A DNA stretch of 64,000 nt, taken from positions 5,607,074 to 5,671,073 of the forward strand of contig NZ_CP041186.1 of assembly GCF_006517175.1 (NCBI RefSeq), read 5' to 3'. The stretch comes from Persicimonas caeni (GTDB taxonomy: Bacteria > Myxococcota_A > Bradymonadia > Bradymonadales > Bradymonadaceae). Below the pieces are notes generated by a model. The model saw only the letters and a list, made by a program, of their open reading frames with translations. It had not been told where the DNA came from and searched no databases. The translations under genes were made by a program, and so were the position numbers. Each line of letters starts with the position of its first letter. Positions within the stretch are counted from its first letter, which is position 1. Shown piece after piece: positions 1-64,000 of the stretch.

Positions 1-1
1 G

Positions 2-520
2 TTCGAGTTCTGTCGAGACGAGATTCCCGAGGAGGCGTGGGACCCCGAGGCGCTGGTCGCCATCTGCGACAGCGTGGACGAGCGCGTCCAGAGCTTCGGG
101 CGCGAGATGATCACCCGCAGGTTTCGCGCCGAGCACGGCCACCTCTACCTGCAGCGGCTCAGCGAGCACCCCACCGTCGAGCTGCAGATCTTTGCGACCA
201 ACTACCTGACGCGCTTTGCCGCCGACGACCCCGAGGCGCTCCAGAGCCTCGACCACTACTTTCGCGCGGTGCTGTCGAAGATCGGCGCGGGACGTGTGGC
301 CAAAGATCGCGTGCTCGCGTTTTTGGAGGCCGAGGCGGCCAAGGATGTCGAAGCGGCGCGCTACGTCGAGGGGTTGCTGCGCCGGCAGGTGGCCACGGTG
401 TCCGTGACCGACAAGGCAGCGTGCATCAAGGTCTTGGCCAAGGTGCGCCGCCAGTGGCCCGAGCTCCCGAGCGCGCTGACCCGTAACGCCCCATCTGTTT
501 ACTCACCCGAGGCGAACTGA
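2..520 (+). CDS. Retron-associated repeat (ARM/HEAT-like) protein, 3' part
   Basis: The reading frame is open from the window edge, so the start lies outside; 172 codons are visible, ending in TGA. The residues are helical and rich in Leu, Ala, Arg and Glu (for example LYLQRLSEHPTVELQIFATN), as in armadillo/HEAT solenoids. The next gene begins 2 nt downstream, so they are co-transcribed. The ARM-SWIM-RT gene order matches, from memory, the published type XIII retron arrangement, in which a repeat protein and a SWIM protein accompany the RT. The family call rests on context plus helical repeat character; no catalytic motif is visible. Confidence 0.7.
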   Translation, partial: FEFCRDEIPEEAWDPEALVAICDSVDERVQSFGREMITRRFRAEHGHLYLQRLSEHPTVELQIFATNYLTRFAADDPEALQSLDHYFRAVLSKIGAGRVAKDRVLAFLEAEAAKDVEAARYVEGLLRRQVATVSVTDKAACIKVLAKVRRQWPELPSALTRNAPSVYSPEAN

Positions 521-522
521 GC

Positions 523-2139
523 ATGCTCTTCGAGTACAAATACAAAGGCTTCTCGGGCGTCAAGACCACGCCGAAGAAGACGGCGATGTCCTTCGTGCCC
601 GACGCGGCGCGCTCGCCGACGTGGTTTCGCGGCACGGTGCATCAGGCGTTGCCGTTCCGTGAGGCGATCTCGGCGCTGCACGACGTGGTCGTCTCGGACC
701 TTCGCTACACGCCCAAAGACCGCGAGGAGTACAAGCGCTGGGTCGCCGAGCAAGAGGAGGTCTGGCTGGCCGAGTACATGAGCCGGGCGGCCGACAACAA
801 GGCGCGCATCGAGGAGATTCGCCGAGAGCTGAGCGAGGTGTATAGCCGCAAGCAACAACTCTTGAAGCCGTTCTACACCGCGCGCCAGCGCTACTTCGAC
901 TACCTGTGGAAGAATAATCGCGACTGGTGGTACGTGCTCGACCCGGTGATCACGGTGCACCCGGACGAGGTCTTCTTCGAGTGTTTCAGCGAGGACGAGT
1001 CGACCTACGCCAGGCTGTCGTGCGGCCACGAGGTGTTCACCCAGCTCGACGACTTCGCCTGCGGCACGACCAATATCGACTACTCGGCCGAGCTGTACGA
1101 CGAGTTCCAAAAGATTCGCACCTACCGCGACACCGAGTTGACGGTCGACCCGCAGGGCTTCTCGGTGCAGACGGCCGAAGACGAGGCGCACCGCGAGGTC
1201 AAAATCGACCTGCCCGACTCGTGGGTGCGCGGCTTCTTGCAGGTCAGCTCCGCGATGAACCTGCCGGGCTACGACATCGACCTGCACCCGATGGACCTGC
1301 ACAATATCTGCTTCAAGCTGCGCCAGCGCCGCGAGAAGGAGGGCCCGCGCTCGCTTCGCTTCCAGCTCGAGCCGGGCGAGCCGGTCTCGATCGTGTTCGA
1401 CCCGTGGGGCACGGTGCTCGAGTGCCCGCGCTCGACCTATCACGGCCACAGGACCGAAGAGGTGCGTATCTGGGGCCGTCGCCGCCTGCACGTGTTGGAG
1501 CGGCTGATTCCGGTGGCCAAGAGCGTCAAGCTCAAGCTCTTGGGCTACGGGATGCCCTCGTTCTGGCTCGTCGACCTGGGCGACATGCAGTTTACGCTGG
1601 GGCTGTCGGGCTGGACGGCCAATGACTGGTCGAAGCAGGGCAACTTCGACCTGCTCGCCCCCCGCGCCGACGTCACGCCCGACATCTCGAAGAAGGTGCT
1701 CGAGGAGCTCGACAAGCAGTGGGTCGCCTCGAGCCAAACGCTCGCCCAGAGCCTGCAGCTTCCGCACGCCGACGTTCTCGGCGCGCTCAGCGCGGCTACG
1801 CAGGCGGGGCTTGCCATCTACGACCTCTCCAAAGAGGTCTGGCGAGCACGCCCGTTGAGCCGAGAGCCGCTGCCGCTCGAGAAGTTGCGCTTCGAGAACG
1901 AGCGCGAGGAGAAGGCGATGCGGCTCATCGGCGAGGCGCAGGTCAGCGTCGAGCGCGGCGCCCAGGCTCGTGTGCTCCGTGGCCGCGTGCACGGCAACGA
2001 GGTGCGCGTGGTCATCGATCTCGACGAGCGCATGGTCGAGGGCGAGTGCACCTGCAATTTCCACGGGCAGAACAAACTTCGAAAAGGCCCGTGCGAGCAT
2101 ATCCTCGCCACGCGCATGAAGGCGAAGAGGACGTCGTGA
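523..2139 (+). CDS. SWIM zinc-finger protein (retron accessory, WHSWIM-like)
   Basis: 538 residues. The C-terminus carries a SWIM zinc-binding motif CxCx(12)CxH: Cys509, Cys511, Cys524, His526. SWIM fingers bind nucleic acid or protein. The remainder is predicted soluble; residues around 380-450 could hold a winged-helix-like segment (inferred, not shown). The ATG follows the upstream stop by 2 nt with GAGG about 10 nt before it. A retron RNA and RT follow directly. In type XIII retrons as I recall them, a winged-helix/SWIM protein is the partner or effector alongside an ARM protein; that role is inferred here from gene order. Confidence 0.8.
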   Translation: MLFEYKYKGFSGVKTTPKKTAMSFVPDAARSPTWFRGTVHQALPFREAISALHDVVVSDLRYTPKDREEYKRWVAEQEEVWLAEYMSRAADNKARIEEIRRELSEVYSRKQQLLKPFYTARQRYFDYLWKNNRDWWYVLDPVITVHPDEVFFECFSEDESTYARLSCGHEVFTQLDDFACGTTNIDYSAELYDEFQKIRTYRDTELTVDPQGFSVQTAEDEAHREVKIDLPDSWVRGFLQVSSAMNLPGYDIDLHPMDLHNICFKLRQRREKEGPRSLRFQLEPGEPVSIVFDPWGTVLECPRSTYHGHRTEEVRIWGRRRLHVLERLIPVAKSVKLKLLGYGMPSFWLVDLGDMQFTLGLSGWTANDWSKQGNFDLLAPRADVTPDISKKVLEELDKQWVASSQTLAQSLQLPHADVLGALSAATQAGLAIYDLSKEVWRARPLSREPLPLEKLRFENEREEKAMRLIGEAQVSVERGAQARVLRGRVHGNEVRVVIDLDERMVEGECTCNFHGQNKLRKGPCEHILATRMKAKRTS

Positions 2140-2178
2140 ACGTTGACCCAACGGACATCTTTACGATAGCCTCGCGCT

Positions 2179-2400
2179 CCAGCAGTGAGAGGGCAGCACC
2201 TTGCATCATGAGCGGCGATTCGCCGTTCGCGATCAAAGCCCTACAACGCGTCACTGACTCGCTCGTGACTGTGCGGCCTAACCCTCCCCGGGCGCCGCTC
2301 CAGTCCGGCTTCGGTGAAGCGAGCGGCGCCCGGGGAGGGTGGCCGCTTGAGTTGAGCGATCCAGTCAACAGACTGGCACGAAGGTCCCTCTCACTGCTGG
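2179..2400 (+). ncRNA. Retron msr-msd RNA
   Basis: All retron RNA hallmarks are readable. A 15-nt perfect inverted pair a1 (2179-2193, CCAGCAGTGAGAGGG) and a2 (2386-2400) closes the structure. Directly after a1 comes CAGC, whose G2196 is the likely branching guanosine. The msr part has small stem-loops at 2213-2225 and 2250-2269. The msd is a long hairpin: 20 perfect base pairs (2281-2300 with 2321-2340) extended by GCGGCC/GGCCGC (2273-2278 with 2341-2346), with a 20-nt loop. About 77 nt separate a1 from the msd stem. It sits 70 nt before the RT start, as in myxobacterial retrons. The exact msDNA ends cannot be read from sequence. Confidence 0.92.
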
Positions 2401-2470
2401 AACCTTTTTGGGGAGCCGCTCCGTTTTCCCACACACCCCACACAATTTGGTCGCACCGCTCGGAGGCAGC

Positions 2471-3997
2471 ATGACGAGGCCGTCGCGAGAAGAGCTGTAC
2501 AGGCGTATCCGCGAGAGCTCGAAGGATTCGGTCATCCTCGACGAGATGTTGCGTCTGGGGTTTTGGGATTCGGAGGAGGGCGCCAACGATGTGCCCGAGG
2601 AGCTGATTCGCCGCGAGGCCGAGCTTCGCCAGGAACTGCGAAAGCTCACCGCCCAACAGCGCCGCTACGAGAACCGCGACGCCGCCTTGAAGGCGATGCG
2701 AAAGGAGCGGCTTCGCGAGTCGCGCGAGAAACGCGCGGCCAACAAGCAGCGGCGCAAAGAGGAGCGGCTCGCCCGCGCCATGGCGTGGGACGAGACCCAA
2801 AAGACCCATATCGTCTACCTGGGCGAAGACGTCTCCACGCACCTCGAGAAGCTCGACTACGACGCCGAGAAGCTCGCCAAGCACGCGCTGCCCGACTTCC
2901 CCGACCACGTCGCCCTCGCCGACGCGCTGGGCGTGTCGATGGCCGAGCTGCGCTTTCTGGCCTACCACCGCGAGGTGTCGACGGTGACCCACTACCGTCG
3001 CTTCCAGATGCCCAAAAAGCGCGGCGGCTTCCGCAATATCTCGGCGCCGATGCCGCGGCTCAAGCGCGCGCAGACCTGGATTCTGGAGAATATCCTCGAC
3101 CACGTCCCGCTTCGCGACGAGGCCCACGGGTTTCGGCCGTCACGCTCGATCGTGTCGAACGCCCGGCCGCACGTCGGCCAGGACGTCGTCATCAACATGG
3201 ACGTCAAAGACTTCTTCCCGACGGTCACGTTGTGGCGGGTCTTCGGGGTCTTCGAGTCGCTCGGCTACTCGCCGTCGGTCGCCACGATTCTGGCGCTGTT
3301 GTGCACCGAGCTTCCCGTCGAAGAGCTCGAGCTCGACGGCAAGACCTGGTACGTGGCCACCGGCGAGCGCTGCCTACCGCAAGGCGGGCCGACGAGCCCC
3401 GCGATCACCAATATCTTGTGCCGACGCATGGACGCTCGCCTGGCGGGCATCGCCGACAAGCACGGCTTCGTCTACACGCGCTACGCCGACGACCTGACGT
3501 TCTCGGCCTCCGGCGAAGCCGCCGAAGCGGTCACCAAGCTTCTGTGGCACGTCAAAACCGTCGTTCAGGAAGAGGGCTTCGAGCTGCACCCCGACAAGCA
3601 GCGCATCATGCGAAGCGGGCGCCGCCAAGAGGTGACCGGGCTGGTGGTCAACGACCGTTTGTCGGTGCCGCGCGACGACGTGCGCGCCTTCCGCGCGTTG
3701 CTCCACCGCGTCAAGACCGCCGGCCTCGAGCGCGCCCACTGGAAGGGCGAGAGCGACAACCTGCTCGACCGCATCCACGGGTTCGCCAGCTTCGTGCACA
3801 TGGTCGACGCCGAGCGCTACGCCGAGCTGCGCGCGGAGGCCAAAGAGGTGCTCGACGCCCACGGGTACGCGCCGCAGCCGGTGCCGCCGAAGCCGAAGTC
3901 CGAGCGCCAAGATGCCTCGGCCGAGGGCGACGGCGCTGCGAAGCCCAAAAAGGGGCTGTGGGCGAAGATCAAAGGCTTCTTTGCCGGGGCGGACTGA
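2471..3997 (+). CDS. ret: Retron reverse transcriptase
   Basis: 508 residues from the ATG preceded by GGAGG; a longer frame from 2408 would overlap the RNA leader. It makes msDNA by 2',5'-branched priming on the msr-msd RNA. Visible motifs: NAxxH at 230-234, catalytic Asp244 in NMDVKDFFP, the LPQGGPTSP loop, YADD at 338-341 and the retron-specific VTG at 388-390. An N-terminal region of about 130 residues is charged and coiled-coil-like (about 45-110); this N-terminal extension resembles myxobacterial RTs such as that of Mx162. The tail is Lys/Pro-rich. Together with the two upstream genes it forms a probable anti-phage retron. Confidence 0.95.
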   Translation: MTRPSREELYRRIRESSKDSVILDEMLRLGFWDSEEGANDVPEELIRREAELRQELRKLTAQQRRYENRDAALKAMRKERLRESREKRAANKQRRKEERLARAMAWDETQKTHIVYLGEDVSTHLEKLDYDAEKLAKHALPDFPDHVALADALGVSMAELRFLAYHREVSTVTHYRRFQMPKKRGGFRNISAPMPRLKRAQTWILENILDHVPLRDEAHGFRPSRSIVSNARPHVGQDVVINMDVKDFFPTVTLWRVFGVFESLGYSPSVATILALLCTELPVEELELDGKTWYVATGERCLPQGGPTSPAITNILCRRMDARLAGIADKHGFVYTRYADDLTFSASGEAAEAVTKLLWHVKTVVQEEGFELHPDKQRIMRSGRRQEVTGLVVNDRLSVPRDDVRAFRALLHRVKTAGLERAHWKGESDNLLDRIHGFASFVHMVDAERYAELRAEAKEVLDAHGYAPQPVPPKPKSERQDASAEGDGAAKPKKGLWAKIKGFFAGAD

Positions 3998-4013
3998 CTC
4001 GTCGTGGAACGGA

Positions 4014-4086
4014 GGACTGTCGTCTTTCGGTGCGAGTGCCCCCGCACCGAGTAGACGAGGGCAAGATGCTCTCGCACCGACAGTCA
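4014..4086 (+). repeat. R2 palindromic repeat copy (reverse) between convergent genes
   Basis: This inverted-orientation copy of the R2 element (core TTCGGTGCG...CGCACCGAA) lies in the gap between the convergent RT and lipoprotein genes. The outer arms GACTGTCG and CGACAGTC extend the stem. It could act as a bidirectional terminator, but there is no T-run. Related copies are at 26834, 48628-48821 and 50562. Confidence 0.7.
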
Positions 4087-5061
4087 AAGCTCATCGAAAC
4101 AAATCTCGACCCGATTGACCACGAGGCTGTTCGACGGAGGGCCGGCGCGTAGTCGCAAGAGCGTGCCGTTGTCGCCGGCGGGCAGCGCGGCGGTCGCGTC
4201 GGCGCGGTACCACTCGTAGGGCGCGCTGTTGTGAACGAAGCCCGAGGGTGTGGCGCCGGTGCCCGAGAAGGTCTGCCAGGTGAAGCTTCCCGGCGAGGTG
4301 GTGTTGAAGCTTCGGCCGTATAGCGCAATCGTGACCTTGTCGAGGGGCCCGAGCCCGTCGGTGCTCAGCTCGATGTCGATGAAGACCGTGCCGCTCAACT
4401 CGAGGCCGCCTTCCCCCAGAAACGTATCCGTGTAGACCGGCGAGTAGCTGAAGCTCGACGAGTACGCCCCGACTCTCCAGCGCGAAGTGTCGGGCAGCTC
4501 GTTGACCTCGTAGTCGACGTATGCCGTCGAGTTGGGGCCGTTGCCCTCCCAGCCAAATCGCACCGCGTGGGTGCCGGTCGCGCCCGAGATGCAGTCGCCC
4601 GTGGCGGAGGCGACGTCGGGCTGCGCGTCGACGCCCATGTCGGTTGTGTCGGTCGTGTCGGCTGTGTCGAGAGCGGTATCAGACACCGTGTCTGCGGTGT
4701 CGAGGTCGGTATCAGACCCCGTGTCGGCCGCGTCTGCCGTATCCGTGGGCGCATCCGAAGCAGTGTCGTTCGGCGCGTCTGTTGCAGTGTCAGATACGGT
4801 GTCCGACGTCGTGTCAGATACGGTGTCAGATGTGGTGTCAGCGGTCGTGTTGGCATCTCGAGCCACGTCCGCCGCGTCGTCTGCGTCGTCTGCGTCGTCT
4901 ACGTTGGCAGTGTCGGCAAGGGCAATCGCATCGAGCGCCACATCCCCGCCGTCGAGATCCTGCTCGTCCTCGCAGGAGCATCCTTGCGTGGTCGCGAGGA
5001 GGACCAGCGCTGAAAAGAGGAGCAAGCGTTTCGATACCAGCGTCGTGTTCGATGTCTTCAT
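4084..5061 (-). CDS. Asp/Thr-rich surface lipoprotein
   Basis: 325 residues from ATG 5061 (AGGTGA upstream); an upstream in-frame extension to 5172 is not needed. The signal peptide ends in lipobox LATTQGC. A linker of about 110 residues follows, made of Asp, Thr, Ala and Ser repeats (DTTSDTVSDT-like), then a C-terminal beta-rich domain of about 170 residues without recognised family features. Probably outer-membrane anchored and extracellular. The low-complexity linker resembles cell-wall-spanning stalks of myxobacterial lipoproteins. Function unknown. Confidence 0.8.
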   Translation of the reverse strand: MKTSNTTLVSKRLLLFSALVLLATTQGCSCEDEQDLDGGDVALDAIALADTANVDDADDADDAADVARDANTTADTTSDTVSDTTSDTVSDTATDAPNDTASDAPTDTADAADTGSDTDLDTADTVSDTALDTADTTDTTDMGVDAQPDVASATGDCISGATGTHAVRFGWEGNGPNSTAYVDYEVNELPDTSRWRVGAYSSSFSYSPVYTDTFLGEGGLELSGTVFIDIELSTDGLGPLDKVTIALYGRSFNTTSPGSFTWQTFSGTGATPSGFVHNSAPYEWYRADATAALPAGDNGTLLRLRAGPPSNSLVVNRVEICFDEL

Positions 5062-5200
5062 GTCACCTATCATTCCAGACTCTCGGCGGGCGGTAAATGG
5101 TCCCGCCCACTCGTCCCTTACTGATCGGTAACTTGTTGGCTCATCGCCCCGAAAGCTAGTGTTTGGGCCCATTTGAGACGGTTAAGAAGGGTCAATCATC

Positions 5201-8200
5201 ATGCTGAAAAGTTGGGCGCGGGTTTGCGCAATTCTGATTTCGATTTCTCTTTTGGCCGCGTGCGGCTCGGAGGAGCACGAGAAGACCATCGACCTACCCG
5301 ACGGGCCGGTCGAGCCGGCCGCAGAGGGGGCCATCGAGCTCGCCTCGACCTACGGCTGCGCGGTCGACTCGGACTGTAAGGAGGGGCGATTCTGCTTCCA
5401 GGGTACCTGCGCCTACGAGTGTTCGGACGAAGTCGCGTGCAGCGGCGGGTCGACCTGCTCGCCGCGCGGTCAATGTGTCGAGGCGAGCGCCGAGGACGGC
5501 GGACAGGCGCTGCGGGCCCAACCGCTGGTCTCCGAGTTCTTCGAGGACGTGGAGCTCGCCGACGTGCCGCAAACGCAGTTTACGGTGACATCGGCCGGCG
5601 ACGAGGTCTCACTGGAGCTGAAATTCGACACGGCGCTGCCCGAGAAGGGCCTGCCGTATCGTATCTCACGCAGTGACGGCATCGGCGACGCCGAGCGCGT
5701 CGAGCGCACCGAAGGGGGCGTCGACACGGTGAGCATTCCCCTCGAGCTCGGCTTGGCCGACCTGACGCTGGACGAGAGCACCACGGTCTACGTCGAGGTG
5801 TTCACCCCGGTCGGCTCCTTCGAGGTGAGTTTGGAGCCGGCGTTTTCGGCCAACGGCGCCTACGCCGGCACCGCGGTCTTGGAGACCTTCGGCCGCGTGG
5901 GCCTTCCCATCGAGTTCGAGGTGGTCACCCAGCCGACGGACGCCACCCTCGACCAGGCCGACAGCGCTTGGCTCGTCCTTCCCGTCTCGCGCGAGAAGCT
6001 CTTCTCGCCGGTCTACCCCGACGGCACGGTCGACCATGTGGCCGCCGAGTTCGTCTACGACGACTTCGTAGGCACCTGGGTGGCCACCTTCGACAACGCC
6101 TTCGACCTGAACACAGCCGGCATCTGGCAAGTACCGCGCGCCGAACAAGTCGGCCGCTCGATGCGCTTCGAAGTGGCGATGGAGGGCAAGAACAAGATCT
6201 TCGGCTCGTTCACCGACCGGTGGACCGGGCTCTACGAGGTCGACTCCGCTCAGGGCGTGACCACGCTCGAGACGGTCGTGACCACAGGCGACATCGTCAT
6301 GGAGCGCGTGGGCGAGGCGCGCACGGCGACCGGGCTGAACGTGGGCCAGCAGGCGGCGCCCGACTCGCAGTTATTGCCCGCACCGGCCATCGACGCGTGC
6401 GCCGACGACATCTTCACCGTGGTCGCGCGTGATATCGACGGCGAGTCGTACGGCTGCGACGGCATCACCAGCGCGGCCGACTTCGAGGCGGCCGACGCCG
6501 ACACCAAAGCGCTGTGCGCGGTCGCCGTCGGCGACGAGGCGCTCTCGGGGCAGACGACTGGCGGTCGCATCAACTCCTTCCTCAACGACTCCGGAAACAC
6601 CGGCGGGCAGAGCTTCGACGATTTCCTCGAAGAGTGCGCCGCCGGCACCGACGGCACCTGCCGTCCCAGCGCCGAAGTGACCTGCGGGCGCCAACTGCTC
6701 GCCCGCGCCTATCACGACCAGCCCGAAGGCTCGATGCGCATGACCGCGCTCGTCGAGCAGTACCTCGACATCGCACGCGAGTCGTACCTCGGCCGTCAGT
6801 TGGGCGCTTTCGCCACCGACTTCAACATGCGTATGGAGTGGCTCGAGGCGACGAACTACCCCGCGGTGGTGACCTCGGCGGTTCAGGAGAAAAACGAAGA
6901 GCTGCTCGACGAGTGGAAGCAGAAGGTCTTGGACGTGCACGTGGGCGTGCTCACTGGCCAATTCGACCCGAGTGGCCTGGCCGTGATGGCGCGCGAGACG
7001 AACTCGACGACCGCCGGCGACGCCCGCCAGCGCCTGCTCATGGAGATGACCCAGAGCTGGCGCGGGGCGATGGAATCGCTGACGCTGGCGACCGCGCGCT
7101 GGAACACGTTGTTGCAGGCCGAGGCCGACCGCGACGAAAAGGCCGGCTACGTGACCGAGCAGATGTTCAAGCTCTACGTCACCGCCGGCTCCCTTCGCAG
7201 CCTGGCACGCTCGGCCGGCGCGGGCTATCTGGTGGCGAGCTTCGGCTCGGGTTTCTCGACGCTGATGACCGAGCTTCAGAGCCTCGAGCGCGGCTTCGAC
7301 GAGCGGGTCTACGCCCGTGACGGTGAGGTCGTGGTCAACACCTCCATCAACCCCGAGAGCTCCAACGACAACCTGCTCACCGAGCGCGAGGACACCGCCC
7401 GTGCCGAAATCGCCGAGGCACACCAGGCCATCACCGACGTGCTCGCCGAGGCGCGCGCCGAAGCTCTCAGCCAGGAGGAGCTGCGAAACCGCATCAACAA
7501 CCAGATTGGCGACCTGCGCGCCGATCTCGTCGAGTATTGCGGGCTCCCCGCGGGCTGCTCGGTCGATGATTGGGCGACCGGCGTGGCCGGCTGCGAGGTC
7601 GACACGGCTGCGGGCCGCTGCGGCTTCGAGATCGACAGGGCGACCGGTGAGATCGCCGCCTTCGACATGGGCGACCAGAACGTCTCGGAGGCGGGCGGTG
7701 CGCTGCTCGAGCTGGCCGAGTCGGCTCAGAACGTCAAGATTGCCCGCCAAGACCTGCAGGCGCTCATTCAGCGGCTCAGCCTCGACTACAGCGAGCTCGA
7801 GGCCTTCGCCGTCGACATCGAGACGTGGAACCAGACACGGCTCGACGGCCTGCGCGAGCTCGAGGCGAATATCGCCCAGCGCCAGCAGATTCGAAACGAC
7901 GCCGTCGAAGAGATTTTGGCCAATATCGCCGAGCGGGCCTCCATTCGCGAGGCGTCCATCGTGGATATGGGCGCGACGTTCTCTCAGTGGCAGTCGATGC
8001 GCGCCGGCAATATCGAGACGACGCTCGGGTTGATGACCCAGGCTGCCCAGGAGCGCAAGGCCGCCCGAGAACTCGGCCTGGCCGCCGACACGGTGATGGG
8101 AGCCTTCGAGGTCCTCGCCGAAGCCGTCCCCGACGAGCTGGGTGACGACGACGTGGTCATGGCGACCGCTGCTGCAGGCTTCTTGGCGGCCGGTGTGGCC

Positions 8201-9577
8201 GGCTCGACGCTCCTGAATATCCTGGCGCTCAACCGCGAGGCGAATGCCGAGCGGCTCGACCTGGCCGCCGAGGCGAACTCGATGATGCGCGAGGCCCAGA
8301 TGGAATCCTTGGCCGAGGAGTACGAGCTCGCAAACGCCGTCGAGGATCACGAGCTGGCGACGCTTCGCGACGAGGTCGTGGCCCGCGACCAGCTCACCGA
8401 CAAGCAGGTCGAGCAGCTCGAGCAGACCATCGAGCTCGCCCGCGCCTACCGCCAGGCTGAACTCACCTACAAGCGCGACCTGGCCGACTTTCGCGCCAAG
8501 CGCACCGAGCTTCGCCAGGAGCTGACCAAGATGACCGGCCTCGAGCTTCGCGTTCAGCAGGCGGTCACCCAATTCCAGCAGGGCCTGTCGGAGTATCGTC
8601 AGTGGGTCCAAAAGGCCCAGCTCACCCAGGCCAAGCTCGACGACCTGCTTCGCCAGCGCGACAATATCAACCAGATCATCGGCTCGCCGGCGGCCATCTT
8701 CGCCCGCGCCAACGATTTGGAGCGTGGCGAGCGCAAGCTCGAGCAGGCCAAAGACGCGCTCATGGATTGGCTTGTCACGCTCGAGTACTACGCGGTGCGT
8801 CCGTTCATGGACCAGCGCCTGCAGATCCTGCTTGCGCGCAACACCTACCAGCTCGAGAAGATCGCCGACGAATTGCTGCGCCTGCAGCGCGACTGCGGCG
8901 GGCCGATCAACGAGCTGACCACCACGCTGTCGGTGCGCGAGGACCTGCTCGGCATTCGACGCCCCGTCAAAGATCGGGTCACCGGCGAGCGCCTCGGCCC
9001 CGAGGAGCGCTTCCGCCGCGTGCTCCAGCGCGGCTACGTGCCGGTCGGAAAGCGCGTGCGCTACAGCACCGACGAGACCATCGGCGGGTTGATGGCCACC
9101 GACCCCGACATCCTGGCGGCGACCTTCTTCGTAGAGGTCAACGACTTCGCCAACCTCGAGTTGACGTGCAACGCCAAGATCAAGTCGATCAACGTCAAGC
9201 TCGACGGCGACATCGGCGAGGGCCGCCCGACGGTCACGCTGTTGTATGACGGCACGGCCACGCTCTTGTCGTGTCAGCCGAATATCGAGGAGTACGTCTC
9301 GCAATTCGGCCCGGGCGCGACGAGCTTCGGCAAGGTCACCCAGCTTCGCACCAGCGGCCGCAGCATGTCGCCGGCCGCGGGCATCAACGAGTTCATCGGC
9401 GCCGACGGCCAGGCCAGTGAGACCTTCGGCGGGCTGCCGTTGGTCAACCAGTACACAGTGCTCATCAACAAGAGCGCCGGCGAGAACCCCAACATCGACT
9501 GGAACGAGCTCGAGGATATCGAGCTCGAGCTGACCTACAGCTACCAGGACGTGTTCCCGGAAGGGCAGTGCGAGTGA
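5201..9577 (+). CDS. Large coiled-coil lipoprotein with TcA-like C-terminus
   Basis: 1458 residues. The signal peptide ends in lipobox LLAACG. A short Cys-rich segment (about residues 50-90, eight Cys) follows. Residues about 130-430 are beta-rich. About 440-1250 are mostly long amphipathic helices, interrupted by a Cys-containing stretch near 785-810 and an apolar segment near 980-1010. The last 200 residues are beta-rich; features such as NAKIKSINVKL and a late GLPLVNQYTVLIN resemble the C-terminal TcB-binding region of Tc-toxin A subunits. That resemblance is by eye only. A clean intrinsic terminator follows at 9601. Confidence 0.8.
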   Translation: MLKSWARVCAILISISLLAACGSEEHEKTIDLPDGPVEPAAEGAIELASTYGCAVDSDCKEGRFCFQGTCAYECSDEVACSGGSTCSPRGQCVEASAEDGGQALRAQPLVSEFFEDVELADVPQTQFTVTSAGDEVSLELKFDTALPEKGLPYRISRSDGIGDAERVERTEGGVDTVSIPLELGLADLTLDESTTVYVEVFTPVGSFEVSLEPAFSANGAYAGTAVLETFGRVGLPIEFEVVTQPTDATLDQADSAWLVLPVSREKLFSPVYPDGTVDHVAAEFVYDDFVGTWVATFDNAFDLNTAGIWQVPRAEQVGRSMRFEVAMEGKNKIFGSFTDRWTGLYEVDSAQGVTTLETVVTTGDIVMERVGEARTATGLNVGQQAAPDSQLLPAPAIDACADDIFTVVARDIDGESYGCDGITSAADFEAADADTKALCAVAVGDEALSGQTTGGRINSFLNDSGNTGGQSFDDFLEECAAGTDGTCRPSAEVTCGRQLLARAYHDQPEGSMRMTALVEQYLDIARESYLGRQLGAFATDFNMRMEWLEATNYPAVVTSAVQEKNEELLDEWKQKVLDVHVGVLTGQFDPSGLAVMARETNSTTAGDARQRLLMEMTQSWRGAMESLTLATARWNTLLQAEADRDEKAGYVTEQMFKLYVTAGSLRSLARSAGAGYLVASFGSGFSTLMTELQSLERGFDERVYARDGEVVVNTSINPESSNDNLLTEREDTARAEIAEAHQAITDVLAEARAEALSQEELRNRINNQIGDLRADLVEYCGLPAGCSVDDWATGVAGCEVDTAAGRCGFEIDRATGEIAAFDMGDQNVSEAGGALLELAESAQNVKIARQDLQALIQRLSLDYSELEAFAVDIETWNQTRLDGLRELEANIAQRQQIRNDAVEEILANIAERASIREASIVDMGATFSQWQSMRAGNIETTLGLMTQAAQERKAARELGLAADTVMGAFEVLAEAVPDELGDDDVVMATAAAGFLAAGVAGSTLLNILALNREANAERLDLAAEANSMMREAQMESLAEEYELANAVEDHELATLRDEVVARDQLTDKQVEQLEQTIELARAYRQAELTYKRDLADFRAKRTELRQELTKMTGLELRVQQAVTQFQQGLSEYRQWVQKAQLTQAKLDDLLRQRDNINQIIGSPAAIFARANDLERGERKLEQAKDALMDWLVTLEYYAVRPFMDQRLQILLARNTYQLEKIADELLRLQRDCGGPINELTTTLSVREDLLGIRRPVKDRVTGERLGPEERFRRVLQRGYVPVGKRVRYSTDETIGGLMATDPDILAATFFVEVNDFANLELTCNAKIKSINVKLDGDIGEGRPTVTLLYDGTATLLSCQPNIEEYVSQFGPGATSFGKVTQLRTSGRSMSPAAGINEFIGADGQASETFGGLPLVNQYTVLINKSAGENPNIDWNELEDIELELTYSYQDVFPEGQCE

Positions 9578-9600
9578 CCTGAGTGCACGAGACGCAAAAC

Positions 9601-9636
9601 GCCCCGGTTCGACGATGTGTCGAGCCGGGGCTTTTT
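9601..9636 (+). terminator. Intrinsic terminator
   Basis: A 13-bp stem (9601-9613 with 9619-9631, one G-T pair) is followed by CTTTTTG. It ends the 5201-9577 gene; A-rich sequence just before it could let it work weakly from the other strand. Confidence 0.9.
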
Positions 9637-9668
9637 GTTGCAGGCAGCACATCTCGCGCTGGTGAATG

Positions 9669-12593
9669 CTACTGAATCAGGCTCAAGTCGAGGTTGCTGC
9701 AACGCAGCCGAAGGTTTGTCAGCGCGTGCATCGGCGTGTTGTTGGTGCCGAGCACGAAGCTCGCGGCGTATCCCGTCGCCACCGTGCCCACGGGGCATTC
9801 GCTCAGGCGGTCGGTCATGCCCGAGGCGTCCCAGCCGAAGATGTCGCTCGTGCCTGCGCTCAGCCCGACAGTCGCCGGGCTCGTGCCGGTATCGTTGGGA
9901 AGATGCAGGTCGATCACCGATGCGTTCAGCGTCAACTCCCGGATATGGTCGACGCTGTCTGCCTCGACGGCCAGCGAGGTGATCACCTCGGCCGGCTTGG
10001 TGCCCAATTGCAGCGTCTCGGTGGTGGTGGGGCTATCGTTGCGGTAGAGGCCGGCCCATAGGAGCCAACGTCCTGCGCTGAGCACCGTTTCATCGTCGAT
10101 GCCGTCCCCGTCGCTGTCGCGCAAGTCGAGGCTCTCGCACTTGCCGCGCATGGCCGCAATCTTGAAGTACAAGGTGTCGACCTTGACCTCGATATCGGTC
10201 AGCACTTCGCCGTCGTTGCATTCGAATGAGGCCGACGAGGTCGGGAACGAAGGGACCCAGGTCGAGTTGGTCGAGGTCGTGCCCGGAGACAAGGCGCTCG
10301 GGCAGCCCTCGTTGGCGGTGCCGTCGCAGTTGCTGTCGATGGGGCTACCGTCGCTATATGCGTCGCAGATTTCGAGCGCGCCCGGATAGGCGGTGTCGTA
10401 CTCGTCTTGGCAGTCCGTGCCCGGTTGCGTAGGGCCGTATTCGCCGACGCGCACCCCGGTCAAGTCGTCGCCGTAGCCGTCATCGTCGGCGTCTTTCATG
10501 CACGCCGTCGAGTTCTGCTCCAACTCGGCCGCCCCCGGGTAGATCTTGTGGTGGACGTCGAAGCAATCGTCGGCGTTGGTCACGTAGCCGGAAGGCTGGC
10601 TGCATGCTTCCACGGGTTGGTGAGTCGACCCGAAGCCGTCTCCGTCGAAGTCTTGGTAATAGGTCGTGGTGACGCCCTCGTCGACCTCACCGTCGCAGTT
10701 GTTGTCCTTTTGGTCACAGGCTTCGCTCAAGTTGGGCGCCTTCTCATCGTCGCCGTCGTCGCAGTCGGTGTTGTCGAGCACGTAGCCGGAAGGTTGGCTG
10801 CATTCGTCCCGGTAATTGGTCGGGTCGCCGAAGCCATCGGTGTCGGCGTCGAGGAAGTAGCGCGTGGTCACGCCGTCGTCGACGAGGCCGTTGCAGTCGT
10901 TGTCCTTCGTGTCGCACGTCTCCGTGTTGGTTGAATAACGCTGGTCGTCGCCGTCGTCGCAGTCGTCGGCGTTGGCGACGTAATCCGTCGGCTGCGTGCA
11001 GGCTTGCTGGCTCGTCGCCGCGTCGCCTTCGCCGTCGCCGTCGGTGTCGGCATACCAGGTCTGTGCGTCGATCGCCGTGGGTTCGTCTACGGTACCGTCG
11101 CAGTCGTTGTCCACGCCGTCGCACACCTCTTCAGCGGCCTGACCTGCGTCGCCGGCGCCGTACGCAGCGGCGTTGTCGTCGTCGCAGTCGTCGGCGTTGG
11201 CGACGTAGCCCGTCGGCGGGTTCTGGTTGGGGTCGCACAAAAACAGCGGCGAGTTCAGGTCGCCACGGCCGTCGCCGTCAGTGTCGGCGTACAGGAGGTT
11301 GTCGGGGTTGGTGATGGTGACCTCGCAGCCGTTGCTCACGTCGCCGTCACAGTCGGCGTGGGTCGGCTCGCCGTTTGCGTCGGTGTCGCACAGTGGGGTG
11401 CACGCCGGGGCGCTATTGCCGTTGGAGGTGACCGTCGAGCAGGTCTTGGTGCCGTTGGGCACCGCGCCCGAGCAGGTGTCGAAGCAGGCCGTGCAGTGCT
11501 CGGCGCCAAAGGCGTCGGCGCCGACCTGCTCGATCGCGTCGGACAGGCCGTTGCAGTTGTAGTCGAACTCGCCGCAGAACTGCGGGAAGGCATGGTTCGG
11601 GTCATTGGGCGCGTAGTAGGCGTCGGGGTTGACGTCGTCGCAGTCGTGCGGCGTGGTCGTGCCGTCGTCGGCGCAGCGTCCGTCGCCGAAGCCGTCGGCG
11701 TCATGGTCGCGGCAATTCGAGCAGGTCCCTTCGACGGGACGGCAGTAGCTGTTTTGGGCGTCGTCGCTCACGTCGCACACGAAGCCGCCGGGGCAGTCGA
11801 CGTTGTCAGAGCAGCTCGGCAAGCAGGTGCCCGCCTCGCCGTCGGCGGCCGCGCCGGTCTGGAAATTCCAGCAGATGGCGCCCTCGTCGCCGCAGTCCTG
11901 GGTGCTCTGGCAGCTCGCGCACAGGCTGTCGTCGACGTCCTCGTCGAGGCCGAAGGGGGGGCGGCAAAGTGCACCGAAGGCCGCGCCGAGCTCTTGTTCG
12001 GCCGGGTCGAGCTGGTCGTCGAACGGGAACGCCGGCGCGCTCGCCGGGTAGGGTGGCGCGTCGACGAAGACGAGCTGGCAGGTGTGCGGCTCGGCGTCGG
12101 GCGTGGTGCCGTTCATCGACAGGTCGTCACAGGCGGCGACGTCGTCGGTGCACACATACGTGCAGATACCTTCGCCGGGGCTCACCGAGTCGAAGATCTC
12201 GGAGACCTGTACGCTGCTTCGGCCGTCCTGAGCCTGGCGGTTCAGCGAGACTTCTTTGGTGCAGTTGCCCAGCCCGACCGGGCAATCGGAGTCGGTATTG
12301 CAACTGCGATAGTCCGACAGGCTGCGCGCGGTGGCGCCGCCCGACCCGGCGTCGGCGTCCGATTCGGCGTCGGCGTCTTCGCCCGTGTCTTCGACGTCGC
12401 CCGCGTCATGCCGGTCGGCGTCATCGGGACCGCCGTCCTCAGGACCGATATCGGACGCGTCGAAATCGGTATCCGAGACGGCGTCCCTGCCGGCGTCGAG
12501 CGGTGATCGATTCGTGCCCGCGTCCGAGCAACCGGCCGCGGCGGCAGCGAGAAAACATAGATATACTAAGGTCCAACGAGACGAACGGAACAT
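9669..12593 (-). CDS. Lipoprotein with MopE-type Cys/Asp repeats
   Basis: 974 residues. The signal peptide ends with lipobox AAAAGC. An Asp/Ala-rich linker follows (about residues 30-85), then several repeats of the putative metal-binding MopE type with DxDxDGxGD, a Cys and CDxxDNDCDGxVDE. These Asp-rich loops resemble calcium sites; the MopE family name comes from the Methylococcus copper-repressible surface protein. The C-terminal 200 residues (after CPSALSPGTTSTNS) are a beta-rich domain with two late Cys. Likely a cell-surface protein; ligand unknown. The ATG has only a weak AAGGG site upstream. Confidence 0.88.
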   Translation of the reverse strand: MFRSSRWTLVYLCFLAAAAAGCSDAGTNRSPLDAGRDAVSDTDFDASDIGPEDGGPDDADRHDAGDVEDTGEDADAESDADAGSGGATARSLSDYRSCNTDSDCPVGLGNCTKEVSLNRQAQDGRSSVQVSEIFDSVSPGEGICTYVCTDDVAACDDLSMNGTTPDAEPHTCQLVFVDAPPYPASAPAFPFDDQLDPAEQELGAAFGALCRPPFGLDEDVDDSLCASCQSTQDCGDEGAICWNFQTGAAADGEAGTCLPSCSDNVDCPGGFVCDVSDDAQNSYCRPVEGTCSNCRDHDADGFGDGRCADDGTTTPHDCDDVNPDAYYAPNDPNHAFPQFCGEFDYNCNGLSDAIEQVGADAFGAEHCTACFDTCSGAVPNGTKTCSTVTSNGNSAPACTPLCDTDANGEPTHADCDGDVSNGCEVTITNPDNLLYADTDGDGRGDLNSPLFLCDPNQNPPTGYVANADDCDDDNAAAYGAGDAGQAAEEVCDGVDNDCDGTVDEPTAIDAQTWYADTDGDGEGDAATSQQACTQPTDYVANADDCDDGDDQRYSTNTETCDTKDNDCNGLVDDGVTTRYFLDADTDGFGDPTNYRDECSQPSGYVLDNTDCDDGDDEKAPNLSEACDQKDNNCDGEVDEGVTTTYYQDFDGDGFGSTHQPVEACSQPSGYVTNADDCFDVHHKIYPGAAELEQNSTACMKDADDDGYGDDLTGVRVGEYGPTQPGTDCQDEYDTAYPGALEICDAYSDGSPIDSNCDGTANEGCPSALSPGTTSTNSTWVPSFPTSSASFECNDGEVLTDIEVKVDTLYFKIAAMRGKCESLDLRDSDGDGIDDETVLSAGRWLLWAGLYRNDSPTTTETLQLGTKPAEVITSLAVEADSVDHIRELTLNASVIDLHLPNDTGTSPATVGLSAGTSDIFGWDASGMTDRLSECPVGTVATGYAASFVLGTNNTPMHALTNLRLRCSNLDLSLIQ

Positions 12594-12701
12594 GACGTGC
12601 AGCCCTTCGATTGAGGTCTAATTCAACCGAAAAAGGCTAGCCCAGCGCGGGCTCGTGGGACAATTTACGGATCAGTAGGGGGGAGGCGCTTGGGGGCGAC
12701 T

Positions 12702-13544
12702 TCAGGGCTCGGGGACTTCGATGCCGTAGTCGCCCATCCACTTGGCCATCAACTCGGCGCGGCTGTTGACGTTGAGGCTTCGAAAGACCGCGACCACGTA
12801 CTGGTGCGCCGAGCCTTGGGTGAGGTTCATCAGCTCGGCGATTTCGGCTTCGGAGTAGCCGTCGAGCAGGTACAACAGTGTCTCGCGCTGGCGCGGGGTC
12901 AGAGACTGTTGGTGCTTGTAGAGCCCGAAGCTCATCGCCAGGCGCGCCCAGAAGGGCCCCAGCCCTTTGTTGAGGGCGTGGACCGTGTTGCGGTCGATAG
13001 GCGCGAAGGACGTGGGGCCGCGCCGGTCGAAGCCCAGGTGGACTTCGACGGAGTCGTCGAGCGCAAAGACGCTGATCATGCGGTCTCGAACGTCCATCTG
13101 CTCCATGAGCCAGCCTGTGCTGCAGCTCTCCCACGGCTCGTCGCCTAGCACGTCTTGGCGGATAAAGGTGCGGTGCTCGCCGGCCGCTGCGATATTGTGC
13201 TGAATCCAGGTGTCGTGGGGCATGCGCTCGCGGCGGAACTCCTCGATCGCTGCGGCGTGGGCCGGGTCGTAAGAGTCGGGGGCGTAGAACACCTCGGCAG
13301 GCACCCAGCCTTCGATATAGCCCAGGCGCTCGGCGCGTCGGTCGAGCTCGGAGTGATGGGCGAGCACCAGAAACGCGGTGTCGAAGTCGAGCACGTCGGA
13401 GACGCGTTGCCAGAACTCCTCGATCACCTCATCGGGCTTCGAGATCGGCTTGGCAGCCAAGCTCGCCCACACAAAGGCGATCTTGCGCCAAGTCTCGGGA
13501 GAGACAGCCGACTTCGAGTTGGCAGAAACTGCGTCGTCACTCAT
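12702..13544 (-). CDS. LuxR-family transcriptional regulator
   Basis: 280 residues. The C-terminal ~60 residues hold the LuxR-type helix-turn-helix: LTPRQRETLLYLLDGYSEAE, then IAELMN...VFRSLNVNSRAEL, a recognisable GerE fold. The N-terminal ~210 residues form a probable sensory domain without a typical receiver Asp triad, so it is more likely a ligand-type or GAF-like LuxR regulator than a response regulator. The esterase gene upstream on the same strand ends 64 bp before this start, so they may share a transcript. Target genes cannot be read. Confidence 0.88.
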   Translation of the reverse strand: MSDDAVSANSKSAVSPETWRKIAFVWASLAAKPISKPDEVIEEFWQRVSDVLDFDTAFLVLAHHSELDRRAERLGYIEGWVPAEVFYAPDSYDPAHAAAIEEFRRERMPHDTWIQHNIAAAGEHRTFIRQDVLGDEPWESCSTGWLMEQMDVRDRMISVFALDDSVEVHLGFDRRGPTSFAPIDRNTVHALNKGLGPFWARLAMSFGLYKHQQSLTPRQRETLLYLLDGYSEAEIAELMNLTQGSAHQYVVAVFRSLNVNSRAELMAKWMGDYGIEVPEP

Positions 13545-13608
13545 GTGCCACAGGCGTCATGTGGGATGGAACGGGCGCATTGTAGCCAATTGTGGCGCAG
13601 TTTCCAGT

Positions 13609-14658
13609 TCAACCCGTAGCTCGAAGAAAACGACGCCTCGCGCGGTCGGCGAGGGCTTCGTCGAGGAAGTCGAACAGGTCGCGCCAGTACTGCCGCGCAT
13701 TTTCTCGCCACATGAGCGCGTGAAAGGTGTGCAACTCGCCGTCGTAGTAGCGGTCGTCGCAGAAGCCGCCGAGTCGGGCGACGGTGCGCGCCAGCCGGCG
13801 CGTGTCGTCGAGCAGCGGGTCTCGCGTGCCCACCGCCGCGAACACGGGCGGCAAGGGCCGGTCGGTCTTGTCGGCGCGCTCGAGCACCCGCAACGGATCG
13901 GCCATAGGGGGCGTCGAGGCGGGTTCGAGGTCGGCGTTGGGCAAGTAGGCGTCAGCCGCCTCGAGCAGGCGGTCGCGCACGAATTTGGAGACCCGCTTGT
14001 TCTTGCGACGCTCGATGCGCAACGGGTCGGACACCTGCAGGATACCGCAGGTGGGCACCGACGCAGCCGGCACGACGCCGCGCTCGAAGACGTGGCGCGC
14101 CCACGGCTCGGTACGCTCGACGGTGGCCGCCACGGTCAACGCCGTGACCAGGTTCGCCCCCGCCGACTCACCGGCGACGATGGCTCGGGAGGCGTCGGCG
14201 CCGTACTCGTCGGCCCGGTCGAGCATCCACAGATACGCCGCGCAGGTATCTTCGGCCGCCGCGGGATAGCGGTGCTCAGGGGCGAGTCGATAGTTGATGT
14301 TGAAGACCACGTAGCCCTGGCGAGCCAGCGTCTTGGCCATCATCCAGTGGGTGTCCTTCGACAGGATGCGAAAGCCGCCGCCGTGCACGTAGAGCACGGC
14401 CGGGTAGGTGCGGTCGTCGTCGGGGCGGTAGACGTCGAGGCGGTGATGCTCGGCGCCCGAGTCGGCGTAGGCGATGTCGCGATGGACCACCACGTCGTGG
14501 TCGCCGTAGCCCTCCGGCGGCTCGAGCATGCCGGCGCTCTCCATGCCCTGGAACGCGCTGCGCACGGCGAAGCCGCTCAATGCGCGCTCGAACGCCTCCG
14601 GCACCAAAAGGTTCTGGCCCGGTCGCTTGGTGGATTGTCCTGCAGTGAGGTTCAACAT
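13609..14658 (-). CDS. Alpha/beta hydrolase, HSL-family esterase
   Basis: 349 residues; ATG 14658 with AGGA 6 nt upstream. It has the oxyanion-hole HGGG motif (YVHGGGF, about residue 90) and the nucleophile elbow GESAG typical of hormone-sensitive-lipase-type esterases, followed by LAPEHRYP. The catalytic Asp and His would be around GTRDPLLDD and the later ELHTFHAL. No signal peptide, so cytoplasmic. It is divergent from the acyltransferase gene, suggesting a lipid-related neighbourhood; substrate unknown. Confidence 0.92.
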   Translation of the reverse strand: MLNLTAGQSTKRPGQNLLVPEAFERALSGFAVRSAFQGMESAGMLEPPEGYGDHDVVVHRDIAYADSGAEHHRLDVYRPDDDRTYPAVLYVHGGGFRILSKDTHWMMAKTLARQGYVVFNINYRLAPEHRYPAAAEDTCAAYLWMLDRADEYGADASRAIVAGESAGANLVTALTVAATVERTEPWARHVFERGVVPAASVPTCGILQVSDPLRIERRKNKRVSKFVRDRLLEAADAYLPNADLEPASTPPMADPLRVLERADKTDRPLPPVFAAVGTRDPLLDDTRRLARTVARLGGFCDDRYYDGELHTFHALMWRENARQYWRDLFDFLDEALADRARRRFLRATG

Positions 14659-14784
14659 CGTCTGTCCTGCCGTCTACGTTTCGCGGCCATCGGCTCGAAA
14701 TAGCGGCCATTGACGATTCGTTCATGGCCTTGCGAAACTAAGATGCAAGTGACCCCCACTTCGAAACATAAACAGGAGTTTTCG

Positions 14785-15624
14785 TTGGCCGATAGCCACG
14801 TAAACCGAGCAGGCACGTCGTACCCGGCGACAATCTGCGCCGATGATTCGATCCCGAAGGCGGCGATCAAGGCGCTCGACTACGTGCTCGAGTATTTCGA
14901 CGTCACCGTCGAGGGCGCCGAGCGCATCCCCGAGGGCGGCTCACTGCTCGTCGGCAATCACTCGCACTTCGGCATCGACAGCCTGGCGTTCTTCCCGGCG
15001 CTCTACGGCGCCACCGGGCGCATCCCGCGCGGCATGGCGCTGCGCTCGCTGTTCGGCGTGCCCGGTCTCAAATGGCTGATGCACCAGCTCGGCGCCGTCG
15101 AGGGCACGCGCAGCACGTGCATCGACTTGTTGGACAGCGACGAGATGGTCGTGACCTACCCGGGCGGGGCGAAGGACTCCATCAAGGGCAAGGACGACCG
15201 CTACACCCTCAAGTGGGGCGAGCGCCAGGGCTTTGCCGATGTGGCCATCCGCGCCCAGAAGCCGATCGTGCCCTTCGCGGCCATCGGCCCCGACGAGGTC
15301 TTTCCCGTGCTCAACAACCGCGGCCTCGTCTCGGCGCCCTTTTTGGGCGACAAGTCTTACAAGGTCCCCATCCTCATCCCGATCGCTCGTCGCGTGCCGT
15401 TCTATTTCCATATCGGCGAGCCCATCTCACCGCCCGACATCAGCGACGTCGACGATCCTTGGGAGCTCGTTGCGATTCGCCGCGACTTCGCCGAGAGCGC
15501 CCGCGAGGCACTCGAAGAGCTCATCGGAGAGGGCCTCGAGGCGCGACGCGAGCGTCGACGGCAGAACGAACGCCGCGGCCGCCGCGGTCTGATCCGCGAC
15601 GCGATTGCGGCGCTATTGCCGTAA
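14785..15624 (+). CDS. PlsC-type acyltransferase
   Basis: 279 residues using TTG 14785, chosen because AGGAG lies 6 nt upstream; earlier in-frame starts at 14710 and 14743 lack a ribosome site. The acyltransferase motif NHxxxxD (NHSHFGID) and a downstream YPGGAKDS, as in diacylglycerol or phospholipid acyltransferase relatives of the TMEM68 group, are present. It would transfer an acyl chain to a glycerolipid at the inner membrane. The C-terminus is Arg-rich. The stop codon lies inside the first unit of a 25-bp tandem repeat. Confidence 0.9.
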   Translation: MADSHVNRAGTSYPATICADDSIPKAAIKALDYVLEYFDVTVEGAERIPEGGSLLVGNHSHFGIDSLAFFPALYGATGRIPRGMALRSLFGVPGLKWLMHQLGAVEGTRSTCIDLLDSDEMVVTYPGGAKDSIKGKDDRYTLKWGERQGFADVAIRAQKPIVPFAAIGPDEVFPVLNNRGLVSAPFLGDKSYKVPILIPIARRVPFYFHIGEPISPPDISDVDDPWELVAIRRDFAESAREALEELIGEGLEARRERRRQNERRGRRGLIRDAIAALLP

Positions 15625-15690
15625 GAAGCACCGAACGCTGTTGCCGTAAGTAGCACCGAACGCTGTTGCCGTAAGTAGCACCGAACAGGG
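15616..15690 (+). repeat. 25-bp tandem repeat, three units
   Basis: Units start at 15616, 15641 and 15666 with near identity (TTGCCGTAAGTAGCACCGAA core). The first unit includes the last two codons and TAA of the acyltransferase gene, so the array grew out of the gene end. Confidence 0.95.
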
Positions 15691-15802
15691 TGCGACAATT
15701 TGCCACATTTTCATCCGTGCGCTGCCCGGTACCATACGACGCATTACCCCTCGCGGGTCCCAAATAGCGTTGTAATGGACCAATCGCACTGACGGATGAA
15801 CC

Positions 15803-16678
15803 ATGATGAGCACACCTAGCAGTCTCCTTTCGCCTCGCCTCCTCCTCTCCGCGCTGACCGGCCTGACCTTGATGGCCACGGCCTGCGGCGATGACGCCTC
15901 CGACAATGACGACGCCGCCCCGCAGGACGTGACCCTGCGCTTCCAGGGGATGGTCGGCGACGAGTCGTTCGCCTGCGGGCAAACCTACGCCGGCATGGGC
16001 ACGACCGACACCGACGTCGAGTTCCACGACTTCAAGGTGTACGTCTCCGAGGTCGCGCTGGTGACCGCCGACGGGGCCAAGGTGCCCGTCGAGCTGGCCC
16101 AGGACGGCATGTGGCAGCACGAGAACGTCGCCTTGCTCGACTTCGAGGACAAGACCGGCGGCTGCGCGAACGGCACCGCCGAACTCAACGACACAGTCGT
16201 CGGCCAGGTGCCCGACGGCGACTATACCGGCGTCGAGTTCGTCGTCGGCGTCCCCTTCGAGCTCAACCACGACGACGTGGCCACCGCGCCCGCCCCGCTG
16301 AACTTGAGCTCGATGTACTGGTCGTGGGCGGCGGGCTACAAATTCCTGCGCGTCGACGGCCAGACAGGCGACACCGCCGGCTTCCAGCTCCACCTCGGCA
16401 GCACTGCCTGTGAGGGTGAGCAGGGCAACGTTTCTGGCTGCTCGAACCCCAACCGCATCCAGGTCAGCCTCGACGACTTCGATCCCGCCCAGGACGTCAT
16501 CGCCATCGACGCCGGCCAACTGCTCGCCGATCTCGACTTGAGCACCAAAGAGAGCGGCGAGGCCGCCGTGTGCATGTCCTTCCCGGACCACACCGATTGC
16601 GAGCAGGTCTTCGACAAGTACGGCCTGAGCTTCGGCTCGGTGGAGGCCGGTGTGCAGACGTTCGTGACGAAGAAATAG
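15803..16678 (+). CDS. MbnP-family copper-binding lipoprotein
   Basis: 291 residues. The signal peptide ends at a lipobox-like ATACGD. The layout matches the MbnP/four-Cys metallo-mystery-pair family: paired Cys (CGQ, GGC, TACEG, GCSNP), EFHDFKVYVSEV, and the conserved MYWSWAAGYKF segment (Trp173, Trp175). In characterised MbnP a Trp is converted to kynurenine by the partner MbnH and helps bind Cu(I). The partner gene follows 17 bp downstream, supporting the assignment. It would act in the periplasm or on the outer membrane in metal handling. Confidence 0.92.
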   Translation: MMSTPSSLLSPRLLLSALTGLTLMATACGDDASDNDDAAPQDVTLRFQGMVGDESFACGQTYAGMGTTDTDVEFHDFKVYVSEVALVTADGAKVPVELAQDGMWQHENVALLDFEDKTGGCANGTAELNDTVVGQVPDGDYTGVEFVVGVPFELNHDDVATAPAPLNLSSMYWSWAAGYKFLRVDGQTGDTAGFQLHLGSTACEGEQGNVSGCSNPNRIQVSLDDFDPAQDVIAIDAGQLLADLDLSTKESGEAAVCMSFPDHTDCEQVFDKYGLSFGSVEAGVQTFVTKK

Positions 16679-16695
16679 ACCCCACTGGCCACGCT

Positions 16696-17880
16696 ATGCA
16701 CAAACTCACCACACCACTGGCCATCATCGCCGCGACGCTCCTTGCTGCTTGCGGCGCGGACGACCCGTCCCCCACGGCCGAGTCGACCTACGCCTGGAAC
16801 GTGCCCGAGGGATTCCCCCTCCCACGGGTGCCCGAGGACAATCCGATGTCCGAGGCGAAGGTCGAGCTCGGCCGCCACCTCTTCTACGACACGCGCCTGT
16901 CGGTCAACGAGACGACCTCGTGCGCGACGTGTCACAAGCAAGAGCTCGCTTTCACCGACGGCAAGACGACCGCCGAGGGGGCCACCGGCGACATCCACCC
17001 GCGAAACTCGATGGCGCTGGTCAACGTGGCCTACGCCTCGACGCTCAACTGGGCGAACCCGGTGACGACCACCCTCGAGCAGCAGGCGATGGTCCCACTG
17101 TTCAACGAGGACCCGGTCGAGCTCGGCTGGGTGGGCCACGTCGACGAGATCTTGGGCCGCCTGCGCGCCGACGAGCGCTACCCGGCGATGTTCGAGGCCG
17201 CGTTTCCGGACGCCGACGACGAGTTGGTCAGCCTCGACCACGTCGTCAAGGCGATCTCGGCGTTCGAGCGCACGCTGATCTCGGGCAATTCGCCCTTCGA
17301 CCAGTACATGTACGGCGGTGACGACGACGCCCTGTCCGCCTCGGCCAAGCGCGGCATGGAGCTCTTCTTCAGCGAGCGCCTCGAGTGCTTCCACTGCCAC
17401 GGCGGGTTCAACTTCTCCGACTCCAACGACCACGAGAACACCGTGTTTCGCGAGGTCGCCTTCCACAACAACGGCCTCTACAATATCGACGACACCGGCA
17501 ATTACCCGGAGGGCAACCAGGGGCTATACGACTCGACCGGCCGCCCCGAGGATCGCGGCCGCTTCCGCGCGCCCACCCTGCGCAATATCGCGCTGACCGC
17601 CCCGTATATGCACGACGGGAGCATCGCCACGCTCGAAGAGATCGTCGATCACTACGCCGCCGGCGGCCGATTCGTCACCGACGGGCCCTATTTCGGCGAC
17701 GGGCGCGACCACCCCAACAAGAGCCAGTTCGTCAGCGGTTTTCTGATCACCGACGAGGAGAAGGCCGACCTGGTCGCCTTCTTGGAGAGCCTGACCGACG
17801 AGACGTTCATCAACGACCCGCGGTTTGGCGACCCGTTCGCGCAAGCTGGCCCAAGCCAAGAGCAAAACGAGGAGCAGTGA
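16696..17880 (+). CDS. MbnH-family di-heme cytochrome c peroxidase-like protein
   Basis: 394 residues from ATG 16696; lipobox LLAACG. Two c-heme sites are visible: CATCH (76-80) and CFHCH (231-235), with family motifs GRHLFYDTRLS, PRNSMALVNVAY and APTLRNIALTAPYMHDGS. MbnH enzymes use two hemes in a bis-Fe(IV) state to oxidise a Trp of their MbnP partner, encoded just upstream. The next gene overlaps by the ATGA of the stop, indicating translational coupling. Periplasmic, probably lipid-anchored. Confidence 0.95.
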   Translation: MHKLTTPLAIIAATLLAACGADDPSPTAESTYAWNVPEGFPLPRVPEDNPMSEAKVELGRHLFYDTRLSVNETTSCATCHKQELAFTDGKTTAEGATGDIHPRNSMALVNVAYASTLNWANPVTTTLEQQAMVPLFNEDPVELGWVGHVDEILGRLRADERYPAMFEAAFPDADDELVSLDHVVKAISAFERTLISGNSPFDQYMYGGDDDALSASAKRGMELFFSERLECFHCHGGFNFSDSNDHENTVFREVAFHNNGLYNIDDTGNYPEGNQGLYDSTGRPEDRGRFRAPTLRNIALTAPYMHDGSIATLEEIVDHYAAGGRFVTDGPYFGDGRDHPNKSQFVSGFLITDEEKADLVAFLESLTDETFINDPRFGDPFAQAGPSQEQNEEQ

Positions 17881-18743
17881 TGCGACGCGTTGTACGGGTT
17901 TTCTTGGCGACCGTCGTGCTGGCGGGAGTGTCGGCGGTCGCCCTGGGCGCCTGCTCGTGGCGCATCGACTGGCCAGAGCACAGGCTCGACGTGTTCATCA
18001 CCCACGAGTCTGAAACCGAACGAGCCGGGCAGGGCGAACAGGTCGAGCAGGGCGCCTCGGCCGACGCGGTCATCGTCAACGACCTGGGCTTCGAGGTGCG
18101 CGTCGACGCCGCCTACCTGGTTACCGACACGGTCACGCTGCTCGCCTGCGACGAGGTCGACGACCCGCGCGACTTGCCGGGGTTTAGCCTGCGCACGCTC
18201 ACCCGAGCGCTGCTCCCTTCGGCGCACGCCCACGGCCCGACCACGCCCACCCGGCTGGGCACACCCCACGTCGAGGCGCTCGTTGGAGCGTCCAGCCGAT
18301 CGTCGCATCCGTGGCGCATCGGGGAGTTCCTGCCGCCCCCGGGCGACTATTGCGCCGTGCGCCTCGACGTGCGCGCCGCCGACGACGACGCCATCGGGCT
18401 TCCCGCCGACGTCGACATGGTCGGGCGCACCCTCTACGTGCGCGGGACCTATCTTGCGCCGGACGAGGATGCGCCAAACGAAAATGCCCCAAAGCCCTTC
18501 GAACTCGCCACCGGCGCAGCCTTCGACATCGAGCTCGACAAGGTCGCCTCGACGACCGGCGCCGCCGCGCCGTGGAGCTTTCCGCGATCGGGCGCGAAGA
18601 CGGGGCGAGTGATCCTGAACAAGAATATGGCGGCCTGGTTCGAGGGCGTCGATTTCACCGACGCCGACCCCGAGCAGACCGCCCGCGCCGTGCTGCTCAA
18701 CGCACGCGAGTCCATCGAGCTCGACGTCGAGCTGGGGAGTTGA
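17880..18743 (+). CDS. Operon protein of the MbnP/MbnH cluster
   Basis: 287 residues; start overlaps the MbnH stop (ATGA). The N-terminus is a signal peptide with a possible lipobox ALGACS. The body is beta-rich with a His-containing stretch SAHAHGPTTPTRLGTPH and a segment GDYCAVRLDVRAADDDAIGL that recalls the MbnP fold (the GxYxxVxxxV feature), but the four-Cys pattern is missing. It may be a divergent MbnP-like metal protein; this is inference. It is followed at 1 nt by the porin-like gene. Confidence 0.8.
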   Translation: MRRVVRVFLATVVLAGVSAVALGACSWRIDWPEHRLDVFITHESETERAGQGEQVEQGASADAVIVNDLGFEVRVDAAYLVTDTVTLLACDEVDDPRDLPGFSLRTLTRALLPSAHAHGPTTPTRLGTPHVEALVGASSRSSHPWRIGEFLPPPGDYCAVRLDVRAADDDAIGLPADVDMVGRTLYVRGTYLAPDEDAPNENAPKPFELATGAAFDIELDKVASTTGAAAPWSFPRSGAKTGRVILNKNMAAWFEGVDFTDADPEQTARAVLLNARESIELDVELGS

Positions 18744-18744
18744 G

Positions 18745-19608
18745 ATGACCCGACCGAACACGCCCAAGACGCTCGCGCTGCTCGTCGCCGCGCTCACCTT
18801 GCTCACCGTGCTCACGGTGCCCCGCGCAGCCCACGCCCACCACGTCGTCTCCGAGTCGGGCATCGCCTTCGTCGAGCCGATGTCGGTCGCCGAGGTCGAG
18901 CTTCGCGCCGCGTCCTTCGACTTCGGCCGCTACTTTCGCGGCGACTATCAGATATTGACCGCCGCCCTCGAATGGGCCGCGACCGACCGCTTCTCGGCCA
19001 CCGCTCGCGTGCCCGTGGCCTACATCCAATACGACGACGGCCGCCAGGTCATCGGCCTGTCCGACGTCGAGCTGAGCGCCAAGTTTTCGCTCTACGAGTC
19101 CGACCACGGCGGCTTGCTCGTGTCGGCGGGCGCGGGGACTGCGTTGCCCACGGGCGTCGAGGAGGACGGCCTGGGCGCCGGCCACGTCGAGTTCTCCCCG
19201 TTCGTGGCCGTCTCCACCCAGCCGGCCGACTGGCTCGTCTTCTACGCGCTGGGCGCGGGGCGCTTTTCTGTGTTCGACGGCGACGACGCCGCCGACGACG
19301 AAGAGATGGTCGACCCGACCACCGGCGAGCAGCTCGGCCCCCACGGCTCGGTGCTGTCGCCGCACAGCCCCCAGGAGGCGTTCACTCGCCTGGGCGGCGC
19401 GCTCGTCTGGGGGCCCGCGTACGCCTCGGTGGGCGTCGACCACGTCTTCGTGCTCGACGGCGCGATGGACGACACCACGGTGCTGCGCAACGAACTCGGC
19501 TGGGCCAGGGCAGGGGAGTATCGGCTGGCCGCCGGCGTCGACCTTCCGGTCGCCGGAGCCGATCGCTACGGCTGGCAAGGGCGGGTGAGCGTGGCGTGGA
19601 TGTTTTAA
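18745..19608 (+). CDS. Outer-membrane beta-barrel protein of the MbnP/MbnH operon
   Basis: 287 residues; GGGGAG precedes the ATG. A cleavable signal peptide ends near AHAHH. The rest alternates hydrophobic and polar residues in strands and ends in aromatic Phe (VSVAWMF), the usual terminal signal for barrel insertion. Its position as last gene of the four-gene operon suggests transport or an outer-membrane partner for the MbnP/MbnH pair. A repeat element begins at its stop codon. Confidence 0.82.
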   Translation: MTRPNTPKTLALLVAALTLLTVLTVPRAAHAHHVVSESGIAFVEPMSVAEVELRAASFDFGRYFRGDYQILTAALEWAATDRFSATARVPVAYIQYDDGRQVIGLSDVELSAKFSLYESDHGGLLVSAGAGTALPTGVEEDGLGAGHVEFSPFVAVSTQPADWLVFYALGAGRFSVFDGDDAADDEEMVDPTTGEQLGPHGSVLSPHSPQEAFTRLGGALVWGPAYASVGVDHVFVLDGAMDDTTVLRNELGWARAGEYRLAAGVDLPVAGADRYGWQGRVSVAWMF

Positions 19609-19771
19609 GTAACTACACGAAGATTCTGTCGGTCATCTCGGCGGCTCTCGACGCCAATCACTGCGTCGCCATCCCTCGACGATGCCGCTGGCATCGCCTG
19701 CGGGCTGTCTCCTTGTGCTTGCCGCCGATTGCTCGCCGAGCTTTCCCGCACAATCTCCGTGCAGTTACTTA
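19606..19771. mobile_element. MITE-like palindromic element A
   Basis: 166 bp with imperfect terminal inverted repeats: TAAGTAACT-A-CACG at 19606 mirrors 19757-19771, and similarity continues for about 28 nt. A central hairpin CGATGCC...GGCATCG lies at 19680-19696. The first three bases supply the TAA stop of the upstream gene. Interior sequence is related to element B at 20882. No coding capacity. Confidence 0.7.
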
Positions 19772-19773
19772 GA

Positions 19774-20712
19774 TTATCGCACGATGTTGACCACGATCGT
19801 CTCGACCATCGCATCGCACTCCCACCGGCCCTCGCGCGTGGCCTCGGCGACCATCCCCGGCGACCAATTCGCGCAGCGCAGCGCGAACATCTCCGGGTAC
19901 AAGCTCACCGGCAACTCCCCCGACAGGTTAACCTGCAGGTAGCGCGGCGGCTGCTTGTTGAGCTCTTCGGCCTGCTCGGCCGCCTTGTTCAGCGCGGCGT
20001 GGGCGCGGTCGAAGTCGTAGCTCGCCGCGAGTTTGTTTAGGAGGGCCTTTGTTTGTTCGCCGGAAGATGGGTCGGACGCGCCTCGCGCCTCGGAGACCCA
20101 CCGGCGACGCTCGGTCGCCCGCGCCCCGCAGGTGTTGTCGTCGACGCAGGCGCCCAGCTTGGCGACGTTCATGAACGCCGCCAGCCGCATCGTCTCCCAG
20201 GTGGGCGACAGGGTGAGCATGGGGGCGGCGGTGAGCTTCTCTTGCGCCATGAGCTTGCCCATGTCGGGCACCGACACCACCACCGGCGGCGCGTCGCCGA
20301 CGATCAGCGCGTACTCACCCACCGACATCGCGCTGGGGGCGGTGTAGATCACCGACGTGAACAGATCTGCGCCCACCGCCGGGTCGACGACCACGGCCAG
20401 CGACGCGTCTTCGGGGGCGCCTTTGGCCGCCTTACTCACCGCTCGGGACACCGGCACGACGTAGAGCCCCTCGATATCGCGCCGCTCGACGCCCTCGTCG
20501 AACACGACCCGGTCGTGCGTCGCGACCTCCTTGCCGTCCACCAGCACGGCGTCGGCCGTGATCTGGACGACGACGTCGTAGTCGTCGGCGCTCCAGGCCT
20601 GCGTCGAGGCGTCGGCTGGCTGCGCAGGCTCGGCGTGCTTCGGCGCGCCGGCGCAGCTTGCAACGAGGGTCAGAGCCGAGATGAGCGCGATGGCGAGTCG
20701 GTGCGTGTTCAC
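19774..20712 (-). CDS. Lipoprotein, possibly ExbD-like periplasmic domain
   Basis: 312 residues from GTG 20712 (CCGGAGA upstream). The signal peptide ends with lipobox LVASCAG. Residues about 45-70 (VVVQITADAVLVDGKEVA) resemble the ITADGxVYVDGK pattern of ExbD/TolR periplasmic domains, seen in myxobacterial proteins of this kind; no TolR transmembrane anchor is present. Two Cys around 190-197 may form a disulfide. The C-terminal 80 residues include a coiled-coil-like helix. Function unknown. Confidence 0.75.
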   Translation of the reverse strand: MNTHRLAIALISALTLVASCAGAPKHAEPAQPADASTQAWSADDYDVVVQITADAVLVDGKEVATHDRVVFDEGVERRDIEGLYVVPVSRAVSKAAKGAPEDASLAVVVDPAVGADLFTSVIYTAPSAMSVGEYALIVGDAPPVVVSVPDMGKLMAQEKLTAAPMLTLSPTWETMRLAAFMNVAKLGACVDDNTCGARATERRRWVSEARGASDPSSGEQTKALLNKLAASYDFDRAHAALNKAAEQAEELNKQPPRYLQVNLSGELPVSLYPEMFALRCANWSPGMVAEATREGRWECDAMVETIVVNIVR

Positions 20713-20881
20713 GGGTCTCCGGAGGCTGTCGGTCGTGTTGGGAGCGAGCGCACGAATAACCTACGTCGCCCGGATGCAGAAGCAAACGACCGACACGCTA
20801 CGCCAGTCTCCTCTCCCGGTGGAATCCCACGACACGTTGCGGTAGTTTTTCACCCAGCTTGTAGACGCACCAGCCAAAGAC

Positions 20882-21026
20882 GTTCGTAATAATGACTCAC
20901 TCAAATCGCGCCGCACTGAGCGACGAGGACAAGGCGCGAGGCCGACGCGATGCAGCGCATCGTGGAGAACGAGCAACGCAGTCATCGTCGTTCAGGACAA
21001 GCGAGAAGTGAGTCATTATTGTGAAC
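20882..21026. mobile_element. MITE-like palindromic element B
   Basis: 145 bp with 20-bp terminal inverted repeats (GTTCGTAATAATGACTCACT at the left, two mismatches at the right end). A central hairpin CGATGC-AGC-GCATCG is at 20948-20962. Compared in reverse orientation, the interior matches element A at 19606 (ACTGCGT..., hairpin, CCTTGT...). It lies in a divergent promoter region and has no ORF. Confidence 0.72.
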
Positions 21027-21046
21027 GGCGATTTAGGAGCCTCGCC

Positions 21047-21775
21047 ATGACCCATTCGCAACGAGATCTGACCCACGGCGTGCGCGTGCTGTTCGAGGAC
21101 GACGCCCTGATGGTCGTCTCGAAGCCCAGCGGCATGCTCGTCCACCGAGGCTGGGGCGACGCGGAGGTCGTCCTGGTCGACGTGATGCGCGAGGTGGTCG
21201 CCAGCGACAAGGTCCACACCATCCACCGCCTCGACCGGGCCACAAGCGGGGCGGTCATCTTCGCGCAGACGCCCACCGACGCCCGCACGCTCAACGACAT
21301 GTTCGACGCAGGCGAGGTCACCAAGCGCTACCTGACGCTGGTGCGCGGGATTACGCCCGAGTCGGGCCACATCGACCACCCCATCCCCAATAAGGCGCGC
21401 GGCAAAGAGCGCGTGCCCGCCCAGTCGAGCTTTCGGCGCGTGGCCGCACTTCGCGACACCGAGCCGCGCGCCCTGTCGCTCGTCGAGGTGCGCCCGCACA
21501 CCGGGCGCGTCCACCAGATTCGCCGTCACATGCGCCACATCAATCACCACCTCATCGGCGACACGACCTACGGCAAAGGCAAGCTCAACCGCGCCATTCG
21601 CGACCGCTACGGCCTCGATCGCATGGCGCTGCACGCCCTGTCGCTCGACTTCCCCCACCCACGCACCGGCGAGCCGCTGCGCGTGGTCGACCCGCTGGCC
21701 GACGACTTCGTCGAGGCGTTGAGACGAATGGGCCTCGAGGTCGGCGCATGGGCGCACGGGGAGATGGAGCGATGA
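21047..21775 (+). CDS. truC: tRNA pseudouridine synthase, RluA/TruC family
   Basis: 242 residues; ATG 21047 with AGGAG 8 nt before it. Catalytic motif HRLDRATSG (catalytic Asp in HRLD) and the late LVEVRPHTGRVHQIRRHM motif are typical of RluA-family enzymes. Length and the lack of an S4 domain fit TruC, which modifies U65 in tRNAs. Cytoplasmic. The downstream lipoprotein gene overlaps the stop (ATGA). Confidence 0.92.
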   Translation: MTHSQRDLTHGVRVLFEDDALMVVSKPSGMLVHRGWGDAEVVLVDVMREVVASDKVHTIHRLDRATSGAVIFAQTPTDARTLNDMFDAGEVTKRYLTLVRGITPESGHIDHPIPNKARGKERVPAQSSFRRVAALRDTEPRALSLVEVRPHTGRVHQIRRHMRHINHHLIGDTTYGKGKLNRAIRDRYGLDRMALHALSLDFPHPRTGEPLRVVDPLADDFVEALRRMGLEVGAWAHGEMER

Positions 21776-22383
21776 CTCGCCGAGCTGTGTTTGCCATATT
21801 GTTGGCCGCGCTCTTCGTCCAATCGGCGTGCCTGCCCGTGCCCGTATTGATCCCGCCCACCAAGCTCGACGGCGGCGTCTCGCTGGGGGGCCCCGCCGAC
21901 CCCGAGCCGGTGACCTTCCCGCTGCGCGCCGGCGTCCACGTCATGCACCTCCTCGACGCCGAGCAGGCGCGCCGCTTCGACGCCGCCCCCGGTTGGAGCT
22001 TCTTTCCCAACGTCGAAGGCGGCTTCGTCCACGGCCCCTACGTCGAGGGCGGGCTTCTGTGGGCCCAGGAAGGGGGCGTGCGCTGGGGCTCGAACCTCAA
22101 GCAGCACTACCTGCTGGGAGCGCCCAGCGTGGATCGACAGTTCATGACGTCCCTGCAGGGCACCGTCGAGTGGGCCAGCTGGGCCAACGGCGAGGACGCG
22201 AGCGACAGCGACTGCTCGGGCGAAGGCTGCGCGATTTTGCTCGCGCTCGGCGAGGCCGGCGTGGGCGCGTTCGTCGAGGCGAGCGTGGCGTACGGCGCGG
22301 GCGCGCCGCAGTTCTGGGTGAGCACCGGCGTGCTCGTGCGAACGCCGCTGGTGTTCGGGGTGTTGTTGGCGCCGTTATTTTGA
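21772..22383 (+). CDS. Small lipoprotein, possible barrel-like
   Basis: 203 residues; start ATGA overlaps the pseudouridine synthase stop. Lipobox FVQSACL. The mature part is Gly- and aromatic-rich and ends in LVFGVLLAPLF, so an outer-membrane strand pattern is possible. It has one CSGEGC loop. No family recognised. Its stop sits at the edge of the 199-bp tandem duplication. Confidence 0.75.
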   Translation: MTRRAVFAILLAALFVQSACLPVPVLIPPTKLDGGVSLGGPADPEPVTFPLRAGVHVMHLLDAEQARRFDAAPGWSFFPNVEGGFVHGPYVEGGLLWAQEGGVRWGSNLKQHYLLGAPSVDRQFMTSLQGTVEWASWANGEDASDSDCSGEGCAILLALGEAGVGAFVEASVAYGAGAPQFWVSTGVLVRTPLVFGVLLAPLF

Positions 22384-22778
22384 GGGGGAGGTGTCGAGCG
22401 TGGTTTGCGAGACGGAAGGGGCCCGGTCGCATGGCAAGGGCTGACGTAGGGCGACACTCTAATGGCCGTTTCGCGAGGTCGCCGTCCAACCTCGCCGCTA
22501 ATAGCGGGCGTGGGAGACCTGCAAGGCTCGCAATTCGAACGGAGGAGCCACCTTCCACCCGCTTGTAGCTTCTCGACTCAAAGGGGGAGGTGTCGAGCGT
22601 GGTTTGCGAGACGGAAGGGGCCCGGTCGCATGGCAAGGGCTGACGTAGGGCGACACTCTAATGGCCGTTTCGCGAGGTCGCCGTCCAACCTCGCCGCTAA
22701 TAGCGGGCGTGGGAGACCTGCAAGGCTCGCAATTCGAACGGAGGAGCCACCTTCCACCCGCTTGTAGCTTCTCGACTC
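22383..22778 (+). repeat. 199-bp direct tandem duplication
   Basis: Positions 22383-22579 and 22582-22778 are identical as far as I can read (period 199). Each unit starts GGGGGAGGTGTCGAGCG, which resembles half of the R1 repeat, and contains a hairpin GCGAGGT...ACCTCGC followed by TAATAGCGGGCG, also seen near 28620. No gene is evident; open frames in it are by-products of the repeat. Confidence 0.93.
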
Positions 22779-22861
22779 GAAAACGTGCGACCGGTAGCGC
22801 ATCTATGGCCGGCTGTCACCGCTGGGAAACTCTACCGGATCGAAGCACGTCTGGAGCTGAA

Positions 22862-23872
22862 ATGAGCCCGATGCATATTGTCTACGGATTAGTCTTCGAC
22901 GAGCACGACGAGCGCGTGCTGATGGTACAAAACGACCGTGGCCGCGGCTGGAGTCTTCCCGGTGGCGGCCAAGAACGCGGCGAATCGCTCGCCGAGACGG
23001 CGCGTCGTGAGGTGTTCGAGGAGACGGGGTACGACACCGAGCCCTATAAGCTCGTGGCTATCAGCGAGCGTCTGGGGGCGTGCGACGCCACGTTCTTCGT
23101 CTTCGCGTGCCGGCTGTTGGAGCCCGAGCCTGTCGGCAGGCCCGACGACGCCGAGATTCACGAGGTTGCGTGGATGGAGGTCGATCGGGCCGATGAACTG
23201 ATGCCGTGGTATCCGGTCTCGGTCGCCGAGATGCGTCGGCGCTTCGAGGCGAGCTACTTTGTGGACCGTGAAGCCGTATCGTCGGACGAGCGGGAGGACG
23301 GGGAGCACTTCTCAGTGTCCATCGCGCCGATGAGCCTGACGCACGGAGCCATCACGCTGCACCTCATCACCGAGCAGAGTGTGGCTGAACTCGAGGAGTA
23401 CCTGCGCGACAACCGCGATAGCCAGACGTTCATCGACGCCGTTCGTGCGCACTATCTGCCACGTTACGACGCCGAAGGCCGGCGCACTAAGTGGGGCTTC
23501 TACGCTGTGAACGACGGCGAGGTCGTCGGATGCAGCCTGCTGGGGATCGGCAGTTGGCCCGTCCGTCGAGGCTACACTGGGGCGTTCACGCTGCCCGAGA
23601 TGCGTGGCCGGGGCATTGCACCCGGCAGCAAGCCGCATCTGTTCTACCTTGGCTTCGAACTCCTCGGCCTGCACCGCATCGAAACCGGCTGCAACGCTTC
23701 GAACCTCGCCTCGAAGCGGTCCATCGAGAAGACGCCTGGATTTCGGTTCGAGGGGACACTTCGGGGCTACGCCAGGGGGGACGACGGCGAGTTCGAGGAC
23801 GAGCACCGCTACGCGATCGTGCGGGAGGACTGGAAGGCTTTGTACGAGCCTGCCGAGATTGTCGAGGACTGA
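22862..23872 (+). CDS. Nudix hydrolase-GNAT acetyltransferase fusion
   Basis: 336 residues from ATG 22862 with GGAG about 6 nt upstream; the frame extends back into the repeat but that part is not protein-like. Residues about 25-50 hold a complete Nudix box GGGQERGESLAETARREVFE-ETGYD. After about residue 150 a GNAT-type domain follows (GFYAVNDGEVVGCSLLGIG, then GYTGAFTLPEMRGRGI with an acetyl-CoA loop, and LHRIETGCNASNLASKRSIE). The fusion suggests a nucleotide- or amino-linked substrate; unknown. It has no co-directional neighbour nearby. Confidence 0.88.
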   Translation: MSPMHIVYGLVFDEHDERVLMVQNDRGRGWSLPGGGQERGESLAETARREVFEETGYDTEPYKLVAISERLGACDATFFVFACRLLEPEPVGRPDDAEIHEVAWMEVDRADELMPWYPVSVAEMRRRFEASYFVDREAVSSDEREDGEHFSVSIAPMSLTHGAITLHLITEQSVAELEEYLRDNRDSQTFIDAVRAHYLPRYDAEGRRTKWGFYAVNDGEVVGCSLLGIGSWPVRRGYTGAFTLPEMRGRGIAPGSKPHLFYLGFELLGLHRIETGCNASNLASKRSIEKTPGFRFEGTLRGYARGDDGEFEDEHRYAIVREDWKALYEPAEIVED

Positions 23873-23952
23873 CGGGTTCGACGTGAAGTGCAAACACGGA
23901 AGTTGTGTACTTTAAGAGTCGCACTCCGGCTATCGAATCGCCTGGTAAGCAT

Positions 23953-24028
23953 GCAGCTGTTCTTGGTAGTTGGTTCGTGGTCGATGTTTCGACGTCCTTG
24001 CCAAGAACCAAGAACCAAGAACGGCTGC
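23953..24028. repeat. Imperfect inverted repeat with TTCTTGGT units
   Basis: GCAGCTGTTCTTGGT at 23953 pairs imperfectly with a mirror ending at 24028. The right arm holds three AAGAACC units. The flanking GAAGTGC/GCACTTC pair (about 23883 and 24058) hints at a larger palindromic element filling this gap. No ORF of interest. Confidence 0.6.
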
Positions 24029-24092
24029 AACTGTCGTGGAGGCTCATCGGAGCAGGCACTTCTCGTAAGTCACAGACATTATGTGCTTGTAC

Positions 24093-26192
24093 CTAGCGTG
24101 CCACGCGCACGAGGCCGCCATTGGGGGCGGCGGCGTACAGCTCGGTGCCGAGGTCGAAGAGTTCGACGCCGCCGGTCTCGTCGAGGATGTCGTAGCTGTC
24201 GTCGGGGCGTACGAGCGCGATCTTGGTGTCGGTGGCCACCACCAGGACGCCGCCGAAGACGGTCGCGTCGTGGATGTCCGGGTCGTCGAACTCGCCGAAT
24301 GCCTCGATGGCGGGCAGATCGAGAGCGTGGCGAATCTCGTCGGAGAGCACGCCTTGCCAACGGCCGTCGACGCGCCGGTAGACCTGCCGGCTGCTTACCG
24401 CCAGCAGACGCCCGTGAGCGTGCCGCAGGGCGTCGGGGCGGTGCGTTTCGGGGAGGCCTCGCTCCTCGCGGCGCCAGTCGCCGTCGCCGATGGGCTTGCT
24501 CCACAACTCGAAGCCGGGCATCGCCACCCAGATGCGGCCGTCGAAGAATGCGACCGAGTTGGGAGCTGGGATGCCGTAGTCGGTAGGAGGGAGGTCGACC
24601 TGCTCGAGGCTGTCGCCGCCGTCATGAGAGACGAACAACCCGCTGCCGAGGCGATGCTCGGCGATGGCGACGTGGTCACCGTCGACGTGCACGCGCACCT
24701 CCAGGATATTGGTCTGCGGCGAAGCCCAGATCTCGTCGGGGTCGGCCTGGGGGCCGCTCGTGCGGTAGACCGCCGCACCCTCGTCGGTCTCGACCGTCAC
24801 AAATAGGCGGCCATCGCTCCCGTGGACGTCGCGTACGCCTTCGAAGCTGACCTCGTAGAGCCCGTCGCTCAACTCGCGAAACGCGGTCGTATGCTCCCAG
24901 CGGCTCTGGTCCTGCGGCTTCTTCCAGGTCGGCGAGAAGGACTGGCCGCTGTACAGGTCGCCGTCGCTTCGAAACAGGTAAGTAGGTGTCGAGAAGGGGG
25001 AGCCTACTTGCTGCCAAGTCTGCGCGCCGTCGTCGCTTCGCCAGGCTCCGGCGTCGGTGATGACCACGAGCGACTCGCCGCCCACGCAGTGGAGTCCCCC
25101 GCCGGAAAGCCGAAGCGGGATATAGGTCTCTTCAGGAAGCTCGAGTTCGGTCCAGGTGTCCGAGGCCGTGTCGATGCGCCCCAGCCGGGTACCGTACGGG
25201 GTATCCAGGTTATCGGGCTCATCTCGGGCAGTGGCATAGAGCTTGTCGCCGCAGGGGGTCAGTGTTTCGAGGGAGTCGGTCTCGCTCAGCCCGGCGAGCG
25301 GGCGGTAGTCGACGAGCCCGTCGTCGTCGACCACACCCAGGTGGCCGTCCATGTCGTACGGATGCTTGAGCGGGGGCGTCAGCCACTCGCCGTCGAATTT
25401 GACCCACTCCTCGGCGCCGAATCGCTCGATATACGAGCCGAGGTCGCGCATGCTGCCGAGATCCTCCCACGTCGCTCCGGCGTCGGTCGAGCGCACCAGC
25501 CGCCCCGACCAATCGGATTCAGCGGCCACCGCCGCGACCAGAAGATCCGGCATGGCGCGCACGGCATCGCGTTGGATCGCCTCGAGAATCGGCTGCCAAG
25601 TTTCGCCGCGGTCATCGCTCCTCCACAGCACGCTCGCGTCCGAAGGGCCGCCCACGGGCGACTCGAGCACGTACAGATGCTCGCCGTCCCCCAAAAGCCT
25701 GCCACCGCCCACTTCGGGGACGTCGCCCATCTCCTGCCAGGTCTGGCCGCCATCGCTCGTCCCGTACAACACGGCGCCGCCTTCGAAGAGGTAGAAGAAC
25801 TCGCCGTCGACCTCGACGATCTGCTCGCGGTGGCCACCATCGCCGCGTGCAGCCGCGGTGACTTCGGCCGGCGCGTAGTGCCACCTAGCGGCGGCCGAGT
25901 AGACCGTCGCCGGGTTGCTCGGCCTCAAGTGGAGGTTGTTATTACCCGCGAAATAGAGATTGTCACCGATGCGCCCCAGGTAGTCCCCCGGCTCTTCGGG
26001 CGGGCCTTGAAGCTGCTCGACCTCGAACGTCACGTTCTCGTCGATGCCCCAATCTCCGTCGACGGCGTCTTCGGAGCAGGCGTTGAGCAGCAGGCTTGTC
26101 GCCGACAGGCAAACGGCGGTAGCGAGCACGGTGATTCGTTCGACTGACGGACGTACGGAAACTTCGGTCGAGCGCATCGAGTCATTCCCCAT
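24093..26192 (-). CDS. BNR-repeat beta-propeller lipoprotein
   Basis: 699 residues from ATG 26192; ATG 26177, with GGGGA upstream, is an alternative. Lipobox LLLNACS. The body contains repeated SxDxGxTW Asp-boxes (DGGQTWQEMG, DRGETWQ, TDAGATWEDLG, DDGAQTWQQ, HDGGDSLE), as in sialidase/sortilin-type beta-propellers, probably two propeller sheets. No sialidase Arg triad is evident, so it is more likely a binding or structural surface protein. The stop lies close to the repeat at 23953. Confidence 0.85.
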   Translation of the reverse strand: MGNDSMRSTEVSVRPSVERITVLATAVCLSATSLLLNACSEDAVDGDWGIDENVTFEVEQLQGPPEEPGDYLGRIGDNLYFAGNNNLHLRPSNPATVYSAAARWHYAPAEVTAAARGDGGHREQIVEVDGEFFYLFEGGAVLYGTSDGGQTWQEMGDVPEVGGGRLLGDGEHLYVLESPVGGPSDASVLWRSDDRGETWQPILEAIQRDAVRAMPDLLVAAVAAESDWSGRLVRSTDAGATWEDLGSMRDLGSYIERFGAEEWVKFDGEWLTPPLKHPYDMDGHLGVVDDDGLVDYRPLAGLSETDSLETLTPCGDKLYATARDEPDNLDTPYGTRLGRIDTASDTWTELELPEETYIPLRLSGGGLHCVGGESLVVITDAGAWRSDDGAQTWQQVGSPFSTPTYLFRSDGDLYSGQSFSPTWKKPQDQSRWEHTTAFRELSDGLYEVSFEGVRDVHGSDGRLFVTVETDEGAAVYRTSGPQADPDEIWASPQTNILEVRVHVDGDHVAIAEHRLGSGLFVSHDGGDSLEQVDLPPTDYGIPAPNSVAFFDGRIWVAMPGFELWSKPIGDGDWRREERGLPETHRPDALRHAHGRLLAVSSRQVYRRVDGRWQGVLSDEIRHALDLPAIEAFGEFDDPDIHDATVFGGVLVVATDTKIALVRPDDSYDILDETGGVELFDLGTELYAAAPNGGLVRVAR

Positions 26193-26283
26193 GGGATGTG
26201 CGTGATGGGTGTGTTTGGCTTACAGGCGCTCAGACGCGAGGGGGCGGGCCGATATTCAAGTCGTCTTCGTCGTTTGGCGACCG

Positions 26284-26661
26284 CTACTTCCAATTGGCGC
26301 AACTCCCATCAGCGCGCGTCCGCGGCTCTTCGAAGTCGCTCGGCAACAAGAGCGCTCCTTCCTCGACTCGGTTGTTGAGTTGCTGGCCTACCACACAGGG
26401 AACGTCTTCCTTGGAGAACACGCGACTGGGGAGGAAGTACGCGGGAACCTTTACGAAGGTGATGTCGGCAGCGGTCAGACGCTGGCCCTTCTGCAGGACA
26501 TGGGGTGCGCTGGCGACCTCGACCTGCGTGGCATAATGCGTCTTGCATACACTGCAAGTGTGGGAGCTCTTGTAGGCGTAGGCCAAGAGACATGATGCGG
26601 CGACCAAGAACAGAATCACGACTGCGAATTTCGATATGCGAATCAGTGCGATCATCGTCAT
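26284..26661 (-). CDS. Small membrane protein with SAF-like domain
   Basis: 125 residues (or 123 from ATG 26655, whose AGGAA spacing is better). One N-terminal membrane helix (about 8-28) is followed by a CSVC pair and then a SAF-like segment: LQKGQRLTAADITFVKVP...VGQQLNNRVEEGALLLPSDF, as in CpaB/flagellar P-ring chaperones. It lacks the rest of CpaB, so a stand-alone periplasmic SAF protein is likely. No pilus genes lie nearby. Confidence 0.7.
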   Translation of the reverse strand: MTMIALIRISKFAVVILFLVAASCLLAYAYKSSHTCSVCKTHYATQVEVASAPHVLQKGQRLTAADITFVKVPAYFLPSRVFSKEDVPCVVGQQLNNRVEEGALLLPSDFEEPRTRADGSCANWK

Positions 26662-26833
26662 GTTCCTATGGGACGAGGGGCGTCCAGCCTAACAGCCTGG
26701 CCATATCGCGTCCACACGTTGGCGACTGGCGTGCGGCGAGTTGAGCGTCTTCGCTTGCCTTGGCCGCTGTGCAGGTTCCCGGGGCCGGTGAAGTCGGGGA
26801 GCGCTCATTTCAGGAAGGCTTTCGCGATATGTG

Positions 26834-26889
26834 TTCGGTGCGGGGGCATCTTGCCCTCGTCTGCGAGAGCTGGAAGCACTCGTGCCGAA
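26834..26889 (+). repeat. R2 palindromic repeat copy
   Basis: A 56-bp unit starting TTCGGTGCGGGGGCATCTTG and ending CGTGCCGAA, with complementary ends. Same family as 48628-48821 and 50562. It sits in the gap between two minus-strand genes. Confidence 0.88.
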
Positions 26890-26914
26890 AGACGAAAGTC
26901 CTCCGTAACTGCAC

Positions 26915-27409
26915 TTAAACGCCCACCCGCAGCGGTTCGTCTGGAAGCTCGCCTTGCAGCAGCGGCACCAACAACTCGGCGAGGTCGCCTGGCACGATCA
27001 GCTCGTCGCAGTCACGCAACTCGTCGGCCGTCCACCATCGGTGCCCGCGAAATACTTCGGCTTCATACTCCTCGAGTTGTTGGGGCTGGGGCTCGAAGCG
27101 GTCGACTCTGGCGAAGAAATAGTGCTCGTGGGTGTGCACAGGACAGTCGTCCCACATCCACTTGTGCTCGCGAACCCACACGTGTGGAAGCTCGCCGTCG
27201 TGTTCGAGGCCGGTCTCCTCCCAACACTCGCGCCTGGCAGCCTCGAGGTACGATTCGTCGGCTTCGAGCGCACCGCCCGGGGCGAGCCAGATGATGCACT
27301 TTCGTGTCTCGAACCAGCTCGACAGAAGCAACACGCGATCGTGCTGATCGACGAGAAGAATGCGCGCCGCTTTGCGATGCTTGCGCAAGATTTCCGGTGT
27401 GGGGGGCAT
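26915..27409 (-). CDS. Nudix hydrolase
   Basis: 164 residues from ATG 27409; longer in-frame starts (27460, 27643) give non-conserved N-termini. Nudix box G(x5)E(x7)REUxEExGU read as GGALEADESYLEAARRECWE-ETGL near residues 45-68. Pro-rich surroundings and HYFFAR, EVFRGHRWW are typical of small MutT-like proteins. It hydrolyses a nucleoside diphosphate-linked compound; substrate unknown. Confidence 0.9.
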   Translation of the reverse strand: MPPTPEILRKHRKAARILLVDQHDRVLLLSSWFETRKCIIWLAPGGALEADESYLEAARRECWEETGLEHDGELPHVWVREHKWMWDDCPVHTHEHYFFARVDRFEPQPQQLEEYEAEVFRGHRWWTADELRDCDELIVPGDLAELLVPLLQGELPDEPLRVGV

Positions 27410-27655
27410 CGAGAGTCCCGTTTGGCTGATTTGCTCGGAGTCGAGCCGCACACCGTACATCGACCGAAGCCGAAGGACAAATGATGACCGAATACCGAAC
27501 CGAGTTGCAGGCTGTCCTGTTTCCGGGCAAGAAGAGGCCCTTACGGTGCGCGGTGTGGTTGGCTCGGTTTTCGTCCGGTTTGGAGCTTGCAACTCGGGTG
27601 GGGAGCCACCATTCTGGAGGGCCCGATAGACACTACGAATCACGGAGGCTCAGCC

Positions 27656-28477
27656 ATGGCGTCGACGTACGATTTTACCGGAAAAACCGTCTTCATCACC
27701 GGCGCGTCCAAAGGAGTGGGGCGCGCGACCACCGAGGCCTTCCACCGCGCGGGCGCCAACGTGGTGTTGGTCGCGCGCTCCCCGGGGCCGCTCGAGGAGG
27801 CGGCCGAAGGGTTGGAGCGCTCGCTGGTCATCCCGCTGGACGTCTCCGACCTGGACGCCATGCAGGCGGCGCTCGAGCAGACCGTCGAGCATTTCGGCAG
27901 TTTGGACGGGGTGGTCAACAATGCAGGCGCTCACTTTCGTGGCGATCTCGAGACGCGTACGCCCGAGGAGGTCGCCACGATGGTGGACGTGAACCTGCGC
28001 GCGCCGCTGGTGCTGACGCGCATGGCGCTGCCGTACCTGCGCGGGCAGGGCTCCGGCTTCGTCGTCAACGTCGCCAGCCTCGCCGGCAAGGTGCCCCTCG
28101 ACGGGGCGGCGACGTACTCGGCGACCAAGTTCGGGCTGCGCGCCTTTACCTACGCGATGGCCCAAGAACTCGACGGTTCGGGCATTACGGTCAGCGCGGT
28201 CAGCCCCGGGCCGATCGACACCTCGTTTATCATGGAGAATCTCGACGAGGTCGAGGATATCGTCTTCAGCCAGAAGATGTGCTCGGCCGAGGACGTCGCT
28301 GACATGATCCTCGCCTGCGCCCAGGACGGCAAAGTCGAGCGCGAATTCCCTCCCCTGGGCGGCAAGCTCGCCACGCTCGGCTACCTCGTCCCCGAGGTGC
28401 GCCAGCGACTCAAGCCGCTGCTCAGCGAAAAGGGACGAAAGACCAAAGAGCGCCTGCGCGAGGAGCGGGGGGAGTAG
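27656..28477 (+). CDS. Short-chain dehydrogenase/reductase
   Basis: 273 residues; ATG 27656 with GGAGG 8 nt upstream. Classical SDR: TGASKGVG nucleotide loop (about 15-22), NNAG motif near 90, catalytic Ser (NVASL) and YSATK (YxxxK). A basic residue in the ASKG loop and the VLVARS stretch suggest NADP. An unusual Arg/Lys-rich tail (LKPLLSEKGRKTKERLREER) follows. Substrate unknown. The region 27410-27655 between it and the divergent Nudix gene holds their promoters. Confidence 0.92.
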   Translation: MASTYDFTGKTVFITGASKGVGRATTEAFHRAGANVVLVARSPGPLEEAAEGLERSLVIPLDVSDLDAMQAALEQTVEHFGSLDGVVNNAGAHFRGDLETRTPEEVATMVDVNLRAPLVLTRMALPYLRGQGSGFVVNVASLAGKVPLDGAATYSATKFGLRAFTYAMAQELDGSGITVSAVSPGPIDTSFIMENLDEVEDIVFSQKMCSAEDVADMILACAQDGKVEREFPPLGGKLATLGYLVPEVRQRLKPLLSEKGRKTKERLREERGE

Positions 28478-28839
28478 GCTGCTATTTAAGGCGCCTGAAC
28501 TACGGCGCAAACTACGATTTGAGGGTCGTCCATTTGAAAGGTGCGGGTGGCCGCGAGGTGCCATTGCGCGAGCCTGGCCAGCCCGAACGCTGCAAGATGT
28601 CGACCCGCAAATGGTAGTTCTGCGAGGTCGCTGTCTGACCTCGCCTTTAATAGCGGGCGCTACTACCCTGCAGGTCAAAACGCCCCCGCAGCCTTCACCA
28701 TGCACCGAGCTTCAGTGGTGAATCGGCACAGGCAAGCGGTATCGTGTGCGAGTCAATTGAAATGAACACAGGGGAGATGGAGCGTCCACTGCCACGAAAG
28801 GGAACCAGATTCCCCGACGAAGCCGGGGTTCCTCGAGTG
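28478..28839. other. Intergenic region with dispersed repeat pieces
   Basis: No gene seen. Contains GCGCAAACTACGATTTGAGGG (also near 49980), a hairpin GCGAGGTCGC...GACCTCGC with TAATAGCGGGCG shared with the 22.4-kb duplication, and at its right end AACCAGATTCCCCGACGAAG shared with R1. These look like decayed copies of the region's repeat families. Confidence 0.7.
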
Positions 28840-29406
28840 CTACGCCTTCTTGAGAAACTCGGTCTTGAGCACGAGCATCACGCCGTTGACCTTCCCCTCG
28901 ACATGACCGGGATCGTCGGTGAGGCGGATATTCTTGACGCGTGTGCCTTGCTTGGCGACGAAATTCGTCCCTTTCACATCGAGGTTGCGCACCAACGTCA
29001 CCGCATCTCCATCCTGAAGTTGCTGGCCATTGCTATCTAGGGTCGGGGGACCGACGTGAGATGTCTGGGCGACGCCCTCGTTGGCCCATGCCTGCTCGTC
29101 TTCGGTCAGATACGCTTGCTCGAAGAGATCCCGGGCCCACGACTCGCCGCGGAGCCTGTGGAGCAGACGCCAACTCAGGACCTTCACAGCCGCATTTTCG
29201 CTCCAGATGGAACCCTGCAAGCAGTACCAGTGATTGGAATCGAGCTCGGCGCCCTCTTCGAGTTGGGCCGCGCACTCGCCGCAAATGACAATGGCCGTAT
29301 CCCTCGGCTCGTCGGAGGGAACGTCGTACTGACGCAGCAGCGCTGTGGACGCGCATAACTCACATTGGTTGTTGGCGCGGTCGAGAAGTTCTTGGGCGAT
29401 GCTCAT
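28840..29406 (-). CDS. yjdM: PhnA/YjdM-type zinc-ribbon protein
   Basis: 188 residues. The N-terminal zinc ribbon (CELCAST, later CGECAAQ) is followed by the PhnA C-terminal SH3-like domain with LQDGDAVTLVRNLDVKG and IRLTDDPGHVEGKVNG. The family is named for proximity to phosphonate genes in E. coli, but its real function is unknown; no phn genes are here. Cytoplasmic. Confidence 0.92.
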   Translation of the reverse strand: MSIAQELLDRANNQCELCASTALLRQYDVPSDEPRDTAIVICGECAAQLEEGAELDSNHWYCLQGSIWSENAAVKVLSWRLLHRLRGESWARDLFEQAYLTEDEQAWANEGVAQTSHVGPPTLDSNGQQLQDGDAVTLVRNLDVKGTNFVAKQGTRVKNIRLTDDPGHVEGKVNGVMLVLKTEFLKKA

Positions 29407-29635
29407 GGTCCAGGCTCGTAGAGGGAGATTATCGAGCCGCGTATAGCACGGGGGCGGTCGAGTGGCACATGGAGTCTCGATACCCGCGTGGTTTGTTGCC
29501 TTGGTTTACGCTCGGAGCGAGGTCGGAGTACAGTAGGATGCGCTACCGCTGACTCTCCGAAGCTTTCCGATCGGCCGGGGCGAGCAACTCCTACGACCCA
29601 CATGGGGGAGTCCAGATGCAACGAGGTTTTCACGA

Positions 29636-30145
29636 ATGAGTTCTCGGGTGCCGGGTACATCGAAACGCGAGCCACGAGGGCGCGGCTGGCAATTCTTCCT
29701 GATCGTTGCGCTTGCTTTGCTGGGCGGCACGGTGGGGCTCAAAACAGTGTGCGAGATGTACCTCGAGGAGTTCACGCACTCCCGTCCTAGGCCAATCTAC
29801 AGCGCGGCGACGCAAACCCAGAGCTACTACGAGAAACACTGCAGGTTCCCGCCGTCGCTGCCTCCAACCGCCAGACTATCGAGTTGTGTTGAGGGCGCGA
29901 TATGCATGCCCGATGAGGTCGCGTTCGACTTGTGGGAGGCGGAGGGCTTCGAGTTGCCGCGAGAGCAACGGATGAGCATCTCCGGCGTTCGTGTCGGCTC
30001 GGAAGCCTACAAACTAATCGAGCGGGCTGATTTCTCACCGGGTGGGAGCATGCACACCACAACCGTAACGGTTCGAGGTTCGCGCGACGATGGCCGGTGT
30101 GTCGCAAAGGTCGGGCCGATGAGCGTGATAAATGAGTTCCAGTGA
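29636..30145 (+). CDS. Membrane-anchored hypothetical protein
   Basis: 169 residues. One N-terminal helix (FFLIVALALLGGTVGL, about 20-36) after a basic stretch, so the rest is probably periplasmic. Four Cys (CRF, SCVEGAIC) and later RCV may pair. No recognised family. Codon use looks more A/T-rich than neighbours. The ATG has no strong ribosome site. Confidence 0.6.
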   Translation: MSSRVPGTSKREPRGRGWQFFLIVALALLGGTVGLKTVCEMYLEEFTHSRPRPIYSAATQTQSYYEKHCRFPPSLPPTARLSSCVEGAICMPDEVAFDLWEAEGFELPREQRMSISGVRVGSEAYKLIERADFSPGGSMHTTTVTVRGSRDDGRCVAKVGPMSVINEFQ

Positions 30146-30303
30146 ACTTGTCGCCGACGTTGGGCCGTGAGAACGACGTCAGCGCACGTGTTTGGCACAA
30201 TCACGCTGACGTATTCATCCCATCACTTCTCGCTCGGCTCGACAATGAAGCCTCCTTCGAGCCGCAGCACCGGTTTCTCTTGTCGAGCCAGCGGTGTCCA
30301 TTT

Positions 30304-30660
30304 GCGCGAACGGGAACCAGGTTCCCCGACGAAGTCCATGTCATGCGGGTTTGCGCGTGGTGGGCAGTTCCAAGACGCCGTGATTCAGGCGCCCTTAACA
30401 GCGGGCGCGTAACGGCGATTGGAGTGCGGCGAGTTGAGGTGTCCTTGCTTGTTGAGGCGGCCCCTCCGTCTCGCGCTGGAAAGCGCGCTCGACACCTCCC
30501 CGCGGCCTGCAATGCGGCCCGGGGAGGGGGATTGCGCCTCTGAACCACTTTCCTTTCCTGCAATCCCCCTCCCCGAGGCGTGGTTCAGCCTGCGGGGAGG
30601 TGTCGGCGCGGCGTAGCCAAGCCGACGGAGGGGACCGGTCAACTGGCAAGGGATGCCATC
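30304..30660 (+). repeat. R1 repeat, copy 1
   Basis: A long interspersed repeat. Its core, 30461-30633, is a nested imperfect palindrome: CCCCTCCGTC...GACGGAGGGG outside, CACCTCCCCGC...GCGGGGAGGTG inside, CCGGGGAGGGGGATTG...CAATCCCCCTCCCCG innermost. The upstream 150 bp are shared only with copy 2. Nearly identical to the other copies, so recently spread. It carries no transposase. Confidence 0.93.
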
Positions 30661-30668
30661 ACGCCCAC

Positions 30669-30705
30669 AAAAATGCCCCGAAAGTCCTGTCGACCTTCGG
30701 GGCTC
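30669..30705 (+). terminator. Degenerate copy of the tRNA-Val terminator
   Basis: AAAAATGCCCCGAAAGTCCTGTCGACCTTCGGGGC-like sequence follows R1 copy 1; it is a mutated version of the perfect hairpin at 36576-36613, in the same order relative to R1. Confidence 0.75.
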
Positions 30706-30712
30706 TTCCGAG

Positions 30713-30750
30713 TAGGCGTAGCTGGGTTCAAATCAGGGACTTCTTGCGAG
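30713..30750 (-). pseudogene. tRNA-Val 3'-half relic
   Basis: 38 nt (TAGGCGTAGCTGGGTTCAAA...) matches the 3' half (acceptor strand, T-arm and part of the anticodon arm) of tRNA-Val(CAC) at 36619-36690 with several changes; the 5' half is missing. It lies after R1 copy 1 and a decayed terminator just as the intact tRNA follows copy 3, so the whole block was duplicated. Confidence 0.82.
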
Positions 30751-30762
30751 GGGGGATACCAA

Positions 30763-30900
30763 ATGGGAAAAGGAGGTGCGTCAGAGGCTCGAGAGGATGT
30801 GTTCGACGAGGCCCGACGACGCACACAGACGAGCAACCAACGTTTGGAACCTGAGATTCGCACGGGTACGCTCGACCGACTAGCGGAGATAGACGATTGA
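30763..30900 (+). CDS. Small ORF upstream of HEAT-repeat gene
   Basis: 45 residues, acidic/basic, no family. GGGGGGA sits 6 nt before the ATG and the stop TGA overlaps the TTG start of the HEAT gene, suggesting translational coupling. It may be a genuine small protein or a leader peptide; evidence is only positional. Confidence 0.4.
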   Translation: MGKGGASEAREDVFDEARRRTQTSNQRLEPEIRTGTLDRLAEIDD

Positions 30901-32222
30901 ACAATCCATTCATACCAGAACAATTCTGCAGCGCCCTCTACAAGGGCCTGGGGCGTGCTGTGTTGCATGTGCGCAAGTACGGCGACGAACAGATTCGCAA
31001 GCACTTGCTGGACGCCTGCGTGCACGTACGCTCATACGATCCCCAGATCGAGGGGAGCCGCGCAGAATGGCTGCTTGAGATGGTCGACGCGACGTCGCAC
31101 GGCGACTTCTACCGTGAAGCAATCCTCGATGCCCTCGAGGTTGTCGAAGAGGGTGCTGTGGACGCTGTCTGGAGTGCCGACCAGTTGTGCGACTTTGCGC
31201 TGCACTATGCTCGTCGAGGCCACCAGCGTGGACGGGAGTTGCTCTACCAGGTGTATCGTGAAAACCGCTTCAGCGAGGCCGATTGGGTGGCTGCTGATCA
31301 ATTGCTGTCCCTCGACGGACTCGACGGCCTCACGTTTATGGCGGAGGTCGCGGGCGAACGCATCCTCGCCGGGGACCGGGTAGACCAGTGGGACGCGGCT
31401 GTCCCGACGGCGTGTGAGGAGTTTGGTTCCGTCCAGGTACTGGCGCGCCTGCAGGAAGCCAGCGCCCAGAGTCTCGGAGTGAGTGCTTTTCTCGAGCAAT
31501 TTGCTGAAGCGTTGCCGCGTCGAGACAAGGGCGCAGATGTCACAGGGATACGCCGAAAGGTGCCATCCTACGAAGTCATCAGCCAGGCGATTGACGAGGC
31601 GCGCTGGCAGGTTGGCTTTCAGTTCAGGTGGTTCGGAAGGCACGCTTCAGCCGAAGAGCTTTGTGCCATCTTCGATCGACTTCTTGGCGAGCAAGAGCTC
31701 GAAGCCGCGTTGCGGTGCCTGTGGGTGTTCGACAGCCGAGAACTTCCCGAACTCGCTCCGCGAGTCTTCGAATGGCTCGATTCGGACGACGAGCGGCTGC
31801 GCACTGCGGCCGCGTCGGCGCTGGCCAATACGTCTGACTCGCGCGTGCGGCAGGCAGCGGTCGACCGGCTGGAGGAGCCTTCGTCGACGACCGATTTGGC
31901 CGCAGCGATCGAAATGCTGCGGAGGAATTTCAGGACTGACGATGCGGACCTGATCCTGCGCTGTCTTCCGAACGACGAGTCGATCAGTGACGAAGCAAAA
32001 ACGCGCAATCATTCGCTTGGGTCGGTGCTCCTCGAGCTGGCCGAGAACAACGCCGACGCAGCCCTTGCGCCATGTCTGACGTGGGTCTACGAGAAAGGGC
32101 CGTGTTCGAGGTGCCGCACTCGTGCTATCGAGCATCTGTTGGAATGGGGCGAGCTGTCTGACAAGCTCCGTGACGAATGCCGCTTCGATGTGGTCGAAGA
32201 GATACGAGAGTTGGTTGTGTAG
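30897..32222 (+). CDS. HEAT-repeat-like protein
   Basis: 441 residues from TTG 30897 (CGGAG 9 nt upstream, coupled to the small ORF). All-helical; the C-terminal half has HEAT/ARM-like pairs (ALRCLWVFDSRELPELAPRV, DDERLRTAAASALANTSDSR, RLEEPSSTTDLAAAIEMLRR). No catalytic motif. It is probably a protein-protein scaffold. It sits between R1 copies 1 and 2. Codon use appears less GC-extreme than elsewhere, consistent with acquired DNA. Confidence 0.75.
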   Translation: MNNPFIPEQFCSALYKGLGRAVLHVRKYGDEQIRKHLLDACVHVRSYDPQIEGSRAEWLLEMVDATSHGDFYREAILDALEVVEEGAVDAVWSADQLCDFALHYARRGHQRGRELLYQVYRENRFSEADWVAADQLLSLDGLDGLTFMAEVAGERILAGDRVDQWDAAVPTACEEFGSVQVLARLQEASAQSLGVSAFLEQFAEALPRRDKGADVTGIRRKVPSYEVISQAIDEARWQVGFQFRWFGRHASAEELCAIFDRLLGEQELEAALRCLWVFDSRELPELAPRVFEWLDSDDERLRTAAASALANTSDSRVRQAAVDRLEEPSSTTDLAAAIEMLRRNFRTDDADLILRCLPNDESISDEAKTRNHSLGSVLLELAENNADAALAPCLTWVYEKGPCSRCRTRAIEHLLEWGELSDKLRDECRFDVVEEIRELVV

Positions 32223-32240
32223 CCGCGCGAACGGGAACCC

Positions 32241-32598
32241 GCGCGAACGGGAACCAGGTTCCCCGACGAAGCCCGTGTCATGCGGGTTTGCGCGTGGTGG
32301 GCAGTTCCAAGGGGCCGGCTATTGAAGGCGCCCCGAACAGCGGGCGCGAAACGGCGATTGGAGTGCGGCGAGCTGGGGCGTTCTTGCTTGTTGAGGCGGC
32401 CCCTCCGTCTCGCGCTGGAAAGCGCGCTCGACACCTCCCCGCGGCCTGCAGTGCGGCCGGGGAGGGGATTGCGCCTCTGAACCACTTTCCTTTCCTGCAA
32501 TCCTCCTCCCCGAGGCGTGGTTCAGCCTGCGGGGAGGTGTCGGCGCGGCGTAGCCAAGCCGACGGAGGGGACCGGTCAACTGGCAGGGGATGCCATTT
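32241..32598 (+). repeat. R1 repeat, copy 2
   Basis: Core palindrome 32400-32570; about 95% like copy 1 over the whole 358 bp. The sequence GCGCGAACGGGAACC is duplicated at its left edge (32224 and 32241). No tRNA piece follows here. Confidence 0.93.
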
Positions 32599-32611
32599 CG
32601 AACCACGCGAT

Positions 32612-33460
32612 TCATACCTTCGGCAGATCGACCGGCACAGCGAGCGACTGCGCCAAGCTCTCGGCCAGTGACTCGAGCCAGATGGTATCCGCCATCAGGT
32701 CGATTCCGTCGTAGCAGACGTCGTAGTACGGTGCCCAAGACCGAGACGAGACGAGCGTGACCTCGCCCCTATCGGTTTCGGCGATGACGGTGAGGCGCGT
32801 CCAGGACTCGGAGACTCGGGCACAGATTCGGCGAATCCGGGAGCGATGAATCCGCAAATCGCCTCGGAGGCGACGGCTTACAACCAGCACCTCATCGTCG
32901 ACTCGAACCTTGATGCCCCTTCGGTCGACCAACAGGAATTCACCCGACGGGTCGGTCCACGCCAATGACCACCGCGTGGCGTGATAGAAGTCGATCGTAC
33001 CCGGGCGCACCGTCGTTACGCTGCTGAGTTTCTGCCTCAAAACGGCAAGGTCACCTTCGGGGAGATACCCTTCCCAACACATCGAACCAGCATCGCCGTC
33101 GTCGGCGGTGACCACACCGGCACGCACGTATCCGGCGAACCCGCACCAGCAGCCGATCCCCACAATCACCTGTCGGCCCGCGATCCGTTTCGCAAGGCCC
33201 GCGACGACGGCATCGACGTCGACTTGTGGTGGTGAGCTTCGGCGTTCCTCGTCGTCGGCGCGGTTTACGTCCGCGATCAACACGAACAGGCCGACGACGT
33301 CGACGAAGAAGACGCCAAGAATCCACCCTCGTGACGCACCGAATAGGAGAAGCGGGCCGCATGTGACGAGGACTGCGAACATCCATCGCTTCACGAGGCC
33401 GCGCCACCGGCCTTCCGGGCTGTTCTTGGCGTCGTTTCCAGATGATGTGGTCTCTGTCAT
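32612..33460 (-). CDS. Two-helix membrane protein
   Basis: 282 residues from ATG 33460 (GGAGGA upstream). Two close membrane helices near residues 27-65 (MFAVLVTCGPLLLFGASRGW, ILGVFFVDVVGLFVLIA) are followed by a cytoplasmic domain of about 200 residues that contains a Cys-rich GIGCWCGFAGY. No family recognised. Its start overlaps the TetR remnant stop by 4 nt, so both belong to one transcript, controlled by the operator at 33714. Confidence 0.75.
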   Translation of the reverse strand: MTETTSSGNDAKNSPEGRWRGLVKRWMFAVLVTCGPLLLFGASRGWILGVFFVDVVGLFVLIADVNRADDEERRSSPPQVDVDAVVAGLAKRIAGRQVIVGIGCWCGFAGYVRAGVVTADDGDAGSMCWEGYLPEGDLAVLRQKLSSVTTVRPGTIDFYHATRWSLAWTDPSGEFLLVDRRGIKVRVDDEVLVVSRRLRGDLRIHRSRIRRICARVSESWTRLTVIAETDRGEVTLVSSRSWAPYYDVCYDGIDLMADTIWLESLAESLAQSLAVPVDLPKV

Positions 33461-33693
33461 GCCAAGTCCTCCTCCGACTCTCGGGCCATCAAGAGGCCGC
33501 GAGCCGTTTGCCATGTAGCCTCAGCCGCAGTGCCGGACGGAATTACGTCGGGTGCTGTCGCCGCGACCCAGGCAGCGCCAGCGTCCGGCCGAGCGGATTC
33601 GCCGGTAGCGAAGAGCGCGTCGATGAGTTCCAGCAAGATTTCTTGCTTGCTGGCGAAGTGGTAGTGGACCGGGCCCGGCGTGAGGTCTGCCAC
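33457..33693 (-). pseudogene. Truncated TetR-type regulator
   Basis: 78 residues from GTG 33693 (GAGGG 7 nt upstream). Only the recognition half of a TetR N-terminal helix-turn-helix remains: VADLTPGPVHYHFASKQEIL. The first ~20 residues of the domain are absent and the ligand-binding domain is only ~45 residues. In the frame upstream there is a stop 8 codons before, so the missing part is not hidden there. Probably a remnant, though the ribosome site means a short product could still be made. Confidence 0.72.
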
Positions 33694-33713
33694 AGCTACA
33701 CCCTCTATCTTAG

Positions 33714-33746
33714 TTGGTTAGTTGACCGAGTTGGTCGATTGACCAA
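33714..33746. promoter_or_regulatory. TetR-type operator pair and promoter
   Basis: Two near-palindromes side by side: TTGGTTAGTTGACC (33714-33727) and TTGGTCGATTGACCAA (33731-33746). They lie just upstream of the TetR remnant. On the minus strand TATACT (about 33751-33746) could be the -10, so a bound repressor would cover the start site. Typical of TetR autoregulation. Confidence 0.7.
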
Positions 33747-33837
33747 GTATAGGCGGGAGCGTCATTACGTCAAGCGCCTCGGACGGTCCTGGCGATTGCC
33801 TCCTTGGAATGTGGCGACGTTTCCCGACGAAGCCCCA

Positions 33838-34497
33838 CTAGCTCAGACGGCCTCGTATGAGCGCAACGTCATCATGAAATGCCTCGTTTGCGAGCTGAAC
33901 GGCTTCGAGCAGTGCGTCGGCCGATCGCTCGATGTTCTCGTCTTCGAGCGCATCGACGAGTTCGTCGTGGCCGAGGTACTCGAAGAGGCCGTCGGTGCCC
34001 AAGAGGAGTTGGCCTCGAGCGGGCAGGGGACCGATCGGGGTCGGGCTACACTGGCCGGTGCCCAATCGTGGAGTGCGAACTTGGGCGGCCGTCAGTTCGA
34101 TAGGCGCGCCATGGCCGTCGGCGAGCCAGGCTCCGGAGTCTCCGACGCTCGCACCGGCGAGGAGGCCATCGCGGACGTAGATGATGACCGCTGTCGATTC
34201 GCCGGCGTTTTGCGTTCGGTAGAGGTCGCGATCGATGTTGCTTAGGCATTCGCACCACGTCCAAGGGTCGAGCAGGTCATCGGGACGTTCGCCCGCCCAG
34301 GTCGGCACGGCAGCAATGAAGTGTTCGGCCGCCGTTCGACCGCCGCCAACTCCGCCGGCGCCGTCTGCGATGACAAAGAGCAGCCCGTCGTCGAGTTCCA
34401 TGGCGTGGGCTCGGTCCTCCGAGGGACCTGGAGATGTTCGAATGGAGGTATCGGAAGTGGTCAGCATGAGTTCGTGTTCGCCGGAGAATCGCGTCAC
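33838..34497 (-). CDS. PP2C-type Ser/Thr phosphatase
   Basis: 219 residues from GTG 34497 (ATG 34467 also possible). Metal-binding motifs are readable: SEDR (Asp near 28), IADGAGGVGGG, ESTAVIIYV, ASVGDSGAWLADG, GTDGLFEYLG, HDDVALIRGR. It has the usual compact length of bacterial PP2C. It would dephosphorylate Ser/Thr phosphoproteins; no partner kinase is encoded in this stretch. It precedes the TetR/membrane pair on the same strand. Confidence 0.92.
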   Translation of the reverse strand: MTRFSGEHELMLTTSDTSIRTSPGPSEDRAHAMELDDGLLFVIADGAGGVGGGRTAAEHFIAAVPTWAGERPDDLLDPWTWCECLSNIDRDLYRTQNAGESTAVIIYVRDGLLAGASVGDSGAWLADGHGAPIELTAAQVRTPRLGTGQCSPTPIGPLPARGQLLLGTDGLFEYLGHDELVDALEDENIERSADALLEAVQLANEAFHDDVALIRGRLS

Positions 34498-34705
34498 GGT
34501 GCATTAATCACATCATAAGATTACGCATCGACAACGAGCCTATCATGGAGTCGCAGCATCGGCGGGCGTGGAAAACCGGCAAGGCGTGCAGCAACCCGAC
34601 CCAAGGCGGCGCCGTCCAGCCGCCGCGCCAAGCGGTTTCCAGCGAGGCCATGTAGCTGAGGGTTCGCACGAGGCGTAGCCGAAGGGCGTACCTTCAGCCA
34701 GAGTT
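34498..34705. other. Non-coding gap with small hairpin
   Basis: No gene seen. A hairpin-like CTGAGGG...CCTTCAG stretch (about 34656-34700) lies near the stop of the MORN-variant gene and may end its transcript. Confidence 0.5.
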
Positions 34706-35395
34706 TCAGCCACGGCGGCCGGCGAAACGCTCCAGCATCGCGACAGTCGATTCGAGCAGCGTGCGTCCGGGCGCATCCTCCGCAACTCGATACCGGGGCA
34801 GGGTGGCATCCTCCCGTGCCGCCTCAATATACTCCTCGCGGCCGATCTCCTCGTCATCGATGAAGAACTTCGGGTACCCTCCAACAAGCTCCTCATCGTC
34901 CCACTCTCGAAAAATACCGTGGCGCAGGTTCTGCTTGTAGTGCTCCTCCCTCCATACGCGGCCGCCGTCAAAGTCATCCCACACACGCTCGTAGCCGTGG
35001 ACCTTGCCGTCGCGATACTCACGCTCTTCGGCCAGTAAGCCCGTGTTGTAGTTGTACCAGAGGTCGGTGCCCGTCCCGAGAGTCATCTCGTACTGGCCAA
35101 GGACGCTGCCGTCGGCCAAATACTGCGTGGCGACGCCGTGCTCGAGTCCATCGATGTAGCGCGTGATAAAGCTCAGATGGCCGTCTTGGAACTCGTACCA
35201 AGGGCCGTGTGGCTGATTGCCTCGAAAGTGATTCTGCGCCTCCAATTCACCATCTTCGGACCAGTGACGGTTTCCGACATACTCGCCGTCGACGTAGTAC
35301 TCCGTGCGGTACGGCTTTCCATTCTCGTGACGCTCGTCGATCACCTCTTCGGCACCAGCCGGAAACGTCTCGATGTCGTGTTCGAAGGTCTCCAT
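34706..35395 (-). CDS. MORN-variant (YwqK-like) repeat protein
   Basis: 229 residues. A run of about 20-25-residue units with the pattern GxWxxYxxDGxLxxxxxYxxGxxHG (for example NQPHGPWYEFQDGHLSF, GLEHGVATQYLADGSVLG, GKVHGYERVW) as in MORN-variant antitoxin-type proteins. The C-terminus is helical. Starts 11 nt after the ATPase stop, so in one operon with it. Function unknown; in other species the family is found with toxins or secretion effectors. Confidence 0.85.
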   Translation of the reverse strand: METFEHDIETFPAGAEEVIDERHENGKPYRTEYYVDGEYVGNRHWSEDGELEAQNHFRGNQPHGPWYEFQDGHLSFITRYIDGLEHGVATQYLADGSVLGQYEMTLGTGTDLWYNYNTGLLAEEREYRDGKVHGYERVWDDFDGGRVWREEHYKQNLRHGIFREWDDEELVGGYPKFFIDDEEIGREEYIEAAREDATLPRYRVAEDAPGRTLLESTVAMLERFAGRRG

Positions 35396-35406
35396 TAGCT
35401 ACGCCC

Positions 35407-36123
35407 CTACTCGAAAAGATGCTGAAAGTAACGCTCTCGGTGATTCAGAAAGTCGCGGGTGAGTTGGTAGTGGTCGGTCTCCTCGTACTCGACCTCCTCG
35501 ATCCCATCCTCGGAGAAAAGAAAGATTGTTGCCTGCGGGAAGGCCATCAAGATGGGCGAGTGCGTGGCGATGATAAACTGCGAGTCCTGCTCGACCAATT
35601 CGTGCATGCGCGCCAGAAACGAGAGTTGTCGCTGGGGCGAAAGAGCGGCCTCCGGCTCGTCGAGCAGGTATAGTCCCTGCGGCCCGAAACGGTGCAGCAC
35701 CAGGTTCAGGAATGACTCGCCGTGTGATTGCTCGTGAGGGGAGCCACCATAGAATCCAGTGCTGTTATGCTCTTCCAGGGCGGTTGCGACGTTGTAGTAG
35801 CTCTCGGCGCGCAGGAAAAACTCGGTCTGCTCGCGGCGCGCATTTCGCACGGTGCGAAGCACTTCGTGCAGATTCGACTCAGATGAACGGGTCGCAAACC
35901 TCAGATTCTTGCTGCCGCCCTCCGGGTTCATGCCGAGCACTGCGGCGAGCGCCTCGATGATGGTCGACTTGCCACTGCCGTTCTCGCCGACGAAGAAGGT
36001 CACCTTCGGGTCGAAGGCGAGCCCGCCGAGCTGGCGCACGGCCGGGATGGAGAACGGATAGTTGTCCCAGTCCGGTTCGACTTCGTCACGAAAGACGACG
36101 GTGCGTAAAAATCCCTGCTGCAT
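35407..36123 (-). CDS. AAA-family (SMC/ABC-type) ATPase
   Basis: 238 residues. Walker A GENGSGKST at 46-54, an ABC-like signature region, Walker B LLDEPEAALSP and a switch His in THSPILM. It is short and single-domain, like the predicted ATPases of COG3910. No TOPRIM domain, so not an OLD nuclease. First gene of the AAA-MORN pair. Confidence 0.9.
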   Translation of the reverse strand: MQQGFLRTVVFRDEVEPDWDNYPFSIPAVRQLGGLAFDPKVTFFVGENGSGKSTIIEALAAVLGMNPEGGSKNLRFATRSSESNLHEVLRTVRNARREQTEFFLRAESYYNVATALEEHNSTGFYGGSPHEQSHGESFLNLVLHRFGPQGLYLLDEPEAALSPQRQLSFLARMHELVEQDSQFIIATHSPILMAFPQATIFLFSEDGIEEVEYEETDHYQLTRDFLNHRERYFQHLFE

Positions 36124-36349
36124 TTGGTATCCCGGGGCTGGCGGCTGCGGTGCGTGCTGCAGGCTACCGAAGCTGGGCGGCTGCTAGCAAGGAGATGATG
36201 CGACGGAGGGGCCCGGTCCATTGGCTGTTGGAGATAACTCGACAGTGTGCAACTCCGCGGCAGAGTCGCGGCGGGAGTCGAAATGAACCTCGACGCTCTC
36301 ACCACATGGCCGGAATGGTACATCGGCTCTTGAAGGGGAGCAGAGGCGT

Positions 36350-36567
36350 CCTTGCTTGGTGAGGCGGCCCCTCCGTCTCGCGCTGGAAAGCGCGCTCGGC
36401 ACCTCCCCGCGGCCTGCAGTGCGGCCCGGGGAGGGGGATTGCGCCTCTGAACCACTTTCTTTTCCTGCAATCCCCCTCCCCGAGGCGTGGTTCACCCTGC
36501 GGGGAGGTGTCGGCGCGGCGTAGCCAAGCCGACGGAGGGGACCGGTCAACTGGCAAGGGATGCCATC
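36350..36567 (+). repeat. R1 repeat, copy 3
   Basis: Core palindrome 36368-36540, same as copies 1 and 2; lacks the upstream 150-bp part. Directly followed by the tRNA-Val terminator. A loose partial match (GCGACGGAGGGGCCCGGTCC) lies at 36200. Confidence 0.93.
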
Positions 36568-36575
36568 ACGCAAAC

Positions 36576-36613
36576 AAAAAGCCCCGAAGGTCGTGTCGAC
36601 CTTCGGGGCTTTT
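36576..36613 (-). terminator. Terminator of tRNA-Val
   Basis: Perfect 13-bp stem (36581-36593 with 36597-36609), flanked by A5 and T4, so usable from both strands; it follows the minus-strand tRNA by 5 nt. Confidence 0.93.
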
Positions 36614-36618
36614 CCGAG

Positions 36619-36690
36619 TGGGCGTACCTGGGTTCGAACCAGGGACTTCTTCCGTGTGAGGGAAGCGCTCTCCCGCTGAGCTATACGCCC
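36619..36690 (-). tRNA. tRNA-Val(CAC)
   Basis: 72 nt with full cloverleaf: 7-bp acceptor (GGGCGTA/TACGCCC), D-stem GCTC/GAGC, anticodon arm CTTCC-CTCACAC-GGAAG giving anticodon CAC with U33, T-arm CCTGG-TTCGAAC-CCAGG, discriminator A. CCA is not encoded. It reads GUG codons. Confidence 0.96.
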
Positions 36691-36748
36691 TCGGGGCGAA
36701 CTGAATTAGCACACACAGTTCGCCCCGTGCAAGTACTTTTTTTCAGAT

Positions 36749-37582
36749 TCAGAAGTACAGGCGGTAGCCGGCGTCGATGACGACTGCTCCGGTATTCGAA
36801 TCACCGGTGATGCGCTGGTTGAGATCACTCCACCCGAACTCGAGCGCTCCATAAATGGTGCCCGGGCCGACGGCGAAGTCCGCGCCGCCGCCAAACACAA
36901 GACCGTACTCGTCGTTGGTCTGGGTGTTGGTGCCGAAGTCTTGGCCGTCGTTGCCCGAGGCGACCATTTCGGCCTCCATGAAGTAGGCGCGCGGGCCGAT
37001 CATGCCGTAGGCGCTGATGAACTCGCCGGGGGGCATGAAGCGCCACAGGGCGTACAGCTCCAGGACGAGCATGCGCTGGGTGAGTTCCCAGTCGTAGTCG
37101 CCGGCGGTGTCCGCGGTGGGGTCGCCCAGGTTGGGGTCGGTGCCGGTGCCGTCGGCGCCCGGTTGGGTGTACATGAGGTCGAGGCCAATCTCGATGGGGC
37201 GCTCGAAGCCGGCGAGGTCGATCGGCAGGATATAGCCTGCCGATAGGCCGAAGACCGGCCAGGTGCCCAGGTCGCTCGTGAGCTGCGGGAAGAGCGCGCC
37301 GACGTGGGGGGCGACCACGATGGAGTTCGTGGCGGCCGGGTGGTCCGACTCGGGTTCGACCTCGACCGCGGCGTCTGCGTCGGTTTCCGGTGCAGGTTCG
37401 GCTTCGGGGGCTGCCTCCGCCTCGGCTTCGGGCTCGGCCTCGGCTTCGGGCGCGGCTTCCGCTTGAGGGGCGGCGTCGCCGCCTTCGGGCGGTCCGCCTA
37501 CCTGCTGGGCAAACGCGTTGCCGGACAGGGTCAGGCCGGCGGCGAGCAGCGCGGCGCTGAGAATCTTGAGTTTCGTCTTCAT
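36749..37582 (-). CDS. Outer-membrane beta-barrel protein with Ala/Glu linker
   Basis: 277 residues, AGGAG before the ATG. Signal peptide (AFAQQ cut) then an Ala-Glu-Pro-rich linker (about residues 30-75), then an alternating-strand domain ending in aromatic YRLYF. The linker may cross peptidoglycan or extend. Of OmpA-like barrel size; no pore residues recognised. Confidence 0.85.
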   Translation of the reverse strand: MKTKLKILSAALLAAGLTLSGNAFAQQVGGPPEGGDAAPQAEAAPEAEAEPEAEAEAAPEAEPAPETDADAAVEVEPESDHPAATNSIVVAPHVGALFPQLTSDLGTWPVFGLSAGYILPIDLAGFERPIEIGLDLMYTQPGADGTGTDPNLGDPTADTAGDYDWELTQRMLVLELYALWRFMPPGEFISAYGMIGPRAYFMEAEMVASGNDGQDFGTNTQTNDEYGLVFGGGADFAVGPGTIYGALEFGWSDLNQRITGDSNTGAVVIDAGYRLYF

Positions 37583-37637
37583 TGTATCTCCTAAACTTCT
37601 CGTGCTTTCACAGGTCTTGCGTTCCGGTTACCGCTAC

Positions 37638-37667
37638 GACCCGCGCCGGCCGAAACCGGCGCGGGTC
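37638..37667. terminator. GC hairpin between two minus-strand genes
   Basis: Perfect 12-bp stem (37638-37649 with 37656-37667) 9 nt past the IPT-protein stop. There is no T-run, so termination strength is uncertain. Confidence 0.6.
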
Positions 37668-37675
37668 ATCCGGTC

Positions 37676-40600
37676 TTAGGGCGTGCCGCCCAGGACCGAG
37701 TAGTCGGTGGTGTCGAGCACGGCTCCGGTGCCGGTGTCGTAGCCACCGGTCAGGTAGAAGAAGCCGTTGTACGACACGTAGCCGGGAAGCGCGCGCAGAC
37801 GCAGGTTGACCTGCGACAGCGAGTTCCAGCCGACCAGGTCGGGGGCCGTGCAACCCTCGGCGGGGTTGCAGATCTCCGAGGAGTCGGCGGTGGTGTTGGT
37901 CGAGCCGGCGTCACCGCCGGCCACGGCGACCGCGTTGTTGGCGATCGCTGCGCCATACTCGGCGCGGCTGCGCTGGTTGTCGTCGACTTGCGTCCACGCG
38001 CCCAGTGAGCCGTCGGGGTTGACCAACGCCGCTTCGTTGCGACGGGTGACCGTGCCTCCCTGGTCGCCGCCCATCACGTAGACGTATGAGTCGGTGACCA
38101 GCGAGTTCTGCGGGGTGGCCGCCAGCGCGGGCATCTTCCAGCGTGCGATGCTCAGCACGTTGGTCGCGTCCTGGGTGACCGGCGAGACTGCCTGGTCACG
38201 CGGGCCGTTGACGGTGACTGCGAAGTACTCGTAGTCGCCGAAGACGCTGGTGCCGTCGCCACCGCCGGCGGCGTACACGAAGTACTGGCCGGGGGTGTCC
38301 GGGTCGGGCGCGAACGTCACGCCGTGGTGATAGCGGGCCACGTCGAGCGCCAGCGGGTTGCCCGCCGTGTCGGTGGGCTGGTGCCAGGCGCCCAGCGAGC
38401 CGAGCGGCAGGGGCGTGGCGCCCGTGGTGGGCGTGTCCGCGCCGGTGTCGGTGTAGGTGACCGGTCCGCCGTTTTGCGGGGCGGGCACGGTCGCCAGCAG
38501 CTCCTCGGTGCCGACGGGCTGGTCGGGGGTGGCCGTTCGGTACACGCGGTACTCGACCGCGTCGGGGAACGACGCCCAGGTCAGCTCGACCTTGAGGAAG
38601 TTGAGCGGGATGCTCACCGGCTGCGGCTCGCTGGCCAGGGTCTCACCGCCGGGGTTGTGGGCTGCGCTCGTGTCGAGCACCGCCGAGACCCGGTAGTAAT
38701 AGGTACCCGGGTCGTTACCCACGATGCCCTCGCCGAAGCCAAGCTCCAGGTTGGTGATCTCGGGCACGTCGAGCGGGTCGAGCACGTTGGCGCGAATGAC
38801 CTTCGTGGTCGCTCCGTTGGGACCTTCGTAGCCGCCGACGGCGTAGATGAAGTCGTCGACACGCACCGCCTCGGTGTGGGTCAGACCCACGGGCAGCTCG
38901 TTTTGAGCCACGTTGAGGTTGTACGGCTTGGGCATCGTCCACCAGGCGGTGGGGTTGCCGAAGCGGTCGAGCTGGCTTGCCTCCATCGAGGTCAGCGCGT
39001 TGGCGCTCGCGCCGTCATCGCCGCCGAAGGCGTAGATGAACTTGGCGCGCCTGGACGGCTGGCCGCTCGACATGAGCGGGTCGCGTCGGGCGGTGACCAG
39101 GTTCGGGCCGGCCTGGAAGCTCACGAAGTTGCCGGCCGGGTTGAACACGGTGACCGGCGAGTACTCCGCGTAGGTGCCGTCGTTGCCGTTGGTGACCACG
39201 ATGTAGCACGACGACAGGTGCGACAGCGGGTTGGTGTCCACGGTCACGTCGATCGTGGTGGTGGTGAAGCCCACGCGGGTGATCGGCGCGGCGGTGGTCG
39301 TCGTGCCGTCGTTGCAGAACGCCTCGACGGTCGGGTCGCGGAAGTTGTCTCCCTCGATGGTGACCGGAAGCGCGGCTTCGCCGGTGGGCCAGGAGCCCGG
39401 GGTGACCGTGTCGACCAGGGGCGGCGGATCTTGGGTGATCTCGAAGGCGCCCAGGGCCGGGTCGTTCGGGTCGGTCAACAGGCCGACGGTGCCGTCGGGG
39501 TTGACCACGATGACGTCGTACTGACCCACGGGCATGCCGGTGGGCACGATGCCGTTGAGCTCGGTGGCGTCGACGAATTGCAGGGCGCTCAGCTCGGTGG
39601 CCAAGGTCGTCGGCCCGGCGTTGACCGGGTTGATGTAGACGCGCGGGGTGGCCGCGAACTGCACCTGGCCCTGCGGAGCGGGGTCGGTGGCGGTCACGGT
39701 GACGCCCGTCGAGCTGCTCGTCCAGCCAAAGGGCGGGTCGATGTTGTCGACGGCGACGGTCAACTCGTCGGTGACGGTGAGCAGGTCGTTGCCGGTGCCT
39801 GCGCAGTTGACGTCGTCGGTGACCGTGATGTCGAAGACGTCCGAGGTACTACCCTGCGCCAAGATGCCCGCGGGGATGGTCGCCTGGACGACGTTGGGGG
39901 TGTTCGGGTCGAAGTTGATGGCGACCGAGGTCGCGTTGCCCTGGCTGTCGGTGATGGTCACATCCGAGATGCTGCCACCCTCGAGGCCGGACAGGTAGAC
40001 CTTCACCTGGGTGTTGATGCCGTTGTAGGCCACCGGCGGGTCGACGTAGAAGACCTGCGGGCCGGCCACGACCGTGATCGGCTGGCTGAAGTCCGACGAG
40101 CACGTCGACGGGTTGGTCACCGTCAGGGTGCGGTCGCCGGGGGGAAGCCCCGAGGTCCAGGTGGCCGTCGCCGAGGTCGACGAGGTGACCGTGACCGTGT
40201 CGGCGTCGATGCCGGCGATGTCGACGGTCATGCCTTGCTCGAAGTTCTGGCCGTCGATCTGGACGCTGCCACCGTCGCGGCAGATGCGCAGCGGGGTGAC
40301 CGCGGTCACGATCGGGGCGGGCTCGACGGGAAGCGTGAAGCTCGTGGGCTGGCCACAGTCGGCCGGCGCCGGGTTCTGCAGCTCGAAGAGCATGTCGACG
40401 TCGCGCTCGCTCGAGGGGACCTCGACGGTCAACTCGGTGCAGCTTTCGACGGCGTAGGTCGGGTTGGTCACGCTCGTGCAGTTGGCCGTGCCGGTGACGA
40501 TGGCGGCCACGCCGTTGACGGTGACGGTGGGGTTGGTGCTGTCGATGACCAGGAAGTTGGTGCCGGTCAGCGTCACGCTGCCGCTTCCCTGGAAGGCGGT

Positions 40601-43600
40601 GTCGTTCGAGCAGACCAGGTCGGGCTGCGCGGCGGTGATCGTCGGGGCGCCGGCTTCGACCACGGGCGCGGTGCTGCTCGACGGACAGTCGAGCGGGCCC
40701 GGGTTGATGACGCTGGCGTCGTAAGTGCCGCTGGTCAGGTCGGCTTCGGGGACGGTGACCGTCAGGCTCGTGCAGCTCTCCACGCGCGCGGTCGCCGTGG
40801 TGCACGTCGAGGTGTCGACGGTGGCCGTGTAGGTGGCCGTGCCGATCTGGACCTGCGGGGCGTTGCCGTCGACGACGAAGAAGTTGCTGCCGTCGATGGT
40901 CAGCTCGGTGCCGCCTTGCTGGTCGCAGTACAGCGACGGGTTGACCGCGCTGACCTGAGCGACGCCGAAGACGTCGACGTCCGTGGTGCTACCCGAGGCG
41001 CAGCCGCCGCCACCGGGGTTGGTGACTTCGATGGCCTGCGCGCCCTCGGCGAGGGTGCCTGCGCTGGCCAGGACTTCGAGCTCGGTGCACGTCTCGATGG
41101 CGGTGCCGGTCACGACCGTGCAGCCGTTCGCCGCGGTCGTCTGCACCGAGGTGCCGCCGATGGTGACCGTGGGCAGCTCGCCGGTGGCCGTCTTGGCAAA
41201 ACCGGTGCCTGCGATGGTCAGGGTGGTGTCGGCGGTCTCGTTACACGCGATCGCTTCGGTCACGCCGCTGACCGTGGGCGGCGCGAGCGCCACCAGGCTG
41301 GTCGAGTCGGTCGAGTTGCAGCCGACCGGGCTCGGGTTGGCCACTCCGACCACGTGCGTGCCCGTCGAGATGTCCGACGCAGGGATGTCGAGCGTCAGTC
41401 GCGAGCAGTTGTAGACGGTGTTGGCCGTCACGCTCGTGAGTTGGGTGCAGTCGTTGGTGGTGTCGGCGGTGGCGGTGTGGGCCACGCCGTCGACCGTAAC
41501 CGTCGGGGTGGTGCCGTCGAAGACGATGAAGTCTTGGCCGGTCACTTCGACCGAGCCGCCGGCGTCCGAGCAGATCGGGTTGGGCTGGATGGCCGCAACC
41601 GTCGGGGCCGGGTGGATGGTCAGGTCGGCGGTGTTCGTCGAGGTGCACGCGGCGCTGTCGGGGTTGACCACCGACACCTGGACCACGCCCGGAGCGATGT
41701 CGTCCTGCGGGACGGTGAAGCTCAGGCTCGTGCAGGTGTCGACGCTGCGGCCGTTGACCGTGGCGTTGGTGCAGCTCGAGGTGTCGACGGTGGCCGCATA
41801 GGTCTTGCCTGCGACCTGTACGGAGGGCTGAGCGCCGTCGATGACCAGGAAGTCGGCGCCGTCGACCACAAAGCTCTTCTCGCCCTGGGCCACACACGCG
41901 ATCTCTTCGGTGATGCCGTTGACCGTCGGCGGGGGCACGATGTTCAGGTTGCCCTCGGTCGACGAGCAGTTGGCTTCCAGCGGGTTGGTCACGCTCACGG
42001 CGTGGTCGCCGGCGGCCAGATCACCCTGCGGGATGACCACCTCGAGGGTGGTGCAGATGCGCGTGGGGCGCTGCAGGCCGTCGTCCTGGAGCGGCGCGTC
42101 GGTGCAGTTGCCGATATTGGCCGCGTCGTAGACGTTGCCGCCGATGGTCACCGTGGGCCAGTGGGCCGTGTTGGTGTCGTCGGTGATCTCCAGGAAGTTC
42201 TCGCCCTCGACGAGCATGGTGTTGTCGCCGTCGGCGGTGCAGATGGGCTGCGGGGTGATGTTGGTGAACGTCGGCGGGCCGGCCACGTAGTACTGGACGT
42301 CCTCGGTGCTCGAGCACGCCGCCGTCTCCGGGTTGATGACGGTGATGGCGTGGTTGGTGTCCGGGTCGACCGCGGCGGTCGGAAGCGTGACGGTCAGCGT
42401 GTCGCACGACTCGACGCTCTCGGCGGTCGGGTCGCCGTCGGTCTGCTCGACCGCGGTGCAGTCGCTCAGCGCGTCGGCGTCGTAGGTGTTCGGGCCGATC
42501 TGGACCTGCGGCAGCGTGCCGTCGATGTTCAGGAAGCCGAAGCCGGTGACCGTGACGGTCTTCGACTCTTCGGCCACGCAGCTCGGCTCGGGCTGGGCGT
42601 CGGTGACCGACGGGGGCGGAACCACCGTCAGCGACAGCGCCTCGGTGCTCGAGCAGCCTGCGGGCTGCGGGTTCTCGACGACCACGTCGAGCTCGGCGGA
42701 GCGCTCGCCGTCGCCGATGGCGGCCTGATGGTCGTCGGCCGCGATGGCGAAGGTCAGCTCGGTGCAGCGCTCGGCGGTCTGGTTGACCAGCCCTTCGATG
42801 GGCTCGCAGCCGCTGGCGTCGCTCGCCGTGTAGGCGGTGTCGCCCACGGTGACGGTGGGCATGGCCACGTTGCCGTCGGCGTCGGTCACGCGGATGAAGT
42901 TCTCACCCGAGACGCTCATGTCGGCGTACTCGTTTTGCTCCGAGCAGATGGGCTCGGAGTTGACGTCGGTGACCGTGGGCGGCGCGACCACGAGGAAGCC
43001 GGCGGTGTCTTCTTCGGGCTTGCTCGAGCAGGCGGCCGGCTCGATGTTGTTGACGGTGACCTGCTGCTGGCCCGGCTCGAAGTCGCCCTCGGCGACCGTG
43101 ATCGTCAGGCTCTTGCAGACCTGGTGGGTGCCGAACGCGCTCGAGAGCAGCTCGCGGCAGTCGTTGGCCTCGTCAATCTCGTAGGTCTTGTCGCCGATGG
43201 AGACGGTGGGCGTCTCGCTGTCGCTGACCAGGAAGTGATCGCCCTGGACCTCGACGCTGCGCTCGCCCTGGGCGACGCAGGCCATGTCGGGGATGACCCC
43301 GGTGACCGTCGGGCGCGGCAGTACGCCGAAGGCGCCCTCGGCGGTCGCCGACTCCCCGTTGGGGTTGGTGATCGTGACGTCGAAGCTGCCCCGAGGAAGG
43401 TCGAGGTCGGGGTCGATGTAAAAGGCCAGCGTGTTGCTGTCGATCCACTTGACGTGGGACTCGTCAGCGATATCGCTCGCCTCGAGCGTCTTGGTATACA
43501 CGGTCTCGGTCGTCAGTTCGTCGCCCTCGATGGTGGCGCTGCGGGTCAGCGTCACCGTCGGGAAATCGACCGATGGGTCGTTGAGTGAGTCGACGACCAG

Positions 43601-43798
43601 GGGACTGAACTCTTCGCCGGATACGGTGATCCAGCTCTCGACTTGTTCGTTGCAGACGAATCCCGGATCGAACGTCGGCGCCAGCGTATCTCCTGCTGGC
43701 ACGCTCGGTGCGGGACCCTCTACCTCCTCGGCACAGCCGGACAGCCCTATGAGCAGGGCCGTGGCCAGTGCGAGGGAACCTCGTACATCGCGAAACAT
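37676..43798 (-). CDS. Giant IPT/TIG-repeat and kelch lipoprotein
   Basis: 2040 residues from ATG 43798 (GGAGG 6 nt upstream; a TTG one codon earlier is less likely). Lipobox LIGLSGC. Most of the protein is about 15-18 repeats of 80-90 residues with the IPT/TIG pattern (PTVTxVxPxxxC, VTVxGxNF, VTVGGxxY, SCTxLxVxxP, VxVxNPxxxxC), each with conserved Cys likely paired. After about 1400 come TIG domains without Cys, then a fibronectin-like segment (VELTWASFPDAVEYRVYRT) and kelch-like units (FIYAFGGDDG, FIYAVGGYEG, YVYVMGGDQG). Extracellular adhesin or scaffold by architecture. Confidence 0.9.
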   Translation of the reverse strand: MFRDVRGSLALATALLIGLSGCAEEVEGPAPSVPAGDTLAPTFDPGFVCNEQVESWITVSGEEFSPLVVDSLNDPSVDFPTVTLTRSATIEGDELTTETVYTKTLEASDIADESHVKWIDSNTLAFYIDPDLDLPRGSFDVTITNPNGESATAEGAFGVLPRPTVTGVIPDMACVAQGERSVEVQGDHFLVSDSETPTVSIGDKTYEIDEANDCRELLSSAFGTHQVCKSLTITVAEGDFEPGQQQVTVNNIEPAACSSKPEEDTAGFLVVAPPTVTDVNSEPICSEQNEYADMSVSGENFIRVTDADGNVAMPTVTVGDTAYTASDASGCEPIEGLVNQTAERCTELTFAIAADDHQAAIGDGERSAELDVVVENPQPAGCSSTEALSLTVVPPPSVTDAQPEPSCVAEESKTVTVTGFGFLNIDGTLPQVQIGPNTYDADALSDCTAVEQTDGDPTAESVESCDTLTVTLPTAAVDPDTNHAITVINPETAACSSTEDVQYYVAGPPTFTNITPQPICTADGDNTMLVEGENFLEITDDTNTAHWPTVTIGGNVYDAANIGNCTDAPLQDDGLQRPTRICTTLEVVIPQGDLAAGDHAVSVTNPLEANCSSTEGNLNIVPPPTVNGITEEIACVAQGEKSFVVDGADFLVIDGAQPSVQVAGKTYAATVDTSSCTNATVNGRSVDTCTSLSFTVPQDDIAPGVVQVSVVNPDSAACTSTNTADLTIHPAPTVAAIQPNPICSDAGGSVEVTGQDFIVFDGTTPTVTVDGVAHTATADTTNDCTQLTSVTANTVYNCSRLTLDIPASDISTGTHVVGVANPSPVGCNSTDSTSLVALAPPTVSGVTEAIACNETADTTLTIAGTGFAKTATGELPTVTIGGTSVQTTAANGCTVVTGTAIETCTELEVLASAGTLAEGAQAIEVTNPGGGGCASGSTTDVDVFGVAQVSAVNPSLYCDQQGGTELTIDGSNFFVVDGNAPQVQIGTATYTATVDTSTCTTATARVESCTSLTVTVPEADLTSGTYDASVINPGPLDCPSSSTAPVVEAGAPTITAAQPDLVCSNDTAFQGSGSVTLTGTNFLVIDSTNPTVTVNGVAAIVTGTANCTSVTNPTYAVESCTELTVEVPSSERDVDMLFELQNPAPADCGQPTSFTLPVEPAPIVTAVTPLRICRDGGSVQIDGQNFEQGMTVDIAGIDADTVTVTSSTSATATWTSGLPPGDRTLTVTNPSTCSSDFSQPITVVAGPQVFYVDPPVAYNGINTQVKVYLSGLEGGSISDVTITDSQGNATSVAINFDPNTPNVVQATIPAGILAQGSTSDVFDITVTDDVNCAGTGNDLLTVTDELTVAVDNIDPPFGWTSSSTGVTVTATDPAPQGQVQFAATPRVYINPVNAGPTTLATELSALQFVDATELNGIVPTGMPVGQYDVIVVNPDGTVGLLTDPNDPALGAFEITQDPPPLVDTVTPGSWPTGEAALPVTIEGDNFRDPTVEAFCNDGTTTTAAPITRVGFTTTTIDVTVDTNPLSHLSSCYIVVTNGNDGTYAEYSPVTVFNPAGNFVSFQAGPNLVTARRDPLMSSGQPSRRAKFIYAFGGDDGASANALTSMEASQLDRFGNPTAWWTMPKPYNLNVAQNELPVGLTHTEAVRVDDFIYAVGGYEGPNGATTKVIRANVLDPLDVPEITNLELGFGEGIVGNDPGTYYYRVSAVLDTSAAHNPGGETLASEPQPVSIPLNFLKVELTWASFPDAVEYRVYRTATPDQPVGTEELLATVPAPQNGGPVTYTDTGADTPTTGATPLPLGSLGAWHQPTDTAGNPLALDVARYHHGVTFAPDPDTPGQYFVYAAGGGDGTSVFGDYEYFAVTVNGPRDQAVSPVTQDATNVLSIARWKMPALAATPQNSLVTDSYVYVMGGDQGGTVTRRNEAALVNPDGSLGAWTQVDDNQRSRAEYGAAIANNAVAVAGGDAGSTNTTADSSEICNPAEGCTAPDLVGWNSLSQVNLRLRALPGYVSYNGFFYLTGGYDTGTGAVLDTTDYSVLGGTP

Positions 43799-44137
43799 CA
43801 AACTCCTCCTTACGGCGACAACGTTGAAGACGGTCTGACTGTGTTCTTGTTACCTTCAGTATACAGACCGATGGTGCACCAAATTGTATGGTTGCTAGAC
43901 ATTCTGCTGTTTATATTACGCAGATGAGCGGGGATCGCTCAACCGTGGAAGGATAAAAAATCGTATGCGCTTAGAATACACCTCCGCGTTCCCTCGAAGT
44001 ACCTTCGATGTTCGACCTATGTCGTGTCGGACCCATATTTCAGACGGATGGGCTGGCGGCGATGACGACGCCGTCGAACACCTTCGACAGCCCCCCTGCT
44101 CGCAAAGGGAAGTATCCCTGCATTTGGTGTAACGACG
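43799..44137. other. Divergent promoter region
   Basis: 339 bp with no gene. More A/T-rich than surroundings (about 43840-43925), fitting promoters for the giant lipoprotein and for the response regulator. No operator recognised. Confidence 0.6.
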
Positions 44138-44512
44138 ATGTCCCATTCCTCCCAAAACCGAAGCAGCTCGCCCGTGCTTCTCATCGAGGATGACAACACT
44201 CTGCGCGAGAGCCTCGAGATGCTCTTGGAGCTCAAGGGCTACGAGGTCATCGCAGCGCGCAACGGCAAGGAAGGCTTGCAGCTGCTCGAGGAGCACGGCG
44301 AGGTGTGCCTGATCGTGCTCGACTGGATGATGCCGGTGATGAGCGGGCGCGACTTCCTCGACGTCGTCTCCGAGCACGAGGCGTTCGGCCATATCCCGGT
44401 GATCGTCGTCTCCGGGTTTGCCGGCTTCGATAAGACCCTTCCTGTCGACTACCTGTCGAAGCCGATCGATACGGCCGCGCTCATTTCCAAGATACGTACT
44501 CAGTGCAGCTAG
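44138..44512 (+). CDS. Single-domain response regulator
   Basis: 124 residues, receiver domain only. Acidic pocket EDD near 17-19, phospho-acceptor Asp62 (VLDWMMP), Ser/Thr in VVVSG and Lys in LSKP. It has no output domain, so it acts by protein contact, CheY-like. The hybrid kinase gene starts 12 nt downstream and is the likely partner. Confidence 0.93.
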   Translation: MSHSSQNRSSSPVLLIEDDNTLRESLEMLLELKGYEVIAARNGKEGLQLLEEHGEVCLIVLDWMMPVMSGRDFLDVVSEHEAFGHIPVIVVSGFAGFDKTLPVDYLSKPIDTAALISKIRTQCS

Positions 44513-44524
44513 GCGGGCCCAGTC

Positions 44525-47503
<2,979 letters not shown>

Positions 47504-47529
47504 CCGAGGATTGCGACGACGAGGAGATC

Positions 47530-48207
47530 ATGGGTGAGCAGACGACGAGTTGGGTCGGCCGGGGGCTGGCAGCAGTGCTGTGCCTCGGCTTTCACGCGAC
47601 GGCCATCGCCCAAGAGAGGGCCGGGGACACCTACACGATTTCGAAGGACGACAGCCTGCTCTACGTGCAGATCTACAATGACCCGGACACCCTCGGGTCG
47701 CGCTTCGCGCACAACCACGTGATTCGCGCCGGCGGGTTCGACGGCCAGGTGCGCTTCGACGCGCAGCGGCCGCGAAGCTGCGAACTCGCCCTGCGCGTGC
47801 CGGCGCGCGAGTTGGTCGTCGACGAGGCGTGGCTTCGCGAGCAGGTGGGCTACGACAAGAGCATCGGCGACGACGACCGCAAGGAGGTGCGCGGCTCGAT
47901 GCTCGACGAGGGGCAGTTGAACGCAGCCGAGCACCCGGTGATCGAGCTTCGCGCGAGTGATTGCCGACCCGTCGGGGAAAGCGACGTCTACGAGGTCCGC
48001 CTGACCGTCGAGGTGCGCGGCGAGGCGGCCACTCGCCGGGTGCGCGTGCAGATGCAGACCGACGGAGACGAGTTGACCGCACGCAGCGCCTTCAACATGG
48101 AGCACGCCGACTTCGGCATGGAGCCGTACTCGGCCCTCTTGGGCGCGGTCAAAAACGCCGAGCCCATTCGGTTCGTCGCACGCATCGTCGCGAAGCGCGG
48201 CGAGTGA
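47530..48207 (+). CDS. YceI-family periplasmic protein
   Basis: 225 residues; GGAG precedes the ATG. Signal peptide cut near AIAQE. Mature part has the YceI features DSLLYVQIYN, FAHNHVIRAGGFDG and the late SAFNMEHADFGMEP strand with a long lipid pocket typical of the lipocalin-like fold, which binds isoprenoid lipids such as polyprenyl chains. It is the last gene of a probable three-gene unit with the kinase. Role in signalling unproven. Confidence 0.88.
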   Translation: MGEQTTSWVGRGLAAVLCLGFHATAIAQERAGDTYTISKDDSLLYVQIYNDPDTLGSRFAHNHVIRAGGFDGQVRFDAQRPRSCELALRVPARELVVDEAWLREQVGYDKSIGDDDRKEVRGSMLDEGQLNAAEHPVIELRASDCRPVGESDVYEVRLTVEVRGEAATRRVRVQMQTDGDELTARSAFNMEHADFGMEPYSALLGAVKNAEPIRFVARIVAKRGE

Positions 48208-48259
48208 GCGCAAAAGACCACCAAAGGCCAAATCGAGCGTCGACTCGGCCCGCGTGCGC

Positions 48260-48440
48260 GCACCAACCCCGCGCTCGTTCGCCAACTTGGCCTCCTCGAC
48301 AGCACCAAACCCGCGCTGGTCCGCCAGGACGCACTTGTTTCCGGAACCAACCCCGCGCTGGCCGAGCAGAACGCACTTGTTTCTGGAACCAACCCCGCGC
48401 TGGCCGAGCAGAACGCACTTGTTTCCGGAACCAACCCCGT
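48260..48440 (+). repeat. 42-bp tandem repeats
   Basis: Units starting GGAACCAACCCCGCGCTGG at 48343, 48385 and 48427 have period 42; two looser units precede. Open frames through them are artefacts. Near 48479-48517 and 48561-48600 a related palindrome CCAACCCGCGGGCCAGCG...GGTTGG occurs twice. Confidence 0.9.
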
Positions 48441-48627
48441 TCTGCTCGGCCAGCTCGCCTTTGTGAGCCTCACAAACGCCAACCCGCGGGCCAGCGCGGG
48501 GTTGGTTGGCGAACCAAGCGCCCACCCAAAAACCAGCGCCGGCTTGGTTCCAGCGCGCGCGCCAACCCGCGGGCCAGCGCGGGGTTGGTTGGCGAACCAA
48601 GTGGCTTTGGCCGGGGGCAGGTCCTTG

Positions 48628-48821
48628 TTCGGTGCGTGGGCATCTTGCCCTCGCAAGCGAGAGCTGGAAGCACTCGCACCGAAAGCGCGCGAATCGTTCG
48701 GTGCGTGGGCATCTTGCCCTCGTAAGCGAGAGCTGGAAGCGCTCGCACCGAAAGCGCGCGAATCGTTCGGTGCGTGGGCATCTTGCCCTCGTAAGCGAGA
48801 GCTGGAAGCACTCGCACCGAA
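48628..48821 (+). repeat. R2 palindromic repeat, three tandem units
   Basis: Units 48628-48683, 48697-48752 and 48766-48821, period 69, each TTCGGTGCGTGGGCATCTTG...CTCGCACCGAA, separated by AGCGCGCGAATCG. The ends of each unit can pair. This is the most intact array of R2 in the window. Confidence 0.95.
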
Positions 48822-48897
48822 AGGCGGAAGATGGCCGTACGCCCCTACAACCAGCGCTGGAACCGCCGCCTCCAGTGACGGCGACCTTTTGCGTGGT

Positions 48898-48920
48898 AAC
48901 ATGGTGTCTGACACCATGTT
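48898..48920. repeat. Perfect 11-bp palindrome
   Basis: AACATGGTGTC-T-GACACCATGTT lies just before the lipoprotein gene at 48946. A related GACTGACACCAT occurs at 49882-49900 and 50320-50335. Could be an operator or REP-like end. Confidence 0.7.
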
Positions 48921-48945
48921 AGCGGTTCCATGAGATGAGGCTGCG

Positions 48946-49848
48946 ATGCGTCCGTTCGAACATACAGATTTCTGCCGGAGCGTGTGGCTTCTGGCTTTGC
49001 TGAGCCTTCCTGCCGGCCTCGGATGTGACAAGCCGACGGAGCCGGCCGAGCCTGCGACGCGAGCCGAGGCGCCGCAGGCGCCGCCGGCGACCGACGAGTC
49101 GGCCGCGCCTGGCGAGGCCGACGGGGCCGCCCCGAAGCCGACGGAGCCAACGAAAAACAAGCCGCCGAAAAACAAGCCACGCGACCCGCTCGGGGCGCTG
49201 TTGGGCGCGATTTGCGACGCCGGCGAAGCCACCGAAAAGGGCTGCAAGGCGTGTCCGGAGTTCACGCTACAGAAGGATGACGACCAGCCCTTCCGGCTCG
49301 TGGCGAGTGCCGGCGTCAAGCTCACCTCACCGACCGCTCGAGAGCGGTTGGTCACGTTCCAGGGGTGCACGACTCACTCGGCCAATGACCGCTGGACGGT
49401 GTTGGTCGCCAGGCGCGGCGACCGATGGCGGCGAATCACCGAGCTGGCCAATACCGACGTCGACGAGTGCGAGCGCCTCGCGAACGCGGACGGCCGGGAG
49501 ATGGTCGCCTGCGTGCGTCGAGACGCGGCGCGTGGCACCAACACAACAGGCGTGCATGCGCTGATCGGCCGGTCCGGCGGAGAGGTCTCGACGAAGATGC
49601 TCACCTCCGTCGAAGGCAGCCCCGGCAAGTGTCAGCAGGGGACCTACCGACTCGACGAACTTCGCGACGTCTACGGAGAAGATGCCGACGGCGATGGGGA
49701 CGACGACCTGCATGTCACGATCGACAAACGCAATGGCCGGGTCCCCGACCACCTCGAGAGCACCTGCTCGCAAGGGTTTTATGCGCCTCGCGACGCGGAG
49801 CGGTTTGTGTTCGTGAACGAGGGAAATGAGTTGAAGTGCTGCCGTTGA
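48946..49848 (+). CDS. Lipoprotein with Pro/Ala linker and Cys-rich domain
   Basis: 300 residues. Signal peptide LLALLSLPAGLGC as lipobox. A linker of about 50 residues rich in Pro, Ala, Glu and Lys (KNKPPKNKPR) is followed by a 210-residue domain with about eight Cys. Late DADGDGDDD is a calcium-type Asp-rich loop. No family recognised. It is flanked by repeats on both sides. Confidence 0.78.
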   Translation: MRPFEHTDFCRSVWLLALLSLPAGLGCDKPTEPAEPATRAEAPQAPPATDESAAPGEADGAAPKPTEPTKNKPPKNKPRDPLGALLGAICDAGEATEKGCKACPEFTLQKDDDQPFRLVASAGVKLTSPTARERLVTFQGCTTHSANDRWTVLVARRGDRWRRITELANTDVDECERLANADGREMVACVRRDAARGTNTTGVHALIGRSGGEVSTKMLTSVEGSPGKCQQGTYRLDELRDVYGEDADGDGDDDLHVTIDKRNGRVPDHLESTCSQGFYAPRDAERFVFVNEGNELKCCR

Positions 49849-51064
49849 CGCCGCCCGCCGACATCGAACGCCGCCGTAACACGATGACTGACACCATCTG
49901 GGCGGAGCTAGGTGTGCCAGCTTTAGTTGAAGGCCTTGCTGGTTAGTGACGCCCGCTATAATCGGCACCCTGAACGACGGGCGCAAACTACGATTTTGGG
50001 GCGGACGAGCTGTGGCTGCCGAGCGAGACGGTCGTATGGACGACGAGCCACGTGGCTTATCGGCAATTTGCACCGCCACGCAGATGCGCCGCGAATCGTC
50101 CGCCCCTGCAACCAGCGCTGGAAGCGCTGCCTCCAGTGACGGCGACCTTGTGCGACAGCCTCGGGATACCGCGCCCGCGACCGCGACCGCGCCCCGTCGT
50201 TTGAGTTGCAGGGCGTTCGGGGGACGGCGCGAAACGAGCGGGCAGAGCGACCGCATTGCAGGTGAAAGACGGGTCGCGGTCGCGGGCAGGGGCGCGGTCG
50301 CGGAGTGTCGCCCGAAACACGATGACTGACACCATTCGGGCGCAATGATCGAGTTGCGGGTATCCTTCGCAGCTCGATGAGGCAGCCGCCCCACCGGGCT
50401 TGTCCCAGTGGACGGAAAGCCTGAAAGCTAGATGCGTGCCGCCTCCCCCCATGGCGCGCGCAGCGCGCCGAGTCGACGGCCGATCACGGACACGGTCACG
50501 GTCACGGTCAAGGTCTCGGCGACGTCCCCTGACTTGCGTAGTGTGCTTCGGCGCGCGAATTGTTCGGTGCGTGGGCATCTTGCCCTCGTCAGCGAGAGTT
50601 GGAAGCGCTCGCACCGAAAGCGCGCGAATTGTTCGGTGCGTGGGCATCTTGCCCTCGTTGCAAGGCCGTACGCTCCTGCAACCAGCGCTGGAAGCGCTGC
50701 CTCCAATGACGGCGACCTCGTGCGACAGCCTCGAGAAGACCGCGGTCGCGGGCAGGGGCGCGGTCGCGGCAGGGCGGCAGTATGGACGACGAGCCACGTG
50801 GCTTATATGCGCATTGCACCGCCACGCAGGTGTGCCGCGAATCGTCCGCCCCGAAATGGCCGTACCGCGAGGGCGTGTAGCTGAGGGTGACGGGCGAGTG
50901 GTAATGATAGCTCGTTATTGACAGTTTCGAGGGTGAGTTGTATCCGTGTGGCGATAATGGGATCTCAATAGCGCTCGGGTGACTGCGTCCAGGTGGGCTG
51001 AGTTGTCTCACCGAGCCGTTGTCCATTCAGATCCGCCAGCTTACCGACCTCACGGAGATACGAG
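49849..51064. other. Repeat-rich intergenic region
   Basis: No convincing gene. Two similar blocks share CTGCAACCAGCGCTGGAAGC, a GACGGCGACCT stretch and GACGACGAGCCACGTGGCTT (about 50030-50160 and 50670-50850). R2 copies lie at 50562-50618 and, partial, 50632-50660. GC-rich simple repeats (CGCGACCGCGACC, GACACGGTCACGGTCACGG) lie between. The last 160 bp hold the zinc-regulated promoter of the GTPase gene. Confidence 0.8.
50901..50946 (+). promoter_or_regulatory. Proposed Zur box 1 with promoter
   Basis: Palindrome GTAATGATAGCTCGTTAT (50901-50918) overlaps TTGACA (50918-50923) by one base; 17 bp on is TATCCG (50941-50946) as a weak -10. GATAAT at 50953 is an alternative -10. Matches boxes at 54670 and 58953 (consensus RTAAYG-N6-CRTTAT). 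A bound repressor would block the -35. Confidence 0.75.
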
Positions 51065-52297
<1,233 letters not shown>

Positions 52298-52351
52298 CCC
52301 GGCGGTTCATCGGAATGACAGACCATCACCCAACCGCAGGAGAGACCTGTG

Positions 52352-53020
52352 ATGAGCACGCTCGCCAAAAGACTACGAGGAGCAGACGAACCGGAAGGTT
52401 CTCATTTTTTCACTGATACCGCCGAAGAGCTGTCACGGATCGGCGATTCCGAAGTCGACGTCGCCATCTGGAGACGTCAGATGGACCCGGCTCTGCGTGA
52501 GGCGCTCGACGCGTTCGTCGCCGACTATCCGGCGTTCAACGTACGGGGGAAGATCTCGCGGCGCAGCCCGGATTTGTCAGAGTTCACCGCCCACTTCGAG
52601 CAGACCGCGTTGGCCGATTCCGTCGCTGAGGAATTGGAGGCGTTGGTCGAGCGATTCGCCGCCTTGAGCGATGCGCACGAGTTCGAGGCGCGCCTCGAGC
52701 TGACGAACCAGCAAAACTGCCCGAAGTTTCACGTCGACCACGTCCACCTCAGGCTTCTGTGCACCCTGGCCGGTCCGGGCACCGAGTGGGTGGCTCGCGA
52801 GGACGTGCGCGAGATTCGCCGGCAGTCAACGTGCCGCGATCACCTGCACGCCCCGGCGCACACGATCCGGTGGGCCGAAGCCGGGGATGTCGTCGTGCTG
52901 AAGGGACGGCTTGGTAGTCCGTCACGCTCGCGCGACGACTGGTCGCTGCACCGCTCCCCGCAGTTGAAGGCGGGGGAGGCGCGGTTGGTTTTCAAGGTGA
53001 CCGCCGGCCGTCTGCGCTGA
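52352..53020 (+). CDS. DUF1826 protein
   Basis: 222 residues from ATG 52352 (AGGAGA upstream; GTG one codon earlier possible). DUF1826 features: LTNQQNCPKFHVDHVHLRLLCTL with Cys and His residues, GTEWV, then AGDVVVLKG. Members are often encoded beside zinc-regulated CobW GTPases and may be clients or partners. Cytoplasmic. The HVDHVH segment might bind zinc or iron; unproven. Confidence 0.9.
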   Translation: MSTLAKRLRGADEPEGSHFFTDTAEELSRIGDSEVDVAIWRRQMDPALREALDAFVADYPAFNVRGKISRRSPDLSEFTAHFEQTALADSVAEELEALVERFAALSDAHEFEARLELTNQQNCPKFHVDHVHLRLLCTLAGPGTEWVAREDVREIRRQSTCRDHLHAPAHTIRWAEAGDVVVLKGRLGSPSRSRDDWSLHRSPQLKAGEARLVFKVTAGRLR

Positions 53021-53107
53021 GGAGCAGCCGAGGTAGCCTCCGGCAGGTCGCTTCATGACGCTGCCGAGGCTCAAGCTGGACGCCACATTGTTCGAGCCTC
53101 GTCTGGT

Positions 53108-53331
53108 TTACTCGGGGATGCACTGCGTCGAGTCCTCGGGGTCGACGCGGTAGCCCGAATCGCAGTGGCGTTCGTCGTCGTGCAACTCACCGTGGCCGCC
53201 GCACTCTGGGTCGGCATCGGCTTGGTCATCGCCGCAGCTCGAGGCGAACGCCAGGGCGAACAGAACGAAGGCGACGAGTACGGGGCGACGAGTACCGGGC
53301 GGAGGGTGCGACTGGTACGGATGGACAGCAT
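53108..53331 (-). pseudogene. Frameshifted small Cys/His lipoprotein
   Basis: From ATG 53331 (AAGGAG upstream) a 14-bp direct duplication (GGCGACGAGTACGG at 53270 and again at 53284) shifts the frame inside the signal peptide. Removing one copy gives a continuous 69-residue protein: basic N-terminus, hydrophobic core, lipobox AFASSC, then PECGGHGELHDDERHCDSGY and two more Cys to the stop at 53108. The mature 40 residues carry four to five Cys/His-rich metal-like sites. Either a true decay mutation or an assembly error. Confidence 0.72.
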
Positions 53332-53385
53332 GTGAAGCTCCTTAGATAGTTGTAGTTAGTGTGTTTCTGCCCGGCGCCGGTAGCC

Positions 53386-54114
53386 CTAAATTAAGCATTC
53401 TTCGAGGCTGGATACGAGCACGTCTTCGTCGAGGTGGCGCCCGATGAAGACCATCTGGCTGCGCCGCGGCGCGTCGCCCCACGGCTGGTCGGAGCGAGCT
53501 TCGAAGAGCTTGTGGACGCCTTGAAAGACCATTCGCGTGTCCATTCCGTCGACGGCAACGATGCCCTTCATCCGAAAGATGTGGGCGCCGTTTAGCATCA
53601 GGAAGTAGCGGAGCCATCGCTGCAGCTTCTCCCCATGGAAGGCGCGGTCCCATTCAAAGGCAACCGAACTTACTTGGTCGTCGTGCTCGTGAGCGGACCG
53701 GTAGTGGTGCTGGTTGCTCCACTCGACGAGCTGGTCGTCCGGATCGCACAACACCATCGCAAAGTCCCGGGGGGCGCGCTCGGCGAAGATGGCGAGCCGG
53801 CTCGGTTGGGCGATTTCGATGTGGAAGTCCTGAGAATTGCGCCCGAGTCGGAGGCTCCAGTGGGTGTCTCCGGGGGCGAGATGGTGAGCGTGACCCACCG
53901 GCTGCTCTGGTTGGCTGTAGAGGCGCGTGGCCTTCTCTTGTCCTTCTTCGATGATCAACGCGTCATCGATGCCGACCTCGCCGAATTCGTTCTCGATGAT
54001 CGCGATGCGTTTGCCGTGTTCGACGCTCAGAATGCGATTGACGAGAGTCGTCTTCCCGGCGCCCAAGAATCCGGTCACGATGGTCACGGGAGTCTTGTCG
54101 AAGGACTTACTCAT
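53386..54114 (-). CDS. CobW-family protein with deleted G-domain core
   Basis: 242 residues. N-terminus is normal Cob[16 protein letters not shown] (15-29), IIENEFGEVGIDDALI. After about residue 58 the sequence jumps to the segment that in long CobW proteins precedes the C-terminal domain (LAPGDTHWSLRLG, FHIEIAQPSRLAIF), then HEHDDQVSSV and a full CobW_C (RMKGIVAVDG, VFQGVHKLF, VFIGRHLDED). The CxCC, ESTG and NKxD motifs are all missing. In-frame internal deletion, so GTPase activity is unlikely. The upstream gene is MerC-like, 37 nt away. Confidence 0.85.
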   Translation of the reverse strand: MSKSFDKTPVTIVTGFLGAGKTTLVNRILSVEHGKRIAIIENEFGEVGIDDALIIEEGQEKATRLYSQPEQPVGHAHHLAPGDTHWSLRLGRNSQDFHIEIAQPSRLAIFAERAPRDFAMVLCDPDDQLVEWSNQHHYRSAHEHDDQVSSVAFEWDRAFHGEKLQRWLRYFLMLNGAHIFRMKGIVAVDGMDTRMVFQGVHKLFEARSDQPWGDAPRRSQMVFIGRHLDEDVLVSSLEECLI

Positions 54115-54151
54115 ACGCTCTCCTGCAAGTGTGCGAACCGGCGACAGACGG

Positions 54152-54568
54152 TCACTGGCGGTGACAGTCTTGGCCGCATTGGTGGCATGCCCACAGGTTT
54201 CGCACGTGAGCGGAGGTTAGGAGCACGCCGCCTGCGACAGTCAGGATGGTCTCCCAGTGATGGCCCCCCAGCGCGTGGGCCAGCGGATGCGCGGCGCACA
54301 GGCCGAGCAGGCCGGCTGCACCGGCCACAAGCACAAAGAGTTCTTTGTGGCTGCGATAGCCTTTCAGCAGAGCGAAGAGCGCAATTGGCACCACGGTGGC
54401 GAGCATGCCCCAATGCACGGCGGGGTGGAGCAATGCGTCACCGATGACCACGGGGAGCAGGGATACGGCGATCGGCAGCACCAGACAGTGTGCGACGCAC
54501 ATGCCGGAGAGCACGATACCCGCCGAGTCGAAAGCTTTCGAAGGAACCAGTTGCGTCGGGTTGGTCAT
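54152..54568 (-). CDS. MerC-domain membrane protein
   Basis: 138 residues from ATG 54568. Four membrane helices; the first carries SGMCVAHCLVLPIAVSLLPVV, the MerC-type Cys-containing motif. C-terminal tail HVRNLWACHQCGQDCHRQ is Cys/His-rich. MerC relatives are seen in zinc regulons of proteobacteria. First gene of the short operon under Zur box 2. Metal specificity is inferred from context. Confidence 0.85.
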   Translation of the reverse strand: MTNPTQLVPSKAFDSAGIVLSGMCVAHCLVLPIAVSLLPVVIGDALLHPAVHWGMLATVVPIALFALLKGYRSHKELFVLVAGAAGLLGLCAAHPLAHALGGHHWETILTVAGGVLLTSAHVRNLWACHQCGQDCHRQ

Positions 54569-54641
54569 CGGTTTTTGGGTGTTCGGGGTGAGTAAACCGA
54601 CTTCGAACAAGTCAGTGGCGATAGCTGGTTATCGATAGCGG

Positions 54642-54687
54642 ATTGTGGAGGGAAGGTGGTCGGTTGTCAATAATGCAAGTGCGTTAT
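54642..54687 (-). promoter_or_regulatory. Proposed Zur box 2 with promoter
   Basis: Palindrome ATAACGCACTTGCATTAT on the minus strand (54687-54670) overlaps TTGACA (54670-54665) by one base, then 17 bp, then CACAAT (54647-54642) as -10. The geometry is identical to box 1. Drives the MerC-CobW-lipoprotein unit. Confidence 0.78.
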
Positions 54688-54766
54688 CGTTAGGGGTTCG
54701 GCGGCAGACATACTGCCGCCCGAGAAGGCAGGGTGGCAGTTGATTGTATTAGGGCGAAGAGCCGGG

Positions 54767-55138
54767 TTAGGCCGCTTTGCAGGTGGGGCAGACGCCGTAC
54801 ATCAGGATTTCGTGGCGCGTAACTTCATAGTCCTCGGGGACGATGGACTTGATGTTGGGGCAGCCGGGGATGTCGAAGACGAGGCCGCACGCGTCGCATT
54901 GGAAGTGGTGGTGGTGCTCGAGATCGACCGACTCGTAGCGGCTCGGCTCGCCGGGCAGGTCCACCGGGGTCAGCACGCCCTCGTCAACGAAGGCTTTCAA
55001 GTTGCGATACACGGTGGCGATCCCCAAACCCGGAACGTGTTCTTGGGCCAGGTCGAGCACCTCTTGGGCGGTCAGCGGCCGCTTCGCTTCGTCGAAGACC
55101 TTCTTCATCGCCTCGCGTTGTTCGGTTCGCCGTTCCAT
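54767..55138 (-). CDS. zur: Fur-family regulator, probable Zur
   Basis: 123 residues. Winged helix followed by HHHHF (75-79) regulatory metal motif and two CxxC pairs (81/84 and 117/120) for the structural zinc. Fur, Zur and PerR share this layout; assignment to Zur rests on its position among zinc-uptake genes and on the shared palindromes nearby. Last gene of the operon starting at znuA; about 80 nt after the ZIP gene. Confidence 0.88.
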   Translation of the reverse strand: MERRTEQREAMKKVFDEAKRPLTAQEVLDLAQEHVPGLGIATVYRNLKAFVDEGVLTPVDLPGEPSRYESVDLEHHHHFQCDACGLVFDIPGCPNIKSIVPEDYEVTRHEILMYGVCPTCKAA

Positions 55139-55220
55139 ATCGTCTGCTCCTCTTTGTTTCGAGTCCGTATCAGGCGCACGACCCTACCGTGTGGGCCCAC
55201 GCCCATGCAATGCCCGCTGC

Positions 55221-55961
55221 TCAGTGTGCGGCGCGTACCAGGTACAACAGGCCGGCGCCAAGGACGAAGGCGGCGAAGCGCTGTAGTGTCTCGGTGAGTT
55301 TGTCGGCACGCTTGACCTCGGGAAGTAGATCGGCGCCGGCAATATACAGAAAGTTGCCACAGCCGGCCGCAATCAAGAAGTGGGTGTCGACACTGCCTCC
55401 GAGCCACCAGGCGATGGCGCCACCCAGGGGAAATGTCAGCGCTGAGACGAAGTTGTAGACCAGTGCGCGCCGCCGCGAGAATCCGGAGTGGACGATGGCG
55501 CCGAAGTCGCCGATCTCTTGAGGAATCTCGTGGAGGGCGGCGGCCGTCCAGGCCGCAATGCCTGCGCTGATGTCGACCAGGAAGATGGCGCCCACGGCCA
55601 ATCCACCCAGGAAGTTGTGAATTCCGTCGGCGACCAGAAGCAATGGCCCCAGCGGCCGAGTGTGTTCCGAAGGAGGCTTGTGGCAGTGGTGCCACTCGAG
55701 CAGCTGGTCGAGTGCAAAGAAGCTGGCAAAGCCAACGATGATCCAAAGGAGCATGTCGAGCTGACCGGCCGGACCTTCGAGGGCGTGCGGGAGCATGTGG
55801 AAGAACGCACCGCCCAGTAGGGAGCCGGCAGCAAACGCCACGATGACTTTAAGCCACGCGGCGAGGAGTCGCTCGGGCAAGAGGACGAAGAGCCCACCGA
55901 TGAGCGCGATGGCCGACATCAGGAAGCCGAAGCCCAGAATCCAGATCAGTGTTGGGTCCAT
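55221..55961 (-). CDS. ZIP-family metal transporter
   Basis: 246 residues from ATG 55961 (GGAG 9 nt upstream). Eight membrane helices as in ZIP proteins. TM4 and TM5 metal motifs HNFLGG (His115) and HEIPQEIGD (His143, Glu144, Glu148) are present; TM4 has Gly instead of the more usual Asp. A variable loop EWHHCHKPPSEH binds metal. Likely zinc import. 20 nt after the fusion permease; part of the same operon. Confidence 0.93.
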   Translation of the reverse strand: MDPTLIWILGFGFLMSAIALIGGLFVLLPERLLAAWLKVIVAFAAGSLLGGAFFHMLPHALEGPAGQLDMLLWIIVGFASFFALDQLLEWHHCHKPPSEHTRPLGPLLLVADGIHNFLGGLAVGAIFLVDISAGIAAWTAAALHEIPQEIGDFGAIVHSGFSRRRALVYNFVSALTFPLGGAIAWWLGGSVDTHFLIAAGCGNFLYIAGADLLPEVKRADKLTETLQRFAAFVLGAGLLYLVRAAH

Positions 55962-55981
55962 CGCATTAACTCCACATTGTC

Positions 55982-57898
55982 TCAGCCATGCTCGTGAGCG
56001 GTATCGCAATGCCCTTCGAGTTCGTGGTGGTCGTGACCGTGGTCGTGGTCGTGGTCGTGGCCGTGGCCGTGGCTGTGGCCGTGGTCGTGGCCGTGGTCGT
56101 GGCCGTGGCAATGGTCGTGATGGTGCTGGTCGTGACCGTGGTCGTGATGGTGGTGAGAGCCAAATTGCAGCACCGTTTGCAGCCAGTCTCTGGGGCCACG
56201 ACGCAGCAGCGAGACCCCAAAAAGTACAATCGCGACACCCAAGCCGGCCCAGTTCCACCACGCGTCGTGCGCCAGTTCACCCGCGTGTGTCGAGGGAGTC
56301 GGTAGGCTCGCCGGGAGCGCCAGGTTGATTGCATAGCCGGCTCCGATGGCCAGTGCGATGACACCCGCGCCGAAGATAGCGGCGATGCGTTTGTCGTGAA
56401 GCTTCGAGAGAACACCGAGGGTGGTCACGTTGGTTGCTGGACTTGAGAGTAGGAAGGCGATGGCCGCGCCGGGAGACGCTCCTGCAAAGATCAGTGCTGC
56501 TGCCAGCGGCGTGGCTCCCGAGGCGCACACGTACATTGGGAGTCCGAGCGCGGCGAAGACGACCACGTCCAGGCCCGCAGGCAATTGTGCGAGCCAGTCG
56601 GGGGTGGCCGTGGCGGTCACGGCGGCCGCGATCACCAGCCCCAACACAATCCAGGGGGCGGTGTCGTCGACCACCTCTCGCAGGCCGAAGTGCAGGGCGC
56701 GCTTGGTCTTTTCTGCGCGAGTGCGCTCGGGCTCGTCGCTGCTCTCGAGGTCGTCAGGCCCCTCATGCTGGGCAGGTGTGATGCCGCCGATGACGGCGCC
56801 GACGAGCAGGGCGACGACCATGGCGGCGATTAGTCTGGCAATCGTCAGTTCTGCGCCCAGGAGGGGAAACGACAGCATCACCGCGCCGATCTCCAACTCC
56901 GGGGTAGCTACCAGGAAGGCCATCGCCGCGGGCACGGGCACTCCCCGACGCACCAGACTCTGGTACAACGGCACAATCCCACACGAGCAGATCGGGATGG
57001 GCAGCCCGAAGAGCATGCCGCGTGCAGATTGGCCCCACCGAGAACCGCGGCGAGTCCACGCGAGCGACGCTTGGGGCAAGAAGCCGGCAGCCAAGCCCGC
57101 CGGTAGGTAGCCGATGACCAAGGCCGGTGCACTCTGTAAGGCGAGCTCCGCCAGGCTGTGTCCAACTGCACGCATGAACTCGTGATGGGCGTGCCCGGCG
57201 TGGTCATGGATTTGGCCGAGGCCGAGGACCAGCCCTGCTCCCGCCACTCCACCGAGGAGCTCGGGAAATTTCCACGTCGTGACGGAGCCCTCCGAGCCAC
57301 CGTCGTGGTGAACGAGAACGTGGAGCAGGCTTCCGGCCACGAACGCCTGGAACAGCGCGAACCAGACGCCCTGGGTCATTTCGACGGGGCCGTCGGCAAG
57401 CCCGAAACCTGCCAGAGTGCCAACGGCGACAAGTCCGAGCACCGCTACCGCGTTTCGGCTGCCGAACTGAGGGCGCACCAGCGCCCAGACGGTCATCCCC
57501 ACCGGCAGTCGATGCAATGCGACCGCAAGCGCGAGCTCACCGCCGTGCTTGTCGTGTGCTCCATGGGCCAGCACCATGCCGTCGAGCGCCGTGTGGACGA
57601 TCAGCGCCACGAGGCCGAGCGCCAGCGCGACCTGGTGGGTCCGCTTGGACGCCACACCGGCGAGACGCTCGATCGCGACCGGCCCGAAGACGCCGGCGAG
57701 CGCGACGACGAGCGCCAGGCCGCCGGCGACGGCGACGAGTTCGGGGAGCACCACGCCCAGGACGATCGCGCCCACCGAAATCAGGATGAAACTGTCCAGT
57801 CCGGCTCGCACACCACGGTGGCCGCTGGAGAACTGGTAGGCGATGGGGCCGACGACGAGCATCGCTAGGCTCGACGCTAAAAAGAGAAGCTCGTTCAT
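55982..57898 (-). CDS. ZIP-like/YraQ-permease fusion with His-rich tail
   Basis: 638 residues. The N-terminal 1-200 is ZIP-like: HTALDGMVLAHG (His102, Asp106) and ALHRLPVGMTVW (His129). A His-containing loop (HDHAGHAHHE, 231-240) leads into a permease half of the YraQ/ArsP type (COG0701), with the hallmark CSCGIVP (Cys304, Cys306) and a second pair of helices with PATNVTTLG. The C-terminal ~50 residues are mostly His, Asp and Gly. SO_0444-type permeases are the closest known relatives for the second half. Located 13 nt after znuA. Confidence 0.9.
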   Translation of the reverse strand: MNELLFLASSLAMLVVGPIAYQFSSGHRGVRAGLDSFILISVGAIVLGVVLPELVAVAGGLALVVALAGVFGPVAIERLAGVASKRTHQVALALGLVALIVHTALDGMVLAHGAHDKHGGELALAVALHRLPVGMTVWALVRPQFGSRNAVAVLGLVAVGTLAGFGLADGPVEMTQGVWFALFQAFVAGSLLHVLVHHDGGSEGSVTTWKFPELLGGVAGAGLVLGLGQIHDHAGHAHHEFMRAVGHSLAELALQSAPALVIGYLPAGLAAGFLPQASLAWTRRGSRWGQSARGMLFGLPIPICSCGIVPLYQSLVRRGVPVPAAMAFLVATPELEIGAVMLSFPLLGAELTIARLIAAMVVALLVGAVIGGITPAQHEGPDDLESSDEPERTRAEKTKRALHFGLREVVDDTAPWIVLGLVIAAAVTATATPDWLAQLPAGLDVVVFAALGLPMYVCASGATPLAAALIFAGASPGAAIAFLLSSPATNVTTLGVLSKLHDKRIAAIFGAGVIALAIGAGYAINLALPASLPTPSTHAGELAHDAWWNWAGLGVAIVLFGVSLLRRGPRDWLQTVLQFGSHHHHDHGHDQHHHDHCHGHDHGHDHGHSHGHGHDHDHDHGHDHHELEGHCDTAHEHG

Positions 57899-57911
57899 GA
57901 GACGTGGCGGT

Positions 57912-58829
57912 CTATTTGTCGAGGGCCTTGTAGATGGCGCTTGCGAGCGCGTTGATGCGGTCGATGTAGGACTTGCCCAGTCGTGTTTGTCCCTGCGAGC
58001 TCACAACCTTCGCGCCGGTCTTGTCGGCGATTCGCTCGACGGTGGTCGCCGGGTAGTACTCCATCTTGAGGATGACCGGGATTTCGTCGCGCTCGATCGT
58101 CTTGATGACCTCGACGACGTGACGCGGGTTTGGCTCGACGCCAGGTTTGGGCTCGACGGTGGCTACGCGCTCGAGGTCGAGCCAGTCGAGCACATAGATC
58201 CAGGCCTCGTGGTAGACCACTACTTCTCGGCGTTCGGCAGGCAACTCGGCAAACTTCTCTTGCCAGTGTTTGTAGGTCTGGAGGCATTCTCTGGCGAATT
58301 TGCGCGCCCGCTTTTGGTACGCCGCCTTATTCGCGGGGTCGATCTGGCCCAGGCGCTTACCCAACGCGATGGCGACTCGCGCCATCTGGCGTGGCTCGTA
58401 GGTGTAGTGGGGGTTGCCCTCGGGATGGACGTCGCCCATCGAGCGGTCGATCTGTTGCTTGGGGACTTCCTTTCGCTCGATGAACGTCGAGGCGTCGAAG
58501 TGGCCGGGTTCGCCGCGCTGGATATCAGGATTGCGCGAGTTCTTGACGAGCATGGGGAGCCAGCCGATCTCGAGAGACATGCCGTTGAGCACCACTAAGT
58601 CGGCCTGAGCGACCTCGCGAACGAAGCTCGGCTTGGCGTCGACGTAGTGAGGGTCTTCCTGAGGCCGGGCGAGCAGTTTGACGTCCACATCCTCTCCGCC
58701 GACCTCCTCGGCGGCCGCGGCGAGGTCTCCGAGCGTGGCGACAACTTTGACTTTTGCTGCGGCCAGGTCGGGAATCAGTATGACCAGCAGGAGGGCGACC
58801 GTGGGCAGAATCATCTTGCGTGCGTTCAT
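57912..58829 (-). CDS. znuA: ZnuA-like metal-binding protein
   Basis: 305 residues. Signal peptide (DLAAAK) and a cluster A-I fold: metal ligands His61 (DPHYVD), His141 (NPHYTY), His207 (YHEAW) and Glu257 (EYYP). The His-rich loop of classical ZnuA is absent. ATG 58829 chosen for the signal peptide; earlier in-frame ATGs at 58895 and 58892, with GAGG upstream, are possible. No ZnuB/ZnuC genes accompany it. First gene of the four-gene operon. Confidence 0.92.
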   Translation of the reverse strand: MNARKMILPTVALLLVILIPDLAAAKVKVVATLGDLAAAAEEVGGEDVDVKLLARPQEDPHYVDAKPSFVREVAQADLVVLNGMSLEIGWLPMLVKNSRNPDIQRGEPGHFDASTFIERKEVPKQQIDRSMGDVHPEGNPHYTYEPRQMARVAIALGKRLGQIDPANKAAYQKRARKFARECLQTYKHWQEKFAELPAERREVVVYHEAWIYVLDWLDLERVATVEPKPGVEPNPRHVVEVIKTIERDEIPVILKMEYYPATTVERIADKTGAKVVSSQGQTRLGKSYIDRINALASAIYKALDK

Positions 58830-58952
58830 AGCGTTGCACCCAGTGTGATTGGGCAGTAGGGCGGTAAGCGAGACAAGGATACGCTCGACCATCATTGACC
58901 TCGAACTGCATGTGATGCGTCCGCCGGCGACTCAGAAGCGGATTACTTGGTT

Positions 58953-58970
58953 ATAACGGGAGTGCATTAT
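58953..58970 (-). promoter_or_regulatory. Proposed Zur box 3
   Basis: Minus-strand ATAATGCACTCCCGTTAT, same half-sites as boxes 1 and 2, about 124 bp before znuA. The -35 overlap seen in boxes 1 and 2 is not visible here. Confidence 0.7.
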
Positions 58971-59114
58971 CATTAGGTTGGTTTGGCATGTGGGGAGGCT
59001 TGTGTCAATAGTCGGTTCTCATTAGTGGGGTTGTCGAATTGGACGAAATGCCGTCGTTTTTCGACCAACCCGGCAGCAACTTGTCTTTGTAGGCGATAAG
59101 GGTGACAAGAAAGC

Positions 59115-59150
59115 AAAAACCCCGAAAGCCGTTGCCGGCTTCCGGGGTTT
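59115..59150 (-). terminator. Terminator of tRNA-Val genes
   Basis: 13-bp stem 59119-59131 with 59136-59148, one mismatch, flanked by A5 on the left; downstream of the minus-strand tRNA pair. Confidence 0.9.
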
Positions 59151-59156
59151 GCGTAG

Positions 59157-59228
59157 TGGGCGTGCCTGGATTTGAACCAGGGACTTCTTCCGTGTCGGGG
59201 AAGCACTCTTCCACTGAGTTACACGCCC
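59157..59228 (-). tRNA. tRNA-Val(GAC), copy 1
   Basis: 72 nt cloverleaf: acceptor GGGCGTG/CACGCCC, D-stem ACTC/GAGT, anticodon arm CTTCC-CCGACAC-GGAAG, T-arm CCTGG-TTCAAAT-CCAGG. Anticodon GAC. Position 33 is C instead of the near-universal U. CCA not encoded. Confidence 0.95.
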
Positions 59229-59268
59229 TCGTGGGCGCGGCGTTGGAGCCGCGTCCCTATGTTTGCAG

Positions 59269-59340
59269 TGGGCGTGCCTGGATTTGAACCAGGGACTTCT
59301 TCCGTGTCGGGGAAGCACTCTTCCACTGAGTTACACGCCC
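59269..59340 (-). tRNA. tRNA-Val(GAC), copy 2
   Basis: Identical to copy 1 over all 72 nt, also with C33; 40 bp separates the two. A tandem duplicate sharing the terminator at 59115. Confidence 0.95.
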
Positions 59341-59464
59341 TCAAGGGACGGCGTTTATAACGGCGCCCCCGGACCAATGCAAGGGAAAAATTGGCAACTT
59401 GATGCGAGGCGTCAAGGGCACTAGTAATCAGCGTGTAACGTGGCTCTTTCGAGGACAGAGAAAG

Positions 59465-60382
59465 ATGGTCGAACGCATCGTCATTGTGGGCACCGGATAT
59501 GTGGGCTTGGAGCTTGCGCGCCAAGCGATCGAGCGCGGGTTTGCGGTCACCGGGACCAGCCGCTCGCCCGAGACGCTGGCCAGGCTCGAGGGGATGGGGG
59601 CGACGGGGCTTCGCTTCGACGTGCTCGACGACCCGGTCGAGAAGCTCGCCGAGGTGCTCGACGAGCATGCGGCGGTGGTCTACAGCGTGCCCACCGTCTA
59701 CCGCGACTACGAGGAGGCCGAGTCGGGCATGCCGCGCCACGTCGAGCCGGTCGATCGCGTGCTGCAGACGTGCGCCGGCGCCGGCGTCGAGCGATTCGTC
59801 TACCTGTCGTCGACGTCGGTCTACGGAGATCAGGACGGTGCCTGGGTCGACGAGGGCACCCCGCGCGCGCCGACCTCGCCGTACGGCAAGATGCGTCGGG
59901 ATATCGAGAATCAGGTGCTCGACTACGACCGCGACATGGCGGTCAATATTGCCCGGTTGGTGGGCATCTACGGGCCGGGGCGCACCATCCTCGAGTACAT
60001 CAAGTCGGGGCGCTACAAGCTCGTCGACGGCGGCAAGAAGCCGACCAACCGCGTGCACGTCTACGATATCGCCCAGTCGATCTTGGCGATGATCGAGCGC
60101 GGCCCGCAGGGCGGTCGGGTCTACAACGTCAGCGACGGCGACCCGCGCACGGTCGCCGAGTTGGTCGATTTTCTGGTGGACCGACTCGGGGTCGAGCGCC
60201 CCGAAGAGGTGAGCTTCGAGCAATACGCAAAAACGCGCGGCCCCAATGTGGCCGCGCGCTGGAAAAACACCTACCGCTGCTCCAACAACCGCCTGGTCGA
60301 CGAGTTGGGCGTGTCGCTGCGATACCCGAACGTGCTCGAGGGGTATCGGGCGATCTTTGGGTTGGGGGAGGAGGGGGACTAA
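59465..60382 (+). CDS. NAD-dependent epimerase/dehydratase-like protein
   Basis: 305 residues from ATG 59465. Extended-SDR features: GTGYVGLEL (about 8-16), SSTSVYG, then YGKMRRDIE (YxxxK), VGIYGPG and RVHVYDIA. It acts on a nucleotide-sugar or similar substrate. The stop TAA is the first base triplet of the decamer array. Confidence 0.9.
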   Translation: MVERIVIVGTGYVGLELARQAIERGFAVTGTSRSPETLARLEGMGATGLRFDVLDDPVEKLAEVLDEHAAVVYSVPTVYRDYEEAESGMPRHVEPVDRVLQTCAGAGVERFVYLSSTSVYGDQDGAWVDEGTPRAPTSPYGKMRRDIENQVLDYDRDMAVNIARLVGIYGPGRTILEYIKSGRYKLVDGGKKPTNRVHVYDIAQSILAMIERGPQGGRVYNVSDGDPRTVAELVDFLVDRLGVERPEEVSFEQYAKTRGPNVAARWKNTYRCSNNRLVDELGVSLRYPNVLEGYRAIFGLGEEGD

Positions 60383-60580
60383 GGGGAACTAAGGGTGACT
60401 AAGGGTGACTAAGAGAGACTAAGGGTGACTAAGGGGAGCTAAGGGTGACTAAGAGAGACTAAGGGGAACTAAGGGTGACTAAGTAACCTTTAGTAACCCT
60501 AAGTAACCTTTAGTCACCCTAAGTCACCCTAAGTAACCTTTAGTAACCCTAAGTAACCTTTAGTCACCCTAAGTAACCCT
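60381..60580. repeat. Two-armed decamer array (giant palindrome)
   Basis: Ten decamers of type AAGGGTGACT (60381-60480) are followed by ten of the complementary type (AAGTAACCTT/TAGTCACCCT, 60481-60580). Each arm is a direct tandem repeat and together they can fold as one ~100-bp hairpin. It fills exactly the gap between two convergent stop codons. Probably terminates both genes. Confidence 0.95.
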
Positions 60581-61113
60581 TACTCATTCTCCGCCAAATA
60601 CTTCTCCATCCCCCGGTTCACGTCTTTGAGGTTCGGGGTGATCATCTTGACGACGAAGTCCTCGACCGCTTTGCCCACGCGGCCGGCGAGCATGCCGGGG
60701 ACGCCGGGGATCTGGCGGGCGTCGACCTCGAGGGTGCCGTCGATGATGATCTCGACCTCGTCACCCTTGTCGATGTAGCGGTTGGTCCCCTTGGCCGTGA
60801 TTGCGTCGGACAAGAAGCCGACCTCCATGTCCCAGTCGCAGGTCCACTCGTCTTTGTGCCACACGGCCGTGTCGGTCCACTGCAGCATCTCGGGCTTGAT
60901 GAACTTGCGGGCGAGCTTGGGGATCTCTTCGTCTTTGGCCTTCCAGACGCGCACCACCTTGGTGGTGTTGTCGTCGATGTCTTCGCGATCTTTGGTGGTG
61001 ATCGACTCGATGTCGGGAAGGTAGGCGTCGAGGTCGTCGAGGTCGTCGCGGAAGGTTCTGTAGACGAGCTCGCGCGGGTAAGTGACTTTGTCGGTGACGC
61101 TGATCTTGGCCAT
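60580..61113 (-). CDS. DUF2505/SRPBCC-like protein
   Basis: 177 residues; GGAGG before ATG. START/SRPBCC-like ligand-binding fold: N-terminal FxxxxVYRTFRDDLDDL, central DTAVW...DWDMEVGFLSDAITAKG, C-terminal helix ending VVKMITPNLKDV. DUF2505 members have no known ligand. Cytoplasmic. Confidence 0.85.
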   Translation of the reverse strand: MAKISVTDKVTYPRELVYRTFRDDLDDLDAYLPDIESITTKDREDIDDNTTKVVRVWKAKDEEIPKLARKFIKPEMLQWTDTAVWHKDEWTCDWDMEVGFLSDAITAKGTNRYIDKGDEVEIIIDGTLEVDARQIPGVPGMLAGRVGKAVEDFVVKMITPNLKDVNRGMEKYLAENE

Positions 61114-61194
61114 CGGTCATCCTCCGGATCGATGTGAAAGTTCTTGGTGACGTTCGCGTCAGGAAGTACCGCACTGGGCGGCTGAAAGCAACTG

Positions 61195-62379
61195 CTACCC
61201 GAAGATGACGCCGGTCAGCGAGTGGTTCATGTGCAGTGTCTCGAACTGCTCGCCGTAGGTGTTGAGCCCGCAGGTCGGCCCCTGGCACAACGCGTCGGCC
61301 AGCGCGTCGACTTTGCCTTCGTGGCGCGCCTCGATGTAGCGCGCGATGCAGTGAAACAAGAGCAGCGCCTCGGCCTTGCACCCGCGTGCGGTGAGCGCGT
61401 CGATGGCCTCGTCGATCGCCCGGTGCGTGCTGCCGACCAGGTCGTTGGGCTCGAGGATACTGAGCTGCTCACCGTGCTGAACCGAGCTTGCGAGCCGGAA
61501 GGTGCCGTCGTTGCGGATGCGCAGGACGGAGACCGGAAAGGGGCGGCCGCGAAAGCGATAGCCGAGCGGGAATTTCGCCACCGTCGCTGCAGTGACCTGA
61601 GAGGGGTCGATCCCCAGGGCTTCTGCGTAGACGACTTGAGCGAGCTTGCCGTCGAGTTGCTCGAGGATGCGGCCGCCGCCGGAGACTTTGGTCACCTCGA
61701 CGTGCCGGTCGGTCAGCTCCATGTGGGTGTGCTTGAAGGTCTCGAAGGGGCTGTCGTACTCGAGCAGAATCGCGGCGGCGGCGTCGCGGTAGACACGCCC
61801 GTGGTGGGCGACGCGCGCGTGACGAAAATCCTCACCGTCTCCCAGCGATGCACCCACCAGCCCCAGCCTGGGGGCGGCCTGCATGAAAAAGGGCGTCAGC
61901 AGCCCCTCTTTGCCCGAATGACCGTCGACCATGAAGAGCCACAGATGGCGCTCCGGGTCGAGCTCACTCTTGGAGCGGCCGATGCCGCGGGCGAGTTTGC
62001 CGGGAAGATGGACGATGGGGACCAGCGAGAGCTGGCGAAGCTTGGGAACGATCTCGACGGCGGCGCGCACGCCGTCTCCGTGAAAACTCATCCCGGTCAT
62101 CGAGTTGTGCGAAAACCCTTTGCAGCTCAGCTCCCCGGCCGTCGTCCCGGCCACGCCGCGTGCGCCGGTGGTCGAGTCGAGGGCGCGAGCGATGACCTTG
62201 TCGTCATGGTCGCCCCCATAAAATACCATCGTCAACTTGGCGTGCTCGGCGTCGAGTTCGTCGAGAAGTGCGGTGACGGCACGCGCCGTATCCTCGATGG
62301 CGTTGGCGGCCACCTTCACGCTGGCCTTTGGTTGTTGATCGCTCACAGTCTGTACGCTTGCATATGATTCGTCGCGCAT
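61195..62379 (-). CDS. FIST sensory-domain protein
   Basis: 394 residues from ATG 62379 (62409 also possible). FIST_N (GARGVAGTTAGELSCKG, DPERHLWLFMVDGHSGKEG) and FIST_C regions; SLGDGEDF and GVIFG end are typical. FIST domains sense small ligands in signal transduction, but this protein has no output domain; it may talk to a partner. Cytoplasmic. Confidence 0.9.
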   Translation of the reverse strand: MRDESYASVQTVSDQQPKASVKVAANAIEDTARAVTALLDELDAEHAKLTMVFYGGDHDDKVIARALDSTTGARGVAGTTAGELSCKGFSHNSMTGMSFHGDGVRAAVEIVPKLRQLSLVPIVHLPGKLARGIGRSKSELDPERHLWLFMVDGHSGKEGLLTPFFMQAAPRLGLVGASLGDGEDFRHARVAHHGRVYRDAAAAILLEYDSPFETFKHTHMELTDRHVEVTKVSGGGRILEQLDGKLAQVVYAEALGIDPSQVTAATVAKFPLGYRFRGRPFPVSVLRIRNDGTFRLASSVQHGEQLSILEPNDLVGSTHRAIDEAIDALTARGCKAEALLLFHCIARYIEARHEGKVDALADALCQGPTCGLNTYGEQFETLHMNHSLTGVIFG

Positions 62380-62518
62380 CCGCGGGCATGACCGTGCGGC
62401 AGTCTGCACGGAGCCGCTCCCAAAGCGCCTCTCCAGTCAGATCAAACAAGATCGTGGTTGAGGTTATTCGCTTATTACGAATGGAAAGCGTGTCGTCAAG
62501 CTCGGAAGTGAGGTGTTT

Positions 62519-63871
62519 TCAGGCTGCAGGCCGCGACGAGCGTCGACGATAGGCGAGCAGGCTGCCGAGGCCGACGAGAAGCGCCCAGCAGACACGGGAG
62601 GGGGAGGGGCGCGCGTCTACACTCGTACAACCGCCCGAGGACGAACCCGCGCCGCCGGTGGGACCGGCGTCGACGCCGCCAACATCCGGCGCGCCGCCGC
62701 AGCCGTCATCGACTTCGCCGTTGCAGTCATCGTCGAGGCCGTTGTCGCAGACCTCGGCCTCTTCGGGGAGCTCTTCGAGGCGGCACTCGCCGGTCCACTG
62801 CGCGCCGATGCAGCGCTCGACGCCCGCTTCGCACACCCCGACGCCTTCGGTGCCCCAGGGGCCGGTGTAGCAGGGCCGGGTGTGGCCGGTCTCGCAGCTC
62901 TGCCCGCTCGGCGAGCAGGTGTCGGCGGGGCGGTTTTGCGCGTAAAATGGGCAGTTGTCGGTCGCGCCGACGGCCACCCCGAAGCTGCCCTGGGAGGGGT
63001 AGACGTGCTCGTTGCCGTCGCCGTCGGTGACGTGGAAGTAGTAGCGATGACAGCCGGCCTCGAGCCCCAGGCTGGTCTCGAAGGCGCCGTGCTCGGGCTC
63101 GCCGTAGGCCAGGTCGAGCTCGTGGCACTCGCCGTCGACGATCGCCAAGATCGTCTGCGGCCCGCCGGTGCCCGGCTGGTAGTAGGTGATGCCGAAGGTG
63201 TGGTTGGTCTGGTTCTGGAAGTGAATGCCGTCGGCGGCGACGGGACGGCTTCCGCCGCCTGCGCCGAAGTCCTGCACCCAGCCCGTCTCGTAATTGCCGG
63301 GGCCGAGCAGGGTGTGCCCGCCGTTGTTGATATTGGCCCAGTGCCCCGACGAATGGATCCACCCGTCGACGGCGCCCTGGCCGCTCGGATACCCCTTGGC
63401 GGCGTTCTCGCCGCTGTAAACGCTGCTCCAGTAGCCGACGCGCTCCGACGAGGTGGTCGCCCCGCACGCGCCCGAGGGGCCGGCGCACTGGCCGCCTTCG
63501 TCGCCCGCCGCCTCCATGTCGCAGCACGAGGAGTGGTCCTCGCACCAGCAATTTTGATCGATGATGTGCTGGGCGTGAAACCGCGCCGCCTTCGACAGGT
63601 TCAGGTCGAAGGCGAGCGGCGGCGTCGGGTCGTAGGGCTCGTCGGGGTTGAAGGCGGTCGGCTCGGTGCGAGCGCGATTGGTCAGGTAGAGGACCACCCG
63701 CTCCGAGTAGCTCGGGTAACCGTCGCGCGGCAGGCCGAGCGCGAGCGTGCGCTCCTCGACCTCAGGTTGGGCCTGCAATGCAGGCGCTTCACTGCTTCCA
63801 CAGGCCCACGCGCCGAAGGGGAGGGCGGTCGAGAGGGCGAGGGCGGCAAGAAGGCGACGGTTCATCGACAT
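62519..63871 (-). CDS. CAP-domain secreted protein with MYXO-CTERM-like tail
   Basis: 450 residues from ATG 63871. Lipoprotein-type signal (FGAWACG). The CAP/SCP-like domain is at about 40-260 with HAQHI and GENAAKGYPSGQGA. A MopE-like loop CDNGLDDDCNGEVDDGC follows. The C-terminal Cys, membrane helix (VCWALLVGLGSLLAY) and RRRSSR form a MYXO-CTERM-type sorting signal. Cell-surface role unknown. Confidence 0.88.
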   Translation of the reverse strand: MSMNRRLLAALALSTALPFGAWACGSSEAPALQAQPEVEERTLALGLPRDGYPSYSERVVLYLTNRARTEPTAFNPDEPYDPTPPLAFDLNLSKAARFHAQHIIDQNCWCEDHSSCCDMEAAGDEGGQCAGPSGACGATTSSERVGYWSSVYSGENAAKGYPSGQGAVDGWIHSSGHWANINNGGHTLLGPGNYETGWVQDFGAGGGSRPVAADGIHFQNQTNHTFGITYYQPGTGGPQTILAIVDGECHELDLAYGEPEHGAFETSLGLEAGCHRYYFHVTDGDGNEHVYPSQGSFGVAVGATDNCPFYAQNRPADTCSPSGQSCETGHTRPCYTGPWGTEGVGVCEAGVERCIGAQWTGECRLEELPEEAEVCDNGLDDDCNGEVDDGCGGAPDVGGVDAGPTGGAGSSSGGCTSVDARPSPSRVCWALLVGLGSLLAYRRRSSRPAA

Positions 63872-63875
63872 GCGT

Positions 63876-64000
63876 TTACAGCTCCACTCCGACTTCACGG
63901 AGTTCATTTTCGGCCTGCTCGGCCCAGCCGCGGTTGGCCTTGGGGCTCGCCGGGCTCGGGTGCAGGATGCGTCCGATTACGGGTTTTTCGCCCTCGTAGC
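63876..64000 (-). CDS. Uracil-DNA-glycosylase-like protein, 3' end
   Basis: Only the last 40 codons are in the window, ending in TAA 4 bp before the CAP gene start. GRILHPSPASPKANRGW carries the HPSP motif of uracil-DNA-glycosylase-type enzymes of the SMUG/UDG superfamily. Rest lies beyond the window. Confidence 0.6.
   Translation of the reverse strand, partial: YEGEKPVIGRILHPSPASPKANRGWAEQAENELREVGVEL

What the first reader, a model, noticed from the sequence alone, without database searches (positions are those of the whole stretch)
2..3997. Complete retron with a readable msr-msd and a SWIM/ARM partner pair
The a1/a2 pair (15 bp perfect), a likely branching G, a 26-bp msd stem and RT motifs NAxxH, YADD and VTG all occur in order. 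The ARM-SWIM-RT gene set fits type XIII retrons as I recall them. The SWIM protein is a candidate effector or regulator, and its mechanism is little known. The upstream repeat gene is cut by the window edge.
Basis: partly seen in the sequence, partly recalled or inferred. Interest (0 to 1): 0.85.

Follow-up and report, generated by a model that had tools for sequence, protein, structure and literature searches.

The report
Retron with a sliding-clamp-like partner
This is a bacterial retron, a gene set that copies a small RNA into a DNA hairpin and is usually linked to defence against viruses, and one of its two little-understood partner proteins is predicted to fold like the ring-shaped clamp that holds DNA polymerases on DNA, which suggests how the system might work.

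Summary
The window starts inside a WGR-HEAT gene (complete in the genome, 1035 aa), followed by a SWIM gene, an msr-msd RNA and a retron reverse transcriptase. PADLOC's type XIII models match all three proteins (984, 749 and 618 bits). The RNA is real: 29 of 36 pairs covary over 52 sequences from several phyla. The locus is a new member of type XIII.

Three things go beyond that. (1) The SWIM protein is predicted to contain a two-domain PCNA sliding-clamp fold (residues 34-371; Z 19.6 to archaeal PCNA, Foldseek E 1.9e-9), not seen by Pfam, followed by a winged-helix-like stretch and the SWIM zinc finger. (2) Many non-cyanobacterial RTs of this subgroup end in a tethered aromatic tip (36 of 47 by a strict pattern; 0 of 28 cyanobacterial), reminiscent of clamp-binding tails. 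(3) In some cyanobacteria the genes are scattered, yet strong RT, SWIM and WGR matches co-occur (the same 9 of 145 genomes).

I propose that RT, msDNA, clamp-like protein and WGR-HEAT protein form one DNA-handling complex, probably anti-phage. Ring formation, tail docking, msDNA production and defence are untested.

The parts
2..520 (+). C-terminal 172 residues of the WGR-HEAT partner; the gene starts upstream of the window (genome C1:5604486; 1035 aa in all)
   Evidence: PADLOC WGR_XIII 983.7 bits over residues 4-1028, Pfam WGR residues 15-82; model of the Archangium homologue (not of this gene): WGR-like N-terminal domain plus helical solenoid, mean pLDDT 87.5
523..2139 (+). 'SWIM' partner, 538 aa: PCNA-like two-domain clamp fold (residues 34-371, helical insert about 60-136), winged-helix-like stretch (about 386-445), SWIM zinc finger (494-529)
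   Evidence: PADLOC SWIM_XIII 749.4 bits; AF2 mean pLDDT 75.6, pTM 0.71; Foldseek E 1.9e-9 and VIA-align Z 19.6, rmsd 2.7, 233 residues, to PCNA; Pfam SWIM E 0.0011, just under its cut-off, 34 of 36 family members match at E <= 5
2178..2401 (+). msr-msd non-coding RNA, 224 nt from a1 to a2
   Evidence: covariance model R1: 151.5 bits, E 5e-37 (this sequence is one of the 52 in the model, so it matches partly by construction); covariation; the only match in the own genome among the 150 of 1155 candidates that were scored
2178..2193 (+). a1 arm
   Evidence: 16 nt, 100% complementary to 2386-2401
2203..2203 (+). candidate branching guanosine, in CTTGC
   Evidence: TTGC columns at least 90% conserved in 52 sequences; L182 (Nannocystis pusilla) has CTAGC there, the usual TAGC context (TAGC from PMC6868368, passage); inferred
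2210..2228 (+). conserved msr hairpin
   Evidence: helix 1 of the consensus: 99.0% of cells paired, 4 of 8 pairs with changes on both sides
2253..2365 (+). msd hairpin with a sequence-conserved internal loop (GTGACTGTG opposite TTGAGTTGA) and a variable but covarying stem (2281-2340)
   Evidence: helices 2-6 of the consensus, 78-97% of cells paired; repeats I1 and I5
2386..2401 (+). a2 arm; the template for the msDNA 5' end should lie just before it (CGAAGG, 2379-2384)
   Evidence: template start inferred
2471..3997 (+). retron reverse transcriptase, 508 aa, with an N-terminal extension (about residues 1-145) and a C-terminal tail ending KKGLWAKIKGFFAGAD
   Evidence: PADLOC RT_XIII 617.8 bits; Pfam RVT_1 E 1.3e-25; tree; tail

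Best explanation
It is a type XIII retron. Well supported by sequence: one operon-like set encodes a WGR-HEAT protein, a SWIM protein, an msr-msd RNA and a retron RT. Inferred from retron biology: the RT primes from a conserved G after a1 and copies the msd into a hairpin DNA of roughly 140-150 nt. Predicted by modelling: the SWIM protein contains a PCNA-like clamp. Inferred further: this clamp-like protein binds or encircles duplex DNA (the msDNA stem, foreign DNA or both), the RT is tethered to it through its C-terminal tail, and the WGR-HEAT protein recognises DNA ends or branches and scaffolds the complex. Most likely the msDNA particle keeps the DNA-binding partners in check, and phage damage to the msDNA frees them to block phage DNA. 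My split: type XIII retron 0.97; clamp fold 0.8; one physical complex 0.7; tail-clamp docking 0.4; anti-phage role 0.6; msDNA as the lock 0.35.
For: PADLOC models; the window RT lies in a 64-row group with SH-aLRT 99. RNA: 94.0% of pair cells are standard against 34-43% when the partners are slid, 29 of 36 pairs with changes on both sides against 18.9 shuffled; found in 13 of 13 group-A loci of the window's phylum and 72 of 78 named relatives searched, 33 of those 72 not being in the model. Clamp fold: Foldseek best E 1.9e-9, the 50 rows shown all PCNA or related clamps; VIA-align Z 19.6. Charge: the four inner-helix segments sum to +5.75 on average and the rest of the clamp region to -11.8, 36 sequences. 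One unit: in 145 cyanobacterial genomes SWIM over 780 bits and RT over 600 bits occur in the same 9, and WGR over 1000 bits in those 9 plus 1 cut by a contig end; in 377 genomes of the window's phylum, WGR over 900 bits and RT over 570 bits mark the same 13. RT tails: 36 of 47 non-cyanobacterial group-A RTs end in the strict tip, shuffled tails 38 of 9400.
Against: No experiment. The clamp fold rests on one predicted model of middling confidence (mean pLDDT 75.6; residues 58-67, 77-93, 132-138 and 365-374 under 50), and no clamp family was among the 25 of 40 Pfam families listed for 36 members at E <= 5. The first inner helix is slightly acidic (mean -1.7). The strict tip pattern was written after seeing the tails; the window's own RT does not fit it, cyanobacterial RTs lack it (0 of 28), and so do group B/C RTs of type XIII (0 of 37), so docking cannot be universal; one SWIM protein (L090) ends in a similar tip. 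The score cut-offs for co-occurrence were set after seeing the tables: two more cyanobacterial genomes have weaker SWIM and RT without WGR (G422, G506), and two have RT of 463-535 bits without SWIM (G525, G532). In 17 of 63 RNA copies the a1/a2 score does not beat the best of 30 shuffles. Of 10 neighbouring ORFs tested, 9 match no defence model and one weakly. No recognised toxin or catalytic domain was found in either partner, so the effector step is a guess.
Confidence: 0.55

Rival explanations
1. A type XIII retron whose clamp-like fold is only a scaffold: the SWIM and WGR-HEAT proteins are an ordinary toxin or effector pair that never encircles DNA, and the msDNA acts as antitoxin as in better-known retrons.
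For: Retrons are usually RT, RNA and effector (PMC12548924, start of abstract in the listing); a shared fold does not show shared function (caveat printed). Distant SWIM relatives without a type XIII RT beside them sit next to a DUF6493 gene in 3 of 5 loci fetched, so the partners can exist apart from reverse transcription.
Against: No toxin or enzyme domain detected in either partner; the clamp region is conserved throughout (many invariant residues between 46 and 381).
Confidence: 0.2
2. Not defence but a resident DNA-maintenance device: the msDNA and clamp-like complex acts in repair, recombination or replication-fork handling.
For: Base composition matches the surroundings and no clear defence island was seen among 10 ORFs tested. 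In some cyanobacteria the genes are scattered but kept together in the genome, and the cyanobacterial RTs form one nested group with a single acidobacterial row inside. WGR and clamp folds are known from DNA repair in eukaryotes (recalled).
Against: Patchy occurrence (9 of 145 cyanobacterial genomes; 13 of 377 in the window's phylum) and spread over many phyla at 53-59% identity look more like a defence gene than a housekeeping one.
Confidence: 0.2
3. The locus is not a working retron: the RNA or one gene is decayed.
For: Only hints: the window's RT branch is long (0.64) and its RNA departs from the consensus at several conserved positions.
Against: All frames open, catalytic YADD present, perfect a1/a2 and msd stem core, RNA model E 5e-37.
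Confidence: 0.03

Closest known systems
Type XIII retrons (PADLOC models RT_XIII, SWIM_XIII, WGR_XIII, HEAT-ARM_XIII; type defined by Mestre et al. 2020, recalled, paper not held)
   Same: All three proteins match the type's models strongly
   Different: Belongs to the subgroup (group A here) in which the HEAT partner carries an N-terminal WGR domain and, in the window's phylum, the RNA lies between SWIM and RT. In 18 of 36 other type XIII loci compared (L103 left out) SWIM and RT lie within 25 nt of each other; the one large upstream protein of these that was tested (L101, 1488 aa) matches HEAT-ARM_XIII at 1307 bits
Myxobacterial retrons Mx162, Sa163, Mx65 and Ne144
   Same: Their RTs have N-terminal extensions and grouped with putative cyanobacterial RTs; Mx162 has a 241-nt transcript and a 162-nt msd (PMC6868368, passages). 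Here: N-terminal extension, 224-nt a1-a2 element, cyanobacterial relatives
   Different: Sequences of those retrons were not compared; the branching context here is TTGC, not the CAGC given for Mx162 and Sa163. That Ne144 belongs to this subgroup is a guess from its size and from the Nannocystis members here (L182, L188, L192, L203)
PCNA / 9-1-1 sliding clamps
   Same: Predicted fold of residues 34-371 covers the whole two-domain PCNA subunit
   Different: About 10% identity, large helical insert, extra C-terminal domains, bacterial; no clamp family among the Pfam families listed; ring formation unknown
Ne160 (Retron-Nex1)
   Same: Described as repeated msr-msd copies with no RT within a kilobase (PMC6868368, passage), like the repeated or RT-distant RNAs seen in some relatives here
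   Different: Here the partner proteins are identified and, in several genomes, a distant RT with them; Ne160's sequence was not compared

Membership tests
Retron | RT of the retron clade with NAxxH, YADD and VTG motifs | tested here: met
   (the tree holds only type XIII-like RTs, so the wider placement rests)
Retron | msr-msd RNA with a1/a2 repeats, branching G and msd hairpin next to the RT | tested here: met
   the branching G itself is inferred
Retron | msDNA produced in vivo | not testable with these tools
   needs extraction from cells
Type XIII retron | RT_XIII, SWIM_XIII and a HEAT-ARM or WGR type XIII protein together | tested here: met
   617.8, 749.4 and 983.7 bits in one gene set
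Type XIII retron | PADLOC or DefenseFinder system call on the contig | not tested
   only the protein models were run, not the system rules
Anti-phage defence system | Protects a host from phage | not testable with these tools
   no experiment; 9 of 10 neighbouring ORFs tested match no defence model
PCNA-type sliding clamp | Two clamp domains (beta-alpha-beta3-beta-alpha-beta3) per subunit | tested here: met
   predicted model only: Z 19.6, 233 residues, rmsd 2.7
PCNA-type sliding clamp | Recognised by PCNA sequence profiles | tested here: not met
   36 members scanned against Pfam at E <= 5; 25 of 40 families were listed and none is a clamp. It is therefore called clamp-like, not a PCNA
PCNA-type sliding clamp | Closed ring around DNA, binding partner peptides | not testable with these tools
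   no complex prediction or assay available

The most novel reading that the evidence does not exclude
The WGR-type type XIII retrons carry their own sliding clamp: a PCNA-like ring made by the SWIM protein, to which the RT is tethered by a C-terminal aromatic tail (absent in cyanobacteria) and which holds or slides on the near-constant-length msDNA hairpin. The parts act in trans, so the set survives being scattered around a chromosome. It would be a miniature, non-replicative polymerase-clamp machine used against phages.
Probability: 0.35. Interest if true: 0.9.

Novelty: new member of a known kind. Interest (0 to 1): 0.72.

Why it matters
I found no described mechanism for type XIII partners in the library searched. 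A clamp-like fold gives concrete, quick tests: does the SWIM protein form a ring, does it bind msDNA, does the RT tail dock. If true, a retron would share the polymerase-plus-clamp logic of replication. The scattered cyanobacterial versions would also suggest that a retron RT can work on an RNA encoded far away, and that the operon is not needed for the system to persist. If related to the myxobacterial retrons, as the literature grouping suggests, it may bear on what the first-discovered msDNAs do.

Tried and rejected
Rfam gave only sub-threshold matches on the msd hairpin, seven to microRNA families and one to a lncRNA family, rejected as hairpin look-alikes. The upstream protein has no useful fold match beyond generic HEAT/ARM solenoids (Z up to 13.4 with rmsd mostly over 10, in the range the tool warns about), so no function is read from it. 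The PDB profile search with the SWIM alignment found nothing significant (FANCL, E 0.13). A C-terminal WGR-like domain in group-B SWIM proteins looked plausible by eye but scored only E 0.009-0.28 in the four best-placed members: not claimed. A PIP-box-like pattern was sought in the RT tails: the loose 8-residue form fits only the window's RT, 1 of 77. The idea that tail loss goes with gene scattering fails: linked cyanobacterial RTs lack the tail too. The distant SWIM genes next to DUF6493 were examined for MoxR or VWA neighbours, as in E. coli MolR clusters (recalled); none was found in the few ORFs scanned.

Literature: ten searches of an open-licence library. Type XIII with SWIM or msDNA: none. 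Other retron searches. Clamp or PCNA with retron or SWIM: nothing relevant in the listings. WGR/SWIM/MoxR. In four further papers searched by term, 'XIII' (in one 'type XIII') does not occur in the main text; only passages were seen. This does not show that nothing is in print: the defining type XIII paper is not held.

Rows dropped: L173 and L193 come from contigs of the same length and match as L091 and L090, were taken as duplicates, and were left out of counts where stated. Eleven redundant RNA rows of 63 were left out of alignment A3, and L091, L096, L098 and L099, missed by the regex, were not put in; the model built from A3 finds all four. In one search a 140-160 nt length filter was applied; the wider filter gave 145-149 for nearly all hits I judged true. 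Some copies found by the covariance model are longer (for example L185:8658-8906, L213, L222). The RT tree left out seven group B/C rows, six redundant named rows and 8 of the 13 scattered-RT loci. Whole-genome family searches score only the best few candidates per genome (2 to 10 here), so absences are not proof. L224 was sent to although it has a linked RT; it is excluded from the counts.

Full report
WHAT WAS CHECKED. The window is positions 5607074-5671073 of a single-contig 8.05 Mb genome. Its first 4 kb hold the end of one gene, a second gene at 523-2139, an intergenic RNA region and a reverse transcriptase at 2471-3997. The first gene is complete in the genome, 1035 aa, and its stop lies 2 nt before the second gene's start, so the genes look like one operon. 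PADLOC models name them WGR_XIII (983.7 bits), SWIM_XIII (749.4) and RT_XIII (617.8; next RT model 336). Pfam finds WGR at residues 15-82 of the first, a SWIM zinc finger just below its cut-off at 494-529 of the second and RVT_1 in the third.

THE RT. Solved retron RTs are the best PDB matches (Ec86, E about 1e-43; group II intron RTs about 1e-9). In a tree of 103 RTs, the window's RT falls in a 64-row group (SH-aLRT 99) with 46 other group-A RTs from Myxococcota, Bacteroidota, Planctomycetota, Verrucomicrobiota, Acidobacteriota and a gammaproteobacterium, and 17 cyanobacterial ones (quick method, midpoint root; some rows left out, see Tried and rejected). I call this subgroup A: WGR-HEAT, SWIM, RT. 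Group B/C is the 37 other SWIM-bearing loci with an RT that I compared, L100-L136.

THE RNA. a1/a2 is a 16-bp perfect repeat (2178-2193, 2386-2401), and the msd stem has a 20-bp perfect core. Aligned with 51 relatives, the consensus has 36 pairs, 29 with changes on both sides; 94.0% of cells pair, against 75.6% after shuffling and 34-43% with partners slid. The structure was derived from this alignment, which favours it somewhat, but the margin is large. Conserved in sequence are CTTGC (candidate branching G2203), an msr hairpin and an internal loop of the msd; the rest of the msd stem varies but mostly keeps its pairing. From the hairpin's 3' arm to the far side of the msd the element is 145-151 nt in all 63 copies passing a 140-160 filter and 145-149 in nearly all hits of a wider scan that I judged true; a few copies found later are longer. 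In 46 of the 63 copies the a1/a2 score beats the best of 30 shuffles, in 17 it does not. A covariance model finds the RNA in the window (151.5 bits), in 13 of 13 group-A loci of the window's phylum (a further, contig-cut one, L012, matches in part), and in 72 of 78 named loci searched; 33 of these 72 were not in the model. L151, L164, L178, L208, L212 and L225 lack it, and L173 and L193, taken as duplicates, were not searched. Thirteen of the 72 hold two or three copies (L153, L154, L161, L177, L185, L199, L202, L206, L209, L210, L214, L219, L222). In eight Bacteroidota loci with RT first, the RNA sits before the RT or overlaps the start of its longest frame (L163, L183, L187, L196, L197, L213, L215, L223). 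The model finds weaker relatives in 5 of the 37 group B/C loci (L104, L108, L110, L115, L122; 21.5-69.5 bits) and none in the other 32 nor in nine loci with other RTs. In the window's genome it gave one match; 150 of 1155 candidates were scored.

THE SWIM PROTEIN. An AlphaFold2 model from 36 sequences (mean pLDDT 75.6, pTM 0.71) shows, between residues 34 and 371, two copies of the clamp-domain order beta-alpha-beta3-beta-alpha-beta3 (my reading of its strands and helices), with a poorly predicted helical insert in the first. Foldseek's best PDB matches are PCNA (E 1.9e-9, probability 1.00; 449 chains at E <= 0.001, and the 50 rows shown are PCNAs or related clamps). VIA-align gives Z 19.6, rmsd 2.7, 233 residues of a 244-residue archaeal PCNA at 9% identity, with Z 18.6 still at rank 50. 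Among predicted viral proteins, PCNAs again lead. No clamp family is among the 25 of 40 Pfam families listed for the 36 members at E <= 5, so the resemblance is structural only. The four inner-helix segments carry a mean net charge of +5.75 against -11.8 for the rest of the clamp region, though the first helix is -1.7 (segment borders chosen by me from the model). After the clamp come a winged-helix-like stretch (weak Pfam matches in a few members) and the zinc finger.

THE WGR-HEAT PROTEIN. The model of the Archangium homologue (mean pLDDT 87.5) has a strand-rich N-terminal domain, where Pfam places WGR in the window's protein, followed by a long helical solenoid. Fold matches are generic repeat proteins. 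WGR domains are known from eukaryotic PARPs as DNA-end or nick binders (recalled). Its role as end-sensor or scaffold is inference.

THE RT TAIL. Of 47 complete non-cyanobacterial group-A RTs (two duplicates dropped), 36 end in W-x(1,2)-[ILMVF]-[WFLV] with at most one further residue, often after a long Pro/Ala-rich stretch (for example WWKLW or WWKFW); shuffled tails give 38 of 9400. The pattern was written after seeing the tails. The 11 others include the window's RT (GLWAKIKGFFAGAD) and several variants rich in aromatic residues; L195 has none. None of 28 cyanobacterial RTs, 37 group B/C RTs or 9 other RTs has the tip; of the partners, 1 of 13 SWIM proteins (L090) and 0 of 13 WGR proteins do (a slightly different pattern). 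Some polymerases bind their clamps through such C-terminal peptides (recalled); that this tail binds the SWIM clamp is a hypothesis.

SCATTERED GENES. In 19 cyanobacterial loci no RT lies in the flank held; 18 of those 19 genomes hold a strong type XIII RT elsewhere (L224 excluded; the exception is the genome of L172). How far away varies. On single long contigs the distances are over 1 Mb in three: Calothrix NIES-267, SWIM 1.86 Mb and RT 3.05 Mb; Moorena bouillonii, SWIM 7.55, WGR 2.65 and RT 1.86 Mb; strain ESFC-1, SWIM 3.46, WGR 3.52 and RT 2.30 Mb. In six drafts (L149, L150, L156, L171, L185, L189) the RT is on another contig and SWIM has at least 6.3 kb without an RT downstream and 7 kb upstream. 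In L212 the RT contig ends just after WGR and the SWIM contig begins just before SWIM, so that set may be contiguous in another order; for L169 and L225 short contigs leave linkage open; for L164, L176, L178, L191 and L207 contigs were not compared. Of 13 RT loci fetched (L227-L239), 11 have no RNA; the two that do (L236, L239) belong to genomes whose SWIM locus lacks it (L212, L225). In 12 of the 19 SWIM loci the RNA lies within 400 nt downstream of SWIM (my reading). In Moorena, one species' contiguous set (L198) matches three unlinked blocks of another: WGR with the upstream flank, SWIM with the RNA (1979 bp), and RT with the downstream flank, main pieces at 94.8-97.8% DNA identity; a scaffolding error in the second (its WGR stretch holds 100 N) is possible but would not explain the other genomes. 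In an even sample of 145 genomes of the class, SWIM over 780 bits and RT over 600 bits occur in the same 9, and WGR over 1000 bits in those 9 and one more where the match ends at a contig edge. The cut-offs were set after seeing the tables; below them, G422 and G506 have SWIM and RT without WGR, and G525 and G532 an RT of 463-535 bits without SWIM. In four of the nine, a gene lies far away or on another contig (G380; G402, G447 and G513, whose contig ends were not checked). In the window's phylum (377 genomes), WGR over 900 bits and RT over 570 bits mark the same 13 genomes; SWIM over 725 bits marks these and G005; in G005 and G365 the genes are broken over contigs. In these 13 the three genes lie together.

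MECHANISM. The partners look like an obligate set that can work in trans. A clamp-like protein, a DNA-end-type domain, an RT with a tail and a hairpin DNA of near-constant size point to one DNA-handling particle. I favour an anti-phage role in which the particle restrains or aims the clamp-like and WGR proteins; a resident DNA-maintenance role is the main rival, favoured by the lack of a clear defence island among 10 ORFs tested, even base composition and the nested cyanobacterial group. Neither is tested.

KNOWN OR NEW. As a locus it is a new member of type XIII. The clamp-like fold, the RT tip and the trans arrangement did not turn up for this type in ten searches of an open-licence library (listed under Tried and rejected); the paper that defined the type is not held there. 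A review notes Ne160 msr-msd copies without a nearby RT (PMC6868368, passages read), which is a precedent for part of the scattering.

Noticed in passing
L153, L154, L161, L177, L185, L199, L202, L206, L209, L210, L214, L219, L222: Two or three msr-msd copies in one locus, with different msd stems where compared (L206): one RT may make several msDNAs.
   Followed up: partly
L198 against L201, L228, L240: Within Moorena, a contiguous retron set corresponds to three unlinked blocks in a second species, main pieces at 94.8-97.8% DNA identity.
   Followed up: partly
L244, L245, L246: Distant SWIM_XIII relatives without a type XIII RT beside them lie next to a DUF6493 gene (with DUF7824/DUF7825 in two of the three; 5 loci fetched): a possible RT-free ancestor of the partner pair.
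   Followed up: partly
window genome C1:743081, 1923984, 5837938, 6748406, 6951513: Four RTs in equal-length open frames (383 aa) and one in a 236-aa frame, with near-equal scores, elsewhere in the genome; probably one mobile family such as a group II intron.
   Followed up: no
L229 and L195: Group-A RTs with an unusual extra C-terminal stretch in place of the tip.
   Followed up: no
L098:2978-3421: The SWIM gene reads on for about 147 residues beyond the family's usual end.
   Followed up: no
L153:1-3100: Calothrix NIES-267 has a second WGR-HEAT copy, matched in two pieces, and a second msr-msd just upstream of the main set.
   Followed up: no
window 22661-23869 (+): Weak match to a PADLOC candidate defence family, PDC-S07 (31.7 bits).
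   Followed up: no
window 4084-5172 (-): ORF with a long Asp/Thr/Ser-rich low-complexity stretch and a lipoprotein-like start, right after the retron (my reading).
   Followed up: no

Follow-up and report, generated by a model that had tools for sequence, protein, structure and literature searches.

The window analyzed here, a 64,000-nucleotide stretch of the Persicimonas caeni genome, carries a run of zinc-related genes on its minus strand. The second gene of the run (57898..55982) is one open frame of 638 residues with zero internal stops; the plus-strand translation of the same interval is stop-ridden and meaningless. The encoded protein consists of a ZIP-fold domain (residues 1-230, 57209..57898), a permease domain of the ArsP_1/SO_0444 type (residues 237-530, 56309..57190), a terminal helix, and a His-rich C-terminal tail (residues 582-638, 55985..56155). 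The gene lies 13 nt behind the stop codon of a gene for a ZnuA-type solute-binding protein and is followed after 20 nt by a ZIP gene, after a further 82 nt by a gene for a FUR-family regulator, and after another 156 nt by a MerC-CobW pair. A preliminary description had placed the fusion 13 nt after a ZnuA-like gene and ahead of a ZIP gene, which is the order that we found. A split gene, an assembly artefact, or a chance juxtaposition is ruled out by the single frame together with the presence of the same fusion in many genomes (25 of 96 relatives, and other phyla), and in close relatives the gene is fused rather than split.

The permease domain is the part of the protein with the strongest score. 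Pfam ArsP_1 matches residues 294-525 (6.4e-42), and the best NCBIfam model is that of the SO_0444 family (NF033936; 7.4e-62), which covers the permease domain end to end at 209.5-210 bits, where the cut-off is 300. The model is also matched by all 32 sequences aligned across phyla (best E 1.5e-68), and AlphaFold2 predicts helices in the domain. The fusion shares with the SO_0444 family (NF033936; COG0701/PF03773, with ArsP and SaoE) the whole permease length and the CSCG, YVCASGATP, and PATN motifs; the first of these (C304-S-C306-G) is encoded at 56978..56989 on the minus strand, and neither C304 nor C306 varies among 26 aligned fusions. Thus, the assignment to CSCG permeases of the COG0701/SO_0444 type stands, while the original YraQ-type label is refined, SO_0444 being the closest model. 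The fusion nevertheless differs from that family in its score below the cut-off, in its N-terminal ZIP domain, and in its setting, since SO_0444 is encoded with a ZntR-type operon activator (SO_0443) whereas the fusion has a FUR/ZnuA context.

The N-terminal domain is divergent. In the full-length protein, the Pfam Zip model matches residues 88-194 (4.5e-7) with 29.9 bits against a gathering score of 35.1, and the domain by itself reaches 33.1 bits (4.7e-8), which is still below that score; 14 of 22 relatives match the model (E up to 0.1), the best at 1.5e-13. An AlphaFold2 model of residues 1-245, built from 52 sequences, has eight long helices (pLDDT 88, pTM 0.82). When this model was compared with the PDB in Foldseek, the ten best matches were all entries for BbZIP (E 5.8e-4 to 0.018, probabilities 0.96-1.00), and the first match to anything else was an unrelated protein at E 0.35. 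The exclusive return of BbZIP structures together with the eight helices indicates that the domain is a complete ZIP fold. Its initial characterization as ZIP-like was therefore right and that as a ZIP half was not, and fold comparison offers no unrelated family as a home for it. TM-scores against BbZIP are modest (0.45-0.50), and a sequence-only search of PDB chains with the domain profile gave no ZIP match and two spurious GPCR matches, so that the domain is placed among the ZIPs by fold comparison only. A 590-residue model of the fusion (pLDDT 86.5, pTM 0.85) matched the PDB through its ZIP part alone, with no solved structure resembling the permease half.

The ZIP domain shares with known ZIPs (BbZIP, ZupT; PF02535) the eight-helix fold, the H-x3-D-G motif in TM4, the H-x-x-P motif in TM5, a predicted N-out orientation, and a His-rich stretch on the cytoplasmic side, but it falls below the curated Pfam cut-off and is fused to a second transporter domain. 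The N-out prediction for the fusion comes from the positive-inside pattern. The last 76 residues contain 28 His, which bears out the description of the C-terminus as His-rich, and the tail, coming after RRGPRDW, is predicted to be cytoplasmic. We infer from this charge pattern that the N-terminus lies outside and the RRGPRDW-His tail inside. In known ZIPs the His-rich stretch is in the TM3-TM4 loop, whereas in the fusion family it is in the C-terminal tail or, in five loci (L049, L053-L056), in the loop that connects helices 7 and 8 of the ZIP domain, which by predicted topology would be on the same side as the tail.

The metal-binding residues of BbZIP provide a framework for comparing the transport sites. 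In BbZIP, M1 is formed by M99, H177, E181, Q207, and E211, and M2 by N178, E181, D208, and E240 (PMC9873690). By motif only, H102 and D106 of the TM4 motif H102-TALD106-G107 (57578..57595, minus strand) correspond to H177 and E181, and H129, R130, and V133 of the TM5 motif H129-R130-LPV133-G (57497..57514, minus strand) correspond to Q207, D208, and E211. All 113 aligned family members have the TM4 motif and H129, and 108 of them have R130. H102, D106, and H129 are thus kept in fused, decayed, and stand-alone architectures alike, and so is H193 of the TM7 motif G189-SLLH193-VLVH197 (57308..57334, minus strand) wherever that residue aligns (107 of 107); H197 is mostly kept. Within the phylum, 26 full-length fusions all have H102, D106, G107, H129, H193, C304, and C306. 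The 113-member set was preselected with H...DG, so H102 and D106 are better judged from alignments made without this filter, and there too the motif is invariant. Strict invariance of R130 was rejected, given that the genome scan pattern contained LHR and partly favoured this residue, and that HQ, HS, and HA variants appear in the set found by BLAST.

Under this motif mapping, H102, D106, and H129 fit M1, while the E211 position is mostly Val, with Glu in a minority. The M2 positions N178 and D208 are mainly Thr/Ala and Arg, respectively, so the M2 residues are not kept, and Arg130 at the position of the M2 aspartate marks the loss of the second metal site. The GS-L-H in TM7 is a further difference from known ZIPs. 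Since M1 is the transport site of BbZIP and loss of M2 lowers transport only modestly (PMC11429975), a ZIP lacking M2, such as that of the fusion, could plausibly still transport.

The ZnuA-type protein encoded by the first gene of the run (57912..58895, minus strand; Pfam ZnuA 3.7e-52) has an internal ATG at 58829 that fits its signal peptide better. Three ZnuA-type binding proteins and three ABC-3 permeases are encoded in the genome, and the permeases are all at 7.60 and 3.21 Mb beside the other two binding proteins, which leaves the ZnuA of the window with no ABC partner at hand; the run itself contains no ABC permease or ATPase and hence no ZnuABC importer. The third gene of the run (55221..55961, minus strand) encodes a ZIP transporter (Pfam Zip 4.5e-38); its TM4 reads HNFLGG, so that the usual acidic residue of H-N-x-x-D/E-G is apparently missing. 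The FUR-family gene (54767..55138, minus strand; Pfam FUR 8.6e-21), one of three in the genome, encodes a candidate Zur, and no ZntR/CueR-type regulator was seen in the run. Beyond it are genes for a MerC-family membrane protein (54152..54610, minus strand; Pfam MerC 2.3e-24) and for a COG0523/CobW protein (53386..54114, minus strand) with a complete CobW_C domain and cobW positions 1-53 of 180, most of the GTPase domain being missing; the latter gene is possibly decayed. A ZigA-type zinc metallochaperone GTPase (NF038288, 653 bits against a cut-off of 600) is encoded on the plus strand at 51065..52297. Two tandem tRNA-Val(GAC) genes (59156-59340) lie just upstream of the zinc operon.

The putative Zur box reported earlier proved to be a repeated operator candidate. 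Across the 8.05-Mb genome, the 18-bp palindrome ATAAYGN6CRTTAT has just two exact sites, each at a zinc operon in the window, and the reversed control pattern has 0. One site (ATAACGGGAGTGCATTAT, 58953..58970) is upstream of znuA-fusion-ZIP-FUR, and the other (ATAATGCAAGTGCGTTAT, 54670..54687) is upstream of the MerC-CobW pair, where MerC is the first gene behind it, and abuts a TTGACA -35-like hexamer. A weaker copy (GTAATGATAGCTCGTTAT, 50901..50918) lies upstream of the zigA-like gene, and 0.83 matches of that quality are expected by chance in the window. In same-family relatives, neither of two exact matches examined is at zinc genes, so the palindrome is without phylogenetic support outside the host genome. 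Tandem arrays of 8-bp units forming ATAACGTTATAACGTTAT on three contigs of another genome (G010; C38, C155, C409) are apparently unrelated to it.

Independent evidence comes from other members of the family, which are preceded by a different operator. The exact core TGTTATANTATAACA, which matches the Y. pestis Zur box AATGTTATANTATAACATT (PMC2706843), is found before 11 family members in Moritella, Psychromonas, and Kordiimonadaceae and is absent elsewhere in 848 kb of those same loci. A textbook Zur core is therefore present in these 11 relatives, while the window itself has a different palindrome. The exact boxes precede members without CSCG or without a permease and not CSCG fusions, for which the regulatory evidence consists of the window palindrome and the FUR neighbours.

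The ZIP-permease protein belongs to an old, widespread family and is not a peculiarity of one genome. Of 96 genomes sampled from the host's phylum, 25 have CSCG fusions, either full-length or cut by a contig end, and such fusions also occur in at least six other phyla, namely Acidobacteriota, Gemmatimonadota, Planctomycetota, Binatota, Fidelibacterota, and Pseudomonadota. These relatives come in part from a scan of GTDB genomes with a narrower N-domain alignment, which found 291 relatives, of which 80 were kept; a single-protein query of genome contigs had returned nothing. Three architectures can be distinguished. The ZIP domain is joined to a CSCG permease in Binatota, Acidobacteriota (including Acanthopleuribacter), Fidelibacterota/Neomarinimicrobiota, Gemmatimonadota, Planctomycetota, Salinisphaerales, and Myxococcota; it is joined to a permease without CSCG in Shewanella, Psychromonas, Moritella, and Motilimonas; and it stands alone, as a protein of 236-267 residues, in Woeseiaceae, Pseudomonadales, and Kordiimonadaceae. 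A search of plasmids gave SO_0444-type or other permease matches alone and no fusion.

The trees fit a single ancient fusion after which the permease decayed repeatedly. Architecture labels cluster on the N-domain tree yet need 11 changes, and the deep branches are weak. On the permease tree, one branch (SH-aLRT 99) separates the fused forms from four stand-alone COG0701 proteins, and the Psychromonas and Moritella permeases fall on the fused side. Fused permeases are 42-57% identical to that of the window, and the four stand-alone ones about 29-31%. A single origin of the fusion is likely rather than proven, as the permease tree had just four stand-alone sequences. CSCG has been lost in several clades and in a paralog in the same genome, a 388-residue protein encoded near 2.405 Mb (L060:6081-7247; G000:C1, about 2404680-2405846). 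This paralog lacks the permease core, keeps the ZIP residues and the His tail, and shares 66% identity across 271 residues with a 625-residue fusion (L052) from a genome of the same family; there is no palindrome of the window type near it.

Zinc genes also adjoin several of the relatives. The fusion is next to FUR and DksA genes in two loci (L033, L042) and next to FUR alone in a third (L056), is near a COG0523 GTPase gene in L034 and L035, and adjoins a gene for a zinc-free-type HemB in L039, L043, and L044; FUR, DksA, COG0523, and HemB are among the gene classes given for Zur regulons (PMC6103462). In a Woeseiaceae locus (L126), the stand-alone ZIP-like gene is flanked by genes for a TonB receptor and FUR and by genes for ZrgA (PF10986, 6.4e-42) and a MacB/FtsX protein, with MerC further along. 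ZrgA is a demonstrated component of zinc uptake in V. cholerae (PMC9820375). These neighbours are the same as those of Zur-controlled uptake sets (ZnuABC, ZrgABC, TonB receptors, ZupT, COG0523, DksA, and HemB paralogs), with which some members in Gammaproteobacteria and Kordiimonadaceae also share the textbook Zur box, but the membrane part of the run in the window consists of the fusion and the ZIP, with no ABC permease or ATPase. Many relatives lack an adjacent zinc gene.

What might such a protein do? Since the ZIP domain and its metal residues are always kept, the permease can be lost, and regulation resembles a zinc-starvation response, an importer with an accessory permease is the simplest reading. 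We consider it probable that the fusion imports zinc under the control of a Zur-type (FUR-family) regulator and that the divergent, M2-less ZIP domain is its transporting part. Recurrence in at least six other phyla and association with zinc-starvation gene sets likewise make zinc import by the fusion likely. At low cytoplasmic zinc, the FUR-family repressor would leave the upstream palindrome, allowing znuA, the fusion, the ZIP, and the regulator itself to be made. The ZIP domain may then move Zn2+ inward by the elevator mechanism of ZIPs, along a path through one M1-like site (His102, Asp106, and His129) with His193 near the exit, and the cytoplasmic His-rich tail could buffer or sense the incoming zinc. 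The CSCG permease, which has decayed or been lost in several lineages, would be an accessory module and might act as a second path, as a release valve, or as a partner in handing over metal. What the data show directly is the fusion itself, the ZIP fold, the conserved residues, the losses of architecture, the gene setting, and the operator candidates; the import direction, the zinc substrate, the elevator mechanism, the topology and role of the tail, and the role of the permease are all things that we infer.

Some observations count against an importer: the sub-threshold Pfam Zip match, the changed E211 (M1) and D208 (M2) positions, the modest TM-scores, the restriction of exact Zur boxes to members lacking CSCG or the permease, the lack of zinc genes at the two palindrome matches examined in same-family relatives, the many relatives without an adjoining zinc gene, and the efflux record of SO_0444. 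The last of these is the basis for supposing that the protein is a zinc/copper efflux pump, with the permease exporting and the ZIP-like domain serving as a metal-sensing or gating attachment. The permease is the top-scoring domain of the fusion, and SO_0444, the only tested member of the family of the fused permease, is required during zinc and copper stress and has been described as an efflux protein (PMC3219624); an SO_0444-type gene is moreover induced by cadmium and copper in Nitratiruptor (PMC10092412). The Zur-type boxes and the ZnuA, FUR, ZrgA, and COG0523 neighbours point instead to zinc starvation, the ZIP residues persist where CSCG has repeatedly been lost, and the neighbouring regulator is of the FUR family rather than the ZntR/CueR type, all of which makes export unlikely. 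A two-way valve, in which the ZIP imports, the permease releases excess zinc, and a shared His-rich tail senses both, would explain why the signature residues of both domains are kept in CSCG fusions and why the His-rich stretches, whether in the tail or the TM7-TM8 loop, are on the predicted cytoplasmic side. We regard it as distinctly improbable, since an importer and an exporter in one chain would be futile during zinc starvation unless gated, and lineages without CSCG retain the gene under a Zur box.

Two other alternatives concern how zinc reaches the ZIP domain and whether it moves at all. The orphan ZnuA could hand zinc to the fusion, making a single-chain ZIP importer with a thiol (CSCG) permease that is fed by a dedicated periplasmic binding protein and needs no ABC pump. 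Its gene is 13 nt upstream of the fusion, both other binding proteins of the genome have their own ABC-3 permeases, and another ZnuA gene is about 1.8 kb from a ZIP-like gene (L063), but ZnuA adjacency is rare among relatives, and the orphan could serve same-class ABC systems elsewhere in the genome. A class of binding-protein-dependent secondary importers is not known to us for zinc, and we give this arrangement little credence, about as little as the two-way valve. The Arg in place of the M2 aspartate and the Val at the E211 position in most members could, alternatively, mean that the M2-less ZIP and the His tail bind zinc without moving it, as a membrane sensor or buffer. That M1 is the authentic transport site of BbZIP and M2 loss has a modest effect (PMC11429975), and that residues of TM2, TM7, and helix packing are conserved too, make a non-transporting protein very improbable.

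Both domains are of known kinds; what appears new to us is that they are combined, how widely the combination occurs, and that it is found in zinc-starvation gene sets. A literature search, with subscription papers outside its scope, found no published description of a ZIP-permease fusion, and literature on ArsP_1 with zinc and on COG0701 with Zur likewise yielded none. The earlier statement that no such fusion has been described thus holds as far as we searched, but the protein is a member of a recurrent family rather than a singleton. The family brings together, in one chain and across many phyla, ZIP and SO_0444 families that are thought to work in opposite directions, uptake and efflux. 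It offers a route to the function of the poorly understood COG0701/SO_0444 permeases and bears on whether a ZIP without the second metal site still transports. Since the window's member falls below the curated cut-offs tested, proteins of this family, those in Shewanella, Psychromonas, and Moritella among them, may have been given generic names, and counts of zinc-uptake systems in bacteria that have the family may be too low.

A few additional gene arrangements were seen in the relatives. The HemB upstream of the fusion is confirmed by Pfam in L039, shares the zinc-free-type motif ALDPYNSDGHDG in L043, and is assigned in L044 by its similarity to the other two; it is possibly a zinc-sparing enzyme encoded in one unit with the fusion. 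A gene for a WD40-repeat protein lies just downstream of the COG0523 GTPase gene in two genera (L034:5133-6170 and L035:4903-5931), and in L034 the fusion is on the strand opposite to this pair. In another locus (L144:1948-4065), a COG0701 permease is fused to a Band-7/SPFH domain and is encoded upstream of two SPFH-like-looking genes; these are followed by a stand-alone ZIP-like gene that has an exact Zur box.
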